This document shows positions 1 through 64,000 of a stretch of 64,000 nucleotides of DNA, one piece after another. The DNA is taken from assembly GCA_918797485.1 (NCBI GenBank), contig CAKKNE010000005.1, positions 4,154,001-4,218,000 of the forward strand, given 5' to 3'. This stretch comes from Pelagomonas calceolata (taxonomy: Eukaryota > Sar > Pelagophyceae > Pelagomonadales > Pelagomonadaceae). A model generated the notes under the pieces. It was not told the DNA's origin, searched no databases, and saw only the letters and a list, made by a program, of their open reading frames with translations. The stretch's first letter is position 1. The number at the start of each line of letters is the position of its first letter. The position numbers and the translations under genes are program-made.

Positions 1-558
1 ACGGAACGAGGTTCGTACGGAGGCGCCGAGTACGTCCTCGCCAAAGCTCTAGCTGAATTACCATTGGACGCGTTCTTCGCGGCGCTCATGGGCTGGGGGC
101 TACATTTCTCCACACCAGGGGGTCTACGGTCGAGACCGGCGGGGCCGCTGGCGTTGGTCGCCGTCGCGGCGTCTACTTTGGGGTTGGCCGTCGGTGCGGC
201 TACGCCCGACGCGGATGCCGCGCTGGCGTTGGGCGTACCTCTGACGGTCATCCACATGCTCACGGGGATCATCAATCCCGCCGGCGAGAAGGCTCGCAAG
301 AAACCCGTGGCGGCTCTATCCCCAATCAAGTGGGGCGTCTCGTGGCTCATCGACCGCGAGTTCCGCGGCGCGACGCTACAGCGGGGCACGGGCCCTCGAT
401 TAGGCGGCCTGGCTTCCGTCGTGACGGGCGACCAGGTGCTCGAGCGGCTCGGTTTGGCCGCGACGCGGCCACACTTGGGGGCGCTCGTGGCGTTGGGGGT
501 GATTCATTTGACGGTCGCTGCTGTTTGCTCGGCGTTTCGCGGGCGGGGGCGGCGGTGA
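1..558 (+). CDS. ABCG-type ABC transporter, C-terminal part (5' end outside window)
   Basis: The frame is open from the first base and ends at TGA 556-558, giving about 185 residues that begin upstream of the window. The motif AKALAELPLDA followed by hydrophobic spans, a GLRSRP loop, a LGLAVGAATP-like helix and HMLTGIINPAG is the ABC2 membrane-domain pattern of ABCG half-transporters (known family). The protein would be an ATP-driven exporter of lipids or other hydrophobic compounds in a membrane. The nucleotide-binding domain should lie upstream. No ATG is visible in this part, and whether this is the last exon or an uninterrupted reading frame cannot be decided. Confidence 0.72.
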   Translation, partial: TERGSYGGAEYVLAKALAELPLDAFFAALMGWGLHFSTPGGLRSRPAGPLALVAVAASTLGLAVGAATPDADAALALGVPLTVIHMLTGIINPAGEKARKKPVAALSPIKWGVSWLIDREFRGATLQRGTGPRLGGLASVVTGDQVLERLGLAATRPHLGALVALGVIHLTVAAVCSAFRGRGRR

Positions 559-722
559 GTAGGAGTAACAATTAATTAATTGAAATTATTAGGCACTGTG
601 ATCAGCACTCTCGCCTCCGGACCCTCCGCTGGGGACTCCGGCGCACTCGTGGTGATTCTTAGGGGTTTCCCACATCCACCTCCTCGCCTCAGACGCAGCG
701 CCCTCTCCCACGACTCGATATA

Positions 723-1220
723 ATGATCAAGTACTTGGTAATTGTCCTTTGCTGTACCCCTACTGCGTGCGCTGGCGCGACCGATGACAAGGCAGTAAAC
801 GAGGCGACGGTGGCCTCGAAGAAAATTGGCGCCGGGCTCGGCATCGGAGGACTCGCCGGGGCCGCGGTCCTGCCGACGTTTCTCCTCGCCATCGGCCTGA
901 CGCCCGCCGGGCCCGTGGCCGGTGGCTGGTTCGCCGCGAGCCAAGGGGCCGGCGTCGCGGCGGGCTCCTGGATGGCGTCCTGGCAATCCATGGCCATGTT
1001 CGGGAGCCTCGCCAAGAGCTTCGCTGTTGGCGCAGGCTTCACCGCCACCGGCGCGGGCGCCGGGGCGCTGACGGCGTCGAAGGCTGAGATCGACGTCCGC
1101 TCCCTGACGCGGAAGATCGCGGGCACGACGGCCGCCGGCGCCCGGACCGCCGCGGCCTACACGTGCGACAAGGCCGCGAAGGTCTACTCGTACGCGAGCG
1201 ACACGCTCAGGGGCGACTAG
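723..1220 (+). CDS. ISG12/IFI6-16-like small membrane protein
   Basis: A 165-residue protein from ATG 723. Residues 1-19 form a signal peptide or membrane anchor ending in ACAGA. A Gly/Ala-rich hydrophobic core follows, with AIGLTPAGPVAGGW and QGAGVAAGSWMASWQS. That pattern of small-residue helices with the phrase IGxTxAGxxAGS is typical of the interferon-induced 6-16 (IFI6, IFI27/ISG12) family, which in animals sits in mitochondrial or ER membranes and modulates apoptosis. The C-terminal 50 residues are Ala-rich and helical. It is single-exon. Its stop lies 25 bp from the stop of the convergent sulfotransferase. The family assignment rests on the Gly/Ala pattern only; function in an alga is unknown. 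Confidence 0.62.
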   Translation: MIKYLVIVLCCTPTACAGATDDKAVNEATVASKKIGAGLGIGGLAGAAVLPTFLLAIGLTPAGPVAGGWFAASQGAGVAAGSWMASWQSMAMFGSLAKSFAVGAGFTATGAGAGALTASKAEIDVRSLTRKIAGTTAAGARTAAAYTCDKAAKVYSYASDTLRGD

Positions 1221-1245
1221 TTCACACGACTGTTAATTCACTACA

Positions 1246-2490
1246 CTATAATTGCTCCGTCACGGGCAGGAGCTTCTTCTTCTTTTTCCGATTCTTCCGC
1301 TGCTTGTCCCGGACCGCCCGCTGCCGTTTCGCCTCCGCCAGCACCGCGTGCGCGGACGCGACGGCGACGGGCGAGACGCGCGGTTTCTCCGGCTGGCTGT
1401 TCACGAGGGACGCCGCGTCGATGTCGCCCGACGGCAGTAAATCAGGGGCCAGCAGCGACGCGTTCAACAACACGCCAAGCCCGCCCTGGCGTCTTAATCT
1501 ACAATCATCGCCCAGCACGTGCTTGCAGGCCAACGCGTGTCGAGCTAACGCCGCGGCGTAGAAGGCGTTCTCGAACAGCAGGAACCGCCTTATATCAGCC
1601 CAGTAGCCGTCTCCTCTTAAATCGCGAACGATGTCCACACTCGACAAGGACTTCGAGGCCGTGTTTTTCTTCCTCGCACTATCACGGTAGCGGTCCCACA
1701 TGTACGGCGCCTGGTCCGTGGGATCAAGCATGGCCTGCAACAGGTCTATAGTGGTCGGCCAACTTTCAACAACCCCAACCACCAGGACATCCTCCAGATT
1801 CGACAAAGCCGACACGAGCTTCTCGGGCATCGGGGCTTTCCGCCCCAACGGTAGACCATCGACGGCCCCCAGATACGTCAAACCATTTTGATAGAAGCGG
1901 TTCGACCCTCGAGGTAAAAATTTCTCGGCCGCATTGCGGACATCACTCACCGTTTTCAGGGACTTGTCGTGGTACCTCATGCCCGAGATCCACGTACTGA
2001 GGGGTTCTCGTACTACCGTAACATAAAAGTACTTTCTACCCTGTGGTACCAACATATGCATCCCATAGTGAAAATGGCCTCCCACAATATGAGATAAAGC
2101 CCCCAAATTCTCCGTCCTAGGGTTCCGTCGCCCGTCCTCGCCCATGACCAGCCTTCTGTTGAGGTTAACCATATCCCTTAGTCTACAGGGTACTGTTGCA
2201 CCTCTTGGTGACCCTCCCTTCTGGCACTGGACCAGACAAGCCCACCGCTTATTGCATTTCTCGGCGTACCTCCGGAAAATGCCTCTCACGGAAGAACCGG
2301 CCGCCTTGAAGACGTGGACGAATAAAATGATCGGCTCGGCGCGGACGTCCGCGGCCTTGTTTGTGTCGGTTTCCTTGCTGCATTCGAGTCTAGGTAATGT
2401 TTGGTAGACCGTGGTGTTTCCCAGGGTTGACTTCGCAAGCGCATTGACTTGCGCGACGACGAGGCACAATAGGGCTGCTGCGTGACGCAT
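1246..2490 (-). CDS. Secreted/Golgi sulfotransferase-family protein
   Basis: A 414-residue single-exon protein. I chose ATG 2490 because it opens a clear signal peptide (MRHAAALLCLVVAQVNALA). The motif FVHVFKAAGSSVRGIFRRY (about residues 56-74) matches the 5'-phosphosulfate-binding loop of PAPS-dependent sulfotransferases (family form HxPKTAGTT). VVREPLSTWISGMRYH matches the 3'-phosphate motif (R-DPLER-SHY type). It would move sulfate from PAPS to a carbohydrate or protein in the Golgi lumen. The C-terminus is highly basic (KKKKK near the end). A second, unrelated sulfotransferase domain lies at 31256-33526. The substrate cannot be inferred. Confidence 0.75.
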   Translation of the reverse strand: MRHAAALLCLVVAQVNALAKSTLGNTTVYQTLPRLECSKETDTNKAADVRAEPIILFVHVFKAAGSSVRGIFRRYAEKCNKRWACLVQCQKGGSPRGATVPCRLRDMVNLNRRLVMGEDGRRNPRTENLGALSHIVGGHFHYGMHMLVPQGRKYFYVTVVREPLSTWISGMRYHDKSLKTVSDVRNAAEKFLPRGSNRFYQNGLTYLGAVDGLPLGRKAPMPEKLVSALSNLEDVLVVGVVESWPTTIDLLQAMLDPTDQAPYMWDRYRDSARKKNTASKSLSSVDIVRDLRGDGYWADIRRFLLFENAFYAAALARHALACKHVLGDDCRLRRQGGLGVLLNASLLAPDLLPSGDIDAASLVNSQPEKPRVSPVAVASAHAVLAEAKRQRAVRDKQRKNRKKKKKLLPVTEQL

Positions 2491-2896
2491 TGCTTTGCCG
2501 CGCCGTAAGGGCCGCAGCGATGGCGTGCAGCACTGAGTCGACTTTTGCACAGCAGAGCGCCCCTCAGCACCTGCAAATGTTGCAGTTTAGCATGTGTTTT
2601 GCTGTGGTTTTGCCCCACAAAAAAAGCTGAGAGACGGGTTTTTGAAAATCGAATCGCACGCCGTTGCGATCTCCACACCGCTCCAACACCCGCACGGAGT
2701 CGTTCCGCCCGCCCGCGCGCATTCTAGCGACATTTTCTCATGGATAGCCAAAAGCAGCCAGGCCAGCGTGGCCGTCTTCGCTGCCGGCGCTGCCCACCGC
2801 ACGCAGCTCACCACACGCAGCGCGGGAACCGCCGACGGTTGTGACAAAACGCAGCCCCGCCCGACGCCTTTACATCAACAAAACCAAAGACATACC
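2491..2896. other. Divergent intergenic region, 406 bp
   Basis: This lies between the starts of the sulfotransferase (-) and the PLAC8-like gene (+). I see no coding region and no complete copy of the GCTAGCG dyad found in other promoters, only a lone TCTAGCG half-site near 2724. Confidence 0.4.
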
Positions 2897-3700
2897 ATGG
2901 GCCTGTTTGGGGGAGGCAGCGAACAGAAGGACGAGGGCGACACGCCGCCGGCGGTCGCGAAGAAGGACGACGACCGGCACCTGCGGCGGCAGGACAGCGA
3001 GGCGCCGTCGACGGTCTGCCCCTGCGCGTGCGGCAACCGCTTTTTGGATTGGATGAAGGGGTTTATCGAGATCAAGCCCTTCAAGGTCGAGCCGCGGCTG
3101 GCGCAGATGCGCTGGGAGCAGATCCGGGTCGACGGGCCATGGTTCTACCGCAACAGGCACCTGGGGTGCTTCCTGTGCAAGCACGTCGACCCGCTGCGCG
3201 AGTGCTGCCCGGCGCCGCTCCAGGAGTGCACGTGCTTCCCGTTGCTGTTCCCGATCGCGACGCACATCACGTTCCTGCCCTTCGGGCAGGCGGTCACGAG
3301 CGCGCGGCACGAGGAGCTCTGCTGGCCGCCCGCCTGCTGCTGTAACCTCGGCGCGCAGGGCTGCGTCGCGTGCTCGGCGCTGGCCTGGCCCTTTTACTTT
3401 TGCGCGTGGCCGGCGCCCCTCGCCTGTTGCGTCTCCCCGGTCATTTTTTCTTTCACCGGAGCGTTCCTGACGGCGTACCAGCGGTACAAGATCATCAAGG
3501 CGTACGGCATCGACGACGACCACCTGGACGACTACTTCGGGGACCACGTCGGGTCCGACGCGTGCAAGCTCGCCCTCGACTGCGTCTGCTACCCCTGCTC
3601 GGCCTGGCACCAGAACGTCTTCCTGCAGGAGATGCGCTCCTTCGGCCACGCGGAGGAGGCGGGCGACATCGTCGTGACGCGTGAGCCGGGGGGCGTCTGA
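2897..3700 (+). CDS. PLAC8-like cysteine-rich protein
   Basis: 267 residues from ATG 2897, in CACC-ATG context. The N-terminal 50 residues are charged. The rest is Cys-rich, with clusters such as CPCACGN, CFLCKH, ECCPAP, CCCNLGAQGC and a final CVCYPCSAWHQ. The final cluster resembles the end of PLAC8/Cys-rich plasma-membrane proteins (CCCYPCxxCQ), which in plants act in metal export or cell-size control. Two hydrophobic stretches (ACSALAWPFYFCAWPAPL and CVSPVIFSFTGAFLTAY) could insert in a membrane. Family placement is tentative because the diagnostic CCxxxxCPC block is diverged. It ends 30 bp from the stop of the convergent gene. Confidence 0.52.
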   Translation: MGLFGGGSEQKDEGDTPPAVAKKDDDRHLRRQDSEAPSTVCPCACGNRFLDWMKGFIEIKPFKVEPRLAQMRWEQIRVDGPWFYRNRHLGCFLCKHVDPLRECCPAPLQECTCFPLLFPIATHITFLPFGQAVTSARHEELCWPPACCCNLGAQGCVACSALAWPFYFCAWPAPLACCVSPVIFSFTGAFLTAYQRYKIIKAYGIDDDHLDDYFGDHVGSDACKLALDCVCYPCSAWHQNVFLQEMRSFGHAEEAGDIVVTREPGGV

Positions 3701-3730
3701 TTCATGAGTGTTTACAGTAATTACATACAA

Positions 3731-4786
3731 CTACATCGCCTCTTTGATAGTTGCCACGAGCGCGTCGCGGTGGCGGAGGACATCGGCCCGCGACAGCACC
3801 GAGCAGCGGACCTCGACGGAGCACCGCGGCGCAGCGCGCTCGGGCAGGTAGACCGCCGCGTGCAGCACCCGGCACGCGTCCCAGACGAGGGCCCGGCCCC
3901 GCGCTTCGGATAACACTGCGGCCGCATCTAAAGCCGCGTCTAGCGCCGCACGGACGCCGTCGTCGGGATGCTCGGAGCAGGCGTCGCGCTGGCGCGCGCA
4001 GGCGTCGCATAAAGCAGAGCTCGTTGCTTTGTCGAAGAACGCGAGGGGCGGCGCCGCGCGCGGGCACGCGTCCGTCAGCTGGAGCCAGTAGTTCACCTGG
4101 CCCGGCCGGGGCGCCCTATTCGCGACGTCGTACGCGATGCCGCTCGTCGCGAGCGCTTTCCGGACGCGGGCGTCGCCCAGGGCCTCGCCCAGCGTCGCGC
4201 AGCCGAGGCCGCGCGCGTCGAGGTGCGGGAAGGTCCGCATGAACGACACGACCGCGAAGAGGCCCACCACCTGTGCACAAATAAACCAGTGAGTCGGTTC
4301 GTGGGTGGAGGCCATGATGATTTATGCACTGCCCACCACAGGCGCATCCAGATGAAAATTCAGGAACGGCGCCGACGACGTCCGGTGCTGCGTGTCTCGA
4401 AACTGGACGTCGCTCGCGAAGGCCTCGAGGCCCGTCGCCCGGCGCGCCTCCGCCGATGCCTCCGCGAGGAGAGCGGCGAGGAGCGCGTCATCTTGCGCCT
4501 CGAGGTCGTCGAGGGACGCGCCGGCGACGGCGACGCGCGGCGCGAGGCGGGTGAGCGCGTGCCGGTCGAGGGCTGTCGGCACGGCGTAGAAGCCTCGCGT
4601 CTTTAACGTTGCTCTTGCGTCCTCGACATAAAACGCGTTGCGCAAGAGCCGCACGGGCGCGGGCCGGTCGAAGCGCAGGTTGTTGATGATCAGCTGCGGT
4701 TTTGACGATGATTGGTCTTGCGTTGCGTCGACGCGCGGTTCGGCCTCGAGCACGGAGAAGCGGCGGGTGGGTCGTGCTGCAATCAT
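3731..4786 (-). CDS. 2-oxoglutarate/Fe(II)-oxygenase-like protein (CmcJ/AsaB-like), two exons
   Basis: Exons 4786-4340 and 4270-3731, joined over an introner, give 328 residues. Splicing turns NFHLDAP into NFHLDAPVVGLFAVV and leaves one clean frame. The motifs resemble the CmcJ/AsaB hydroxylase-like family: an HxD iron pair (FHLD), a VNYWLQLTD strand, PLAFFDKAT, a distal His in VLHAAVYLP, and a final RCSVEVRC that would supply the 2-oxoglutarate-binding Arg. The N-terminus (MIAARPTRRFSVLEAE) has no evident signal peptide. Without the intron the gene would look like two unrelated reading frames, with a false start at 4315. Substrate unknown. Confidence 0.66.
4271..4339 (-). mobile_element. Introner: intron of the oxygenase-like gene, 69 bp, perfect 8-bp duplication
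   Basis: GTGGTGGG stands at the intron 5' end and again as the first 8 exon bases after the acceptor. The element between has diverged inverted ends (CAGTGCATAAATCA against CTGTGCACAAATAA). The donor GT comes from the duplicated target and the acceptor CAG from the element. Phase 0. Confidence 0.88.
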
Positions 4787-4839
4787 TTTGCTGTCACTGC
4801 GGAGTCTTCAAAGGGCTGTAAACTAGAGAGCTGCTGTCA

Positions 4840-4990
4840 TTGTGTTTGTAATCGCTGGAGAGCCATAATCTGCGATGGCACTGGATTAGGGCAGGCCGAC
4901 GATGCGTATTGTGTTAATAAGGCTCACGGCTTACTTGTGCAAATGCAAGTCGTGAGTTGGTGGGCTGCTAGTGTGTTACAGACCGCTAGC
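4840..4990 (+). repeat. Intergenic repeat, copy 1 (partner at 11641-11862)
   Basis: It shares several blocks in the same order with the second copy: ATCTGCGATGGCACTG, GACGATGCGTAT, AAGGCTCACGGC, TGCAAGTCG, and at the right end the dyad starting GCTAGTGTGTTA. The copies are clearly diverged and copy 2 is longer. They could be a short transposon-derived repeat or a duplicated promoter; nothing codes. Confidence 0.7.
4967..4990 (-). promoter_or_regulatory. Promoter dyad motif, site 1
   Basis: Reverse complement reads GCTAGCG, GTCT, then GTAACACACTAGC. It lies 180 bp upstream of the oxygenase-like start (4786) and 625 bp from the start of the gene at 5616. Confidence 0.65.
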
Positions 4991-5615
4991 TCGAGACGAA
5001 TGCGCGAGTGGCCGTCACAGCATAGATGATGTGGCGAGCGACGCGTCGGGAGAGTACTGCCCGGTGGTCGTCTCATCGATCGAAAATCGGACGTCGTCGC
5101 GCGGCCGTCGTGGACGTCGCGAAATCGGAAGAAGACCATCCCGTCGCCGCGAGCTGTCTAAGTAGCCATCGCAGTCCTCCTCGTCGCCTCGTAAGCCGTG
5201 GCGCGGGGCCACTGAGCCCAAAAGTCAGACCGCGCGCGCGGCGTCGTTCTAGCTCGACAAAAACGCCACAAAACACCGTCCGGACGCCCGCGCCTAAAGT
5301 ATCACGCGTCGCGCAGGGTAGACCTCTTCACGTGCGACCGCCAGAGGCCAAAAATCGCGCGCGAAGAGCGCGCGACCGACGCCCAAACGCTGTAAAGCTC
5401 TGGACACACTTTCGCGACAACGCGGCGTACGGGGCCGCGCCGCGCGTCGCCCGCCGCCGTACGCGGCGAGACGGCCGCCTGTACCCCCACGCGAGCCGGA
5501 CGCGCCCCCGACGCAGGCCGCCGACGCCCGCCGTCCGTCCCGTCGCCTCGAAGTTCGCCAGGACGACCTCCTCCTCCTCACAAGGTGCCGCCGCGTAGCC
5601 CACAAGCCCGCCAAG

Positions 5616-6221
5616 ATGAAGTCGAACTCGATCATCGCCCTCGCTCTACTCGCGCGCGCCGTGGTGGCCGTCGCGCCGCGGGCCGCCGCGCGGGACCCGG
5701 TCCTGCCGACGTGGGATCCTGCCCTGCCGCCGCCCGTGCCCGCTAGATACCACCACGCCTGGCAGACCCTACTGGGTGTGTGGGGCACGGTGAAATTGGT
5801 AGCTCCATGTGTCTACCGCGAGGCGCGCGCCGTCAGCAGTGTCCTCCTGTGTCTCATCGCGTGGGTGCTGGACTTCGGCCGCGATGCGCTGGAGGCCCTC
5901 GGGATTCCGGTGAGTCTTGATGGCGTCTTCTTTGCCCTCCTCGTGGGCGCGTTGGTCTACAAGGCGCGGTCCGTACTCTTAGCCTTCCTCGCGTACCTCC
6001 GGTCCGTGATCATGAGCGTCGGCCCGCAGCTCCTCAGCTACTACATGACGATGCACCCGCCGCTCCGCGACCACGCGATCCCCTGCCTGAGGGCGTTCCG
6101 CTTCTTCGTCGCTTCGTTCTTCCCCAAGCACAAGGAGGCCGCGGACGCGCTCGCGGACGACGTCGAGATGGGACTCCGCGAGGCGGTGGGGCTCGGCGAG
6201 TCGGGCGGCGGGCAGGACTAG
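5616..6221 (+). CDS. Unknown membrane protein with signal peptide
   Basis: 201 residues from ATG 5616. The N-terminus MKSNSIIALALLARAVVAVAPRAAARDP is a signal peptide; AVAPRAA recalls the AxAP cleavage region of stramenopile plastid presequences, but the key Phe is absent. Two hydrophobic segments (VLLCLIAWVLDFG and VFFALLVGALVYKARSVLLAFLAYL) follow, then a proline-kinked region and an acidic C-terminus. I recognise no domain. The long CG-rich stretch upstream and the absence of the promoter dyad nearby leave the 5' end uncertain. Confidence 0.58.
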   Translation: MKSNSIIALALLARAVVAVAPRAAARDPVLPTWDPALPPPVPARYHHAWQTLLGVWGTVKLVAPCVYREARAVSSVLLCLIAWVLDFGRDALEALGIPVSLDGVFFALLVGALVYKARSVLLAFLAYLRSVIMSVGPQLLSYYMTMHPPLRDHAIPCLRAFRFFVASFFPKHKEAADALADDVEMGLREAVGLGESGGGQD

Positions 6222-8064
6222 GTCGCTTACGACGCGCGCGCGCCGTCCTTCTCCCACTCTTTTGTTCGCGCGTCTTCCTCGGAATCCTCCCCGCCCCGTC
6301 GTCTGCATAAGGTGGACCTACTTCGTTCCTTACGCGAGCCTTTGAAGCGGACTGGACGAGTACCTGCCGGTGATGCGAACAGGACGAGTCGGCCGTCGCA
6401 GCGCGACGACGGCGTCGGTCATCACGGGCGGGCGCCAGCGCGCGCCAGTCGCGGCGCTGGCGCCGTCCAGGTCGCCGCGCCTCGTGGTAGCTCGGGCGCC
6501 CGCGACCTCGGCTCGACCTCGGATGTTCGAAGTAGTAGCACTACGCCGTCGGCGCCGTGGCGGCAGGCTTTGACGGCGTACAGCGCTTACTTAGAGTGCT
6601 CTAGTTGAGGACCGCCGACGGCTCTACGAGGGCTTCGCGCCGCACGAGGGCAGCGCCTCAGATGCGGCCCGCGACAGCGAGAGGGGCACGTCGTCCAGGC
6701 CCACGAGGCGCGTACGGTCGACTCGTCGTCATCGACGTGCCGTATACGCTCAATCGACGGGCGCTCCGAGTCGGAGAGAGGAGCTCCACGTCATCGCTGT
6801 CGCGGCGGCGTGCATGCTCTGGGGTAGGTTCCGCTAGTGGCCGATTCGCGAGCGGAAGTCCGTCGCAGAACGTGCGCTAACCTCGGGCGCTGACGCGGTG
6901 ACACGTCTGCCCTCGGTGCGCAACTCTCGGGCGCCTCTCGCATGATGAGGCGCTGCCGCGGCGGAGTTTGAGCGACGACCGCTATCACGAGTGCCGCGAG
7001 TGTTTTTGCTGGAGGTATGCCCCGATCCTCCGGCACCACTAAATGAGCGTGACGCCGAATGCGCGCCGCGAGGGCTGCCTGGCATGTGCAGCCAGAGTTC
7101 TATTGTGGAGCAGCTACGGGCGCCTGCAAGCTGCACGAACTGTAGTGCTGCTCGTACCGTTAGAATGAACTCTCCTCGCACGAGTTCTATTCATCGCAAC
7201 GGCCTCGCTACTGCGCACGCCGCCAGCGCTCTGCCTGATGATGTGCTGCTGCAGACTCCAGAGAGAGCCATTAGTACTGGATGGCCACAGTACGTTTCGG
7301 GGAGGAAGCGGTCGGCTCGGATTGGTGAGGAGATCGCTTTTTTCGTGCGGGTTGCACCGCGAGCAGCCAAAGCACAAAAGCTAAACGAGCTCTGCCATTG
7401 AGGGGCAGCCCCTCTGACATAGCAAGCTCGTCAAGAGGCTCACAGCAGCCCTCAACTGCCGTGCGCACCATCACAATGGATCCACGAGCCGCACCCGCGG
7501 CTCGGGCATGCTGAAATCACCGGAGCAAAACCCGCGCCCTTCATCGGCGTGGTCAAGCCTCCGGCGGCCGTAAAAAGCCACCACATCGAAGAATAACTGG
7601 CGCGCCGCCGCGTACGTATCACGCCCTTCATCGTTGGCCAGGCTTGGCTCTCAGCTCACCTGAGGCCCCAAGGGTCAGCTTGATAGCTTATGCCCCTTTG
7701 CGCGGCGCGCGGCGCTGCGCGCCGGCCGCAGCCGCAGCGCGGACGCGCGGAGACAAAATAACGGCCGTCGACCGCACGGCGCCTCTCTGAGAGCCCTTCG
7801 CGCGTCGAGCGGCGCGCCGAGCGCTAATCGCGTCCGTCCGCGCAGATCAAACAAATCGCACTACATCTGCTACCACATCCCCTACTACTTCATTCACATT
7901 TACTACAACATCACTACATCATTTCCTCGACCTCTACAGCTAGCATTAGATCTGCAAGGCCAAGTAGAGCTCGAAGGCCACTCAGGTAAAACACCTGTTA
8001 CATCAACCAAGAACTCGTGACGGTGCTGCGCGAAGCACCACTAGTTCGCCCGCCCAAGCGCACG
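6222..8064. other. Gene-poor stretch, 1843 bp
   Basis: No frame here has a convincing protein pattern. The longest (6991-7401, +) is Arg/Pro/Ser-rich without a family signature. I looked by eye for tRNA and rRNA features and found none. 7850-7950 is A/C/T-rich and G-poor, leading into the next gene, and probably belongs to its promoter or 5' leader. Confidence 0.4.
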
Positions 8065-11000
8065 ATGTGGCGGGTTATTTTTAGCATCTTCGTGGCGACG
8101 ACGCTGGTCGGGGCGACGCCGTCGGACGAGGAAGAAAAGAAAGACACGCTCCAGCATTATGCGGACCAGAGCCTGTTCTCCGGTTCGCGAAACGAGGAGG
8201 CGCCGCGGCAGGAGGCGCTGCAGCCCATGGAGACGACGCCGGACGCTCCTCCTCGCGACTATCATAACGACGACGAAGTCCAAGAGTATGCGGATCGCTT
8301 AGCGTCCGCGGCGGACGGGAGCAACTTAGGGAACGTCATCAATTTAGTTAAGAGGGGCGCGCGACAGGTTTTTCGACCTATCAAGAACGTGGTTCGTGCT
8401 GTCAAGTGTAAGCGGAGACCGTCGTCGTGCAACGAAGACGAGCCTGCTCCCAAGATGCCGCGCGTCGATGCGGGCGACGACATGGAGGTGCTCGGCGCGC
8501 ACGGCGGCCCTCACGGCGAGGCGGCGACCTCGACGGTCCCAGAAACAGAGGTAATAATACTCGACGCGAACGGCGGCCAGCACGAGACGGTGTCTGCGTC
8601 CAATGGCGCCATGCCGATGGTGGTCGAAGCGAACGGCGTCCAGCACGGCACGACGACGTCGTGCACGGACGACCCGGTGGCTATCCTGTCGGATTGGGAC
8701 AAGTATCCTATCTTCAAGGATTACTTCCAGCAGTTCCTCGCTGAAGATTACCAAGTGCGCCGCGGCAAGTTCACGGTGGAGAAAGTGTGGCGGGCCTCTT
8801 TTGAGGATTCCCAGCTCGTGGAGCTGTGCAAGGGCGCGGAACGAGGAGGGCAAGAGTTCGTGAACGCATTATTTTTGATGGGCAAAGAACGGACTCGGGG
8901 TGAGAAAAGAGAATACGTCGTCTACGCGGTCAGCTCGACGATCGTGTTTGAGACCTCGGAGGCGCACGACAACTTCCTCGAGGAATTCAAGCGCCTTCGG
9001 CCGCTTGATGCGTACTTGTTCGACGAGGTGCTGCCCTACAACATCGAGAGCTACGAGGGCTACACGTACATCAGGATCTTCGGCATCGGCGAGGGCTGGG
9101 ACATTCAGCGCGCCAGTCATTACAGATACTTTCCGAAGGGGTGGCCGGAACTGACGACGGGCCAGGAGAAGCGCCTGCGATCCTCTCTCATCAAGAGCGT
9201 GCACTGGGTCGCTACGGAGACTGACGGCGTGCACTGGCGGGAATGCCCCGTCACGCGGAAGAAACTCGTCGTGGTCCACACGATCAAGAGCTACGGCCGC
9301 GAGCCGCGCAAGATGGCGGGCCTGTCCACGGAGGGCGTGCTCATCGTCGCGGTGCAGGTCTTTTCGCAAGGCATCGTGCCGTTCAACAAGCAGATCGGCT
9401 GTCGGCAGGAGTACATGTTCCGCGCGGTCTACCAGTCCTGGGACAAGACGAAGTCGGTGGGCGGCAAGGGTTACACGTACGAAGGCCGGGCCTGCGTGCA
9501 GGTCGACGCCATGGATATCGGCGAGGACGAGCCCGAGGAGTGCATCGAGGACCCCGATTACACGCTGCGCTTCGAGCCGCAAATGATAGAGATGTTAATC
9601 TCCGCCTGCGGCGACCTACCTATAGAGTACGAGGACATCGAGGCCGTCGTGGACGCTTCCAACAGCCTATTGTTTAGATTTACGGTGATCGAGTACGCCT
9701 CGGAGCTCATCGAGGAGGCGCTGCAGGACGCCGACGCGACGCCGCCGTTCGACCTGCTCACCCCGGAACGTCTGGCGCGCGTGCGCGTCGCGACGGGCCT
9801 GCCGCCGTCGCAGTCTTACACGGTGCTTTTGTCGGACGAGGCGAAGCCGTTCCGGGACGCGCTCGTGGCCATGCGCGTCCTGCGCGAAGCCTACTCGATG
9901 CCGAAGCCCGAGGTCGTCGAGAAGGCACACCGTCGGCTCGTGACCAAGGGTAACCCGTCGGAGTTAGTGAAGGCGGCCCGGCTTACCGGTGACAAAGCCG
10001 TGAAGGCCGACGAGGTCCTCGCGCTGGTGCGCCGGTACAATTTGCGGTTGGTGTCTGCCGTGGATCGCTTCCTCGCGAAGCTGGTGGAGCTCTGGATGGC
10101 CTCGGACAAGAAGATGTACCTGCTCGAAGACGCGCGGATCGTGGCGGCCGCGCGCCACGCGGCGGGCGTGTGCCCCGCACAATACGAGTGGCTCCTGGGC
10201 AACGGCGACATCGCGAAGCAGATCCGAGACACCCTCGCGGAGCTCGGCCTCTTCTGCGGCAAGCCTGCCGATGCCGACGACATCAACAACGCACATGCTG
10301 CTCTGTTGAAAAGTTTGAAGCCGTCGCCGCTCGTCGAAGCCCTGAAAGGCCGCGTCAAGAAGGAGGCCATCGACGGCGTGCGCGTCGCCGTTCTAGGAGC
10401 GGGTTGGAACTGGGGCAGAGTTACAGGGCTCGAGTGCGTGTTTGTGGAGGCCGCCAAGCGCTGCCCCAAGCCCTGTGAGGAAGGCCTCCTCGCGTCGGCG
10501 CCGCGGCTGGCCGAAGCGCGCAACGCGTGCCCGAGCTTCGTGGATGTCCGCTGGCTCAAGGCGCTCCTCGACCACCATCACGACGACGGCATCGTGGTGC
10601 GATCAGCGATGGAAGAGGCGGGCCTCTTCCGCGATATGGCATCGCTCAAGAGCTACAACGACTATTCAGAAGCGCTGGGCACGTGGACCCACGATGCCTG
10701 CGTCGCGGCTGGCTTTGAGGTGGACAAGTGCGCCGCGACCGTCGCCGACGTGCGCCTCAAAATCTTTAGCATGAAGGGCGTGGAGTGGTCCGTTTTTGAT
10801 CCCATCGTGGCGGCCGCCTTCGTGCCGGCGCAGAAGGCTGGCGGCCACCTCTTCGACGCGGAGATCCTCGCTGATGCTATCAAAAGATCCGTGACTAGCC
10901 GGCAATGGCAAAACTTTTATCCGTTCCTCGGCCTCGCAAACGCCGGAGACCCCACCGCTGTGGCGGTTCGCGAGAAGCTCGACGGCCTACTCGCTGGCGA

Positions 11001-11568
11001 GGCCTACACGCTGGCGACGGAGACCGCCGTGAGAGAGTTAGTGACACAGCCAAAACCGCCAAAGTTCTACCTAGCCGCCGAGAAGCTCGGATTTATGGAT
11101 ATGGACGTCGAGAAAGCCAAGAAGGTGCTCGAGCACGCCCGAACCATGACCGGCCAGGCCGCCACGACCTTCGACAAGTTTCTGGCAAGGATCCTGCCGC
11201 TCGCCGACGAAGCTCGGGCGGACAAGACGGGCCCGCTTGAACTCTTTGGATCGGCGGAGAACATAGTGAAGGCTTCTAAAGGTAAGGGCATGAGGGCGTC
11301 CACTACTTACTCGTCGTACCTGCGCGGGCTCGACGTGATCGCTGCGGGCGGCGCCGAGGCATTTATCGCCGCGCATACTGATAAGGCCGCGTGGAAAGCG
11401 TTGAAGTCCAAGAAGCCCACGGCTGAAAAGCTCGAGAAGGAGGCGACGGAGGCCCGCGAGATCCAGAAGTTGCTGGTCCAGCTGCGCTTACAGCCCGAGG
11501 CGTACGCGCGAGCGACGTGGGCGGCGGCCTACGACGCGCGCGAGGCCTCGGCGACGGACAATTCGTGA
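8065..11568 (+). CDS. Large unknown secreted protein
   Basis: 1167 residues in a single exon. ATG 8065 opens a signal peptide (MWRVIFSIFVATTLVGATPSD), which is why I prefer it to in-frame GTG codons upstream. Residues about 130-190 contain three copies of a short motif (AHGGPHGE, ANGGQHET, ANGVQHGT). The body is hydrophilic, alpha-helical and Lys/Glu/Ala-rich, with sparse cysteines and no transmembrane span after the signal. The middle and C-terminal thirds look like weak helical repeats of about 60 residues with recurring phrases such as VDRFLAKLVELWM and FDKFLARILPLADE. Extracellular effector, wall or storage roles are all possible; I recognise no family. Confidence 0.75.
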   Translation: MWRVIFSIFVATTLVGATPSDEEEKKDTLQHYADQSLFSGSRNEEAPRQEALQPMETTPDAPPRDYHNDDEVQEYADRLASAADGSNLGNVINLVKRGARQVFRPIKNVVRAVKCKRRPSSCNEDEPAPKMPRVDAGDDMEVLGAHGGPHGEAATSTVPETEVIILDANGGQHETVSASNGAMPMVVEANGVQHGTTTSCTDDPVAILSDWDKYPIFKDYFQQFLAEDYQVRRGKFTVEKVWRASFEDSQLVELCKGAERGGQEFVNALFLMGKERTRGEKREYVVYAVSSTIVFETSEAHDNFLEEFKRLRPLDAYLFDEVLPYNIESYEGYTYIRIFGIGEGWDIQRASHYRYFPKGWPELTTGQEKRLRSSLIKSVHWVATETDGVHWRECPVTRKKLVVVHTIKSYGREPRKMAGLSTEGVLIVAVQVFSQGIVPFNKQIGCRQEYMFRAVYQSWDKTKSVGGKGYTYEGRACVQVDAMDIGEDEPEECIEDPDYTLRFEPQMIEMLISACGDLPIEYEDIEAVVDASNSLLFRFTVIEYASELIEEALQDADATPPFDLLTPERLARVRVATGLPPSQSYTVLLSDEAKPFRDALVAMRVLREAYSMPKPEVVEKAHRRLVTKGNPSELVKAARLTGDKAVKADEVLALVRRYNLRLVSAVDRFLAKLVELWMASDKKMYLLEDARIVAAARHAAGVCPAQYEWLLGNGDIAKQIRDTLAELGLFCGKPADADDINNAHAALLKSLKPSPLVEALKGRVKKEAIDGVRVAVLGAGWNWGRVTGLECVFVEAAKRCPKPCEEGLLASAPRLAEARNACPSFVDVRWLKALLDHHHDDGIVVRSAMEEAGLFRDMASLKSYNDYSEALGTWTHDACVAAGFEVDKCAATVADVRLKIFSMKGVEWSVFDPIVAAAFVPAQKAGGHLFDAEILADAIKRSVTSRQWQNFYPFLGLANAGDPTAVAVREKLDGLLAGEAYTLATETAVRELVTQPKPPKFYLAAEKLGFMDMDVEKAKKVLEHARTMTGQAATTFDKFLARILPLADEARADKTGPLELFGSAENIVKASKGKGMRASTTYSSYLRGLDVIAAGGAEAFIAAHTDKAAWKALKSKKPTAEKLEKEATEAREIQKLLVQLRLQPEAYARATWAAAYDAREASATDNS

Positions 11569-11640
11569 GAGGTAGTCGCGTCGGATCGACTACCCTCGGC
11601 CGGCGGCGCCGCCGCGTTCCCCATCCTGGTGTAAATTTAC

Positions 11641-11862
11641 AGTTGTAAACGCTGGAAACATGCTACCATCTGCGATGGCACTGATATTCTTTCAGCCCGT
11701 GACGATGCGTATCGTGTTTTAAGGCTCACGGCGTGTGTGCGTGCAAGTCGAGGGGCCGATGTTACGTGCAAGTCGAGAGCTGGCTCAGGCTCAGGCTAGT
11801 TACGTCGCGGGGTCCCCCGTACCCCTCCCAGCTGGTTGCTAGTGTGTTAATACGACGCTAGC
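11641..11862 (+). repeat. Intergenic repeat, copy 2
   Basis: Homologous to 4840-4990 in the same orientation, with the dyad at the right end of both. Between the shared left part and the dyad, copy 2 has about 80 extra bases, including a second TGCAAGTCGAG. Confidence 0.7.
11838..11862 (-). promoter_or_regulatory. Promoter dyad motif, site 2
   Basis: Reverse complement reads GCTAGCG, TCGTA, then TTAACACACTAGC. It lies 202 bp upstream of the phosphodiesterase start at 12065. Confidence 0.6.
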
Positions 11863-12064
11863 AAAACGCTCTCCGTTGACTTTGGCGTGGCGGACCACCC
11901 TGGCTGCTGTGCGGACCGCCGACGCCCGACGCACGACCCAGAGTACAATCCGACTCGCTGCGGTGCATTGCACGTCTTCACAGCGCGTGTGCTTGAGATC
12001 TGCGCCCACCACCTCTGAGAGCGCTCTCCACGTCGGTAACGCTAGGCGACGCGGCGACGTTAGC

Positions 12065-12753
12065 ATGGGTGCACTGCTGACACGCCTCTACGGCGTCGAC
12101 CAAACCACGCCGTACGGCTTCAAATTCTCAGGAATTACGTTATGGCTCCTCGCGGCCGACGCGGGCATCCAAAATGTCATAAATAATTTCAATCCGAACT
12201 GTCCGCGGTGGTGCCGGCTCCGCGTCCGTCGACGTTCAAAATGTCCACCCTCACGCCATCGACGCGACGTCGATCACGCAGGCTCGCGCACAGCACGCTG
12301 CAATACGGCATGCGGCTGGACGAGTCAGACGCGCGACGACGCTTCGCGCGGCTGAAGAATGCGGTCGAGGGCAGCGGGCCAATAACGCTCCGGCTCACGG
12401 GGCCTCCGGATCTCTACGGTCCCTACGGCGACGTGCCGCCGTATCAAATGCGCGGGATCGGGGTTATGTTTCGCGGCAGCCAATCGTACGAAAAACTGCG
12501 TGATTCCATCGGGCAGAGCTTCGGCACCGCCGGCTCGAGCTTCCCGCACACGAGCCTCGTCTACGACTGGATCGGCTCGCCGCGCGTCACAAATGACGTC
12601 GCCGAGGCGATCCGAGCGGCGGTCCCGCAGTTGCGCTACGGCGCGGAGGTCGTCTTCGACGGCGTCGCGCTCGTCGACATGCGGGGCCGGAGCGTCGGGG
12701 AATGGGAGGTCCTCGACCGCATCGATCTTGCCGGGTCTAACTGCGATTCTTAG
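12065..12753 (+). CDS. Cyclic phosphodiesterase-like protein (2H phosphoesterase), two exons
   Basis: Exons 12065-12216 and 12282-12753 give 207 residues. The two catalytic H-x-[TS] motifs of the 2H superfamily are present: HSTLQYG (start of exon 2) and HTSLVYD near residue 140. The order (N-terminal LWLL strand, first HxT, MRGIGVMF strand, second HxS, C-terminal EWEVLDRIDL) fits plant/yeast cyclic nucleotide phosphodiesterases that open 2',3'-cyclic or ADP-ribose 1'',2''-cyclic phosphates in tRNA-splicing by-product metabolism. Without exon 1 the fold would lack its first strand. The exact donor is ambiguous (GC 12217 preferred). The TAG stop overlaps the TAA stop of MRTO4 on the other strand by 4 bp. 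Confidence 0.66.
12217..12281 (+). mobile_element. Introner-like intron in the phosphodiesterase gene, 65 bp, GC donor
   Basis: It ends in GCCATCGACGCGAC...CACGCAG, sequence shared with other introners here. GCTCCGCG at the donor resembles GCTCGCGC after the acceptor. GT donors at 12208 and 12211 would also keep the frame. Confidence 0.6.
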
Positions 12754-13412
12754 TCCCCCACGACGCCGTCGACGTACGAAGCTAATATAGACGGCTTGAA
12801 CTCGTGCACGCGCATTTGCAAGTGGAAGAGCATCTTCGCCTGCGCCGCCGTCAACGGGGACCCTTTGGAAGCGCAGGACCAGTCGTCGATCAACACCAGC
12901 TTCGACTCGCGCACCTCCACCGGCAAATCCAGCTTCTTGAGCGCCGCGAGCATGGACACGGGGAACTTCGCCACGTCGAGAGGACCCCGCTCCAGCGTCA
13001 CCGTCGACGGCGCGGGAAACCCGGCCGTCGCGAACTCCGGCGCGGCACTTTCCGCTAAACACCGTTCAAGAGCCCCTCGGTCGCAACTCGTAGCTATCAA
13101 AGCGTGGCCGCCCTCGATTTTGGCAGCGAATTGACTGATGTTTGGTTTCAACTCGTTCTCGTCACTATCGCCCAGGGCCACCCTCATCAAGGTCTTCTTG
13201 CCCATCAGCAACGTGGACCCCGGTGGTAACGCACTCCTCAACTGCTTGAAGCGCGTCGGCCGCGCGAAGGCGTCGATGCCGACGAGGTAGAGGTTCGGGG
13301 CCTGCTCGACGGCGCTTCTTACGGTATCCACGTAGGAAGCGCGCGCTTGCGGCGGGCTCCGCTTCTTCACTTTCGTGAGGGAGACCTTCTTCTGGCGCTT
13401 GGAGATGGGCAT
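12750..13412 (-). CDS. MRTO4: mRNA turnover protein 4 homolog (ribosome assembly factor, P0-like)
   Basis: 220 residues from ATG 13412. The start MPISKRQKKVSLTKVKKR is the hallmark of MRTO4/Mrt4, a nucleolar paralogue of ribosomal protein P0 that occupies the P-stalk site on pre-60S particles until P0 replaces it. The L10-like core follows (YLVGIDAFARPTRFKQLRS, LLMGKKTLMRVALG), then the MRTO4-specific insertion domain and a C-terminal LASYVDG. As expected, the acidic P0 tail is absent. Single exon, typical family length. It is convergent with the phosphodiesterase, with overlapping stops. Confidence 0.93.
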   Translation of the reverse strand: MPISKRQKKVSLTKVKKRSPPQARASYVDTVRSAVEQAPNLYLVGIDAFARPTRFKQLRSALPPGSTLLMGKKTLMRVALGDSDENELKPNISQFAAKIEGGHALIATSCDRGALERCLAESAAPEFATAGFPAPSTVTLERGPLDVAKFPVSMLAALKKLDLPVEVRESKLVLIDDWSCASKGSPLTAAQAKMLFHLQMRVHEFKPSILASYVDGVVGD

Positions 13413-13855
13413 GGCTTAGCAGTGTGCAGCCTGTGCAGCCTGGCTTGTTTTTGCTGTTATGCGGCACAGCTGGCGTGTTTTTGCGCTTCGCGTGCTGGTA
13501 AGGCGTGCGCAGCGATGCACTAATCTGTGTAATTGTAGCGTAACTCGGTGCGCGGCGCTGATAATCGGGCGATGATGGCCTCTTGTTTTGGTTTTTGGTG
13601 TTGCTGATTGATTCGTCCATACGTGCAACGACGCCTCTCGCGTAGGTCGTGGAGCACGCCTGCAGCCGTCTTGGGTCGATCTGTTTTGGGGCAGCGCTAG
13701 GCTCGTCGGGCGGCCAGCGGTCGCGAGGTAGCTGCCCACCGAGCGACTCGAAGCGCGCACGCGTGACGCAGCAATTCGTACGCCGGCCACGCGTCGCGGC
13801 ATAGCAGCTAGACTCATCACAGACACACACAGCCACAAGCCGACGGACGCGCACC
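13413..13855. other. Divergent intergenic region, 443 bp
   Basis: This lies between MRTO4 (-) and the multi-C2 gene (+). No dyad motif and no convincing frame. Confidence 0.4.
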
Positions 13856-16800
13856 ATGGGCTGGTTCTCCGGCCAGTCGAAAGCCGCCAAGGAGCTCGAA
13901 CGCAAGCGCCAGCAGGAAAAGGACGAGGAGAACGCGAAGCGGGCCGACGACGTGTGTGAGGAACAAAAAACGCCCTATCAAAAAAAGGTCGACAAGCCTC
14001 CCAATGTGTTGCGCGTCACGGTCATCCGGGCCAGGGACCTGCCCGCCGTCGACAAGAAGTTGTTTGGGAAGGGGCCGGCGTCGGCCGACCCCTTCCCCTG
14101 CATGAGCGTCGAGGGGAAGAGTGAGAAGGGTAGTGTGAAGAAGAAGAATCTGACGCCGGTCTGGTTGGAACGTTTTGAGTTACCTTGTGAAGATCCGGAC
14201 TCCGTCTTCAGTTTCGAGGTCATGGACCACGACAACTTCGGGGCCGCGGACTTCATGGGTTGCTGCCTGGGTGGAAATCAAGTGCAAGCGCCCTTGTCCG
14301 AGATCGCGAGACGCGACCGCTCGCACTCGGCGAGAAGCGAGGAACGTCTTCATGAAGATGGCGTGAACCTGACTCACTCGTTGATGTCCACGCAGGTTGC
14401 GTGAAGGTCAAGCTCGCGACCCTAAAAGACGAGCGCGCCCACCGGAACTGGCACAAACTAGGCAATACTAGTGGAGAGCAGGACGAGCATGAAAGGGGCG
14501 AAGTAGAGTTGTGTCTGAGGTGGTGCCACGACAAAGCAAGAGCCTACGACCTGCCCAAGGAGTTCAAAACGAGTGAAAAAGCGGGCACGAAGGCCATGCC
14601 CAACGAGCTCCATGTCTACTTGGTGCGCGCGCGAGATCTGGAGGCCATGGACAGTGGTCTGTTGGGGAAAGCGTCGTCGGACCCCATAGTCGTCTTAGAT
14701 GTCATGGGCACGTCATTCAAATCCACACAAAAAAAGAAGGAGCTCAATCCCGTGTGGTTGGAGAGTTTCTCGTGGGCGGTCGAAGACGACGAAGCTATAC
14801 TAGAGGTGGTTGTGGAGGATTACGACCTGACGGGCAACGACTTCATGGGGCGCACGAGTGCGATCTCGGCGTCCCGTCGACTCGTGTCCATCTCACGATG
14901 CCGGGGGTGGTTTCTTTTTCGAGTTTGAGGCCGTTCGGACCGCGTCGGGGCCGTGCGGCGTGTCGGAGGGTACGCGGTCGCGGCGATGGCGTGAGGATGC
15001 TGCGACGCCGTCTTCATGATCACACGAGAGGGAGCCGTTCGGACCGCTTCCAGTGAATACGATGCGCCGCGCAGGCATACCCCTCAAGACGCTGTCGGAC
15101 CGCAAGATCCACCGCCAGTGGCACCGGTTACTTGGTCCCAAGCTCAAGAAGGGCCAGAAGAAGCAGCCGGTGAAGAAGCGGGGGAGGATCGACTTGGCGG
15201 CGCGGTGGGTCCATAATCCGAAGCTCGTGGTACCGTTGCCGCCCGAACTCCAAGCGTCGGAGTTGCACTTCGACCGGCCGGCGAACGAGGTACAAATATT
15301 TTTGGTGCGGGCCGCGGGGTTACCTGTTATGGACCGGCATCTCATGTCCAAAGGCGGGTCGTCGGATCCCGTCGTCACGTTCTCGTGTTGTGGAGAGAAG
15401 GCTACTAGCTCAATCAAGAAAAAAGATTTAAATCCGCAGTGGGCCGAGTACCATTCCTTGCTCGTGGAAGAGGACGACGCGGAGCTGCTGGTCGTCGTCG
15501 AGGATTATGATTTGATGGGCGCGGGGCGGCGTCCTTTCGTCGCGTCGATGGCGTGACGCTGGTGTCTCCGAGAGTGCCGTACCGCCCTATGCCATCGACG
15601 CGTCTCGACGGCGTCGCGTCGACGGCGTCGCGCAGGGAAGTGTCGCCACGCTGGAGAGTCCCGCACCGCCCCGACGCCGTCGCCGCGCGCAGGCAACGAC
15701 TTCATGGGCCAGCTGACCATCGATATCAAGTCCCTCGAGGACCGGCGCGTCGACCGCAGGTGGCACGTGTTACGACCGAAGCCCACGCTCGCCAAGAAGA
15801 AGGAGGAGGAGAAGAAGCTGGGCAAGTTAGAGTTAGCAATAAGGTGGAAGCACAACCCGGAGCGCGTCATCCAGCTCCCCGAGGCGTTCCACCACGACGA
15901 CCTCCTAGACCAACCCGCGAACTACCTCCAGATCTGCCTCGTGCGCGCGAGGAAGCTGAAGATCATGGACAAGTCGCGACTCACGTCCGGCGGGTCCTCG
16001 GACCCCCTAGTTCATTTTATGATAGATGGCGAGAGCGTCACGAGCACGACAAAAAAAAAGAACTTACGACCAATTTGGAGAGAGTACTTCGAGCTACCTA
16101 TTGAAGATGAACAACAAACATTGCACTTGAAAATGGAGGATTATGAAGCACTTAGTGCGAACCAGGTCATGGGCCGCTGTCACGTGGCCATGTCTCACTT
16201 AAAAGGGAGGGAGACCTTCCGGAAGTGGCTCGAGCTGGTCGATGAAGATAAGAAGGACGCGGGCTGGGTCGAGATCGCGCTGCGGTGGGCTCATGATCCA
16301 CAACGAGTTTTAGACTTACCTGAGGAATTTACGGAGCCCGAGACCGAGGACTGCTTGTCCAAGGAGGCCAATGAATTATTAGTTTGTTTATTACGAGGCA
16401 AGAACCTGCCCGTGATGGACAAAAACTTGATTGGTGGAGGAGGCTCGAGCGACCCGTGCGCGTTCCTGAACTTGGACGGGGAGAAGCGCAAGAGCCGCGT
16501 CGTCAAGAAGAGCATCAACCCCCAGTGGATGCAGACCTTCCGCTTCCCTTGTGATGATGGACTGAACGTGACGCTCCAGTGTGGAAATCAACCAGTGCGT
16601 CGGGTGCACGATGACGCGACGAACGCGCCGTAAAATTTGATGTCCACACAGGTCACGCTCCAGGTCGACGTCGAGGACTACGATTTGAAGGGGAACGACT
16701 TCATGGGTCCGTTTCTCGGCGTTTTGAAGGTTTGCGGTGCCTTCACTTCGTTGTCATGGCTCTTTGTCGAGTTTGAGCTGTTTCGGACCTCGCGCTCGAG

Positions 16801-19531
16801 CTTGGCCCGTGTGTTGACATGTCGCGTCGATGGCGTCGGGTGCCGCCCATACGCCATCGATGGCGTGCGAGCTGTACCATAGCCTACGGAGGGGCAGTGG
16901 ATTTGACGGAAATGCCCCGCGCAGGCCAGTGCGGCGTCTACCTCGGAGACTTGCACGAGGTGGAAGAGAGACGAGTCGAGCGGGTCTGGTACGCCTTGGC
17001 TCCCGAGGGCGTGAAGACGGAACGGTACGGGAAGAAGGAAGAAACGGTGAAGAAGCAGCAGCGAGGCTCTAGACGGTCGAAAGGCGGCAAAAAACAGCGC
17101 CGATCGTCGACGATCGACGAGGACGAAGTCACAGTGAAGAAAGGACCGAATTTAGGAAGGATCGAGTTCGCCTTGCGGTGGGTCCACAACCCCGATCTTG
17201 TGGTCACGCTGCCGGACCAAATTTCGAGGGACGAGGTCCATCCCGACGAGGAAGCGAACTCGTTGTTGATAACATTGGTGCGGTGTCGGAACCTGCCGGT
17301 CATGGATACTGGAGTGTTTGGTGGGTCGAGCGATCCGTACTGTGTCATACGCGTCGGCGACGAGCGGGTCAAAAGTACGGTGCGAAAGAAGGATTTAAAT
17401 CCCGTCTGGGTCGAGTCTTTTGAACTGCCCAATAGTGATAAAGATGCGAAGGTCGTCTTCGAGGTCTTAGATTACGACGCCTACGGGACCTCGGACCCGA
17501 TCGGGCGGTTCGCGTTGCCCTTTTTAGCTTTAGCAGATAGGAAGCTGATGCGGCGGTGGTTCGTGCTCAAGGACCAGGTACGCGACCGGTGTCCGTTCGC
17601 TTCGTTCGCGTCGATGGCGTGGAGGGCAGAGGTCGCGTCGATGGCGTCGCGGCGACCGCTCGCGCTCGACGCCATCGACGCGACACGTGCTGGGGCCCGG
17701 ACGCCACCGAGACGCCATCGACGCGACGACGCGATGTTAACTCTCGGAAACACGCAGGCGGGCCAGAAGACGGGCGGCAAGTGCGAGGTCGCGCTCAAGT
17801 GGCACGTACCCGCGTCTCGCGATCCCGGCACCCAAACTCGGCCACGACCTCCGAGAGATACACTCGACGGCGTAGAGCGAGCAGCACCTCACCCAGACCC
17901 CGAGAGACCCTGAATTTTGATTTCCTCGCAGGCAGCACAACCCCGACTTCGTCCTAGACTTGCCCTTTGACATGGCCGGTAATGATGATTTGTTAGATAT
18001 GCCCCCGAACCAGCTCCGGATCTGCTTGATGCGCGCGCGCGAGCTCCCAGTGATGGACGTGGCCGAGGGGCTCGCCTCGGGCAGTTCGGACCCCTTTGCG
18101 ACACTCGTCGTGGAGTCAATAACCAAGGACGACATGAAGGACAAGCCTCAGGTGTTGAGGAGTACGACGAAGGTCCAATCGTTAAGACCGGTCTACCTCG
18201 CGGCGTCCGAATCCACTCAAAATCGCAACAGAGACCACCCATCGCCTTCTCTGATGGACACGAGTCGCGTCGACGCCGCGAGAGAGCCAGAAAACCGCGG
18301 CAACACGCGAAACCGCCGCCACACGCAGGTCTGGATGGAGCGCTTCGACGTCCCCGTCGACGATGCTGCGGAGAAGGAGCTGACCGTTAGTTTGTACGAC
18401 GACGACTTTGATGATTCAGAACCTGAATTAATTGGTAGCGTGAAGATACCGCTCAAACGTAGTCTACAGAGGAAGATGCTGCAAGATTGGCACGAGCTCT
18501 ACAATCCCGAAAGGGCGGCGCGATTGGCCATGGAGAATTCTCGACGACGATCGGAAGATAGTTTGGATGGGGAAGACTTAGCTCCCACCGACACCAAAAC
18601 GGGGGAAGTGGAGGTCTGTCTGCGGTTAGTCTACAACCCCAAATGTAGGGTACCTTATTATGATCTCACGGATAAGCAAGATCTGGAAACCATCGCGAAC
18701 ATCTGTTCCGACGCCGTGGAGAACGGCCGGGACGAGCCTTTGAAGCTGTTGGTGGTGCGGTGCGCGACGTGCGACCATGTGCTGGTGGACGAACATCGAG
18801 GTGTCACGCCGGCGATGGTGGCTGCTTCTCGCGATGAAGATGCTTCGTTGACGTTCAAGTTGTTGCGAAGGTTAAACTGCGATCTAGACCAGAAAGATCG
18901 AGCGGGCAGAACGGCGGCCCACGTCGCGGCCAAATGCGGCAACGACCGAGCTCTGAGAATCCTGGCCGAATTAGACGCTAATTTGTGCGCAGAAGATGCC
19001 TACGGCAAGCAGCCCTGCCACTACGCTGCTGAGCAAGGTCATGATAGCACTGTGGAGCGATTAGTGAAGCTTGGAGCCGACCCGGAAGACCAGACCCACA
19101 ACGGAAGGAGTTGCGCGGCGCTGGCGGCGCAGAACGGCCGGGCGTCGACGGTCAAATTGCTGCATGACCTCGGGGCCGATATTGATGAAGTCGGAAGCAT
19201 GTTCGGCGGTCGGAGGCCTCTCCATTTTGCCTGCGCGACGGGCGACGCGGAGACGGTCCGCATGCTACTGCGGTTGGGGGCCGACGCCGATGGTACGGAT
19301 AATATGCAGAACGGCCCGGCGCACTGCGCCGCGCTCGAAGGTCGACGAGATATTGTGCAACTACTGGGCGAGTACGACTGCGACCTCGACGCGGTGAATG
19401 ATGACGGGCTGACGCCGGCGCAGTTGCTGGCTCAGTTTGCCGCAAAAGACTCGGGGGGCGTCGTTAATACAGGTGCGGTGGAGTGGGCGCCGATGGCCAC
19501 GGCGGAGCCGGCGCCCAAACCGGCCGAGTAA
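13856..19531 (+). CDS. Seven-C2-domain protein with C-terminal ankyrin repeats, nine exons
   Basis: Exons 13856-14258, 14396-14857, 15075-15518, 15693-16567, 16652-16706, 16925-17577, 17758-17801, 17932-18190 and 18329-19531 sum to 4398 nt, 1465 residues, in one frame. Seven C2 domains repeat the core LxVRARxLPVMD...GSSDPxVxF...KKxLNPVWxExFxLP...EDYDLxGNDFMG; Asp residues typical of Ca2+-binding loops (MD, SSDP, DYD) are mostly kept. A C2-like beta segment ends near residue 1150, then at least six ankyrin units (GRTAAHVAAKCGN, GKQPCHYAAEQGH, RRPLHFACATGD). The likely role is Ca2+-dependent membrane binding with a protein-docking tail, as in ferlins or synaptotagmins. The N-terminus MGWFSGQSKAAKE could be myristoylated. 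Eight introner introns interrupt it. Confidence 0.9.
14259..14395 (+). mobile_element. Introner: intron 1 of the multi-C2 gene, 137 bp
   Basis: Ends GTGGAAATCAAGTGCAAGC and TTGATGTCCACGCAG are inverted. GTTGCTGC at the donor matches GTTGCGTG after the acceptor at 5 of 8. It splits FMG|CVKVKL in phase 1. It shares its left 25 bp almost exactly with the ValRS intron at 24221. Confidence 0.85.
14858..15074 (+). mobile_element. Introner (second type): intron 2 of the multi-C2 gene, 217 bp
   Basis: It begins GTGCGATCTCGGCGTCCC and contains TCTTTTTCGAGTTTGAGG, both shared with the ValRS intron at 25914. CCGTTCGGACCG occurs twice, so an internal duplication is likely. Splicing gives FMGRTSIPLKTL, equal in length to the sister repeat FMGQLTIDIKSL. 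Confidence 0.8.
15519..15692 (+). mobile_element. Introner-like intron 3 of the multi-C2 gene, 174 bp, GC donor
   Basis: Donor GCGCGG, acceptor CGCGCAG, next exon GCAACG. Splicing restores EDYDLMGNDFMG exactly as in the other repeats. The interior is rich in GTCGATGGCGT-like words. Confidence 0.72.
16568..16651 (+). mobile_element. Introner: intron 4 of the multi-C2 gene, 84 bp
   Basis: GTGACGCT/GTCACGCT flank the element (7 of 8). Ends TGTGGAAATCAA and TTGATGTCCACACAG are inverted. It looks like an internally deleted copy of the element at 31741. Phase 0; restores LNVTLQVDVEDYD. Confidence 0.9.
16707..16924 (+). mobile_element. Introner (second type): intron 5 of the multi-C2 gene, 218 bp
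   Basis: It contains TCTTTGTCGAGTTTGAGC, related to 14858 and 25914, and is almost the same length as intron 2. It again splits FMG in phase 1; donor GTCCGTTT, next exon GCCAGTGC. Exon 5 before it is only 55 nt. Confidence 0.75.
17578..17757 (+). mobile_element. Introner-like intron 6 of the multi-C2 gene, 180 bp, in frame
   Basis: Donor GTACGCGA, acceptor ACACGCAG, next exon GCGGGCC. The length is a multiple of three without a stop, so retention would add 60 residues of GTCGATGGCGTC-derived low-complexity sequence. Phase 0. Confidence 0.75.
17802..17931 (+). mobile_element. Introner: intron 7 of the multi-C2 gene, 130 bp, GC donor
   Basis: The right end TTTTGATTTCCTCGCAG matches the terminal repeat. 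Donor GCACGTAC, next exon GCAGCACA. It makes the preceding exon a 44-nt microexon. A GT donor at 17806 with the next AG (exon starting CACAACC) is an alternative. Confidence 0.7.
18191..18328 (+). mobile_element. Introner-like intron 8 of the multi-C2 gene, 138 bp, in frame
   Basis: GTCTACCT at the donor and GTCTGGAT after the acceptor match at 5 of 8. Length is a multiple of three, without a stop. Removal joins SLRP to VWMERF, as in the other C2 domains (LNPVWxExF). Confidence 0.8.
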
Positions 19532-19542
19532 TGAATGTATGT

Positions 19543-19983
19543 TTATGAAATAGGGCACTCCGCGCACGCCGGTTGAAAATCGTCGAGGTCATCATCTAAC
19601 CCCCAGCAGGGCCTGTCGCAGGCGCGGTCCTCGTCGACGACGTCGCGCCGCCGGCGATGCCGCCGCAAACCGTCCAATCCGACGACCTCGACCAATGCCT
19701 CCTCGGCGTCCATGAGTTTGTTGTAGGCGGCGATGGCGTCCATGAGCCGCGGCGGGTCGGCCGGTTCGGGCGGCGCCGGCGACGGTACTCGAAGCGGCGT
19801 GCCGTCGAGGTCGTCGTGCAGTCCTTCCGTGTGGGCCGGCGCGCAGCGTCGGAAGCAGCCGGCGCCGCCGAGGCGCCGCCGCGGCGGTTGCTTGATCGGG
19901 CTTTTGTGGTCCTGGGCCGCTTTCAGGGGGGAGAGCTGGCGCTGGCTGCTGTCCTTGGTGGGCGTCTTCACGCGGCGAGCCAT
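19543..19983 (-). CDS. Unknown basic protein with acidic tail
   Basis: 146 residues from ATG 19983, the first ATG in a longer open frame. The N-terminal half is Lys/Arg/Gln-rich (MARRVKTPTKDSSQRQ, HKSPIKQPPRRR). The middle has a proline-rich stretch. The C-terminal half has a helix with RLMDAIAAYNKLMDAEEAL and ends in an acidic WGLDDDLDDF with two Cys. No family is recognised. The stop lies 11 bp from that of the C2/ankyrin gene. A nuclear or RNA-binding role would fit the basic composition but is a guess. Confidence 0.48.
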   Translation of the reverse strand: MARRVKTPTKDSSQRQLSPLKAAQDHKSPIKQPPRRRLGGAGCFRRCAPAHTEGLHDDLDGTPLRVPSPAPPEPADPPRLMDAIAAYNKLMDAEEALVEVVGLDGLRRHRRRRDVVDEDRACDRPCWGLDDDLDDFQPACAECPIS

Positions 19984-20451
19984 GCCTTGCAGCTTCCCGG
20001 GCAGCGACCGAGCGGCGGCAGACTCGAGGCGGTTCTCTGCCGACGTCGTGCGTCCGTAGCAGGCAGCCGTGCGGCGCGCACGGGCTGCTTTTCGCGGCTG
20101 CGCGACGGCGTGAAATCCCAACGCAATTTTTTTTTAGCACCGACAGTCCGCCCGAAAACCAAGGCGCGAGCCCATCAGGCACGCCTCGGCGACGCATGCG
20201 ACACATCGTTTCCTCGTAACTAGGTACTTAGCTTTTTGGCCTTTGCAGCGGCGCTATCACAGGCAATTTGGACGCTGCCCTCGTGAACCCCACGACGTAG
20301 TAGCGTTCTACCGCCGCCGGAGGGTGGTCAACAAGCGCCACATCACTCCCAGGAGAGGCCGTCGCCGCCTCGCCGCGCGCCAGCCCCGAGCCCAGGCAGC
20401 CCCATAGCAACCCCCACCAAAACGCCGCCGCCGCGCTTTGTGTAAAGCACC
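19984..20451. other. Divergent intergenic region, 468 bp
   Basis: Nothing clear. Overlapping Arg-rich open frames on both strands look like composition effects. No dyad motif. Confidence 0.35.
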
Positions 20452-20979
20452 ATGTCGGGCACGGCGGGCTACGGCTATGGCATCTGCGGCCACAAGAACA
20501 CGTACTGTTGCGGCGTTATGAACGGGAATTACGTCGAGGATCAATATGGAAGAGATTTAGCAAAGATGGAGACGCGCGGGGAGGCCTTCGTGCCCCAATC
20601 TACCTCTCAAGAGTCTTATATCGACCCCAAGGACATGGTCGACCGCGCCGGCGACGCGGACAAGTTCCAGTCGAATCCCCTGGATGACCAGCGAGGCGGG
20701 TTGAGTGCGGAATTGCTCTTCAGCCACGACGGCGACCTGCCGGCGCGCGAGAAGGCGAAGCTCAAGCCCGGGCCCCTGAAGATCGGCGGCACGCTGCCGC
20801 ACCCCTGCACGCAGATGCGCGAGCACGCGAAGCGCGTCAATAGGCAGGCCTACGACCTGAAGCACCCGACGACCGAGGCCGTGCAGTCGCAGAAACACGC
20901 GCTCAAGCCGGCTTTTAGGATTCGGGTCGAGGACGCCGAGCCGCTGCCCGTCTTCAACCGGCGCAAGCTCATGTGCTAG
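20452..20979 (+). CDS. Unknown conserved-looking protein
   Basis: 175 residues from ATG 20452 (CACC-ATG). The N-terminus GICGHKNTYCCGVMNGNYVEDQYG has four Cys/His residues and a GNYVE phrase that faintly resembles the GNWxEE motif of small axonemal microtubule-inner proteins, but this is weak. The rest is polar and low in hydrophobics (DQRGGLSAELLF, PCTQMREHAKRVNRQAYDL, PVFNRRKLMC). No membrane segment. Codon use is like the neighbours, so I take it as a real gene. Its stop is 19 bp from that of DoxX. Confidence 0.58.
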   Translation: MSGTAGYGYGICGHKNTYCCGVMNGNYVEDQYGRDLAKMETRGEAFVPQSTSQESYIDPKDMVDRAGDADKFQSNPLDDQRGGLSAELLFSHDGDLPAREKAKLKPGPLKIGGTLPHPCTQMREHAKRVNRQAYDLKHPTTEAVQSQKHALKPAFRIRVEDAEPLPVFNRRKLMC

Positions 20980-20998
20980 AGCCCTAAGTACATGTTCA

Positions 20999-21699
20999 TT
21001 AGTCCTTCGCCAGCTTGGCCCTGGCGTTCTCGAACGTCTGCTCGTAGAACTCGAGCTCGCCGCCCAGAACTTGCTCGTCGACGGACCAGGGCCCCGCGCC
21101 GGCGATGGAGAAGTAGCCTAATACCAGAACGTACATGGCCGCGAGCTCGTAGTTGTAGGAGTGCTGCTTGACGACGGCGAGCGGGAAGCCCTCGGGGCCC
21201 GTGTTCTCGAGGTGGAAGATGACGGCGGTTAGCATTGTAGCCGTCATCGCGGCGGCCGCCGGCCGGCTAAACAAACCGATCGCGAGGAATCCGGCGCCGA
21301 CGACTTGCGTCGCCGCCGCGGACAGCGTCCAGAACGGCGCCGGGCCGGGCAGGAAGCCGAAAAACTTTTGCACGACGTTCGCGCTGAAGCCGTCGACGTT
21401 CACGATTTTGTCGATGCCGTGATGGATCATGAGCGCGCACCTGCGTGCGAACTATCACGTGAATTCCCCCTCAATTTGTAAAGCACGCCGCAGCTTTACG
21501 TTCCAACTCGCAGCGCCGTCACGACGACCTCGCCCACAGGGTCCAAAATATTTTCCAAGTTCTCCGCGAGCCCAGTCGCCTGTTGCTCCCTAACCGGTGC
21601 CGCGTTCTGGGCCTTTCTCTGGGCCACGTTGCGCAGCGGCGCGCGCTGCAGGGCCGCCGTGGAGGCAATAAGCGTCGTTAGCAGTGTCAGACGCCCCAT
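20999..21699 (-). CDS. DoxX-family membrane protein with targeting presequence, two exons
   Basis: Exons 21699-21500 and 21440-20999 give 213 residues. Splicing restores the DoxX start TALRVGTCALMIHHGIDKI, which matches the cyanobacterial/algal form LRxxxGLMMIHNGLDK, followed by FSANVVQKFFG and four hydrophobic spans with AGFLAIGLFSRPAA. DoxX proteins are small quinone- or thiol-linked membrane subunits. The N-terminus MGRLTLLTTLIASTAALQRAPLRN looks like a signal peptide followed by a basic transit peptide, which in stramenopiles suggests a plastid. The start codon is only 5 bp from the ATG proposed for the divergent gene. Confidence 0.8.
21441..21499 (-). mobile_element. Short introner-like intron of the DoxX gene, 59 bp
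   Basis: Donor GTAAAGCT, acceptor GCACGCAG, next exon GTGCGCGC. Terminal repeats are not recognisable. Phase 2. Confidence 0.72.
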
Positions 21700-21704
21700 T
21701 TTCG

Positions 21705-22478
21705 ATGCGGCAAAGCGCTGAATCGGTTCTGGACGTCGTTTCGGAGTTCGATTACTCTGTCAGGCAGCAAATTTGCTGCGACGGCGCGTCGTACGCGACC
21801 AACGTGGCCTATCAGCAAAATCGGCTCGCAGAGCTTGGCGCGTGCATGCAAAATTGGGGCACTATGCGTCAAGCGCTAGCGCTAATCTCAGCTGTGAATG
21901 CGTTTCAGACGGTATACGAGCCGCGAAGGAGCCGCACACGAAGAATCAGCGCTATCACGGACGGATTCGCTGTGTTTGAGGCTGCACACCCCACAGCGGC
22001 TGGATTTTTAGCACTGAGCGACGCCGCGGCGCCGCTCCTGCATGCCTGCGGCCTCGGCGCGGTGTCGAATTGCATCTCCCAATGTATCGCGGGCCACGAA
22101 GAAAGAAGTCCGCCTCTCAACTTACCTCGCGCGGCCGAGCGGTGGAAACGAAGGCGGAGAGCCGATCAGGTCGACGTGCCCGCGGCGGTGGCCTTCGGTG
22201 TAGTCGTCGCCGCGGCGGTGTACGCTTATGACTTGCCCGTCAATCAAGGCTACGTTTTCCTCGGCGCCTCGCTGTGGGACGCCGCGCGCAACGAGTTCGC
22301 GCGCCTTCGCGAGATCGACCGCTGCACGGCGGAACTGAGGACGATCGTGGCGGAGGTGCGGGCGGCCGCGACCACGGCCGACCCGGCCGAATTTGCGCAG
22401 CGCTACAACTCCGCGGAGAAGACGCTCGTCGAGTTGCAGACGCGTGTCGCCGACGGTCCGCTGCCGCGAAGTAGGTGA
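21705..22478 (+). CDS. Unknown protein with a central hydrophobic region
   Basis: 257 residues from ATG 21705. The first 80 residues are helical with a Cys pair (QQICCDG). Hydrophobic stretches (AGFLALSDAAAPLLHACGLG and AVAFGVVVAAAVYAY) could be membrane helices. The C-terminus is a predicted amphipathic helix (IDRCTAELRTIVAEVRAAATT). No family recognised. Codon use and length support a gene, but the start is doubtful: the DoxX ATG lies 5 bp upstream on the other strand. A later ATG (around 21846) would leave room for a promoter. Stops of this gene and its convergent neighbour are 2 bp apart. Confidence 0.5.
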   Translation: MRQSAESVLDVVSEFDYSVRQQICCDGASYATNVAYQQNRLAELGACMQNWGTMRQALALISAVNAFQTVYEPRRSRTRRISAITDGFAVFEAAHPTAAGFLALSDAAAPLLHACGLGAVSNCISQCIAGHEERSPPLNLPRAAERWKRRRRADQVDVPAAVAFGVVVAAAVYAYDLPVNQGYVFLGASLWDAARNEFARLREIDRCTAELRTIVAEVRAAATTADPAEFAQRYNSAEKTLVELQTRVADGPLPRSR

Positions 22479-22480
22479 AA

Positions 22481-23338
22481 CTAAGTTACGGGCTTAATCC
22501 GCCACGTACCCAGCGCCAGGTGCTCGTCGCCGAACAGCGACTCCTTCAAGCCGTAAAGGCGCGTCGGCGCGAGGCCCACGGGCTCGCCGGCGCCCGGCCA
22601 CCGCCCGAACGGCGGGTCCGTCGCCGGCAGGCGCAAGTCCAGCTCGGCCTCGCGCTGCCGTCGCAGCGCGCCGTCCCGCTTCCCCACGAGGCCCGCGACG
22701 TCGCCGTAGGCCTTCGCCGTCTCGATGAGATCGCTGCCGTCCAAGCGCCGGTCGCCCTCGTTGTGGTCGAGGGCGCGCTCGAGCTCGTCCTGCGCCTTTC
22801 GCGTATCCGCCACGAGCGGCGCGAGCTTCTGGCGGCCCGCGGCCAAATCCGCAGGCGAGCGCCAGACCGCCGCCTCGAAGTAGCAGCGCCCCGGCGCGAG
22901 CGTGACGTCGTTGCGAGCCGCGGCGCTCTCGACGTCCAGCCAGCACCGCAAGATATCATTGTGATCGATGCGCCAGCCGCCCTCGGCGACGCGCACGCGC
23001 TGGACGCCTTCGCCGCTGACGAACTCGCCCTCGGTCAGCGGTCGCAGCGCACACGCGCCGCGGCCGACCTCGCTGTCCTTACTACTCGCGTCGTCGGAGC
23101 TCACCTCGACGTCGACGCTAAAGGCCATGCGCGCGCCCGACGCCGCCCAGTCCTCGGGCATCGACTCGTCGCCCTCCGTGCGACCCACGTCGAACGTGAG
23201 GCGCCAAGAGCGCGCGTCCCAGACGCCGCCCGCGTCATCCGTCGCGCTCGCGTCGCATCGATGGCGTGCGCGGCGCGGTATTGCTCCGTGCAGCGCTGCA
23301 CAGCTGTGGAGCAGTGCTACTATCCCGACTAGCCGCAT
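22481..23338 (-). CDS. Unknown secreted or plastid protein
   Basis: 285 residues; ATG 23338 is chosen because it opens a signal peptide (MRLVGIVALLHSCAALHG), followed by a basic stretch (PRRARHR) as in plastid presequences. The mature part begins WDARSWRLTFDVGRTEGD, then beta-rich sequence (RMAFSVDVEVSSD, CYFEAAVWRSP) and a long charged helix (LIETAKAYGDVAGLVGKRDG). It ends with LALGTWRIKPV, which echoes a strand early in the domain, so a small beta-barrel or lipocalin-like fold is possible. I do not recognise the family. Confidence 0.64.
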   Translation of the reverse strand: MRLVGIVALLHSCAALHGAIPRRARHRCDASATDDAGGVWDARSWRLTFDVGRTEGDESMPEDWAASGARMAFSVDVEVSSDDASSKDSEVGRGACALRPLTEGEFVSGEGVQRVRVAEGGWRIDHNDILRCWLDVESAAARNDVTLAPGRCYFEAAVWRSPADLAAGRQKLAPLVADTRKAQDELERALDHNEGDRRLDGSDLIETAKAYGDVAGLVGKRDGALRRQREAELDLRLPATDPPFGRWPGAGEPVGLAPTRLYGLKESLFGDEHLALGTWRIKPVT

Positions 23339-23435
23339 TTTTCCGCAGCGCTGCGAACTGCAGCGAGCACGTGGAGGTCCAGGGACCTCCTGACCACGAC
23401 TGGACGCGGCTGTTTTTGCACTTGCTCTCACAAAT

Positions 23436-23456
23436 CTAGCACGTCTATGACCTAGC
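23436..23456. promoter_or_regulatory. Possible degenerate promoter dyad
   Basis: CTAGC and CTAGC frame ACGTCTATGAC with the same CTAG-to-CTAG spacing (16 bp) as the shortest true copies, 97 bp and 89 bp from the two flanking divergent starts. The middle is diverged. Confidence 0.35.
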
Positions 23457-23545
23457 TGGATTATGTTTTTGGAGAGCGACAGGCTCAAGCTCCGCACGTA
23501 GCAGCAGGCAGGCAGTGAGCAGGCGTGCACCGATCTTGCGGAGCG

Positions 23546-26500
23546 ATGGCGGGTTTCGCAACGATCGCCGCGCTCGACGAGCATTCGTTTGTCTACGGCT
23601 GCTTGCACGATGTAGCTGCTGCAGCACCAGCGGCCGCACCCGCAGCGAGCGGCGGCGCCGTCCCCGCGAAGTTGGTGGAGGAGTGCAAGAAGGCCGGCGA
23701 GGCCGTCGCCGCAGCCAAAAAAAGTGGAGCCTCCAAGGATGAAATTGCGGCCAAGGTCGAGAAGCTCCTATCACTGAAGAAACAGATCACCGCGCTCGAC
23801 CCCACCCACTCTTTAGCAATAGTAGACAAGAAGAAGAAGGCCAAAGCAGCACCTGTAGAAGAGAAGAAGGGCCTTTCCAAAAGAGAACAGAAGCGCCTCG
23901 CGAGAGGCGAGGACGTCAAGAAGAAGAAGAAGGACAAGGATCCCAATAGGTGGGCCGTCGACCCCGCGAAGGCCGCGGCCAAGGCCGAAAAAGCTAGACT
24001 GAAGGCTCTAGCTAAAGCGGAAGCCGAGAAGGCCGACGTCAAAGCAATTGCACCTCCAACGCCGAAAGGAGACAAAAAAATACTGGCCGAGCAGATGTCG
24101 AGGACCTACAACCCGGGCGACGTCGAGGCCGCCTGGCAGGACTGGTGGGAGAAGTCCGGCTGGTACGGCTGCGACGAGAAAAAAGCGTTGAAGCGACCGG
24201 CCGACGAAAAGTTCGTCATGGTACTACCGCGTGTGTGGAAATCAAGTTCAAGCGCCCTTCAATTTTTGGTGTGTCGCGGTCGGCGCGAGGTGTTTCTGTC
24301 CATACTCGGTCGCGTGCATCGCTCGGAGGTCGTGTCCGAGTTTGGGCCTCTCAGATGACCGCGGTGCCGAGATAGCGAGGGACGCGTCGCGTCGATGGCG
24401 TAGAGACCTCGACGACAACCTGACTCACTGGTCGATGTCCACACAGGTCATCCCGCCGCCGAACGTGACTGGTAGTCTGCACTTGGGCCACGCCCTCACG
24501 GCGGCGATCGAAGATTGTCTCACGCGGTGGCACCGCATGCGGGGCGACGCGACGCTGTACGTGCCCGGTACCGATCATGCGGGCATCGCTACCCAATCGG
24601 TCGTCGAGAAGATGCTGGCCAAGCAGTCTCCGCCGGTCTCGAGGCATGATTTGGGGAGGGAAAAGTTCCTGGAGCACGTCTGGGCCTGGAAGGGCCAGTA
24701 CGGTAGTCGCATCTGCACGCAACTGAGAAGGCTTGGTAGTAGCGTGGACTGGTCTCGGGAACGGTTCACGATGGACGAGCGCTGCGCCAAGGCCGTGACG
24801 GAAGCTTTTGTTAGATTCCACGAGGCGGGCATCATGTATCGGGCGTCTCGCCTCGTGAACTGGAGTTGTGCTTTGAAATCAGCCATCTCCGACCTCGAAG
24901 TCGACCACTTGGAACTCAATGGTGGCGAGCTGCGGACGGTCCCGGGCCACGGCGCCACGAAGTACCAGTTCGCCATGTTCACGGAGTTCGCCTATAAAGT
25001 TATAGGTTCGGATGAGGAGGTCGTCGTAGCTACGACACGCTTGGAGACGATGCTGGGGGACGTGGCCGTCGCTGTCCATCCCAAGGACCCTCGCTATAAA
25101 CACTTGCACGGCAAGAAGTTGAAACACCCCTTCTTCCCTTCTCGTGTTGTGACAGTCGTAACCGATGATGTGTTAGTTGACATGGACAAGGGCACCGGGT
25201 GCGTGAAGGTGACGCCGGCCCACGACCCCCACGACTACGACTGCGGGAAGCGGCACGCGCTGCCGTTCATGACCATCTTTTCGCTGGACGGGCGCGTCGT
25301 GACGCAGTGCACGCCGTTTTCGGTCACTGGTGCGGGGGACTACCCGGTCGAGGTGTTCCCATCGTGGATTGCCGGTCAGATGCGCTATGATGCTCGAGTG
25401 TTGGTGGAGAAGAAGCTTGATGAGTTGGGACTGTTGCGAGGCAAAAGCGAGAGACCGATGACCCTAGCTGTGTGCTCTCGTAGTGGTGATATTATCGAGC
25501 CGTTGGTGCAGCCCCAGTGGTTCGTGGACTGCACGGGGCCCGCGAAACGGGCCTGCGACGCGGTCAGGGACGGGTCTCTCAGAATAAGACCGAAGATGCA
25601 CGAGCGGACGTGGTTCAAGTGGTTTGTTGCGGCGTCCTTGCATCGACGCGTCGACGCCGTAACGCGCCACACCACGCAGGCTCGAGGACATAAGGCCCTG
25701 GTGCATCTCGCGCCAGCTCTGGTGGGGCCACCGGATCCCCGCGTGGTTCGCGTTTCGGAAAGGTGAGTCGAGAAATAACGTCGACGTCGACGCCGAACGG
25801 AATAAGGAGCGGTGGATCGTGGCCCGGTCGGAAGCACAGGCTTTAGCACAAGCACAAAAACTCCTGGGGACGAAGGACGTGACCCTAGAACGCGACGAGG
25901 ACGTCCTCGACACGTGCGATCTCGGCGTCCCGTCGTGTACAGGCGCCTTCACGCCGTCGATGCGCGTCGTCTCCATCAGACGAGGTCGTGGGTGGTCTCT
26001 TTTTCGAGTTTGAGGCCGTTCGGACCGTTTCCAGTGAATACGATGCTCCACACAGGTGGTTCTCGTCCGGCCTCTTCCCCTTTTCCGTGTTCGGCTGGCC
26101 CGACGACACGGACGAGTTCAAGGCCTTCTATCCGACGCAGTTGCTCGAGACGGGCCTCGACATCCTCTTCTTCTGGGTGGCCCGCATGGTGATGATGGGG
26201 CTGCAGCTCACGGACAAGTTACCGTTCACGGATGTGTATTTGCATGCCATGGTGCGAGATAAGGACGGCCGCAAAATGTCGAAGTCGCTGGGGAACGTCA
26301 TCGACCCCCTGGAGGTCATCGACGGGTGTCCCTTGGCGCAGCTCGTCGACAAGTTGAAGGCTGGGAATTTAAGGGCTTCTGAGGTCAAGAGGGCGGAAGA
26401 AGCGTTCAAGGCAGACTTCCCCGAGGGCATGCCGCGGTGCGGCACGGATGCTCTCCGAGTAGGGTTATTGGCATACACGGTCCAAGGCCGGGACATCAAC

Positions 26501-27993
26501 TTGGATATTAAGAGAGTTGTCGGTTATCGAAGTTTCTGCAACAAGCTCTGGAACGCCGTGCGGTTTATGCTGGGGACCTTTGACGACTACAAAGCGTCAG
26601 AAAATCTATGGAGTACACTGAAACCTCTCGCGGGCCGAGACAAGTTCATCCTATCACGCTTAAGAAGGTGTGTCTTGGACGTCAACACGTGCCTCACGGA
26701 GTACAAGTTCGGCGAGGCCGTGCAGGCCATCTACCACTTCTTCTTAGATGATTTATGTGACGTTTATGTCGAGCTCGTGAAACCCGTCATGTACGACGAC
26801 GATAAAAAAGGTAAAGGTAGGGACGCGGCGAAAATGGTCCTGTGGGCCTGCTTGGATGCTGGTTTAAGGTTGTTGCATCCGCTGTGTCCCTTCGTGACCG
26901 AGGAATTGTGGCAGCGGTTACCAAGAACCTTTGCCGTTAGCTCAATCATGGTCGCGCCCTATCCTACTCCGTCAGAAGTTGATACGTTCGATAACCAAGA
27001 GGCGGAGCGAGGCACGTCCCTAGTCTTGGAGACCGTCACGGGTGCTCGCTCGTTGCGAGCTCAATATTCACTAGCGAACAAGCCCGCGCACTTCCACGCC
27101 GTGTTTAGCAATGATGCGGAACGAGCATCCATACTAGAGGGGAGGAAGGACGACTGTAGCACACTCATGCGGGCCGCGTCGGTCAGTATCGGGAATAATG
27201 TGACACCTCCAAAAGGGTGCGGCCAGAAGCTCGTCGACGACAAACTCAGTGTCCTGGTGGACCTCAAGGGTCTCGTGGACGCGGATGCCGAAATCAAGAA
27301 GCTCCAGAAAGAACTCAAAACGGTCGAGCCGCTCGTCGCGAAATTAGAAGCGAAGATTAAAGACGCTCGTTACCTCGCGAAGGCGCCGGAGAAGCAACGG
27401 GTGCAGGACCGGGAGAAGTTGAAATCTTATGGCGACAAGGCGGCTGCGGCGCGTGCGGCCATCAAGTCGTGGGAGGAGTTCAAGTCGGGCGGTGGTGAGG
27501 AGGAGGAGGATGATTTCTGGGCCGAGGACGACGAGGACGATCCGGCGGCCGCGGCGGCGCTGGAGGAGGCCAAGGCCAAAGCCATGGCCAAGCTCGCGAA
27601 GAAGGAGGCGAACCAGCGGTCGTTATCTGTGCATAGATTAAATTGTTGCGACGCGTCTCGCGACGCCAGCTCGATGGCGTGGCGGGGTCTCCCACCCAAC
27701 TTACCGGTTGATTTACGCACAGGTCGTTATGTAACCTCGAGATCAAGCCCTGGGAGGCGGACCAGGACCTGAAGGCGCTCTACGCCAAGATCAAGGCGAC
27801 GGTCGTGAAGGACGGGCTCAAGTGGAGCGAGGGGTTGAAGTTGGTCGACGTGGCCTTCGGCGTGCAGAAAATTATCTGTACTGCGGTCGTCAACCAGAGC
27901 TTGTCCATGGACGCCATCATCGAAGAAATCACTGAAGAACTCTTCACGGACGAGGTCCAGTCCATGAGCATGACTTCGATGTCGCTGCTCTAG
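23546..27993 (+). CDS. VARS: Valyl-tRNA synthetase fused to eEF1B guanine-nucleotide-exchange domain (WHEP-ValRS-eEF1B), five exons
   Basis: Exons 23546-24220, 24447-25621, 25680-25913, 26056-27618 and 27723-27993 sum to 3918 nt, 1305 residues. ATG 23546 is the first in frame. Order: WHEP-like RNA-binding helix-turn-helix (about 38-86); Lys/Ala-rich linker; class I ValRS core with HIGH motif HLGH (about 237) in [43 protein letters not shown] and KMSKS (about 768); anticodon-binding helices; C-terminal coiled coil; acidic block [11 protein letters not shown]; then about 90 residues of eEF1B alpha/beta GEF domain ([38 protein letters not shown]). In animals ValRS binds the eEF1H complex as a separate chain; here the exchange domain is covalent. 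It charges tRNA-Val and probably recycles eEF1A. Confidence 0.95.
24221..24446 (+). mobile_element. Introner: intron 1 of ValRS-eEF1B, 226 bp
   Basis: Left TGTGGAAATCAAG, right GTCGATGTCCACACAG. GTACTACC at the donor and GTCATCCC after the acceptor match at 5 of 8. Removal restores [13 protein letters not shown], invariant in ValRS. Phase 0. Confidence 0.9.
25622..25679 (+). mobile_element. Short introner-like intron 2 of ValRS-eEF1B, 58 bp
   Basis: Donor GTTTGTTG, acceptor CCACGCAG, next exon GCTCGAGG. The core CATCGACGCGTCGACGCCGT is palindromic. Restores FKWLEDIRPW. Phase 2. Confidence 0.85.
25914..26055 (+). mobile_element. Introner (second type): intron 3 of ValRS-eEF1B, 142 bp
   Basis: It begins GTGCGATCTCGGCGTCCC like 14858 and ends CGATGCTCCACACAG. 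Restores [14 protein letters not shown]. Because the donor octamer is the same at two unrelated targets, the donor here seems to be carried by the element. Confidence 0.88.
27619..27722 (+). mobile_element. Introner: intron 4 of ValRS-eEF1B, 104 bp, perfect 8-bp duplication
   Basis: GTCGTTAT stands at both junctions. Ends CTGTGCATAGATTAA and TTGATTTACGCACAG are inverted with few mismatches. It lies between the acidic linker and the eEF1B domain, so the domain fusion is only visible after splicing. Phase 2. Confidence 0.95.
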
Positions 27994-28022
27994 TTGGCTA
28001 AGAGATTTAGTTCATAGTAGTA

Positions 28023-29396
28023 TTAAACAACGGCCCCGCGCGGGCTGTCGAGCTTCGACGGCGGGACGCGCCCCATGGGTGTCGGCACGCGCTCCCCTTG
28101 GACGACCGGCGGCTCGTACGACGACTGACGCTCGGACATCTCCAGGGACCGTTGGTTCGACCGCTGGTCCTTCTTGCACCGGGCACAGATGGCCATTATA
28201 CTGATAATGATAACCATAATGAGGACGAGTGCGAAGAACACCTGTAAGCCACTTCGGCTGCCGTGTACATACTTCTTTTTAGCGGCCGCGACGGTCGGTG
28301 CTTGCGTAGGTTTCTGTGTAGGTTGGAGCGTCTCCTGCATGAGGTCTGCGGGGCCGCAGCACCTGCGTGGAAACGCGTCGATGGCGTGGGGGCGGACGCG
28401 TTTGATTTCCGCACGGTCTGTCACTGGTATATCGCCCCTTGGCCGAAGGCCGCCTTGCACGGAGCCCAGCCGGATTTTCCTGTAGGGTCGGGGGCCGGGT
28501 GGTAGCCCGCGATGCCACAGCCACGTTTCTCCCCTTCGGGAGCGCAGCAGTCGCTGTCGCGGTCGACGCAGATGTCGGACCGGCACGTCTCCTTGTACTC
28601 GTCCTTGGGGATGCAGCACTGGTAGATCGCGTCCTGGCCGAAGGCCGCCTTGCACGGAGCCCAGCCCGACCGCCCGTGCATGTCCGCCGTGACCTTGTAG
28701 CCGTCGACCTTGCACCCCCGGGGCTCGTTCTTCGTGCCCTGTTCGCCGCCCGTCGCGCAGCAGTCGTCGTCGCGATCCTTACATATATCGGAGCGGCACA
28801 CTTCGTTCGGGCTAGCAAATTCCGTATCTCTGCAACACTTGTAGGTCGCGTCCGTGCCGAAGGCCGCGTGGCACGGCGCCCAGCCGCTCCGGCCGGTGGG
28901 ATCGGGCTTTACCACAAAGCCAGGGATACTACATCCGCGGGGCTCGGGCTTGTCGCCCGCGCCTTCGCCACCGAGCGGCGCGCAGCAGTCGTTGTCCCTG
29001 TCAAGGCCTGCGTGCACAAAAACGTATCGCGTCGATAGCGTGGAGGCTCGTCTCGGGAAACGCACATATGTCGGTCCGGCACTCCTCCTCCTCCGACGGC
29101 GTGACGGTTGGCGCGAAGGTCGAGCGCCGGGGCGGCGGAAGCTCCGACTCGCAGGTGTCGCACGTTTTTCTACACGCCTCCTGCGCCGTTCTGTCGTCGC
29201 CGTGGACGTCGCAGCGCGTCGGCAGGAGCTCGCTCACCCACTGGCAGTTCTTGGTCTCGTCGTCTTTTTTGTGCCAGGTCGAATCGTCGGCGCAGGCCGG
29301 CGGCGACGGCTCCGCCGGGCCCGAAGCGGGCGGCGGCGTCTGCGCGTGGATCGAGGCGAGTATCAGAGCCGCTCTGAGCATCGACCGACGAGACAT
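28023..29396 (-). CDS. Cys-rich repeat receptor-like type I membrane protein, three exons
   Basis: Exons 29396-29066, 29007-28425 and 28362-28023 give 417 residues. Signal peptide MSRRSMLRAALILASIHAQ. A six-Cys ShKT-like module (ACADDSTWHKK...CESE) follows. Then come three tandem units of about 60 residues with the pattern C-R-[ST]-D-I-C-x-D-R-D-x-D-C-C-A, a PRGC strand, GRSGWAPCxAAFGxDAxYxCC. A Thr/Pro/Gln-rich stalk (TLQPTQKPTQAPT), one transmembrane helix (VFFALVLIMVIIISIMAIC) and a polar cytosolic tail complete it. The first intron joins DIC to LDRDNDCC and the second joins IYQ to CCG; both fit the sister repeats. The unit is not one I can name. A surface adhesion or sensing role is inferred. 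Confidence 0.76.
28363..28424 (-). mobile_element. Introner: intron 2 of the Cys-rich receptor gene, 62 bp
   Basis: Left CCGTGCGGAAATCAAACGCG, right GCGTTTCCACGCAG: nearly a bare pair of inverted ends around CCATCGACGC. Donor GTGACAGA, next exon GTGCTGCG. Phase 2. Confidence 0.85.
29008..29065 (-). mobile_element. Short introner-like intron 1 of the Cys-rich receptor gene, 58 bp
   Basis: Donor GTGCGTTT, acceptor GCACGCAG, next exon GCCTTGAC; interior GCTATCGACGCGATAC. Phase 1. Confidence 0.78.
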
Positions 29397-29611
29397 TTCT
29401 TTTTGCTCGGTGTCACGATTCCCAAACTCCTGCTCGGCGGCGTCGACTCGACTGGCTGCCACAGGGATTTTTAGAAAAGTGGCTAGGGCCCTCAAATCGC
29501 GTGCGGTTTCTTCGCTTGCGCGCCTCAAAGATGAATTTATGTATTTTTTCGACGGTCAAACAACCTCTCCTCGCGATCGGGCACTGGTAATGAAAGCCTG
29601 AAAAACTAAGG

Positions 29612-29634
29612 GCTAGCGGCAGTAAGACACTAGC
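29612..29634 (+). promoter_or_regulatory. Promoter dyad motif, site 3
   Basis: GCTAGCG, GCA, then GTAAGACACTAGC. 215 bp from the Cys-rich receptor start (-) and 191 bp from the BCS1 start (+), in a 429-bp divergent region with no other feature seen. Confidence 0.75.
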
Positions 29635-29825
29635 AAGCATCTCTGGCGCTGAGTTTTTAGCTCCCATAGCTGGGCATACAGTAGTCCAGAACGCACGCAG
29701 CTCACTCATCACTCATATAGCGGCACTCCTGAGCCCGTGCGCCAAGCGCGACAAGCTATTATCGCGGCAGTGACTCGATCTCCGCTGCGCGTGCCGGCTG
29801 TTCAGGCTCGCCTGGAGCGCAGACG

Positions 29826-31250
29826 ATGAGTGATGTGGCAGCTCCGCCTCCAAAAACGCCCTCGCCGCTCACGGACCTGATACCGGAGCCGCTGCGAGAC
29901 CACCCGGCCGCCGCCGTCGTCGCTGGCGGCGCAGGGCTCGCCGCTTTAAGCTTAGGCTTGTCCGCGTTCCGGAGCACCGGCCGCTTGGCCGTATCCACGC
30001 TACGCCGGCGCGCGACGGCGACGCTCGAGGTCACGAGCCGCGACGCTGCGTACCCGTGGGTGCTCCACTGGCTGAAGCGGACGAATCCTATCGGATCATT
30101 TAGGCACGCGAGCGTCACGACGCTACATGGCGACGACGGCCCGACCTTTGACCTCGTGCCGGCGCCAGGTTTACACGTCGTGCGCCACGCGGGCCGGTGG
30201 GTCCTCGTGGAACGAGCCCGGGAGTACGGCACGGTGAACACGTCGAGCGGCACGCCCTGGGAGAAGGTCGTCCTCACGGCTTTTGCGGGTTCTAGTGACT
30301 TTTTTCCATCTCTACTCAACGAAGCGCGGCGCGACGCGGAGGGTAGTCGCGATGCAACGACAACGACGCTCTACACGTGCTGGGGCACGGAGTGGCGGCC
30401 CTTCGGCCAGGCTCGAGCCAAAAGACCGATCGAGTCCGTGGTCCTGAAGGAGGGCCAGGCCGAGAGGCTCGTACAGGACGTCGCCGAGTGGTCTAAGTCG
30501 AAAAAGTGGTACGCGGAGCGGGGCGTGCCGTATCGACGCGGTTATTTACTGCACGGCCCGCCGGGCGGGGGGAAGACGTCGTTCTTCCTGGCGTTAGCTG
30601 GTGCGTTGGACCTGGACGTGTGTCTGCTATCATTATCAGATGAGGGCCTGACGGACGATAGGCTCGCTTTAGCGCTGGCGAACGCCCCCAGGAACTGCTG
30701 CGTTTTATTAGAGGACGTCGACGCGGCCTTCGCTTCCGAGGAGACGAGTCGCGGCCACCTCACGCTAAGTGGTTTGTTGAACGCGCTCGACGGCGCGGCG
30801 GCGGCCGAAGGGAGGGTGGTGCTCATGACGACGAACTACGTCGAAAGATTGGACGCGGCTTTAATTCGACCGGGCCGCGTCGACGTCGTGGAGCTCGTGG
30901 GTGACGCGGACGCGGACCAGGCATCGCGGTTATTCCAGCGGTTCTACGAGGACGCGTCCGATGAAGACGCCGCGGCGTTTGGTGTCAATGCGACGGCCAG
31001 TAGAGCGCCGTCGATGGCCGAGCTGCAGGGTTTTCTGATTGCGCGGAAGGGCGATCATCACGCGGCGCTGGCCGAGGCGTCTTCGCTCATTCGGGACCCT
31101 CGTCCGGGACCCTCGTCCCGCGTTGACGCGGGTCCCCCGGCTTCGCCAGGAAAAAAACGGGGCCGGCGGCGGCTGACGGCGCTCGACGTCGACCGCATGC
31201 CCTTCAACCCGCAGCCCGGCTGGGAAGAGAGTAGTAACCTCCGGGAATAG
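29826..31250 (+). CDS. BCS1: BCS1-type mitochondrial AAA ATPase
   Basis: 474 residues, single exon, ATG 29826. Residues 24-50 contain an N-terminal membrane helix. The BCS1 N-terminal domain follows (LEVTSRDAAYPWVLHWL, WGTEWRPFGQARAKRPIESVVL). The AAA module has Walker A GPPGGGKTS, Walker B CVLLEDVDAAF, the sensor TTNYVERLDAALIRPGRVD and a C-terminal GFL helix. BCS1 translocates the folded Rieske iron-sulfur protein across the inner mitochondrial membrane during complex III assembly. Length and domain order are typical. A basic insert (GKKRGRRRL) precedes the C-terminus. It ends 5 bp before the stop of the convergent fusion gene. Confidence 0.92.
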   Translation: MSDVAAPPPKTPSPLTDLIPEPLRDHPAAAVVAGGAGLAALSLGLSAFRSTGRLAVSTLRRRATATLEVTSRDAAYPWVLHWLKRTNPIGSFRHASVTTLHGDDGPTFDLVPAPGLHVVRHAGRWVLVERAREYGTVNTSSGTPWEKVVLTAFAGSSDFFPSLLNEARRDAEGSRDATTTTLYTCWGTEWRPFGQARAKRPIESVVLKEGQAERLVQDVAEWSKSKKWYAERGVPYRRGYLLHGPPGGGKTSFFLALAGALDLDVCLLSLSDEGLTDDRLALALANAPRNCCVLLEDVDAAFASEETSRGHLTLSGLLNALDGAAAAEGRVVLMTTNYVERLDAALIRPGRVDVVELVGDADADQASRLFQRFYEDASDEDAAAFGVNATASRAPSMAELQGFLIARKGDHHAALAEASSLIRDPRPGPSSRVDAGPPASPGKKRGRRRLTALDVDRMPFNPQPGWEESSNLRE

Positions 31251-31255
31251 TTTTA

Positions 31256-33526
31256 TCATCGAGTCCTTATTACTTGGCGCGAGCAGTTGTCACGCTTAAC
31301 GAGGCAAGCCAGGCTTCGGGGCAATGAGCGGACCCTCGCGCAATTCGACAGGGACTTCAGCAACGGCGCCAGGGAACCACTCTCGCGTTCGTAGGTATCA
31401 TCGTTGTACGCGTAGACCGGCTGCGCCACCTGCCATCTTCTTAAATCATCGTGGGACCCTCCCCGCGGCGGACCCGCGGCGGATCGAGGTTCCCGGACGC
31501 TTGGATGGGCGAGATGGGCCGGAACGACCGCCCGCAAGAGACTCCGCGGATCAGCAGCAAAGTCCGCCAGATCCACGGTCCAGTCGCGCGCGCTGGGCCT
31601 CCGCCACTTCCTCTCCGCCTCGTTGATCATACACCTTTTTAAGGCCGTGCACGTGGCGAAGGGCTCCGACGTTCGGTAGCAGGTCCGCTTCATCAGCGAC
31701 CAGATCTGATTCGGGGCGTCTCTCGTGCAAAAGATCATACCTGTGTGGAAATCAAATTTACGGCGCGTTCGTCCTGAATTGCCGCGTCGACCTCTACGCC
31801 ATCGACGCGACGCCTGTTCGATGGCGTGGCAATGACGGTTCCTCACCGCTCGACCGAGCCAGGACGGCCGCGTCATCGCCGAGAAATGGCTTAGTGAAGA
31901 ATTGTCGGGTGCACCCGACGCACTGGTTGTTTTCCACACAGGATCATGCGGGCCGCCGGAAACTTGCGCCGCAACCCCTCGAACCGGCGCACGTCGCGCG
32001 GACTGTTCGTCGGCTTCTTGAACACCGTCCACTCCGCGGAGCAGGCCTCCTCCACGTGGTCATCCGGCCACCGCTCGTCCCGCCCGCCCCGCAGCGGCAC
32101 GCCCAATCGTTTCGCGAGCTGCGCGCGGAGGACGCTCGTGAAGCTGTGGTGGAAGCCCCCGATGACGATTAACCTTTCTCCGTCGCAGAGCTTTTGTGCG
32201 GAACTGAGGCGTCGTCGTGGCCGTACGTCCCTACCGAGCTCTGAAACGAATTGGTGGAACTCGAGGCCGAAGCGATCCCACTGGTGGACCGCCGCCGACC
32301 GCGTCGTCAGGTCGTCCTCGAGCACGTAGCCCGCGGCGTCGCGAATCTTCCAATATTCTCCGATGTTGACGTGCGTCGGCGGGAGGTAGCCGGCGTGGCG
32401 CGGCCGCGAGCCGTCGAGGCTTCCCACCGTGTTGACGACGCCGTCGCCGCGCGTCTCGACGAAGGTCTCGGCCGGCAGATTGCCCGTATAAAATAGATAG
32501 TTCAAATATCCTTGATCTGAAGGTACTCCTTTGTGGTGGCAGTCGTGCGCGTCGACCTCGTTGAGCAGTCTTGTTTCAAAATTCACTATTGCTGGTTGCG
32601 CACCCATATACGAACCAGAACAGAGCACGGACTGGTTGCGCAGCCGGTCCCACTCGGCGCGGCCCCAACAGTTACGAACCCAACCGCCGTTGAAGGGGCA
32701 ATTCCCTACCTTCTTGAAGGGCCTGCGCGGACGGATCAGGCATCGAAATGACGCCGCGGCGATGGCGTGTCTCGCGCAATCGAGGAGTCAAGTGAAGAAT
32801 GAACGAAAATCCCTGGGACGCCGCGACGCACCAGTGCTCCGCGACGACGAGGAGCTCGAGGCCCTCGAGGCGTCTTCCTCTCCGTTCAATAACGCGCTGA
32901 AATGGATCCGCCTGAAAAAACGTGTCGCGGTAGTCCGCGACGTAGAACATGCTGCGCGGCGAGTACGTCTTCGCGATCGCGAGATACAACGCGTGGCGGA
33001 TGATCGCGAGCGGCAGGGGCGGCTGGCCCTCGCGCCACTTGCAGGTCTTGTGCTTGATGTTCCCCCCGCTAGACGCGCTACAGTCGGGCACGAGGCCGTA
33101 GGCGACGACGCCACTCTTCCGCAGGTAGGCCTCGCAGCCGCGCTGGAGCCTGCTCCGCGGCTCCGTGATGAGTGTTATGTCGCCCGTGTATCCCGCTCGT
33201 CTCAAGCTGCCGACGAAGGCCCGGTGCGAGAACTCGCGGTAATTCAGCGCGAGCCCGGTCACAACGTCGGCGTCGTAGCGTTGCGCGGGAAACGGCCACA
33301 AGGGTTCTCCCAACGGTGCCGGCGTGCGTGGCTTAGCGAGTTTCCCGGGCGCGTCGGTGACCGGCCGCCGATTCGCCAGCGGCGCGGGCCCGAACATGGG
33401 CGGTCGCGCGGCCCATTGCGCCTTGACGTCCTCCGGAGCCCGGAACCCGCTGATCCAGTTGCCGTTTCGCCAGCCGCGCTGAGCATCGGCAGTGCAAAAT
33501 AGCAGCAGCAGTCTCATTGATGACAT
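31256..33526 (-). CDS. Glycosyltransferase-like domain fused to a sulfotransferase domain, three exons
   Basis: Exons 33526-32832, 32722-31950 and 31740-31256 give 650 residues. Signal peptide or anchor MSSMRLLLLFCTADAQ. The N-terminal two thirds follow a nucleotide-sugar transferase-like pattern: YREFSHRAFVGSLRRAGY, then MFYVADYRDTFFQADPF (DxD-like YRD), VVAEHWPFKKVGNCPFNGGW, VRNCWG, SVLCSGSYMGAQPAI, PSDQGYLNYLFYTG and VHQWDRFG. After about residue 390 a sulfotransferase starts: LIVIGGFHHSFTSVLRAQL (PAPS loop), IFCTRDAPNQIWSLM (3'-phosphate motif). One chain may therefore build and sulfate a glycan in the Golgi. Both introns repair clear motifs. Confidence 0.82.
31741..31949 (-). mobile_element. 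Introner: intron 2 of the fusion gene, 209 bp, GC donor
   Basis: GCATGATC at the donor against GTATGATC after the acceptor (7 of 8). Ends CTGTGTGGAAAACAA and TTGATTTCCACACAG. About 65 bp at its right end are nearly identical to the intron at 44015. Restores KFPAARMIFCTRD. Phase 1. Confidence 0.93.
32723..32831 (-). mobile_element. Introner-like intron 1 of the fusion gene, 109 bp
   Basis: Donor GTGCGTCG, acceptor CGCGCAG, next exon GCCCTTCA. Restores VVAEHWPFKKVGN. Phase 2. Confidence 0.82.
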
Positions 33527-33656
33527 CGTTGCTTAAACGCCACCGCTGGACGCAGCAATGCTCACAGGCGGTTCGCATTGATTGATGCTGCTACAGAGCC
33601 AAGAAACTACGAGTCGTTGCCAAGTCGATCTATACCGGCGGCGCTTGTTTCATCGA

Positions 33657-33680
33657 GCTAGCGGCCTGTAAGACACTAGT
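33657..33680 (+). promoter_or_regulatory. Promoter dyad motif, site 4
   Basis: GCTAGCG, GCCT, then GTAAGACACTAGT. 130 bp from the fusion-gene start (-) and 268 bp from the MYB start (+), in a 422-bp divergent region. Confidence 0.72.
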
Positions 33681-33948
33681 AAGCAAGCGGACGGCTCGCA
33701 CGACCCGCGCAGCAATCGAGACCCCTCCCGAGCAGTACCTGCAGATGCGCGACGGTACGGCCTCGGCTCGCGGCCCAGACAGAGGCCGGAGCAGGATAAT
33801 CTGCGCGCCGCGCCCGCCGCCGGCGCGACCGCCCACATTATCATAAGGCAAGCCAGGCAAAAAACAAACCCAAAGGCAGCCCTTTTTGCGCGCAGCAGCC
33901 CGCCCACCAAAAGATTATTTAGGGAGGCTAGAATTGCAGGGAAACACA

Positions 33949-35790
33949 ATGAAGCGCGGCGTCGACGGCGCCGCGCGCAACACCAGAGGGAGAAGCAAAA
34001 GACAGCCGCCGCAGCAGAGCTGGTCCACGCCCACGAACGGCCAAGCCCCCGCGGCGGCCCCTAGACGTTTTTTCCCCCCGACGCCCGCGACGAACGACCT
34101 CCCCACGCAAAACTGCGCGGACCCCTGGACGGAAGAGGAGGACGCGGTATTGCGGGAGGGCGTCTTGCGCTTCGGGACGGGCGACTGGTCGAAGGTCGCG
34201 AGGCACTTGTTACCACCAATAAACGGAGGACCCCAAAAAAGGACGCCAGACGACTGTCAAGCCAGGTGGGACGCCGCCGTGCGCCACGCCGCCGTCAAGG
34301 GGCCCTGGCTGCCCGAGGAGGACAATTTGTTGAGGCAATTAGTGGCCAAGTTCGGCCCGAAGCGCTGGGCTCTGATTGCCAGTCACATCCCGGGGAGGGC
34401 GGGCAAGCAGTGTCGCGAGAGATGGTTGAATCATCTCGACTCGAGAGTCGTGAAGTCGGACTGGACCCCGGACGAGGACGCCATATTACTCGATGCCCAA
34501 CAAAGGGTCGGCAACAAGTGGTCCGAGATCGCGCGCGGTTTGCCCGGAAGAGCCGAGAACGCCGTGAAAAATAGGTTCAATTCATTGATAACAAAAAGAC
34601 TGACACATGGTTTAGAAGCCCAAGCTAGACGACGCGACCGCCAGTCCGAGAGTAGGGGAGAAGCTGATGCGGCCGAAGCTAGACGGTTAGGTGAGCGGTC
34701 CGCCAAAGAACTACTGCAGCTCATGTTCCGGCGCATGGGCGAGACGCGGCACGTCCAACACCGGACGCCGCCGCTAGCTGGGCAGATTGGTGGATCAATG
34801 GCAAAATTAACGTTAAATCCCGATGGTCGAAGGACGCGACAGTCGTCCGGCGCGCAGCAGGCCGCGGCCGTGGTCAGTGACGTCGCCCAGGCGGAACTGC
34901 GAGGGTTATTAGTGGCAGCGAGGACGTGGTCTCGAGAGAGTTCACGACAGAGATTCCTCGGGTCCGTGGCGTTCAAGCGCGACGAGTGGGACGCGCTCGA
35001 GAAGCGGGCCGAAAGAAAGGCGCAAACGGAGCCGGGTCTCGTCGCGCAGATGGCCGAGGCCGCGGCCGCTTGTTTGGGTGGGGCTTTGTTAGCCCCGCCT
35101 TCACCGAAGGCGGCCCCACAACGGAACATCTGCGACTCGCCGCGCGGTGGTGACGAGCGACGACGGCGCGTCCGGAGACCTCGGCGACGGGGTCAAGAGG
35201 AGCCACCGCCCCAGGACGACGGGCTGGCGATGCGCCTGTCGGCTACTTTATGCTCTTTATCTTTAGATGATGCGTCGTGGCTCGGGGACGTGATCGATAC
35301 GTCCTTCGACGGCGTAGAGAGATCAAGAGCTTCAAGAGATTGGGCGAAAGGACCCGCGAACAATTTCCCGAGGAACCGGGGCCGGCCGCCGCTCGCGCCG
35401 CCGCCGCCGACGATGTCGACCTCCTCAGCCGGCCTCAAGTTGAGTGCATCGATTGACGACTGGGGCGGCACGTTGGTAGGGGCGTCTGTGGATCAAAGGC
35501 CTATAACAGGAATCAGCCCCGCGTCGGAAGCGCGCGTCGCAACCACTCTACAAGAGATGAGCGCGCGGCCCGACCCGACGCCGTCGACGCAGCCGGCGTC
35601 GGACGCGTCCATGTCCTTGGACCAGGTGGACTGGGATTTGATCCTCAAGGCGACGGGCTCGACGCCCGGCGGGCGGACGCGGCGCGGCGCGGCGCCGATC
35701 GACTTCGACCCGGCGCCTCGACCAGCGACGGCGCCCGAGGACCTCACGCCGCGCGCCCGCGAACTGCTGGCGAAGAGCCGCCAGGCGTGA
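33949..35790 (+). CDS. Three-repeat MYB transcription factor (3R-MYB/c-Myb type)
   Basis: 613 residues, single exon, ATG 33949. Three MYB repeats run from about residue 58 to 222: DPWTEEEDAVLREGVLRFG with an insertion (PPINGGPQKRTPDD) before its last helix; KGPWLPEEDNLLRQLVAKFG...RAGKQCRERWLNHL; KSDWTPDEDAILLDAQQRVG...RAENAVKNRFNSL. This is the DNA-binding layout of animal c-Myb and plant 3R-MYB proteins, which control G2/M genes. The remaining 390 residues are disordered, with Ser/Pro/Arg-rich stretches and an acidic DQVDWDLILKATG near the end that could be an activation segment. The insertion in R1 is unusual. Confidence 0.92.
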   Translation: MKRGVDGAARNTRGRSKRQPPQQSWSTPTNGQAPAAAPRRFFPPTPATNDLPTQNCADPWTEEEDAVLREGVLRFGTGDWSKVARHLLPPINGGPQKRTPDDCQARWDAAVRHAAVKGPWLPEEDNLLRQLVAKFGPKRWALIASHIPGRAGKQCRERWLNHLDSRVVKSDWTPDEDAILLDAQQRVGNKWSEIARGLPGRAENAVKNRFNSLITKRLTHGLEAQARRRDRQSESRGEADAAEARRLGERSAKELLQLMFRRMGETRHVQHRTPPLAGQIGGSMAKLTLNPDGRRTRQSSGAQQAAAVVSDVAQAELRGLLVAARTWSRESSRQRFLGSVAFKRDEWDALEKRAERKAQTEPGLVAQMAEAAAACLGGALLAPPSPKAAPQRNICDSPRGGDERRRRVRRPRRRGQEEPPPQDDGLAMRLSATLCSLSLDDASWLGDVIDTSFDGVERSRASRDWAKGPANNFPRNRGRPPLAPPPPTMSTSSAGLKLSASIDDWGGTLVGASVDQRPITGISPASEARVATTLQEMSARPDPTPSTQPASDASMSLDQVDWDLILKATGSTPGGRTRRGAAPIDFDPAPRPATAPEDLTPRARELLAKSRQA

Positions 35791-35940
35791 GTCCCCCTTC
35801 CTTCGGCGCCGGCGCTAAGAATTTGATACATCTTTAGTGTCATCTGGACCCGTCTTCTTGGAGCGCTAGAGGCGTGCGGGTATTTCAGTGAGGAGCCTTC
35901 TAAACAAGGTGTACACAAAACGCGACGGGAAAAAAATCGC

Positions 35941-35963
35941 GCTAGCGTCCGTAAGACACTAGC
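35941..35963 (+). promoter_or_regulatory. Promoter dyad motif, site 5
   Basis: GCTAGCG, TCC, then GTAAGACACTAGC. 111 bp upstream of the ferredoxin-like start; tandem arrangement after the MYB gene, so it serves one gene only. Confidence 0.75.
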
Positions 35964-36074
35964 TCAAGTTTCAGTGGGTCGTTTTGGCAGAATTCCGCGG
36001 CTGTAGCTACATCCCGGCCTCCTCAGAAGCTGCGACTGTCCGTAAGCTTATTGTTGACAACGTCTCCCGCAGCC

Positions 36075-36989
36075 ATGAAAATTGTAGCGCTCCTGGCGCT
36101 GCTGCGGCCGAGCTCTGCCCTCCAAAAGCCTGGAGCTGCGGGCGCCGCGGGCGCGGCGGCCCCCAAGCCCGGCGCCCCTGGAGGCTGGGGCCACCACGCC
36201 CCCGCCGCCGCGCCCGCCTCGCCAGAAACGCCGCCCTTCATCGACCCGGACATCGCGGCCAAGCTCGACGGCGTCTGGCAGGACGTCGACCTCACCGCGG
36301 ACCAGGAGCTGCTCCTCGCGAGCACGGACTTCTGGTGCGACGCGGAAGAGCCCACTCCCGAGTGCGTCGACGAGGAGGAGTTCCTGAACGGCGGCGTGCC
36401 CATCTTCGCGGAAGACGACGAGGGAGACGACCCCTGGTGCGACGTCACGGAAGAACTACCGTCAGACGACTGTATTGACCTCCAGGAGTTCAACGCTGTC
36501 GAGCAAGAACCGGACTGGGGCTCCATAGATTCGCACGAGGCCGTGCCCTTGGTCAACGGCAAGCCGGAGCGGGAAGCCTTCGCGTTCGTCGACGAGCGGT
36601 CCTGCGTCGGCTGCAACTTATGTGCCGCGATCGCGCCGGCGACGTTCTACATGGAGGAGGACCACGGCATGGCTCGTATTTATCGACAGCACGGCGACGC
36701 GCCGGAAGTCATCGACGAGGCGAAGGCCGCGTGTCCCGTCGGCTGCATCAAAGATATTAACTTTGATGGGCTCGTGAAGGCCGAGCAGGAGCGAAGGACG
36801 CAGGCCATCAATAACGCGGGGCGGCTGACGCAGCGCGCGGAAGGCAAGGCACCCAGAACGATCTTGGAGGGCCTCGTGGACACGGACGATCCGGAGTACA
36901 TCGCGCGGGAGAAAGCTAGAGAATTGGAGAGGATTCGAGAGGGGCTCAAGACCCTCGCGGGGTCGCGTCGAAGACTCGTGGAGCTCTGA
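36075..36989 (+). CDS. Plastid 4Fe-4S ferredoxin-like protein
   Basis: 304 residues from ATG 36075. MKIVALLALLRPSSALQKPG is a signal peptide followed by an Ala/Pro/Gly-rich transit-like region, which suggests the plastid. Residues about 50-165 are acidic with repeated E-E-F/D-L blocks. The ferredoxin module is FVDERSCVGCNLCAAIAPATF...ACPVGCI, the CxxCxxC...CP arrangement of a single [4Fe-4S] cluster as in plant and cyanobacterial 4Fe ferredoxin-like proteins. A charged helical tail (YIAREKARELERIREGL) follows. An electron-transfer or assembly role in the plastid is inferred. The acidic middle domain is not one I recognise. Confidence 0.76.
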   Translation: MKIVALLALLRPSSALQKPGAAGAAGAAAPKPGAPGGWGHHAPAAAPASPETPPFIDPDIAAKLDGVWQDVDLTADQELLLASTDFWCDAEEPTPECVDEEEFLNGGVPIFAEDDEGDDPWCDVTEELPSDDCIDLQEFNAVEQEPDWGSIDSHEAVPLVNGKPEREAFAFVDERSCVGCNLCAAIAPATFYMEEDHGMARIYRQHGDAPEVIDEAKAACPVGCIKDINFDGLVKAEQERRTQAINNAGRLTQRAEGKAPRTILEGLVDTDDPEYIAREKARELERIREGLKTLAGSRRRLVEL

Positions 36990-37112
36990 GTAATCTTCAT
37001 TTCAACAGACCGTTACTCAACATGGGGTTGACAACAGGGGGGATAGGGGATAGGCTGTCATGGCTGCTCGTCTGCGGGGTTAGACTACCGAGGCAGTCCC
37101 GCGGCGAGCATA

Positions 37113-39952
37113 CTAGGTCTTCGACGTCAGCGCGCGGTACCCGCGCCAGTCGGAAGGAGCTCTAAACTCGTAGGACTTCAGGACTCGATACAGGGTACGA
37201 GTAGGTCCATCTTCTGGTGAAATCTTGAGGGCCTCGCTCAAATTTGACTTGGCTGCCAACCAGTCGCCCGCGACGTAATCTTGCACTCCATCGTTGAAAC
37301 GAGACATAAATTCTGGGGAGATGTCGCGCTGCAAGTCTCGATAGTACATATCAGTAGCAAAGTCCACGGCCTTCGGGACCTTGTGGCCATTCAACACCGT
37401 GGTAAAGGGTGCTGGTGAACTCCCAGGGTACGTACTGATATCAAAAGTCCATAATTCGAGAGGCACATTCGACCCTTTGACGGAGACGACGTCGACCATC
37501 CGACAGAACGACCGAGCCGCGGGACTTAATTCGTCGGCGAAGAAGCCACTAAATAAGAGGGGGCAGTCGTACATGTGAGTGGCCGCTTCGAGGCGCGCCG
37601 AGACATTCACGTTTGGACTTAAATAAGAAGCGTCGATCTTGAACTTCGAACCAATGGTCCCCTCGATGGCCCAGCCGACGTGCAGGCCGAAGCCCATCTT
37701 GACCTTGAAATCGTCGCCTAGTGCTTGCTTCACTCGAGGGTCGTTGCAAAAGTGAGCCAAGCGACCGCCTTGTCCATTAGCTGCCTTTAAGTCGACCTGC
37801 ACCTTCAGGAACGCAGCTAACGCGCTCTCGACCATCTCCAGAGGCGGGACCGGTCTCGACATGATATCGTCTTGGGCTCGCGACGCGACCGACGTCGCCG
37901 CCCTCCTAGCCGTGCGCCACTGGCGAAATTCCGGCGTGTTCGGGGGAGGATCTTTATCTCTGAGATCACGCAAGCCGGGTAAAGTACCGTCGCAGATCTT
38001 CCACACTAAGAGGAACGCGCACCCGATGTTCTTGTTCGGCGCGCCGTGGAACGCCGCCGCGCCCGCGTGGACTATCGACGCCACCGTGTTCACATACGTT
38101 ATGGTATCCTCTTCCAACGCGCCGCAGGTGACCGTGAAGTCCTCGACTATTGCGAAACCGAACACTGCGGTAACTCTTTTCCCAGGCAAGACGTACGTCT
38201 GGTTCTGGAGCGACGTGTCCATGGACCTCGCGATCACTTCGGCCCCAGCAGCACCGAAGCCCACTTGTAGTAATCCACTGATTTTTGTTAACGTTTGATC
38301 CAGTAAAAAAGTTTCATCAGTCTGGTCGATTTTTTTCTGCGACTGTTTTCTTCTTTGGGACATGTTCCCCAGCGGGTTCTCCGCTAAACGTCGTACCAAA
38401 GACATCATGCGCTCGATGGGACCCACAACTAACACCGTCGCGTCCTGCGTGTACACCACTACGGCTGTGGTAAGTACAATCATGACGACGACCATCCGTA
38501 TCAAATTCAACAAAGCGTCAAACTTGGCAGCGTCCCGCGTGTCATAGAACACGACCGTGCCCGTCTGGATGCACTCCCGCGCATGGACGCAGTCGCCCTC
38601 CTGCACGACACTCCAATCGAGGTCCTTACCTTGCCCTATTCTCCACCCGTACAAGTCTTTGAGTTCTGCCAAGGAGTCCACCAAATCACTACGAGGGTCC
38701 CAGGCGCCCTCGTTCGAACAGGGCGCGATCGAACAGGCCTTCCTTTCCTTCCCGAGAGGTCTTTTATCGGACTCCATCCTACCTTTACCCTCGTGGACCG
38801 GAAAACCCAAAGAATCCTTGCCTCGCGGGCCTCCTCCACTATTATATGTGGATTTCTGATTCTGGAACCAGCCTTTCCCTTGCCTGTGGAAGTAGATACT
38901 CTTGAGGTACGCGTCGTAATCGTGGCCGTCGACCCGCAGGTACCGCACCTTACCTATCTTTGAGACGTAGGTCCTCAGGTTCGAGCAGAACTCGTCCATG
39001 TCGCTCAGACAGTAGTCCGAGGCTGACTGACCATCAGGTATGATCGGCTTTAACGCATGTAAAGTCTGCACGCCGAGCCTTCTGTAGCTACCATCTGAGG
39101 ACGCTCCAGTAGCTCCCAGCGGATCGTCGAACAGGGGAAAGACCGCGACCATGAGCAGCAGCAGTATCACGATTTTTCTTGTAGCTAACTCCGTCAACCG
39201 CTTCGCTACTTTTGACGGTTGCGCGACGTCGTCGTCGTCGTCGTCGTCCTCGACGCGCCGCGCCCGCAACCGGAAGAGCTTGACGACCCTTACTAGTCGC
39301 AATAAACGAGCTAATCGAACGACGCGCGCACCCTTGGTCGCTCTAGACATCCGAGCCGACCGCGCCAGGCCCGCTTGACCGCTCTCATCTAACACATCGA
39401 GCCAGTGCACGTCGAAGATCATCGACGCCGTGCTGATCACGTCGAGCCAAAAGTAGAAGCCTCCGAAGAAGTAGAAGCCCGCGCATAGGACAGGAATGTA
39501 GTAGACCCCGAAGAAGTAGGTGTCATAGTGCACGGTACAATTCGCGAGGATCTCGAGCGCGAAGTACGTCATGACCACGGCGTTCGTGACGCTAAAGATG
39601 TAGTCGGCGTTAGACGCGCCGTCGAAGGCGAGGATGCGGACCTGCGTGTCGCGTGTGTGTCTCTTCGCGTCTCGTCGCGTCGACGGCGTCGAGGCGCGAG
39701 GGCGAAACTCTCCGTCGGGCGCGACGCCATCGACGCGCGTCCATTGTAGACGCTGCGTTGAACGTCGTCGCCGAACAACGCGAAGACCGTCAGCAGGCCC
39801 GTCAACAACTGGGCGAGCGGGTGGTCCAAGGCGCGGCCGAGCGCGGGCACGACGGTGGTCCGCGCGCGCGCGCAGGCGCGGCAGAGCGCGTCTTCACGAT
39901 GCTCCGCGTCGTCTTCAGGATCCGTCGCCGCGGGCGGCGCCGGCGTCTTCAT
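37113..39952 (-). CDS. Voltage-sensor-linked class III nucleotidyl cyclase homolog with degenerate metal site, two exons
   Basis: Exons 39952-39752 and 39641-37113 give 909 residues. S1 to S4 of a voltage sensor lie in the first 200 residues: HPLAQLLTGLLTVFALF, FSVTNAVVMTYFALEI, FYFWLDVISTASMIFD, and an S4 with Arg/Lys every third residue (RVVRLARLLRLVRVVK, about 172-188). There is no pore. A helix (KIVILLLLMVAVFPLF), a 190-residue presumed outside domain and a second helix (MVVVMIVLTTAVVVY) lead to a cyclase of the ciliate/alga type (GWAIEGTIGSKFKIDASYLSPNVNVSARLEAATHMY). The two metal-binding Asp positions are replaced: FGFAIVEDFT instead of FGFCDIRNFT (Ile about 565) and NIGCAFLLVW instead of NIGDAFLLVW (Cys about 608). 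C-terminal TPR-like helices end it. Confidence 0.86.
39642..39751 (-). mobile_element. Introner-like intron of the cyclase gene, 110 bp
   Basis: GTCTACAA at the donor, GTCCGCAT after the acceptor (5 of 8). The interior has GCGTCGATGGCGTCGCG and its near-inverse GCGCCTCGACGCCGTCGACGC. Joins S1 to the rest of the voltage sensor. Phase 0. Confidence 0.8.
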
Positions 39953-40454
39953 CTGCAGATGGAGGCTGGCTGTGCCTTCTGGCCAAACTCGGGAATGGGG
40001 GGCAGCCGCGCCGCGCGCTTCTGCGCCGCGGGAGAGGGGCCACCGGTGAGTCACTTGCGCAGCGCTACGCGCGGGCGCGCGCCGTCGCGCCGCGTTTGCT
40101 GAGCACAACTCGACTTGTGTGAGATGTGATGTGCCTTCAGCTCGTCGACGGCGTCGGGGGGCAGGGAGGGAAAAACGCGTCTGGCGAGACGTGGGGGACC
40201 TCTTCTCGGTATGCGTGGTTGCGTCTCGTTTTGGTGCGGGTTTTCGCAGCTCTCTCCGCGCGGTTTTTTGCGTTTTGCGGCGCCTCTGAGCTGTTATTGA
40301 TTGATACGAATCAGCAGCGTACGCTACGGACACGCTTAATTCAACTCCAACGTTTTAGCCTCAACGGATCGCGGTAGCCAGAGCTCTGTGGTACCTCTGG
40401 CACTTGGTGCTCTCCCAGACTATCGTGCGAGCCGTTCTTGTAAACTGCGAAGCC
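39953..40454. other. Divergent intergenic region, 502 bp
   Basis: This lies between the cyclase (-) and the gene at 40455 (+). No dyad motif. Arg-rich frames on both strands appear to be composition artefacts. Confidence 0.35.
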
Positions 40455-40943
40455 ATGATGCTATCCGCGGCAGTGCGCCGCATTCCTCGAGCGGTACCGC
40501 GTGCGTCACTGCGTGAGCCGGCGGTGCGGAACTTCGCAGCGGTACCGATCGTGCCGATCATCGGCGCGTTCCTCGCGAAGAAAGCAGTCGCTTCCTATGC
40601 GATCTTCAACGCCGTGCACTCGTACGGCATCCCGAAGCTTTTCCGACAGGTCGCGCACGCGACGCGAGCGTGGGGCGTGGACGCGGCGGCGCGGCGCGAG
40701 TTTTTGTACCTCGTAAAAGGAGCGCTCCGCGCGCCGACGAGCGCTTATTCTTTTGTTGAGAATTCGTTTGCGGCCCGCGTCGTGGCCCACGTCGCGCAAA
40801 ATCCGGAACTGCGGGCCGAACTGAACAAACGGGTGCCTCCCGTGATCGTCGAGGCCCTCCAGAGCGCGGTCCGACGGACGCCGGTAGGAAAAGCATTCGA
40901 CGCGGCGCTCGGCGTGCTGGAGAAGGTACGGCCGAAAACGTGA
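40455..40943 (+). CDS. Unknown small protein with mitochondrial-type presequence
   Basis: 162 residues; ATG 40455 (with a second ATG directly after it). The N-terminal 45 residues are Arg/Ala/Ser-rich and free of acids until REP (MMLSAAVRRIPRAVPRASLREPAVRNFAAVP), a typical mitochondrial targeting peptide with a possible cleavage before NFAAVP. One hydrophobic segment (IIGAFLAKKAVASYAIFNAV) follows, then a helical domain (AELNKRVPPVIVEALQSAVRR). No family recognised. It stands as the first of three tandem plus-strand genes. Confidence 0.52.
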   Translation: MMLSAAVRRIPRAVPRASLREPAVRNFAAVPIVPIIGAFLAKKAVASYAIFNAVHSYGIPKLFRQVAHATRAWGVDAAARREFLYLVKGALRAPTSAYSFVENSFAARVVAHVAQNPELRAELNKRVPPVIVEALQSAVRRTPVGKAFDAALGVLEKVRPKT

Positions 40944-41245
40944 ATCATATATGTATTGTGTAAATAGTTTTGAGGACTTTGACCATTACATGCCTAGCGA
41001 GCCATGAGAGTCCGTCACAGAGCTCGCTGGAGGTGTTCCGCGGTCCTTTTGGCGTGCTCCACGCGGCAGTTCGTTCCAGGCTCTGGAGCAACGCTCTCAC
41101 AGCTATTCAGCACCGCTTTTTGCATCACACGCAAAACAGCTCAAGCTCTCGCAGCACGAGAGCAGTCACAGCAACCGCACGTCCTCGCTCTAGCAGTACC
41201 GCGCACGAACGCGCCGCACACGACGCGCACGCACCAAAAAGCACC
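40944..41245. other. Intergenic region, 302 bp
   Basis: It holds a run of GCTCTGGAGC/GCTCTCACAGC-like words (41080-41160) but no dyad motif. The open frame continues upstream of ATG 41246 without an ATG I would prefer. Confidence 0.35.
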
Positions 41246-42559
41246 ATGACAGCAAAAGACGACACCGTAGCGTCCAAGGCTGAAGAAGAATTCGTCCTCC
41301 TCGGCGACCCCGAGAAGACCACAGCACTCCCGGACCTGCCCAGGACCCCTGAACCGGCAGACAAGCAAGTCAAGACCATTGTCGCGGAGACGCTGCCGCC
41401 GCGCGTCCACGCAAACAAGCAAGACAAGACCGTCGAGGCAGACAAGACCGTCGAGGCGACGCACGCGGTCGCGTTCGAGGCAGCTCTGAAGGAAGCCGCA
41501 CCGGACGCGCCTCCCACCATCGGCGACGCGGCGGCCGCGCTCAAGGACGCGACGCTCCGCGAGCTCGGCGCGGCCCGCGAGAAGGCGTCGACCAAGATCA
41601 AGGCCGCGGCGCGGGCCGCGCGGCGGAACGCGCCGGCGTGGCGCCGCGTCGGCTATTGGACGCTCGGCCTACTCGCGCTCGCTGTTGTCTTCACCAGCGG
41701 CTTCTTCCTCGGCGACCGACGAAGCCGCGTCGCCTCCGCACCGACTCAAGTGTCCGAGGCTACTACGCCGGCCGCAGACGCGCCGGTGGCCGAAACGGTC
41801 AAGTCGACCCCGCCGACCACGTCGACCGGATCTCCGACGTGCCGCGCGCGTCCGTCGGTCGACTCGCTCTTCGACGGCGTGGTCAACGAGATCCTCGGCC
41901 TGCGGTCGCAGCCGCGCCCGCGCCGCGCGGAGCCGCTCGACGCGTTCGTCCGTCGGATGCTCGCGCCGGCGCCGCGTGTGCTACCGACCATGGACGTCTC
42001 CTTCGGCTGGCCTGGGCTCGAGCTCACCGTGCCGTTCCTGCGGCGCGAGGCCGAGCAGCAGCGGCGCCTCGACGCCGCCGTCGCCGCGCGTCACCAAGCC
42101 GCGAACGTCCAGCGGAGACGCCTCGAAGAACAGCGGCGCCTTGAACACGCGCGGCACGAGGCTGCCCACAACAGACAGGCCCTCGAAGAACAGCGGCGCC
42201 TCGAACGCGCGCGGCACGAGGCCGCCCGCAGACAGGCCCAGAAGGCGGCCGCGGTCAAAGACCTCGAGGAACGGTTGGCAAAGGCCGAAGCCGCCCGCGA
42301 GGAGCGACTCCGCCTCGCAGAGCAGCGGACGACCGAGCCGATGCCTGTCGCTGACACCGACGTCGTAGAGACGAACGCGGTCGACGCGGAGCCGGCCGTC
42401 GAGCCGACGCCGGCACCGACGCGGCCCGCGCGCGACGCCCTCCGCGAGCTCTCGATCAAGCAACTGCGGAACATCCTCGCGTCACGCGGCGGCGCGTGCA
42501 CGACGTGCAAGGAGAAGGATGATCTCGTCGCAGCAGTGATCAAAGTCCTCGACGACTGA
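41246..42559 (+). CDS. Membrane-anchored coiled-coil protein with C-terminal SAP/ARMET-like domain
   Basis: 437 residues from ATG 41246 (CACC-ATG). The acidic N-terminal 130 residues precede one membrane helix (VGYWTLGLLALAVVFTSGFFLG). After a Thr/Pro linker and a globular part comes a long Arg/Glu/Gln coiled coil with a 20-residue tandem repeat (LEEQRRLExARHEAA). The C-terminus (LRELSIKQLRNILASRG, then CTTCKEKDDLVAAVIK) matches SAP-like helix-turn-helix domains with a CxxC, as at the end of MANF/ARMET proteins. ER or nuclear-envelope tethering is a guess. Low-complexity charge makes homology searches risky outside the tail. Confidence 0.66.
   Translation: MTAKDDTVASKAEEEFVLLGDPEKTTALPDLPRTPEPADKQVKTIVAETLPPRVHANKQDKTVEADKTVEATHAVAFEAALKEAAPDAPPTIGDAAAALKDATLRELGAAREKASTKIKAAARAARRNAPAWRRVGYWTLGLLALAVVFTSGFFLGDRRSRVASAPTQVSEATTPAADAPVAETVKSTPPTTSTGSPTCRARPSVDSLFDGVVNEILGLRSQPRPRRAEPLDAFVRRMLAPAPRVLPTMDVSFGWPGLELTVPFLRREAEQQRRLDAAVAARHQAANVQRRRLEEQRRLEHARHEAAHNRQALEEQRRLERARHEAARRQAQKAAAVKDLEERLAKAEAAREERLRLAEQRTTEPMPVADTDVVETNAVDAEPAVEPTPAPTRPARDALRELSIKQLRNILASRGGACTTCKEKDDLVAAVIKVLDD
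42121..42237 (+). repeat. Tandem 60-bp coding repeat, two units
   Basis: Units start at 42121 and 42181 with CCTCGAAGAACAGCGGCGCC. The second is 3 bp shorter. They encode part of the coiled coil. Confidence 0.85.
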
Positions 42560-42692
42560 CCCCCCTTCCCGTCCCCCCTATCCCTCCTGAGTAATCGGTT
42601 GAACCGATTGCACTTTCCGTCGGAAAAAAATGAGAGAGAGAGTCGCTTATTGAACTCACCCCCAGGTAGTACGGACCCCGAACGCAAAATGC

Positions 42693-42716
42693 CCTAGCGG
42701 TCAGTAAGACACTAGC
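42693..42716 (+). promoter_or_regulatory. Promoter dyad motif, site 6
   Basis: CCTAGCG, GTCA, then GTAAGACACTAGC. 217 bp upstream of the phosphatase start at 42934; tandem arrangement in a 374-bp gap with nothing else recognised. Confidence 0.72.
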
Positions 42717-42933
42717 AAGCACAGGAGAGGCATTTCACTCCCAGCCATATTGCTCGGTCTACGGCGGGGTTGTGACCTCACGCGTCAGGTCACAACTTCC
42801 TACGCCTTGGTCCATCGCAACCTGCCCAAGAAAGCGCTGCCAAAGCGCCCCGTCACAACAAAAACAGAGGAAGAGCAAAACTGCTCTCAGGAGCCAAAAG
42901 CGTTCCGCGCTAGAAATTATTGCTCTCAGGAGC

Positions 42934-44684
42934 ATGCTGCGGACCACCAGCCTCCTGCGCCGCCTCGGCCGGCGCCAGGCCTCCTTCAACGCCGCGTTAG
43001 CCGCGATGGACGCCATCGAGACGTCCGAGCGCTTAAGAGTAGCGGCGCTCGTCGGCGGTTTAAGATCGTGGGCGAAGGCGCAGGGCATCGTCTACGACGA
43101 CGACGAGCTGCAGAAGCTTTCGAGACCTGCGTCGCCGAACCCGCACCGCGCGCGGGAGAGACGAGGCGAGGACAATTTGGGAAGGAGCTACGAGGCTTTT
43201 GTAAGAGACGTCCTACGAGGATCGCTGCCTTCCGAAGAGGACTTTAGCCGAGTTCTGAGGACGGGCGCGGAGTTGCTGAGGAGCGAACCCGTCGTCAAGG
43301 AACTCAATGTGAGGGAGTCGCTGACCATTGTTGGAGATCTCCATGGCTCGTTGGGAGACTTGAATGCCGTCATGGGGCTCCACGGCCGGCCGTCGACCAA
43401 AAGCCGCATCATTTTTAATGGAGATTTTGTGGATAGAGGCCCGGACGGCGTCGAGGTCCTCGCGGCCGTGCTAGGGATGAAGCTCGCGTTCCCGAGGCAT
43501 GTGCACATCAATAGGGGCAACCACGAGGACGCTGCATTGTCCAGGGCTTATGATTTTGAGGCGGAACTCGTCGCGAAGTATGGGGTTGATACTTCCCTCT
43601 TAGATGACGCGGACGACGCGTTCGCCGCGATGCCGCTGGGCTGCGTCGTCAATCATGGTTCTACGAGGACCATGGTGCTGCACGGCCACTTGCCCCGGTC
43701 ATTGCCTTCGCTCGACGAGCTCAAGCGAGCGCCTCGGGTGCGGTCGGTCGTCGCCGAGAGCGAGGAGGACGTGGAACTTGTGAGGGACGTCCTCTGGAGC
43801 GACCCCTGGGATCAGAGTGATGTGGTGGATAATTTCAAGAGGAACGCGGGGTGCCTCATTCCCGACGGCGCGCTTGGGGAGTGGTTAGCAAGGGAGAAGT
43901 TCACGCGGTTGGTGCGCTCCCACGAAACAGAGGCGACCGGGGCGGCCGTGACGCCGGTGCCGAATGGGGAAAGATGGACCGTCTTTAGCTGTAGCCACTA
44001 CCCGAACCGCCAGGGCCTCACCCTGTGTGGAAATCAATCAGTCATCGAGCAGGTGTCACGTCGACGGCGTGGAGGTCGACGCGGCGATTCAGGAGGAACG
44101 CGCCGTAAAATTTTGATTTCCACGCAGGTCTCAACAAGGCTGCCGTCCTGCAGGTCGACGCGCGGGGCGCCGTCAACGTGCGGCGGTGGGACGCGGGTGA
44201 AGATGATAGGGCCCAGGGCGCGCTCGCGGCGCGCGTCCGCGGCGCGCTGTGGCGGCATAGGTCCCGGTTGCGGGACGCGCTCGCGGGGTGCTCTTCCATA
44301 TCTGCCGTGGCCAAGGCGATTAGTGATATTGTCGGCCAGGACGCGAAGGTCTGGGAGACCCACCTCCTCCCGTGCCTCGCCGACGGTTCCGCCGCGGAGG
44401 CGAAGTGGCACGAAATCCGCGACTTTCTTTCCGTCGACTTACCAGCGAGGCACCTGCCGCCGCGGGCGGCCACGTCACCGGCGGCGCACGCGGTCTTCGA
44501 TCTGCTGGACACGGACCGAGACGGCGTCGTCCGAAGAGCCGAGTTTTTCGACGCCGTCGGTGCGGTGAACCAAGTCGTCCCTCCAGAAAGGCGCATCGAC
44601 GGCGACTCCGTCTGGGGTTTATTAGATTGCAACGGCGACGGAGAATTGGAAAGAAACGAACTGGAGCGCGGCCTAAGGATATGA
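42934..44684 (+). CDS. PPP-family phosphatase with C-terminal EF-hands (PPEF/RdgC-like), two exons
   Basis: Exons 42934-44014 and 44128-44684 give 545 residues. ATG 42934 begins a basic presequence-like start (MLRTTSLLRRLGRRQASF) that may be mitochondrial. PPP motifs in order: GDLHG (metal), GDFVDRG, GNHE, HGHLPR (usually HGGL) and, across the intron, SHYPNRQGLNKAAVLQV (usually SAPNY-NKGAVL). Two EF-hand loops near the end (DTDRDGVVRRAEF and DCNGDGELERNEL) make this a Ca2+-regulated Ser/Thr phosphatase of the PPEF type. The His-to-Gly change pattern in HGHL and the missing Asn-Tyr suggest a divergent subfamily. The stop abuts that of the next gene with no gap. Confidence 0.86.
44015..44127 (+). 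mobile_element. Introner: intron of the PPEF-like gene, 113 bp, GC donor
   Basis: GCCTCACC at the donor, GTCTCAAC after the acceptor (6 of 8). Ends CTGTGTGGAAATCAA and TTGATTTCCACGCAG. Its right half is nearly identical to the element at 31741. Phase 1. Confidence 0.93.
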
Positions 44685-45650
44685 TTATTTAATCGGCTCG
44701 CTTCGTTTTCCGAACATTTCCTCTCGATCCCTAGCAACGCTACACGTCGTGAACGGCCGCGAGCAGTTCGGTGATAACGCTCGCGCCGCCTCCACCAACG
44801 CGGCGTCATCCATATCGACCCAGAGGCTGCGGCAGGGCCAGGCTCTCAAGTTCTGCGTCGCGGACAGTTCGGAGGAGAGCACGTCCGCGAGACGCCAGCG
44901 GGACGCGTCCAGGGCGTCGATCGACGCGTCCGCCGCTTGTAAAGCTCGAAGGACCGGCGCGAAGGTCCGCTCGCCCTCGTCTAACAGGTCGGGCGCGACT
45001 TTAATGCCGACGAAGGACAGCAACCGCTCCGTCGTCAGGCGCCGTTCCACGACGTCCAGCAGATCAGATGCTGATCTCACTGTAAGTTGGGCCGTGTGTG
45101 CCGCGACGTGAGACACGCGGCAGTGCCACCGGACGTGCTGCGCGAGGCTCTCGGCGGCATTGCCTTGCGACGACGCCGCGACCGACGAGAGTAACGGCAA
45201 GGCGAGCCGCACGATCCGCGTGTACCCGTGGTTCTTGCCATACCCATAAGGCGGCGCGTGCGCCGTCTGTATCCATTCGACCTTGCGCGCCGTGGCGCCG
45301 CCCCGCTTCGCTAAGGCAACGTACCACGCGAAGAACGCGTCGGCGGCTTGCGAGGGAGGCGCCAATAGAGCGATTCTTGCCTCTGCTTTCGAGCCCTTCG
45401 GTGTGGCCGTGTAGCAGGCCGCGCCTAAACAACTCCGCAGCGTCTGCTCGAAGGCGGCCTCGTTCGGGAGTTTATGATTGCTCTCTGGCACGGGCTCGAC
45501 CGCTTCTTCGAAGCTGGGTTTGACGCGCGGCCAGAAGATCTCGCCCAAACCGGCGCCTGTAACTATGCTCACGACGACGGCTATTAACAGTCGCTTGTCG
45601 CGGTGCTTCAGAATCCCTTGCTTGGCAGAGCGCGCGTAGACGAGCTCCAT
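44685..45650 (-). CDS. Unknown single-pass membrane protein
   Basis: 321 residues from ATG 45650. A basic N-terminus (MELVYARSAKQGILKHRDKR) precedes one membrane helix (LLIAVVVSIVTGAGLGEIFW), so a type II topology with an outside or lumenal C-terminal domain is likely. That domain has a Cys pair (RSCLGAACYTATP), a YGYGKNHGYTRI phrase and AWPCRSLWVDMDDAALVEAAR. The pattern of a SAM-binding or glycan-modifying lumenal enzyme is not evident. No family recognised. Its coding region starts 225 bp from a dyad motif shared with the S1/WW gene. Confidence 0.58.
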   Translation of the reverse strand: MELVYARSAKQGILKHRDKRLLIAVVVSIVTGAGLGEIFWPRVKPSFEEAVEPVPESNHKLPNEAAFEQTLRSCLGAACYTATPKGSKAEARIALLAPPSQAADAFFAWYVALAKRGGATARKVEWIQTAHAPPYGYGKNHGYTRIVRLALPLLSSVAASSQGNAAESLAQHVRWHCRVSHVAAHTAQLTVRSASDLLDVVERRLTTERLLSFVGIKVAPDLLDEGERTFAPVLRALQAADASIDALDASRWRLADVLSSELSATQNLRAWPCRSLWVDMDDAALVEAARALSPNCSRPFTTCSVARDREEMFGKRSEPIK

Positions 45651-45875
45651 TGATTCTTCTTCCTTATGGCGTTTTTTTCTTCGTTGTGCCGCGCGCGGCG
45701 GGTGTATTTGTGCAAAAAGCTGTCTATGCTCTCGCAGCTGTGCTGCGGCTACAGGGCGTGTGGCGGCTCGAAGGCCGTAGCACGCTTCGAAGGCGTGAAT
45801 ATGGGGCTGACGAATCTGTCGCGACGGATCAATTAGGCTCTGTATCACGCAAAATCTGCTGCGGCAGGGCTTGCT

Positions 45876-45899
45876 GCTAGTGTCTTACATGCCGCTAGC
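45876..45899 (-). promoter_or_regulatory. Promoter dyad motif, site 7
   Basis: Reverse complement GCTAGCG, GCAT, then GTAAGACACTAGC. 225 bp from the start at 45650 (-) and 154 bp from 46054 (+), in a 403-bp divergent region. Confidence 0.75.
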
Positions 45900-46053
45900 T
45901 CCGCCCAAGCCGCGGCGCCGCTACGCGCCCTGAAGCGCATACTGCTTGCCGCGCTGGCTGGAGGGTTCCAAGGCTTCCTCCTACTTCGCGCTGCAAGCGT
46001 GCCGGCTGCACCGCACGCCTCTCACACTGCCAAAGCAGCTATCACCAAATCCC

Positions 46054-48429
46054 ATGTCTGCCCAAAAAATACCGAAAAAGCGCACGGCGGCCAAAAAGGA
46101 GGACGACGACGACCCCTTCTTCGACGACGATTCTGATGACGAGCCCGTCGGCCGCGTCAACAAACCCAGGAAGAAGAGCAACTTCTCGAGCGACGGGCCC
46201 AGCCCCAGCAAGTACGACACCGCGCTGCCGCCGCCGCCACGCGACGAGCACAAGCCGCGCTGGGAGCAGGACGAACGACGGGACGCGCCGCCGCCGCGGC
46301 CGCGCGCGTCGATCTTCGCCGAGCCGCCGCGGCCGTCCGCGTTAAGAGGCAGGTCGCCGCCGAAGCGCGAGGCGCCGCCGGCCGCGGGGAGCCCGGCGCC
46401 GGCGCCTCGAGGAGGCAACGTCGGCTACGTGCGCACGGGGCCCCAGACGACCGTCGCGGAAAAGCCGCCGCCCGGGAAACCGGCCTTGCGCGCGCCCTGG
46501 TCCTGGAAGGAGTCGCGGTCGAAGCCCGGCGAGTTCTATTGTGTGAACGAGACGACGAATGAACGGCGCTGGGACGTCAACGAGGCCATGAAGGCGAAAC
46601 CGCCGTCGCCGCCGCGGTCGAGGCCCTACCATCCGCCGGACGAGGCGCCGCGCTCGCGGCCCTATAACCCTGATGAGCGCCGCCGCGACGAGGCGCCGCG
46701 ATCGCGGCCCTACCACCCGCCCGACGACCGCCGGGACGACCGCCGCCGCGACGACGACCGCCGGGACGACCGAAGGAGAGACGAGCGCGACCGGCCGCCG
46801 CCGCGGCGCGACGACTACTACGACCGCCGCGACCGCGACCGAGACGACCGCCGCCGGGACGACCGCGACGACCGCGACGACCGGCGGAGCCGCTACGATC
46901 ACGAGAGGAGGGACGAGCCGCCGCCGCGACGGTCGCGAAGCCGGTCACGCGACCGCCAAAAGAAGAAGAAGAAGAAGAAGCGCCGCGACCGCTCATCCAG
47001 CGAAGAAGCCCCGCCGAAAAGAAAATCTAGATTCAGCGCCGCGCCGCCCGCGGGCTATGCACCCCCGCCGCCTTCCAACGAAGCCGCCCAAGCGGCCCAG
47101 ATGCCCGACGTCGGGAAGGCCCTCGAGATGGCGCGGCAGCTGGCTTTGCAGAAGGCGAACGCCGGCAATGCCTTGAGCCTGCAAGGCATGCTCGGTGCGA
47201 ATCCCGAGCCAGGGAAGGTGTACAGAGCGGTCGTGGAGCGGTGCCAGACCTTCGGCGCCTTCTGCAAGACGGAGCCGGAAGGGTTCACGGGCATGATCCA
47301 CACGTCGGAGTTTGGGATTCGCGAATTTCGGCGGTATGAAGGTCCGCAAGACGTGGAAGCAGTAGTACCTCCCGGTTCTAGAGTTTATGTGCTCTGCAAG
47401 GAGATCAAGGACGGCAACAAAGTGGCGCTGTCGTTGGACGGGGTGAATCAAGAAAACGGCACGTATGATATCACGAAGACCAAGAGGTACCAGAACGACA
47501 ACGCTCGGGATAAGCCGCCACCGGCCGTTGGGTCCATCCATCGCGGCGCGGTCAAAAGGATCGAGTCCTATGGGGCCTTTGTGACGCTCGAAGGTTTCAG
47601 TGATGGCATGGTCCACGTCAGTCAATTATCTAGGAGTCAGAGATTCTACGACGCGCGGGACATCGAGCAGGCCTTCCCGCTGGGCGGTCCCATCTTCGTC
47701 CAGGTCGTCCAAGTGAAAGAGGGCAATAGGGTCGAGTTATCCGCCCAAGATGTGGATCAAGCGACGGGCCAGGCCTTGCCACCGCGACACCAGCACCAAG
47801 GACCGCGCGGCACGCTGCCGGACGTCGGGGCCGTGCTGAGGGGCCAGGTTAAGCGATTGGAGGGGTATGGAGTTTTTGTGGCCTTACCACCACCACATAA
47901 CATGGACGGCCTCGTGCACGTGTCTAGGATTCACCCCGACGGCGCGCGCTTGAACGACGCGGGCGACGTCGCGCAGTTCGCGCCGGTCGGCGCCGAGGTC
48001 TACGTCTTCGTCCAGGGCTACAAGGACGGTGGGAAATTAGAACTGTCCATGGCTCGGGTCGACCAGGCGACCGGTCAATTAAAACCAGAAATGCCGCGGC
48101 CGCCGCCGATGCCGAGCCACGGCATGATCGACCCCTACGCGCCGTCGCACGGCATGGTCGACCCCTACGCGCAGATGGCCCAGTTCGCTTGCGGCGTCGA
48201 TTCATCGCGGTGCCTTCGCCTTTTGAGTGTCGCGTCGGCGTTATCTATTGAGCACAGGTACGCGTCGGCCTACGCCCAGCCGCCGGGCATGCCGCCGCCG
48301 CCGGGATCCGTGCCGCCGCCGCCTCCTGGCAGCGTGCCGCCGCCGCCGGGGTCCGTGCCGCCGCCTCCGCCTCCAGGACCACCGCCGCCGGCCAACGTCC
48401 TTCCGGAGCCCGAGATTCCTGGAATGTAG
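46054..48429 (+). CDS. WW, RD-rich and triple S1-domain RNA-binding protein, two exons
   Basis: Exons 46054-48182 and 48258-48429 give 766 residues. Order: Lys-rich start with a PFFDDDSDDE acidic block; WW-like PWSWKESRSKPGEFYCVNETTNERRW (here in two halves, W at both ends); an Arg/Asp repeat region (RRDD units) and RSRSRSRDR; then three S1 domains: VYRAVVERCQTFGAFCK, IHRGAVKRIESYGAFVT and LRGQVKRLEGYGVFVA, each with the GMIHTSEF/GMVHVSQL/GLVHVSRI strand; and a Pro/Gly tail with PPPPGSV units. RS/RD repeats plus S1 and WW point to a spliceosome-associated or RNP role, as in DHX8/PRP22 N-termini, but no helicase is attached. Confidence 0.85.
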   Translation: MSAQKIPKKRTAAKKEDDDDPFFDDDSDDEPVGRVNKPRKKSNFSSDGPSPSKYDTALPPPPRDEHKPRWEQDERRDAPPPRPRASIFAEPPRPSALRGRSPPKREAPPAAGSPAPAPRGGNVGYVRTGPQTTVAEKPPPGKPALRAPWSWKESRSKPGEFYCVNETTNERRWDVNEAMKAKPPSPPRSRPYHPPDEAPRSRPYNPDERRRDEAPRSRPYHPPDDRRDDRRRDDDRRDDRRRDERDRPPPRRDDYYDRRDRDRDDRRRDDRDDRDDRRSRYDHERRDEPPPRRSRSRSRDRQKKKKKKKRRDRSSSEEAPPKRKSRFSAAPPAGYAPPPPSNEAAQAAQMPDVGKALEMARQLALQKANAGNALSLQGMLGANPEPGKVYRAVVERCQTFGAFCKTEPEGFTGMIHTSEFGIREFRRYEGPQDVEAVVPPGSRVYVLCKEIKDGNKVALSLDGVNQENGTYDITKTKRYQNDNARDKPPPAVGSIHRGAVKRIESYGAFVTLEGFSDGMVHVSQLSRSQRFYDARDIEQAFPLGGPIFVQVVQVKEGNRVELSAQDVDQATGQALPPRHQHQGPRGTLPDVGAVLRGQVKRLEGYGVFVALPPPHNMDGLVHVSRIHPDGARLNDAGDVAQFAPVGAEVYVFVQGYKDGGKLELSMARVDQATGQLKPEMPRPPPMPSHGMIDPYAPSHGMVDPYAQMAQFACGVDSSRCLRLLSVASALSIEHRYASAYAQPPGMPPPPGSVPPPPPGSVPPPPGSVPPPPPPGPPPPANVLPEPEIPGM
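48183..48257 (+). mobile_element. Introner-like intron of the S1/WW gene, 75 bp, in frame
   Basis: GTTCGCTT at the donor, GTACGCGT after the acceptor (6 of 8), acceptor GAGCACAG. Multiple of three with no stop, so gene models may read through it. Excision gives QMAQYASAYAQPP. Phase 2. Confidence 0.78.
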
Positions 48430-48482
48430 GCTCTTTTTAACGCATCGCACCGTTTTACTACACACCATATTTACAATAACTA

Positions 48483-49130
48483 CTAGCCGGCGACGACGCT
48501 GTCCGTGCACCAGCACCCAGAGACGGCGTAGCCCTCGTCGCCCGCGTCGGTGACCACCGGCTGTTTGGACAGAGAGAACGTGTACTCGATCACGGGCGTC
48601 TGCACAGCGAACGGCGCCGACGACCCGCCCGCCGGGAAGACGCGCACGCGCGCCGCCTTGCGCTCGTCGTCGCCGAGCATGCCCACGAACTCCCAGCGAG
48701 AGCACGCGAGCATCGGCCTGCGCGCGGCGCCGTGACGGCGTGCTGAGAACTACTTCCGCCGCGACGCCATCGCCGCGACGGCGTCTACTGGACGGACGCC
48801 GCCTTGCTACCTATACTCCGGGTTTTGTTCTATCATAGCTTTGAACCGACGCCAGGGGCCCGTAACTTGTTTATTCGCGGGACTCGCGAACTTGAAGGCC
48901 CGCATCGCGTCGCCGGCCTGCAGGGCATTCATTTGGGCGGTGACGACGTCTTCGGCCGACGCGCTCGGCTTCGGCCGGCGGATGTCGGCGCTCGCGGCTT
49001 CGAGGAAGCCGCCGTCTTCTGAGTGCAGTGGTGCCGCACGACGACGCGGTGCCGGCGCGACAAACGCTGCTATTCGGGACACCAGCAGCAGCACGAGGCT
49101 GTAGCGCCGAATGCGCGGCACCTCCAGCAT
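48483..49130 (-). CDS. Plastid-targeted DUF4864-like protein, two exons
   Basis: Exons 49130-48811 and 48717-48483 give 184 residues. The presequence MLEVPRIRRYSLVLLLVSRIAAFVAPAPRRR is a signal peptide with the AAFVAP motif at its end, the stramenopile form of the ASAFAP plastid signal, followed by a basic transit peptide. The mature protein (VVTAQMNALQAGDAMRAFKF, ASPANKQVTGPWRRFKAM, NPEYRPMLACSRWEFVG) matches the DUF4864-type pattern in which a helical pair precedes FASPANKxxTGP and a beta-sheet end. Function unknown; a plastid stroma location is inferred from the presequence. Confidence 0.74.
48718..48810 (-). mobile_element. Introner-like intron of the DUF4864-like gene, 93 bp
   Basis: Donor GTAGCAAG, acceptor CGCGCAG, next exon GCCGATGC. 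Interior GGCGATGGCGTCGCGGCG. Restores NPEYRPMLACSR. Phase 2. Confidence 0.8.
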
Positions 49131-49242
49131 TTTCGCTCGGCAAAACTAATCAGCACTCTGTCCGCTCGCTGCGTCTTCACTGCGATGATAAATGATGCCC
49201 GTATGGCCGCGCACGGCGACGAAAACTCAGCGCTGCCTGCTT

Positions 49243-49266
49243 CCTAGTGTGTTACAGGACGCTAGC
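49243..49266 (-). promoter_or_regulatory. Promoter dyad motif, site 8
   Basis: Reverse complement GCTAGCG, TCCT, then GTAACACACTAGG. 112 bp from 49130 (-) and 124 bp from 49391 (+). Confidence 0.68.
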
Positions 49267-49390
49267 TGCGTTTGCGGCTCGAGCATCGACGCGGCGCGCT
49301 TGTACGCCATCGGCGAGGCAGGTCTGCACGCTATTGCAGCCGTGCCTCGGTCAGCGACCAGTGCGCAACCGCTCGGAAGCAACCAGAGAC

Positions 49391-52300
49391 ATGGCAGCAA
49401 CCACTGCCAGCGAGGCGGTGCGCGTCACGCTCTGCAAGTCGCGCCGCCCTTTGTTAAGGCTCGACGTGGCGCCCTTCGCACTCATCTATGCTCTATTACA
49501 CGCATACGCCTGGATTTCGTTAATGAACGGCACGATATCGTACGAGACGCTCGCGTGCATCCCCGTCGCGCTCGCCGCGCACCTACTCCTCTTCCTGAGC
49601 ACGCGCTGGTCCGTTAGAATCAGATGCTGGGTCGCCTTTAGGACATGCGATCATAAGGATGCGACGCACGCGCTGGCTTTGTCGTCGACGGCCGCGCTCT
49701 GCGAATTAAAAGAGGAGGCACCTAGAGGCCGCTTCTTCTCATTTCAACGTAGAATATACGTCCAAGACGGTCCTACCTGGCGACCACATGCACCAAAGAC
49801 CCAGAGACCGCTCGCCGAGCTAGCACAGTGTACAGGATTGGAAACCAACGAGCAAGAAACGACACAAAGGAGGAGCTGGGGCCCCAACGCCTTCAACATC
49901 GAGGACCCGACCTTTTCCGAATTATTCGAGGAGCACTACCTGGCGCCGTTCTTCGTGTTCCAGGTCTTTTGCTGCGTTTTGTGGAGTTTAGACGAGTACT
50001 GGGTCTATTCGGCGTTCACGCTCGTTATGTTGTTATTATTTGAAGCTACTCTATGCATACAACGACTAAGAAACCTGGAACAGTTGCGAAGCATGCGGCG
50101 GCCCGCGCGGTTACTGTATGCCTACAGACAAAAAAAGTGGCGGCCCGTCATGTCCGACGACCTGCTACCGGGCGACGTCATCGCCCTCTCTTCTACTCAA
50201 AGACGGAAGGACCCGATACCCGTGCCCTGCGACTGCTTGTTGCTAGGAGGCTCGGCCGTGGTCTCAGAGGCGATGCTTACTGGTGAGAGCGTGCCCCAGC
50301 GCAAGGAAGGGTTAATCGATGCTGATTTAACTACAACGCTAGACGTCGACGGTGGTCATCGGAAGCACGTCCTGTTCGGGGGCACGGATTTGCTGGATGC
50401 GAGTCGTGGAGACAGCACGAGGTCTACACCCCCGAACGGCGGCGTCGAAGCGTTGGTGCTAAGGACGGGCTTCGAGACCGCACAAGGTTCACTCATGCGC
50501 ACGATCCTCTTCGCGACGGAGCAGGTCACTGGTAGCACGGAAACCGGAAAGTTTATTGGCGTGTTACTTATCTTCGCCGTCGTAGCCGCTCTCTACGTCC
50601 TCCAAGAGGGTCTGAAGGACCCGAGGAGAAACCGCTTCAAGCTCGGGCTCCACTGCATCCTCATCATCACGTCCGTCGTGCCGCCCGAGCTGCCGATGGA
50701 ATTATCTCTCGCGGTAACAAATTCCTTGCAGGCCTTAGGTCGCTCGGGCATCTTCTGCACGGAGCCCTTCCGCATCCAGTTCGCCGGCTCCGTCGACGTC
50801 TGTTGTTTTGACAAGACCGGAACACTTACCAGTGATGAATTGACGGCGCGCGGCGTCGCGTTTTCATCTGAGTTCATTGATGATAGAGCGAACCTACCAG
50901 CCGACACGTTGCTCGTGTTAGCGAGCTGCCACGCCGTTTCTAGAGGTTCAAATGGGTTGCTCGGCGATTCGCTCGAAAGGGCGCAGCTCCAATTTGCGGG
51001 TGTGGACCGTCCTGACAAGGTCCGCGTCCTGAAGCGATACGGCTTTTCGTCGGAGCTGCGCAGGATGACCTGCGCCTGCGCGCAAGGCGCTTCTACGGTT
51101 GTTACTTGCAAGGGCGCGCCCGAAGCGCTGAGGCCGCTCCTCCGAGACGTGCCGGCCGATTACGACGCGTTGTACGAGCAGCACGCGTCGAGGGGCATGA
51201 GGGTGCTCGCTTTAGCTTCTCGGGCCGTATCAAGTCAAATGGATTGGAAGAGTGTCGAGCGTTCGACGGCCGAAGCTGATCTAATCTTCCGGGGTTTCCT
51301 GTGTTTGACCTCGCCGCTCAAGCCCGGAACCAGAAACGTCATCCAACACCTACAAGCGTCCGGCCACAAGTGCGTTATTATTACGGGCGACAACGTGCTG
51401 ACGGCGGCGCACGTCGCGCGGTCGGTGGGCATTCTGGGCGATGACCAAACGTGGGTCTTGACGGCGAACGGCGAGTCGCCGGTCTGGCGGTCAGGTAATA
51501 GCGTAAAGCCCTTCGCGGCCGCACCTTCACAAGGCTTGTGCTGTCGCGGCGACGCCCTCGCGTCGTTATCTGAATTACAGGTCGCGATCGTCGCGTCGCG
51601 CTGTTCGGTATTTGCTCGATTCTCGCCGAAGCACAAGGAGAAGATCGTGGACGCCCTTAATAAGAGAGGCGTCACGACTTTGATGTGTGGTGATGGGACG
51701 AACGACGTGGGCGCGTTGAAACGAGCTCACGTCGGCGTGTCGATCGCGAACGCGCCGGAGCTCGAGAAGCGACTACCTTCTACGTCGGAAGACGTCGCGA
51801 CGATGAGGAAAACTTTAGCTGATGCGGAGCTATCGCTCTCGGACCAGGACCCGTCCCTGGTTCGATTGGGCGACGCCTCCATAGCGTCACCATTTACCTC
51901 CAAGAGAGCTACCATAGAATGTGTCTTAGCCATCGTGTGTCAAGGCCGGTGCACGCTCGTGAGCATGATCCAGATCTTCAAGATTCTGGCCGTCTTATGT
52001 CTCGTCTCGGCGTACATGCTGTCGTCGTTGTATTTGCACGGTGTGAAGCAAGGAACTGAGTGGAAATCAAATTTCGGGCACCCACGCCATCGACGCGACG
52101 TTGTCCCCGTGGCCGCGTCGGGTCGATGGCGTGGAGGCTCACTAAGGTTCACGCGAATGACCTAACTCACTGGTTGATTTCCACACAGGCAAGGTGATGC
52201 CCAGATGACCGTGTCCGGTATCTTGACGGCGGCGCTGTTCTTCTTGACGTCGCGGGCGAATCCCCTCGAGACGCTGTCGAAGAAACGGCCGCCTCGAGGC

Positions 52301-52726
52301 GTGTTTGAAATAAAACCGATCCTATCGATCGGTCTGCAGTTCGCGGCGCATCTACAAGCGTTGTTCAAGTGCCTCGAGTTGTGTGCGCCCTTCGCTTCCA
52401 ATGAAGAGAGTGTCCCGGACGGCGCCTTCGCTCCCTCGGTCCTGAACACGGCGATCTTCCTCCTGACGAGTTGCGTCCAGCTGAACACCTTCGCCTGCAA
52501 TTACGTGGGCCGGCCCTTCACGGAATCACTACGGGAGCACAAGCCCATGCTCTACGTGTTGTTGGCCGGGTATGCGGTGGTCTTTTTACTAGCAGCGGGA
52601 CTCGTGCCGCCTTTATCGGATTATCTCCGGCTCGTCGCGCCGCCTTCGTCCGACTTTCGGGCGCGGTTCCTCGGGCTGTTGCTGGCGGACTCGGCGACGG
52701 TTGCGGGGCTGAGCTTCGTCGCTTGA
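49391..52726 (+). CDS. ATP13A1: P5A-type ATPase (ATP13A1/Spf1, ER transmembrane-helix dislocase), two exons
   Basis: Exons 49391-52047 and 52189-52726 give 1064 residues. The P5A signature in M4 is PPELPMELSLAVTNSL. Catalytic DKTGTLTSDEL, MLTGESVPQ in the actuator domain, and GDGTNDVGALKRAHVGVSI in the hinge are all intact. Several hydrophobic helices precede and follow. In yeast and animals this ER pump removes mislocalised mitochondrial tail-anchored helices from the ER membrane. The last exon restores LYLHGVKQGDAQMTVSG, aligning with the conserved DGVKxxDxQATxxG of the family, and carries four terminal helices. Normal family length. Upstream open frame has no better ATG. Confidence 0.95.
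52048..52188 (+). mobile_element. Introner: intron of the P5A ATPase gene, 141 bp, GC donor
   Basis: GCAAGGAA at the donor, GCAAGGTG after the acceptor (6 of 8). Ends CTGAGTGGAAATCAA and TTGATTTCCACACAG are almost perfectly inverted. Interior CGCCATCGACGCGACG and GGGTCGATGGCGTGGAGG are also inverted. Phase 2. Confidence 0.92.
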
Positions 52727-53028
52727 TCGGTCGGCGCGGCGGCTTTGCGCGGCGCGGACGGGGGGTACTTATCTTAAGCATTTGTGTTGATATTCGGCTC
52801 ATCGGTGCGAGGAGGAGGGGGTCTGTGGTATGGTGCTACTTACTTGTACAAGCTTGTGTGCGGAGATAAAAAATCGGGTTTTTCATCCAGCATTTTTTTG
52901 CGCTTAGCGGCGAGCACCGGGCTCTATAGGAGCTCGCGATATCTAGCTGACTGCCTTACGGCGCTTTGTGCCCGCATACGTCGCGGCGCGGCGGTTTCAT
53001 AGCTCTAACAAAGCAAAAAATTGATATA
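52727..53028. other. Intergenic region, 302 bp
   Basis: This lies between two plus-strand genes. It is richer in A/T than most of the window (52760-52900) and may hold the terminator of the ATPase gene. No dyad motif; no gene seen. Confidence 0.35.
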
Positions 53029-53754
53029 ATGGGCAAGAAATCCCGGAGACGAGACAAGGACTCGGGACCCCAAATTCCCCAGCCCAGCAAAGTCCCCCCG
53101 GTCATGCGAGGCACTATCAGAAAGACTAACGGTGTCAGAGCCTTTCTCGCCGGAAGCATCACGCCAGAGTCATTAAATATGATCCTCGAGAGACACAAGG
53201 TGCGCCACACCGCCCTGCGGCTGTTCGGAACAAAGCGCATGTACTCATACACCGACGACGAATGGGAGAAAAACCAGAGAGTTTGGGCCATGCGAAATGC
53301 GATAGTGGCAAGTCATCCCGAGGATGAATTGGCCTTAGACGAGTATCTATGCGCCGTCGTCGGTAATCAGTTCTTCCAGATGGGCTTCGGGTTGTCCCAC
53401 AAGAACCGGCCCTTTAATCAAACTCTGAAATATCTTATTTTGGATGAAGCTGCCGTCGCGCGTTGGCCGCGAGTTAAACCTCACTGGCGCCGGTTCCGAC
53501 GACGGCTTTGCACCAATTGCCACAACCACGCCCACCTTTCCGAGCCGCGTTACTTGGTGTGTGGCGCGTGTGGCGTGGCGCGCTACTGTTCGGAGGAGTG
53601 CCAAGCCGCGGATTGGCCCACGCACCAGGGGGAATGCTGCGGCGTCGGCGGTCTGCCTGGGGTGGCCGAGTTTGAACGTCTTCTCGGTGAGGCCGGCATA
53701 TCTATGGAGGAAGCGCGTAGGCATGGATATGGCGAGGGGGGTAAAAAATTATGA
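53029..53754 (+). CDS. MYND zinc-finger protein
   Basis: 241 residues from ATG 53029 (ATAATGGGC). Basic N-terminus (MGKKSRRRDKD), a helical middle part (ALDEYLCAVVGNQFFQMGFG), then a MYND finger at about residues 161-203: C-T-N-C-H, CGACGVARYCSEECQAADWPTHQGEC. MYND fingers bind PxLxP-type peptides. The tail has a helix (VAEFERLLGEAGISMEEARRHGY) and ends in KK-L. This is one of three MYND proteins within 7 kb, each with a different partner domain, which fits a local expansion of a mobile family. Confidence 0.78.
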   Translation: MGKKSRRRDKDSGPQIPQPSKVPPVMRGTIRKTNGVRAFLAGSITPESLNMILERHKVRHTALRLFGTKRMYSYTDDEWEKNQRVWAMRNAIVASHPEDELALDEYLCAVVGNQFFQMGFGLSHKNRPFNQTLKYLILDEAAVARWPRVKPHWRRFRRRLCTNCHNHAHLSEPRYLVCGACGVARYCSEECQAADWPTHQGECCGVGGLPGVAEFERLLGEAGISMEEARRHGYGEGGKKL

Positions 53755-53813
53755 GTTGAGTCAAACAACAAGTTTTAGGTCTCGAAAACCCCTCCCACGC
53801 CATCGACGCCTCA

Positions 53814-55124
53814 TCATGAGCGCGCCGCCGAAGGAACGAACGCCGGTATGCCCGTAATCCCCCTCCCCAGCACCAGGGCGTGGACGTCGTGCGTCCCCTC
53901 GTACGTGTTCACGGCCTCCAAATTCATGCAGTGGCGGATGACGTGGTACTCGTCCTGGATGCCGTTGCCCCCCAACAAATCCCTGCAGGTACGTGCAATG
54001 TCCAAAGCCTTGCCGCAGGAGTTCCGCTTTAGGAGCGATAAAGCTTCTACCGAGGCCCGGCCTTCGTCTTTGAGTTCACCTAACCGTTGCACGGCGCAGT
54101 ATCCTAGGGATAACTCGGTGACGACGTCCGCTAGTTTTTTTTGTACTAATTGATTGGCCGCTAGCGGCGCGCCGAACTGGACTCGATCGGAGACGTAGTC
54201 CCTCGCTACTTCGTAACAGGCTTCTGCGGCACCTAAAGCCCCCCAGGAGATGCCGAACCGTGCGGAATTCAGGCACGAGAACGCGCTCTGCAATCCCGAG
54301 GCCTTCGGGAGCACGTTGTCTCGAGGTATGCGGCAGTCCTCCATCACAATACTACCGGTCGGCGAGGCCCGCAACGAGAACTTTCCGGGAATTTTCGGCG
54401 TGCTCAGGCCATCAGCACCGCGCTCGACAATAAAGCCCCGCACGACACCATCTAAACGGGCCCACACGACACACACGTCGGCGACGGGCGCATTCGTGAT
54501 CCAGTGCTTCGACCCATTTAAGACGAATTCTCCCGTAGTGCCATCATATGTCGCCTTCGTAGCCATACCGGAAGGATCCGAGCCGGCGTCCGGCTCCGTC
54601 AATCCAAAACAACCGACCAACTCCCCCGCAGCGAGTAACGGCAGTAATCTAGCTTTCTGTTCTTCACTGCCAAATTTGTGGATCGGATGCATCACAAGAG
54701 AACTCTGCACGGACAGCATCGACCGGTAGGACGAGTCGACCCTTTCCACTTCGTTCGCGATCAGCCCGTAGGCGTTCGACGACACTCCACTACAGCCGTA
54801 TCCGTCCAATTGCGCTCCTAACAACCCTAATGAACCCATCTCCCGGAAAATGTCTCGCTCCACAAGTTCGTGTCTATTAGCTTCCACGATCCTCGGCGCG
54901 AGCTTTTCTTGGCAGTACTGTCTAGCCGTAGCCCTTATGAGCACCTCGTCCTCCGTGAGGCGGCCCGTGACGTCGAGGGCGTCCGTGTCACTGAACGGGC
55001 CGAGCGCGTCTTTGGCCGGTTGTTCGAAAGGCGGCGGTTCTATAAATGTTGTGGCGGCGGCGGAGGAGGCGCGTCTTCTTGTGAGGGAGCGCGTCGCCAC
55101 GCGGGCTAGCGCTCGCGCTGCCAT
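53814..55124 (-). CDS. GCDH: Glutaryl-CoA dehydrogenase, mitochondrial
   Basis: 436 residues from ATG 55124, single exon. A mitochondrial presequence ([21 protein letters not shown]) leads into the acyl-CoA dehydrogenase fold: [16 protein letters not shown] (FAD/CoA region), [33 protein letters not shown] and [48 protein letters not shown]. The catalytic Glu in NTYEGTHD and the Arg in the active-site loop are typical of GCDH, which oxidises and decarboxylates glutaryl-CoA to crotonyl-CoA in lysine and tryptophan breakdown. Length is normal. Confidence 0.95.
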
Positions 55125-55551
55125 TTTTAGAAGCTGCAGAGCTGGCGGTCGAATGAGCTCTGAGAGCTCGTTTCACGTGCGCTCTTTTTGTGCGGTGTTC
55201 AGTGGCCACACAGCTCTCACGTCCGTACGTATGCGGGTTGGTTAACGCGCAAGGCCAATTTTTGGCTGCGACAATGAGCCCGAGAAACCTGTTTTCTTTG
55301 TTTTTTTACGAATTCGCACTCATCCGTCGTCGTGTCTCGATAGCACGATTCCAAGACAGCGTGCGGAAGAGTCGTCCCATTTTTTTCACCAGGTTCCAAG
55401 CTTGCAACACTCCCTGGCATCAGGAGAGCGCTGCCAAGTGGTCGCAAGAGGCGGCCGAAAAGCCGCCGGAGGGCTGCCCCCGGAGACGACCAATGTCGTT
55501 CTCCTGAGACCCAGCCTTCCCTGACGCCTGCCCCAAGCCATAAAAACAAGG
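55125..55551. other. Divergent intergenic region, 427 bp
   Basis: T-rich patches (55287-55310, 55379-55387). No dyad motif and no gene. Confidence 0.35.
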
Positions 55552-56469
55552 ATGCCACCAACACCCAAGACGCCGGCCGACCAGCCGACGGGCGCGCCGT
55601 CGCCGTCGCCCGACAGCGAGCGCTACGCGGCGCGCGCCGCCGCGCCCAAGGCCGTCGCCCGTTTATATTCGGAGAGCCGGGTAGCGGAAAAGCGCGCGAA
55701 CCAAGCTGAACGGGAAGCCACATCCTTGAGACGGACGATCGACGCGTCGTCGGAGATCGCCAGGAGACGGAACGCGCTGCTGCGGAACGGCGGCTCCTGG
55801 CTCCAGCGCGGCGGTGGTGATGATGGCGCCGAGGCGCCCAAGGGCGGCGTGCCGCTCCCGGGGCTGTCCGAGGTCGGACCACCACCACCACCCTCCCAGG
55901 ACGCGTCGCCCTTACCGGCCCACATCGAAGAGCGCCTGCGCCAGCTCCAGCTCCCCGACGCCTGGGCCGGCGAGGTTAGGGATTTGATCCAGCAGTCGCG
56001 CGACGAGGCGCAACGTGACGTCGTCGACGTGGAGTTCGACGTCGACGCCACGCCGCCGCCGTCGCCCGAAGGCGAGGTCTGGCCGTCGTGGACGTCGCCG
56101 CACAAGACGACGTCGCCCGCCAAGCTCTGGTCGCCGCGGCGACCGCCTCCAAATAGTCCCGAGCGCGAGCGGCCCTCCCAGGACGCGCCGCCCGGTCGTG
56201 TATGCGCGCCGCCGGCCCTCCGCGCGACGCGGACCGTGGAGTTGAGCACCGTCGAGGACGACCCCGAGGACGCTGACCGGGCCGTCGTCGTGCGCCAGGA
56301 CTCGACGGAGTACGGCTCGTCGATCTTCTGCGGGTGCACGTCGGGCTTCGGGGCCCAGACGGAGGAAGCGCCGCCTCCCGAATCATCGTCGTCGACGATC
56401 TTCTGGAAGGACCTCGTGCGGAAGCCGTCGCGCGACGCGGCCTGGGCGGGCGAGGACCCCTACGCGTAA
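55552..56469 (+). CDS. Coiled-coil/disordered protein, paralogue of 57939-58682
   Basis: 305 residues from ATG 55552. N-terminal Pro/Ser segment, then a coiled coil (ESRVAEKRANQAEREATSLR) ending in a motif shared with the gene at 57939 (EIARRRNALLRNGGSWLQ against EIAQRRNSFLRAGGGFLK). A second shared motif (LPAHIEERLRQLQLPDAWAGEV against LPPGVEARLQRMAMDPELDASV) follows. The rest is disordered and Ser/Pro/Asp-rich, with FCGCTSGFG near the end and a DDPEDADRAVVV stretch. No known domain. The pair brackets the LRR-MYND gene. Confidence 0.63.
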   Translation: MPPTPKTPADQPTGAPSPSPDSERYAARAAAPKAVARLYSESRVAEKRANQAEREATSLRRTIDASSEIARRRNALLRNGGSWLQRGGGDDGAEAPKGGVPLPGLSEVGPPPPPSQDASPLPAHIEERLRQLQLPDAWAGEVRDLIQQSRDEAQRDVVDVEFDVDATPPPSPEGEVWPSWTSPHKTTSPAKLWSPRRPPPNSPERERPSQDAPPGRVCAPPALRATRTVELSTVEDDPEDADRAVVVRQDSTEYGSSIFCGCTSGFGAQTEEAPPPESSSSTIFWKDLVRKPSRDAAWAGEDPYA

Positions 56470-56503
56470 TACTTTGGAATTTCATACACAGTTACACACA
56501 ATG

Positions 56504-57751
56504 TTAAAATTTAGTGTCCGGGAAGATGCCTTGCTGCCGTGCTTTTTCGCACAGTGATCGGGCCTCGGCAGGGGTTATCAACATGATCTCACCCCTGCGC
56601 GCCCTGTAGTCTGCGTCGGTCAGCAGCCCCTTCGATCGGAGGTTCTCGAGGCCTTGTAGCGACACAATGTGGAAAATGCTCAAGGAACCCATGCTACACG
56701 TTTTCGAATGCCCGGCTCCCCAGTCGGCGAGCTGACAATTCTCGTCGCAGTAGCGCCTTCGCCCGCAATAGCACACCGGCAATCGCGGCTCGGCGATGCT
56801 GCCCTGCCAGCCGCAGAAGTCGCATAGTCGGCGCTGGCGCCGCCGCTTGGCTTTGTTCCTGAGGTTCCGCATCATCTCACGCATAGAAAAGCCTTTAACT
56901 TCCACTCGTTGCTCGCGTAATGCCAGTATTGCTCTTGATGTTATCTGGAGGTTGTTGCAACCAGATGATACATCGAGAGACGTTAGGTTTGGTAGTCCGT
57001 CGATATCGAGCGCCTCTATCGAGTCGCATCCAGCAACAATCAGCGCCTTGAGCGCTCCCAGCCCGGCTAATGCGCCTAGCCGAAGGGCTAAGCTCGAGCA
57101 GCCTCCCAGGATGAGAGTCTTCAGCGCCCCGAGCTCATTGAGCCTGTCTGGTAACGCGCTGAGGCTCATACAGTTGGCCAGAGAGAGAGCCCTCAAGGCC
57201 TTGAGCTCGCCGATCGTGCTGGGAATTCTCTGAAGTACGGAACAGCACGTCAAGTCGAGGATTTGTAGCCCCCCGAGGTCACCAATTGCGTCCGGTAATG
57301 AGGCGAGCCTTACGCACCCTGTCAGGTTGAGATAATTGAGCGTCCTGATTTCACCGATCGCGTCCGGCAGAGCGACGAGGCTCGAGCACCCTTCCAACAC
57401 GAGCGACTCAAGCGACTTGATCTCACCGATCTCGCCCGGCAGAGCAGCGAGTTGCTTGCAATGGCTTAGGTTGAGTTCTATCAGGGGTCTTGGGGAGCTA
57501 TTCCACGAGCCGATGGAGGCAGGTAATGCAGTCATGCTGCACCCGCTGAGGTCGAATTTCCAGGTATTCATCAACTCATCCCCATGCATCCTCCCGCCGA
57601 TTGCGTCTCTCGTGAGCTCGGGGCAACTCCGCTGTAGATCTAGCATGTTAATGAAGCACCGGCCTTTGTCTGTCCGCAGCCACGCTTCATGCTCCGCCTC
57701 GCGCTGCTTGCGGGCAGCTTTATTCTTCGGGTTGGGACGTCGACGAGGCAT
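56504..57751 (-). CDS. LRR, MYND and SHOCT-like protein
   Basis: 415 residues from ATG 57751. After a basic start there are about eight leucine-rich repeats of the plant NBS-LRR type (LxSLxLExCSSLVALPDAIGEIRTL, repeated with GC as the fourth Cys position). A MYND finger follows (CDFCGWQGSIAEP, CGRRRYCDENCQLADWGAGHSKTC) and a C-terminal SHOCT-like helix pair (LQGLENLRSKGLLTDADYRARRGEIM). Protein-interaction scaffold is the likely role. Many pelagophyte-like genomes contain numerous such LRR-MYND genes. Lower GC than the neighbours (for example 56870-57000) suggests the gene is compositionally distinct. Confidence 0.86.
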   Translation of the reverse strand: MPRRRPNPKNKAARKQREAEHEAWLRTDKGRCFINMLDLQRSCPELTRDAIGGRMHGDELMNTWKFDLSGCSMTALPASIGSWNSSPRPLIELNLSHCKQLAALPGEIGEIKSLESLVLEGCSSLVALPDAIGEIRTLNYLNLTGCVRLASLPDAIGDLGGLQILDLTCCSVLQRIPSTIGELKALRALSLANCMSLSALPDRLNELGALKTLILGGCSSLALRLGALAGLGALKALIVAGCDSIEALDIDGLPNLTSLDVSSGCNNLQITSRAILALREQRVEVKGFSMREMMRNLRNKAKRRRQRRLCDFCGWQGSIAEPRLPVCYCGRRRYCDENCQLADWGAGHSKTCSMGSLSIFHIVSLQGLENLRSKGLLTDADYRARRGEIMLITPAEARSLCEKARQQGIFPDTKF

Positions 57752-57830
57752 CGGGCTGCTCGTTCTGCGGGTGTTGTCCCTTTGCGGGCAGCCCGCCAAC
57801 CGAATAACAGGCTTTGGCCGAGCAAGCCGA

Positions 57831-57855
57831 GCTAGCGTCCCTAAGACACTCTAGC
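57831..57855 (+). promoter_or_regulatory. Promoter dyad motif, site 9
   Basis: GCTAGCG, TCCC, then TAAGACACTCTAGC, with a two-base insertion before the last half-site. 79 bp from 57751 (-) and 83 bp from 57939 (+). Confidence 0.65.
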
Positions 57856-57938
57856 TGCGTCCGAAGGCTCGTTCCTGCCGCCGTATACGCACCAGGGGCA
57901 GCCCGAGCCCTCGTCGAACTAATAAAGGAGCCGCACCG

Positions 57939-58682
57939 ATGGCCGCCAAGCGGGTCGCGAACACGAAGTGGCCCCCGTCACCGACGCAAGTGAAGCCAGG
58001 CGAGACGGCCGGCAAGCCGGACCTGGGCGGCCTCTACGAGGAGAACCAGCGGTTGAGGAGGGAGAAGGCGCAAGCTAGGAAGGAAGCCGCAGCGCGAGCG
58101 CGCGAGCTCGAGGCGCGCTCGGAGATCGCGCAGCGACGAAATAGTTTTTTGCGCGCCGGCGGTGGGTTTTTGAAGGGTGTCCTCGAGGGGCGCACGAGCC
58201 CCACGGAACCGCCGTCCACGCCGCCTCCTCAACATTGCCCTTCATGTAAAGAGCGGCTGCCCTGCTCATGCACGGAGCCGTTGCCACCGGGCGTCGAAGC
58301 TAGACTACAACGCATGGCCATGGACCCCGAGCTCGACGCGTCGGTGCGCGCGTTGGTCGCCGACGCGTACTCGACGAAAAATCTTGATGGGGTCGTCGTC
58401 GCGACGCCGGCGGATTCTTCACCACAGTTGGAAGCAAGGTTGAGGAGGTGCGAGGACGTTTTGAGGATGGTCGAGATCGCGCGGAGGGAAGGAAGGCGGC
58501 CGCCGAAGCGCGCCTCCAAAACAACGAACACGCAGTCGCCGTCGTCCTGGGTTGGTTGTTTATCACCCGACTCGATGTGCGAGGGTGTTGATTGTGGTGA
58601 GTACGACTGCACGGGTACGTTGCCCGACGACGAGTCCGAGGGTGTGCGGTGGGGGGAAATATTCGGTGTAAGCGAAGATTAG
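57939..58682 (+). CDS. Coiled-coil protein, paralogue of 55552-56469
   Basis: 247 residues from ATG 57939. Coiled coil (EENQRLRREKAQARKEAA) ending in EIAQRRNSFLRAGGG, a Cys-rich CPSCKERLPCSC that the paralogue lacks, the shared LPPGVEARLQRMAM motif, a second helix (QLEARLRRCEDVLRMVEIARREGR) and an acidic tail with CEGVDCGEYDC. The stop TAG overlaps the TAA stop of the RING gene on the other strand by 4 bp, exactly as in the pair at 12750-12753. Confidence 0.62.
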   Translation: MAAKRVANTKWPPSPTQVKPGETAGKPDLGGLYEENQRLRREKAQARKEAAARARELEARSEIAQRRNSFLRAGGGFLKGVLEGRTSPTEPPSTPPPQHCPSCKERLPCSCTEPLPPGVEARLQRMAMDPELDASVRALVADAYSTKNLDGVVVATPADSSPQLEARLRRCEDVLRMVEIARREGRRPPKRASKTTNTQSPSSWVGCLSPDSMCEGVDCGEYDCTGTLPDDESEGVRWGEIFGVSED

Positions 58683-59860
58683 TTACTACTAGGCGCCGGC
58701 GTCTCACCCATATTGAGGCACTCCGGCGCCGCGGCGAAGTTGAGGCACTGGCGGCACGTCGGACACCGGTTCGACCGCTTGAGCCAGGTCCGCAGGCACT
58801 CCCGGCAAAAGCGGTGGCCGCAGCCCGCTTCCACCGAGGCGTCCCCGAAATTTTCTAAGCAGATTGGGCACGTCCCCGGCGGGGCGGGTGCTTTGCCCAA
58901 ATTGGCGCTGTTCCGTTTTAGGGCCTGCATGATACCTGCTCCGGCCTCGCCGATCGCCGCCGCGTCCGCTTCGGCGGCTCGAATCATAGCCTCGGCGGCC
59001 GGGTCGCCGGTCAACCTCAGCACTAGGCCATAATTCGCTCGACTAGTTGCGAGTTGCCGCTTCGCCTCGCTGGACTCCGGATAATAATTTGCCATAGCTA
59101 TCCGCGCGTCGAGGGCCCGTTTGAGGAGCGACTTGGCCCGCCTGGCGTCGGATCCGGGCGTCGCAAGCATAGACGTCGCCTGGTTCGCCCACGCCGAGGC
59201 CCGCGCCGCGACGAGGCGCGTGGCTTCGGCGCCCGGCAGCGCGCCCGGTCCGCGGCGCGCGCCGCCGCTAGCGATCGCCTCGTCCGCCCGCGCGGCGGCC
59301 GCGGCGAAGAGCTCGACGGCCGCCGCGGCGCCGTCTATCGCCCTTACGACGTTGGCGGCGCCGACCATGCACTCGACCGCGTCCGCCGGCACGTTCGCGG
59401 CTTTTGCGGAGGTTACGCCCGCCGCGTACGCGGCGAGCGCGGCATCATAGTCTTTCGCCATTTGCCTCGCCCGTCCCATGGCGAGGTAGGCCGCGCTTCT
59501 CCGCTTGACGCGCTCTTCCGGCGGCAGCTTGTCCGCCTTCGCGATGGACGTCTCGAAGAGCTTGGCCGCTTTTCGAGGCTCCCCGGCGTCCATGGCCTGG
59601 ACGCCGGAATCGAAGTAGCACACCGGCGCGTGCGCCCGTGCATGAGAAGCTTGGCACTCGCGCGTCGCGTAGCGCGCCGTCTTGCAGCGGCCGCAGCGCA
59701 TCGACGCGACTCTGCCGCAGCCGCAGGCGCAGAGCTGTCGCTTTTTGGGCTGCGGTTTGGGCGGCGGTTTCGGTGCGGTCTTGCGTCGGTACCGTAGGTA
59801 GTACCAAGCTGCGGCAGCCAAGGCGGCGCCTGTGGCGAGAAGGGCCGGCTTCGACGCCAT
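58679..59860 (-). CDS. Membrane-anchored MYND-TPR-RING protein (probable E3 ubiquitin ligase)
   Basis: 393 residues from ATG 59860. N-terminal membrane helix (LLATGAALAAAAWYYLRYR), a MYND-like finger (CACGCGRVASMRCGRCKTARYATRECQASHARAHAPVC with a Thr where a Cys is usual), TPR-like helices (residues about 85-300) and a C-terminal RING-HC finger (CPICLENFGDASVEAGCGHRFCRECLRTW...CPTC). RING proteins recruit E2 enzymes and ubiquitinate partners bound by their other domains, so this may act at an organelle or ER membrane. The start lies 3 bp from the stop of the small gene at 59864. Confidence 0.86.
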   Translation of the reverse strand: MASKPALLATGAALAAAAWYYLRYRRKTAPKPPPKPQPKKRQLCACGCGRVASMRCGRCKTARYATRECQASHARAHAPVCYFDSGVQAMDAGEPRKAAKLFETSIAKADKLPPEERVKRRSAAYLAMGRARQMAKDYDAALAAYAAGVTSAKAANVPADAVECMVGAANVVRAIDGAAAAVELFAAAAARADEAIASGGARRGPGALPGAEATRLVAARASAWANQATSMLATPGSDARRAKSLLKRALDARIAMANYYPESSEAKRQLATSRANYGLVLRLTGDPAAEAMIRAAEADAAAIGEAGAGIMQALKRNSANLGKAPAPPGTCPICLENFGDASVEAGCGHRFCRECLRTWLKRSNRCPTCRQCLNFAAAPECLNMGETPAPSSN

Positions 59861-59863
59861 CGC

Positions 59864-60088
59864 TTATCGCCCGCGCTTGTTCAGCGTCGGCGTGCCCTTG
59901 CGCGGCCGCTTCGCCTTGCGGTTGTGGTGGCTCACGGCGCGCTTCCCGCGGTTGGCGGCGCGCGGCACGCGTGCGTTCCGGTTCATGCGCAGCACGTCGA
60001 AGGACGGCAGCGCGGTGGCAATCAGGAGCAGGGGCAAGCTCCAGAGCTCGGCGTTCGACCGCGTGGCGGCGAGGAGGCGGGGCCACAT
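59864..60088 (-). CDS. Small basic single-pass membrane protein
   Basis: 74 residues from ATG 60088. One hydrophobic segment (LWSLPLLLIATALPSFDVL) and a strongly basic tail (MNRNARVPRAANRGKRAVS, then HHNRKAKRPRKG). The basic tail gives a matrix- or cytosol-facing C-terminus by the positive-inside rule. An upstream in-frame ATG (60226) would place the dyad inside the coding part; the shorter model keeps it in the promoter, 87 bp away. I do not recognise the family. Because it is short, composition alone supports it. Confidence 0.48.
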   Translation of the reverse strand: MWPRLLAATRSNAELWSLPLLLIATALPSFDVLRMNRNARVPRAANRGKRAVSHHNRKAKRPRKGTPTLNKRGR

Positions 60089-60175
60089 GTACCGTTCACA
60101 CTGATGCCCTGACGGTGCGAAACCGGTCCGGTAGTGCTCGTGCGGCACCAATGCGCTGCGCCGTCGGCTGATCGA

Positions 60176-60198
60176 GCTAGCGTCGAGAGACACTAAGC
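60176..60198 (+). promoter_or_regulatory. Promoter dyad motif, site 10
   Basis: GCTAGCG, TCGA, then GAGACACTAAGC (diverged last half). 87 bp from 60088 (-) and 123 bp from 60322 (+). Confidence 0.6.
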
Positions 60199-60321
60199 TT
60201 GCAGCCGCATCGGCGAAATCGGTCATAACGCACGCTAGAGGCAGCGAGAGCACACGACGCAGCGTATTTGTCGTCGCGCACATCATACGCCACCATAAAG
60301 CACGCAATCGCCGCACAAAAC

Positions 60322-61245
60322 ATGGCAGCGATGGAGACCGACGAGGTGAGCCTCCCGCAGGCCCTCGCGGCCGTCCAGGCGTCGTTCGCCGACGCGCCGG
60401 CGAACGAGCAACAAGCGCGCCAGTGGGCCGAAGGACGAGGCTACGACTGGGGCGACTCTGAAACTTTGTTAGCGCAGTTCCTGCAGGGCGAGGCCCGGTG
60501 CGAGACGCTGAGGAAAGCGAGAGAGCACAAGAAGGGCGAGGTCCAGCGAGCGGGCGTGCAGGCGCGCGCGAACGCCCTGGCGGCGGAGCTCGGATGCACG
60601 GAGCCCCTCGAGACCGAAGCCGCTCTAGCTTACTGTGAAAAAGTCGTCCAAGAGAAGGGCGCTTCGAACTTGACGGCCGACCCGCCGTCACAACCGCCCG
60701 CCGCGGAGCTGAAGAAGCTCGAGGCGATCCACGACGCGCTGCGGACGGACTTCGCGCTGCGAAGGAGGATGCTGCTAACGCGGTGCGACGTGACGATGCA
60801 GTCCTTTTTGTGGGGCGACGCCGCGGAAGGTCGGGAGCAGACTATTGTGGATAGCGTCTATGCTGAAAGAGCGTCGTTGAGCACGGAGCCGCCGCCGTAT
60901 TCTGTACAAGACGCGCTGGCCACGTCAAAACAACGCATCGACCGCATGGAGAGCGCCCTCGCGACGCCGTTGAACACGAAGGACCAGCAGTCGGCCATGA
61001 AGACCGTGGTCATCGGCGCCGTGCCCAGTCGAGGAGGCAACATCCGCGACAAGCGGCCGTCGCAAAAAGACATCATGCCGTCGTGGAAGAAGCGCGAGGA
61101 GTCCACCGGCAAAGGTAAGGGTGGTGGCCGGGGCCGCGGCAAGGGCGGGCGCGGGGGTGGTCGCGGCGGCGGGCGCGGCGGCGGAGGCAAGAAGAAAAAG
61201 CAGAAGAAAGACAATAAAAAGGGTGGGGGTGATAAAAAAGAGTAG
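60322..61245 (+). CDS. FAM98: FAM98-family protein
   Basis: 307 residues from ATG 60322. The FAM98 core is visible: QALAAVQASFADAPANEQQ, EKVVQEKGASNL, then ELKKLEAIHDALRTDFALRRRMLLTRCDVTMQSFLWGD, matching the family phrase with RRKMLLKRLDVTxQSF. The C-terminus is Gly/Arg/Lys-rich (RGRGKGGRGGGRGGG, KKKKQKK). FAM98 proteins are subunits of the tRNA-ligase complex (with RTCB and DDX1) and of RNA granules. Length and order fit. Its stop lies 2 bp from the stop of the convergent prenyltransferase. Confidence 0.86.
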   Translation: MAAMETDEVSLPQALAAVQASFADAPANEQQARQWAEGRGYDWGDSETLLAQFLQGEARCETLRKAREHKKGEVQRAGVQARANALAAELGCTEPLETEAALAYCEKVVQEKGASNLTADPPSQPPAAELKKLEAIHDALRTDFALRRRMLLTRCDVTMQSFLWGDAAEGREQTIVDSVYAERASLSTEPPPYSVQDALATSKQRIDRMESALATPLNTKDQQSAMKTVVIGAVPSRGGNIRDKRPSQKDIMPSWKKREESTGKGKGGGRGRGKGGRGGGRGGGRGGGGKKKKQKKDNKKGGGDKKE

Positions 61246-61247
61246 TG

Positions 61248-62303
61248 TTAGCTTACAAGGAGCTGGGCCGTCTGCACGCACAACATGAGCGCCGTCACGT
61301 GCTGCGTGTGGTCGTAGAAGGCCCAGGACTCGACCGGCTCGCGCAGCGCGGCGACACCGTGGGGCACCAAGCCTATCGAAACGAGCACCGGCGCGCCGCC
61401 CGTTAATCGATCGTCGGACACCGTTTGAGCAACCCACGCCAGCACCGCCGCGCAGGCCGGGAGCACGACGCAGACGGACCACCGGTAGGCGCGTCGTATG
61501 CCATTTTCTCCCAGTAGGATCGCGACCGTTCTGAGGCCCGGCACCCGAGCGTCCGTTTTGGCGTCGCGGACGTTGAAACAAAAGTTCGGATAGGCCCGCA
61601 GAAGCGCCGCGACGGCCGAGGCGCCCACAAATTTCGGCGACAGCGGATTTACATCAAGCGCCACGAGCGCCAGCAGCGCATTGAGACACATAGCCCACAC
61701 GAACAGACATACTTCGCCGAGCGCGCGGTACTTGAATTTCAACGGCGGCGTCGAGTAGCCAGCCAGTAGGAAAGAGGTAGTAGTGCACAGGAGCGTCGCG
61801 GCGACTTGTGAGCGACAGCGCCGCACGACGCAGATACCCAGAATGGTCGTAATAAGTCCCATGCTGCGCGTCTGCCGCGTTACCTTTTGGAGCGATACTT
61901 TGCCCTCGGCCAGTCGCTTGTCGTCACCCTCGTTGCCCGCGACTTTGTCCGCGCCCAACTGAAAGTCCCACCACAGATTCAGGCCGTTCGCCCAGAATAA
62001 TTGCATGAGCCCGAACAACGCCACGAGCGCGCACGCGTCGAGGGCCGGCCGGCTGCCGAGGTGCCGCGCGGCGACGGTTGTTTGTGCTATTGTGCCCAGC
62101 ACCAAGTCGGCGCTAAACCATCGGCCCGTCTTGCAGAAATCTTGGAATTGCTGCGGAGCGAGGTTGCCGAAGGCCGCAAATGCGAGTAGTGTGCGGCCGG
62201 CTGCCGTGCTCGTCAGGAAGCCATCCGCGCCGCTGCAGACCAGCCAGAGCACTATGAGGGATTCGATGCTCACGAGGAGCTGGTGGGCGCGCTTCTTGGC
62301 CAT
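61248..62303 (-). CDS. UbiA-family prenyltransferase (MenA-like)
   Basis: 351 residues from ATG 62303. First Asp-rich motif NLWWDFQLGADKVAG (MenA form NLxxDxxDFxxGxD), the signature YSTPPLKFKYRALGEV (MenA YTGGPxPLxYRGLGE) and the second Asp motif NVRDAKTDARVPGLRTVAILLGE (UbiA NDIRDxETDRxxGKRTLAxxLG). Seven or more hydrophobic helices. It would transfer a polyprenyl chain to an aromatic acceptor such as 1,4-dihydroxy-2-naphthoate or homogentisate in phylloquinone, plastoquinone or tocopherol synthesis. The N-terminus has no clear plastid signal. Head-to-head with the F-box-like gene. Confidence 0.85.
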   Translation of the reverse strand: MAKKRAHQLLVSIESLIVLWLVCSGADGFLTSTAAGRTLLAFAAFGNLAPQQFQDFCKTGRWFSADLVLGTIAQTTVAARHLGSRPALDACALVALFGLMQLFWANGLNLWWDFQLGADKVAGNEGDDKRLAEGKVSLQKVTRQTRSMGLITTILGICVVRRCRSQVAATLLCTTTSFLLAGYSTPPLKFKYRALGEVCLFVWAMCLNALLALVALDVNPLSPKFVGASAVAALLRAYPNFCFNVRDAKTDARVPGLRTVAILLGENGIRRAYRWSVCVVLPACAAVLAWVAQTVSDDRLTGGAPVLVSIGLVPHGVAALREPVESWAFYDHTQHVTALMLCVQTAQLLVS

Positions 62304-62409
62304 TGTATGGGGCGCTGCGACTTTTTAAATGATCGATGCGGTGCGAAATGGGGCCGCGCAGGGCACGACGGGCGAAATGGGGCCGCGGGGCAGCCTTCAC
62401 GCAGAGCTT

Positions 62410-62432
62410 GCTAGTGTCTTACATACGCTAGC
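62410..62432 (-). promoter_or_regulatory. Promoter dyad motif, site 11
   Basis: Reverse complement GCTAGCG, TAT, then GTAAGACACTAGC. 106 bp from 62303 (-) and 51 bp from 62484 (+), the shortest spacing. Confidence 0.75.
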
Positions 62433-62483
62433 TAGCCGAGCAAAAACAAAAACACAGCGTGAGGATGGGCGAATAGATGCGAA

Positions 62484-63260
62484 ATGGCGGAGATAAAGCC
62501 GTCGTTCCCTTCCTCTCTGCCGCCGCAGCTCGTGATAACTTGGCTGCCGCTGCGCGATATCTCTTCTGCACTGTGCGCGTCCTCTTCCTGGCGCGGTGCT
62601 AGTGAGCCGGTCTTTAAGGTCGTCGCGGAACGCAATGGTCTCACGCGCGGCACGGATTCATGGCGAGGTGGCGTGCTGAGGCACCCTACCTGGTCTCGTT
62701 CCAAGCCGGCCCGGCAGCAGTACAGATGGCCTGAGTTTACCGGTCCGAGGACGGTCACTAATGAAGTCGCTGAGCGTGATTTCTACTTTGTCGCCAACAG
62801 CATTCGGGTACCGCTACACAGGATGGCTCGATTTCGTGTGCAAATGAAGAAAGAGGAATTGAGGACTACGGATGGATGTGGCTTTGCCTTACTCTCGGGC
62901 AGCGGCGCAATCAAGCGTGCGTATGTGTGGAACAGCAACGGCAACGATTATACAGGCATTGGCAGCCCTCTTCTTGGAAGAATCGAAACGTTCTCTTTCA
63001 AAAATAAGCGCATCAAAAGTGGCCAGACGCTGCTTGTTAGCGTCTGGAACGTACCGCCCTACCACTTCCACGCGACGCTCGAGCGCGTGGAAGAGGATGG
63101 AAGTCTCTCTGAAATAGCGACAGAACGCGACAGAGCGCGATATTTCAGCGTGGATGATAGTGATGAAGAGGATGGACCTTTCGTCCTGGCTCCATTGGTT
63201 CGTCTGTTTACAGGCTCATCCGCGACGCTGGGCTTGTATGAGCCACTGGCACATGAATAA
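62484..63260 (+). CDS. F-box-like protein
   Basis: 258 residues from ATG 62484. The N-terminus fits an F-box: SLPPQLVITWLPLRDISSALCASSSWRGASEPVF, with Leu-Pro start and the WRxxx end. The rest is beta-rich and polar (DFYFVANSIRVPLHRMARFRVQM, FSFKNKRIKSGQTLLVSVWNV), ending in an acidic DDSDEEDGPF and a hydrophobic helix. F-box proteins bring substrates to SCF ubiquitin ligases. GC content is visibly lower than in neighbouring genes. A dyad motif lies 51 bp upstream. Confidence 0.62.
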   Translation: MAEIKPSFPSSLPPQLVITWLPLRDISSALCASSSWRGASEPVFKVVAERNGLTRGTDSWRGGVLRHPTWSRSKPARQQYRWPEFTGPRTVTNEVAERDFYFVANSIRVPLHRMARFRVQMKKEELRTTDGCGFALLSGSGAIKRAYVWNSNGNDYTGIGSPLLGRIETFSFKNKRIKSGQTLLVSVWNVPPYHFHATLERVEEDGSLSEIATERDRARYFSVDDSDEEDGPFVLAPLVRLFTGSSATLGLYEPLAHE

Positions 63261-63272
63261 GAAATACTATTG

Positions 63273-64000
63273 TTATGAATCAACCCCCCAAAGCCGCCCA
63301 ATCTCCGCGCCAACCTCCGCGAACGCCTCCCGCTCCAACAACGAGGCGCGCCAAGCAAGCGTCGCCGGCCGCGGCGCCGCCGCGACCGACCCTGAGAGAG
63401 GCGCCGCGCCGCACGCGTGGGCGCATTCGACGATGGGAAACGCGAAGGCGTCGGCTAGAGAAGGAAACCCCGGCGCCAGATCGCCATTCGCGAGCGTCTC
63501 CTCGACCGTCGCGAGGGCCGCCGCGAGTTCGGCGGTAAGCGCGGTGTCAAGGGGCGCATTACAATCGCGGCACCGCTCCAGTGCTAAGGTTCGTTCGACC
63601 GGAGGCAGCGGCGCCAGCGCGTACTCGATACCGCCCCGTTCCAACAAGCGCCGCGGCCCAACATACAAAGCGTAGAGGCGCTGGAGCACGTCGCCGTCGA
63701 CGGATCGCGCCCAGTGCATCCACCGCTTGATGGAGACTGCCGCGTCCAGGCTATCGCCAAGGCGCCCGTTTGAGAGCTGTGTGGCGACGGCGAGCGCCCC
63801 GGCGACGGCCTCACCACCACCAAGCAACAGAGGCAGCCGCGCGCAGCCGCCGGCGAGGGCGCCGCACGCCGCCAGCGCGTCGGGCGTCGGGGCGAGGCGC
63901 TCGAGCGAGGGCGCGTCGAGCGTCAGGACCGTCACGTTGTCCCCGAGCTCGCGCGCCGCGATTCTGACGGCGAAGCACGTGGCCGCCGCCGCGTCGACGA
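63273..64000 (-). CDS. GST-like protein, C-terminal part (start outside window)
   Basis: The frame stays open to the end of the window, giving at least 242 residues; stop TAA at 63273-63275. The section LPLLLGGGEAVAGALAVATQLSNGRLGDSLDAAVSIKRWMHWARS has the N-domain end and helix start of a glutathione S-transferase fold, and LERCRDCNAPLDTALTAELAAAL plus ALATVEETLANGDLAPGFPSLADAF the C-domain pattern (family phrase LxxLExxL..YLAGxxxSLADxA). It could be a GST, a metaxin or an aminoacyl-tRNA synthetase-associated GST domain. Convergent with the F-box-like gene, 12 bp apart. Confidence 0.55.
   Translation of the reverse strand, partial: VDAAAATCFAVRIAARELGDNVTVLTLDAPSLERLAPTPDALAACGALAGGCARLPLLLGGGEAVAGALAVATQLSNGRLGDSLDAAVSIKRWMHWARSVDGDVLQRLYALYVGPRRLLERGGIEYALAPLPPVERTLALERCRDCNAPLDTALTAELAAALATVEETLANGDLAPGFPSLADAFAFPIVECAHACGAAPLSGSVAAAPRPATLAWRASLLEREAFAEVGAEIGRLWGVDS

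What the first reader, a model, noticed from the sequence alone, without database searches (positions are those of the whole stretch)
23546..27993. Valyl-tRNA synthetase covalently fused to the eEF1B nucleotide-exchange domain
After removing four introns, one 1305-residue frame runs from a WHEP domain through a complete ValRS (HLGH and KMSKS intact) into the acidic linker and about 90-residue GEF domain of eEF1B beta/delta ([32 protein letters not shown]). Known: in animals ValRS is the only synthetase stably bound to the eEF1H complex, non-covalently. Here the link is built into one chain, which could hand Val-tRNA to eEF1A while recharging it with GTP. I know of no described natural fusion of this kind.
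Basis: partly seen in the sequence, partly recalled or inferred. Interest (0 to 1): 0.86.

Follow-up and report, generated by a model that had tools for sequence, protein, structure and literature searches.

The report
tRNA-charging enzyme fused to elongation-factor recharger
In a tiny ocean alga the enzyme that loads valine onto its tRNA carries, on the same chain, the domain that recharges the factor taking loaded tRNAs to the ribosome, and relatives carry the same domain on three other tRNA-loading enzymes, so two steps of protein synthesis look physically tied together.

Summary
Four GT-AG introns (none a multiple of 3) join into one 1305-aa frame: weak WHEP, complete ValRS, acidic linker, eEF1B GEF domain. 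Intron 4, between linker and GEF, belongs to a repeat family and has a 9-nt direct repeat; two paralogues have the empty site in the same frame. ValRS relatives 95, 87, 78 and 61% identical carry linker and GEF at the same junction, one GEF cut short. In three searches limited to long proteins, 15 of 15 distinct hits to this GEF were synthetases: ValRS 5, SerRS 4, LysRS 4, GlyRS 2, two with transcriptome sources. SerRS of this genome ends in a domain like eEF1B's N-terminal half. Two other GEF genes, eEF1Bgamma and two eEF1A genes are present. Fused GEF versus nearest paralogue: dN 0.03, dS 0.53. Most likely the synthetase hands Val-tRNA to eEF1A recharged on the same chain; activity is untested. 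Against simple catalysis: a lysine known as key in yeast eEF1Balpha is leucine in all three GEFs here. Eight library searches listed no description of such a fusion.

The parts
23546..24220 (+). Exon 1: start, WHEP-like helices (about 23678-23797; under Pfam's cut-off), basic stretch, start of ValRS
24447..25621 (+). Exon 2: ValRS catalytic core with HLGH (24480-24491) and editing region
25680..25913 (+). Exon 3: ValRS catalytic core, continued
26056..27618 (+). Exon 4: KMSKS (26273-26287), anticodon-binding domain (about 26639-27082), ValRS C-terminal arm (about 27278-27466), acidic linker (about 27476-27610)
   Evidence: coordinates converted from protein positions
27476..27610 (+). Acidic and helical linker, the same kind as in the other eEF1B genes of this genome; junction shared by ValRS relatives
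27723..27993 (+). Exon 5: eEF1B GEF domain (EF1_GNE) and stop; with the linker end, 105 of 109 positions (stop counted as one) identical to each of the two paralogues
24221..24446 (+). Intron 1 (226 nt, GT-AG)
25622..25679 (+). Intron 2 (58 nt, GT-AG)
25914..26055 (+). Intron 3 (142 nt, GT-AG)
27619..27722 (+). Intron 4 (104 nt, GT-AG), repeat-family intron (introner-like) between linker and GEF; 9-nt direct repeat at both ends; retention would drop the GEF

Best explanation
The gene encodes a single-chain valyl-tRNA synthetase, probably the cytosolic one, with a C-terminal eEF1A guanine-nucleotide-exchange module. Proposed action: the synthetase makes Val-tRNA; the GEF, on its native acidic linker, catches eEF1A-GDP beside the active site and helps load GTP; the fresh eEF1A-GTP takes the Val-tRNA before it diffuses away. 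Shown by sequence: one frame, conserved junction, conserved GEF, presence of the partner genes. Inferred: cytosolic location, exchange activity, hand-over. In this algal group eEF1B parts were attached to several synthetases (ValRS, SerRS, GlyRS, LysRS), which points to selection for tying charging to elongation.
For: One 1305-aa frame with strong ValRS and EF1_GNE matches. Splicing intron 4 restores the uninterrupted sequence seen in paralogues. Same junction in P0001, P0003, P0010 and, with the GEF cut short, P0011; ValRS-body identity 87, 78, 61 and 95%. 15 of 15 distinct proteins from three searches are synthetases: one search gave 11, one search added 2, one search added 2. P0008 bears an MMETSP transcriptome name (Rhizochromulina, taxon) and P0013 lists MMETSP and UniRef sources (Heterosigma). 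GEF conserved in protein while silent sites changed: dN 0.032, dS 0.527 against the nearer paralogue (NG86). eEF1A (two genes over the cut-off) and eEF1Bgamma are present. The one other ValRS over the cut-off (4 of 16 candidates scored) has a long N-terminal extension and lies on a very long branch. The SerRS of the same genome ends in an eEF1B N-terminal-like domain. Vertebrate precedent for a non-covalent ValRS:eEF1 complex (PMC4394549, passages).
Against: No cDNA or protein data for this gene were seen, and the structure job did not finish. The lysine called key for exchange in yeast eEF1Balpha (K205, number recalled; [quoted passage not shown] Other GEF genes exist, so the fused one is not the sole exchanger. 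The best-matching SerRS, GlyRS and LysRS genes of this genome show no GEF, so the link is not needed for every synthetase. The four full Val GEFs do not form one clade (p-AU 0.0013).
Confidence: 0.62

Rival explanations
1. The appended GEF works as a docking arm: it holds eEF1A near the synthetase but does little exchange, which is left to the other eEF1B genes.
For: Key lysine replaced by Leu; two further GEF genes; the fused copy differs at 4 of 109 positions from each paralogue while the two paralogues are identical in protein there.
Against: The paralogues have the same Leu, and the exon-by-exon search found no other EF1_GNE gene to do the exchange, so Leu need not mean loss of activity.
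Confidence: 0.2
2. A passive fusion: two independent activities share a chain for expression or stoichiometry, with no hand-over.
For: No functional data; fusions can persist neutrally.
Against: The module is found on four different synthetases and, within three searches limited to proteins of about 439 to 2284 aa, on nothing else; ValRS fusions persist down to 61% identity.
Confidence: 0.12
3. Two products from one gene: intron-4 retention gives GEF-less ValRS, or an internal start in exon 4 gives a free GEF.
For: Retention reads to a stop at 27772; an in-frame ATG lies in the linker (27584-27586).
Against: Relatives show the uninterrupted frame. Promoters and RNA were not examined.
Confidence: 0.05
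4. Assembly or gene-model artefact.
For: None found.
Against: Separate sequences with the same junction; the published assembly of the species that seems to match reports no chimeras by Hi-C (PMC9481584, section 6).
Confidence: 0.01

Closest known systems
Vertebrate ValRS:eEF1H complex (non-covalent)
   Same: ValRS associated with the eEF1A exchange factor
   Different: There ValRS binds through a GST-like N-terminal domain (PMC4394549, passages); here Pfam finds no GST domain in ValRS and the exchange domain is part of the chain
eEF1Balpha/delta (EF-1 beta/delta), stand-alone
   Same: Acidic linker and EF1_GNE domain; best PDB sequence matches are 2n51 (EF1-delta) and the eEF1Balpha chains 2b7b and 1f60 (human and yeast as species recalled)
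   Different: No N-terminal docking domain recognised on the ValRS chain; key lysine is Leu
Synthetases with appended domains (WHEP, GST, EMAPII-like)
   Same: Appended domain on a eukaryotic synthetase
   Different: The usual appended domains bind tRNA or proteins; here the appended domain is that of a nucleotide-exchange factor for the next step (general statement, recalled)
eEF1B-kinase fusion of Thecamonas trahens (one sentence in PMC3938643, passage)
   Same: eEF1B in a fused chain
   Different: Partner is a kinase, not a synthetase

Membership tests
Valyl-tRNA synthetase, cytosolic | Class I core with HIGH and KMSKS motifs, anticodon-binding domain, ValRS C-terminal arm | tested here: met
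   Pfam; motifs by reading; P0011, 95% identical in the ValRS body, passes the NCBIfam valine--tRNA ligase cut-off (935 against 612.1 bits, TIGR00422)
Valyl-tRNA synthetase, cytosolic | Acts in the cytosol | not testable with these tools
   Inferred: the other ValRS has a long N-terminal extension and is far away in the tree
eEF1B exchange domain (EF1_GNE) | Profile match over the curated cut-off | tested here: met
   60.6 bits against 20.8
eEF1B exchange domain (EF1_GNE) | C-terminal key lysine (yeast K205, numbering recalled) | tested here: not met
   Leu in the window and in both paralogues; Lys in P0013 and P0015, Arg in P0014, Val in P0010 (the yeast Lys itself is recalled, as the printed yeast stretch stops before it)
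eEF1B exchange domain (EF1_GNE) | Exchange activity on eEF1A | not testable with these tools
   Needs an assay
Vertebrate-type ValRS of the eEF1H complex | GST-like N-terminal domain | tested here: not met
   No GST match by Pfam at E 0.001 in the 1305-aa protein

The most novel reading that the evidence does not exclude
In these ochrophyte algae eEF1B has been taken apart and shared out among synthetases: in this genome ValRS carries the exchange half and SerRS the N-terminal docking half, which would seat both in one eEF1A/eEF1B charging station held by eEF1Bgamma; other sequences carry whole or part eEF1B on SerRS, GlyRS and LysRS. This would be a multi-synthetase complex built on the elongation factor, evolved apart from the animal one, with the GEF domains kept alike within a genome.
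Probability: 0.4. Interest if true: 0.88.

Novelty: new variant of a known kind. Interest (0 to 1): 0.8.

Why it matters
Whether aminoacyl-tRNA is handed directly from synthetase to eEF1A is an old question argued from loose complexes. Here evolution made the link covalent, on four synthetases, so it can be tested with one purified protein. It also bears on how algae that are among the most abundant eukaryotes of the ocean (PMC9481584, abstract, if the species is right) run translation.

Tried and rejected
Artefact of assembly or splicing: rejected. Recent duplicate of the stand-alone gene: rejected as the sole account, because dS is 0.53-1.43 while protein stays identical at 105 of 109 positions and relatives share the junction. 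The dS and dN values are rough: 327 nt, NG86; the program gave dN 0.016 for the two paralogues although their proteins are identical there, YN00 gave dS 1.19 for fused and C2, and YN00 failed for the other two pairs. Gene conversion with the C2 copy: synonymous differences are fewer in the first 35 codons (3 of 33) than in the rest (22 of 64), Fisher p 0.007, but the split point was chosen after seeing the data and the run-length test gave p 0.36; suggestive only. One origin of the Val GEFs as a clade in the GEF tree: rejected by the AU test (p 0.0013), yet the ValRS bodies and the junction fit one fusion; later homogenisation of GEFs is my guess. Rows left out: P0005 (near-copy of P0004), P0011 (GEF cut short) and P0012 (fragment) from the GEF tree; P0012. 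My own Pfam scans covered the window's protein and 14 of 15 hits (not P0005); NCBIfam covered 11 of 15 (not P0001, P0003, P0005, P0012). Two collection scans (viral 79, genome 80) found no relative. The protein search reaches only relatives sharing 5-residue words, within a length range, so the list of fusions is a lower bound and says little about absence elsewhere. I did not look for close relatives whose ValRS lacks the GEF. Three stretches of 9 to 10 kb (L009-L011) were fetched and not analysed, so upstream exons of the two paralogues were looked at only within L001 and L003.
Full report
What is there. The window lies on contig 5 of a 32.4-Mb, 8-contig genome. Removing four GT-AG introns of 226, 58, 142 and 104 nt gives one frame of 1305 aa. 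Pfam finds the class I core, the anticodon-binding domain, the ValRS C-terminal arm and EF1_GNE over cut-off, and WHEP under it. HLGH and KMSKS were checked by reading only.

Is the join real? Intron 4 separates linker and GEF. It has GGTCGTTAT at both ends, 14 other places in the genome match part or most of it at 70-84%, and the eEF1B genes on contigs 2 and 4 have uninterrupted sequence at the site: spliced GCGAACCAGCG/GTCGTTATGTAAC, C2 GCGAACCAACG/GTCGTTGTGTAAC, C4 GCGAACCAGCG/GTCGCTCTGCAAT. The spliced frame is therefore the frame from before the insertion. The published genome paper notes intron lengths typical of introner elements.

Copies in the genome. EF1_GNE occurs at three places: window, C2:1653061-1653312 and C4:158614-158760 (exon by exon, 3 of 3 candidates scored). 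C2 reads as a complete eEF1B; its linker and GEF are clear, while its N-terminal docking domain rests on reading and on similarity to the SerRS segments below, since Pfam names none there. C4 has linker and GEF in two exons and a different N-terminus. Fused copy and C2: 105 of 109 positions identical (stop counted), dN 0.032, dS 0.527; fused and C4: 105 of 109, dS 1.43; C2 and C4: 109 of 109, dS 0.89 (NG86; see the caveats under tried and rejected). Silent sites have changed much, protein little. One eEF1Bgamma gene and two eEF1A genes over the cut-off (of 21 matches) are present. TIGR00422 finds one other ValRS over the cut-off, with a long N-terminal extension, and a weaker hit that by reading looks like IleRS (4 of 16 candidates were scored). 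In a six-row ValRS tree the other ValRS is on a very long branch. I infer that the fused enzyme is the cytosolic ValRS.

Relatives. Searching with the GEF region alone but the length range of the fused protein gave 11 proteins of 287 candidates; two more searches, with the GEFs of P0010 (4 of 251) and P0013 (3 of 3101), gave 2 new ones each. The length rule shuts out stand-alone eEF1B by design. All 15 distinct hits are synthetases: ValRS P0001, P0003, P0010, P0011, P0012; SerRS P0004, P0005, P0008, P0009; LysRS P0007, P0013, P0014, P0015; GlyRS P0002, P0006 (P0005 by the domains and source name). P0011 and P0012 hold only part of the GEF. P0004 and P0005 are near-copies. ValRS-body identity to the window is 95% (P0011), 87% (P0001), 78% (P0003) and 61% (P0010, a partial ValRS), and the linker and GEF follow the ValRS arm at the same place. 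Transcriptome sources show a SerRS fusion in Rhizochromulina marina, a dictyochophyte, and a LysRS fusion in Heterosigma akashiwo.

Pieces of eEF1B on SerRS. The four SerRS hits carry, before the linker, a segment similar to the N-terminal part of the C2 eEF1B (in a 16-protein set: BLAST E 4e-4, 4e-4, 4e-4 and 0.01; phmmer E 0.003 to 0.016; P0003 gave chance hits at E 1.6 and above). A profile of three of them plus the SerRS of the window's genome finds 5dqs_D, named Elongation factor 1-beta, first of 29 PDB rows (E 2.9e-8); the next, a GST, is at 0.005. That SerRS ends directly after this domain, with a stop, and no GEF gene lies there. The best-matching GlyRS and LysRS of this genome also lack the GEF. 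So here ValRS has the exchange half and SerRS a docking-like half. The LysRS fusions P0013 and P0014 may have a similar segment, but the sequence test was weak (phmmer E 0.35 and 0.81; GST_C_2 under cut-off in P0013); P0015 has a GST-like part.

Trees. ValRS bodies order as window+P0011, P0001, P0003, P0010, all three inner branches supported. In the GEF tree (17 rows, 91 columns) P0010 lies outside a supported group that mixes ValRS, SerRS, GlyRS, P0007 and the two paralogues; one clade of the four Val GEFs is rejected (p-AU 0.0013), while window plus P0001 is not (p 0.33). The window's fused GEF is closer to its own paralogues (96%) than to P0001 (90%). Either fusions arose several times from similar donors or GEFs are homogenised within genomes; I cannot decide.

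Active site. The last residues are MSLL in the window, in both paralogues, in eight relatives of the alignment (P0001-P0004 and P0006-P0009) and in P0005; the position of the yeast key lysine is Leu (Val in P0010, Lys in P0013 and P0015, Arg in P0014). Since no other EF1_GNE gene was found, exchange in this alga probably works without that lysine, or by another residue; this is open.

How it works. See best explanation: a synthetase with its own eEF1A recharger on a flexible acidic arm. The single frame, its conservation and the partner genes are shown by sequence; activity and hand-over are inferred.

In print. Ten searches of the held library were made, eight of them on synthetase-eEF1B links or fusions. 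Two returned no paper; the others listed 5 of 5, 5 of 5, 2 of 2, 12 of 18, 7 of 7 and 12 of 86 papers. No listed title or abstract start describes a natural synthetase-eEF1B fusion. The library lacks most subscription papers, and supplementary files were not open to me. Papers seen: PMC4394549, PMC3938643, PMC2712093 and PMC11528492 by passages; PMC13284251 by a term count of zero; PMC9481584 by abstract, section 6 and a passage; all others by listing only.

Noticed in passing
L012:1294-3330 (contig 4 of the window's genome): SerRS with WHEP and a C-terminal eEF1B N-terminal-like domain, ending without a GEF.
   Followed up: yes
window 27979-27990 and the paralogues in L001, L003: All three GEFs end in MSLL, with Leu in place of the lysine known as key in yeast eEF1Balpha; how exchange works without it is open.
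   Followed up: partly
window-wide, e.g. 24390-24400, 28376-28386: CGTCGATGGCG with up to one mismatch occurs 43 times against 4.3 expected; it lies in intron 1 and, in a shortened form, intron 4, so probably marks a repeat family of introns.
   Followed up: partly
28421-29233, - strand: Reading frame with repeated cysteine-rich units (GWAPCKAAFGQ...YQCC) beside the fused gene.
   Followed up: no
L024 and L025 (contig 1, 4417865-4421367): Two eEF1A genes close together with equal scores, about 54 kb from the eEF1Bgamma gene.
   Followed up: no
P0015: LysRS followed by a GST-like part and a GEF, a different build from the other LysRS fusions; organism unknown.
   Followed up: partly
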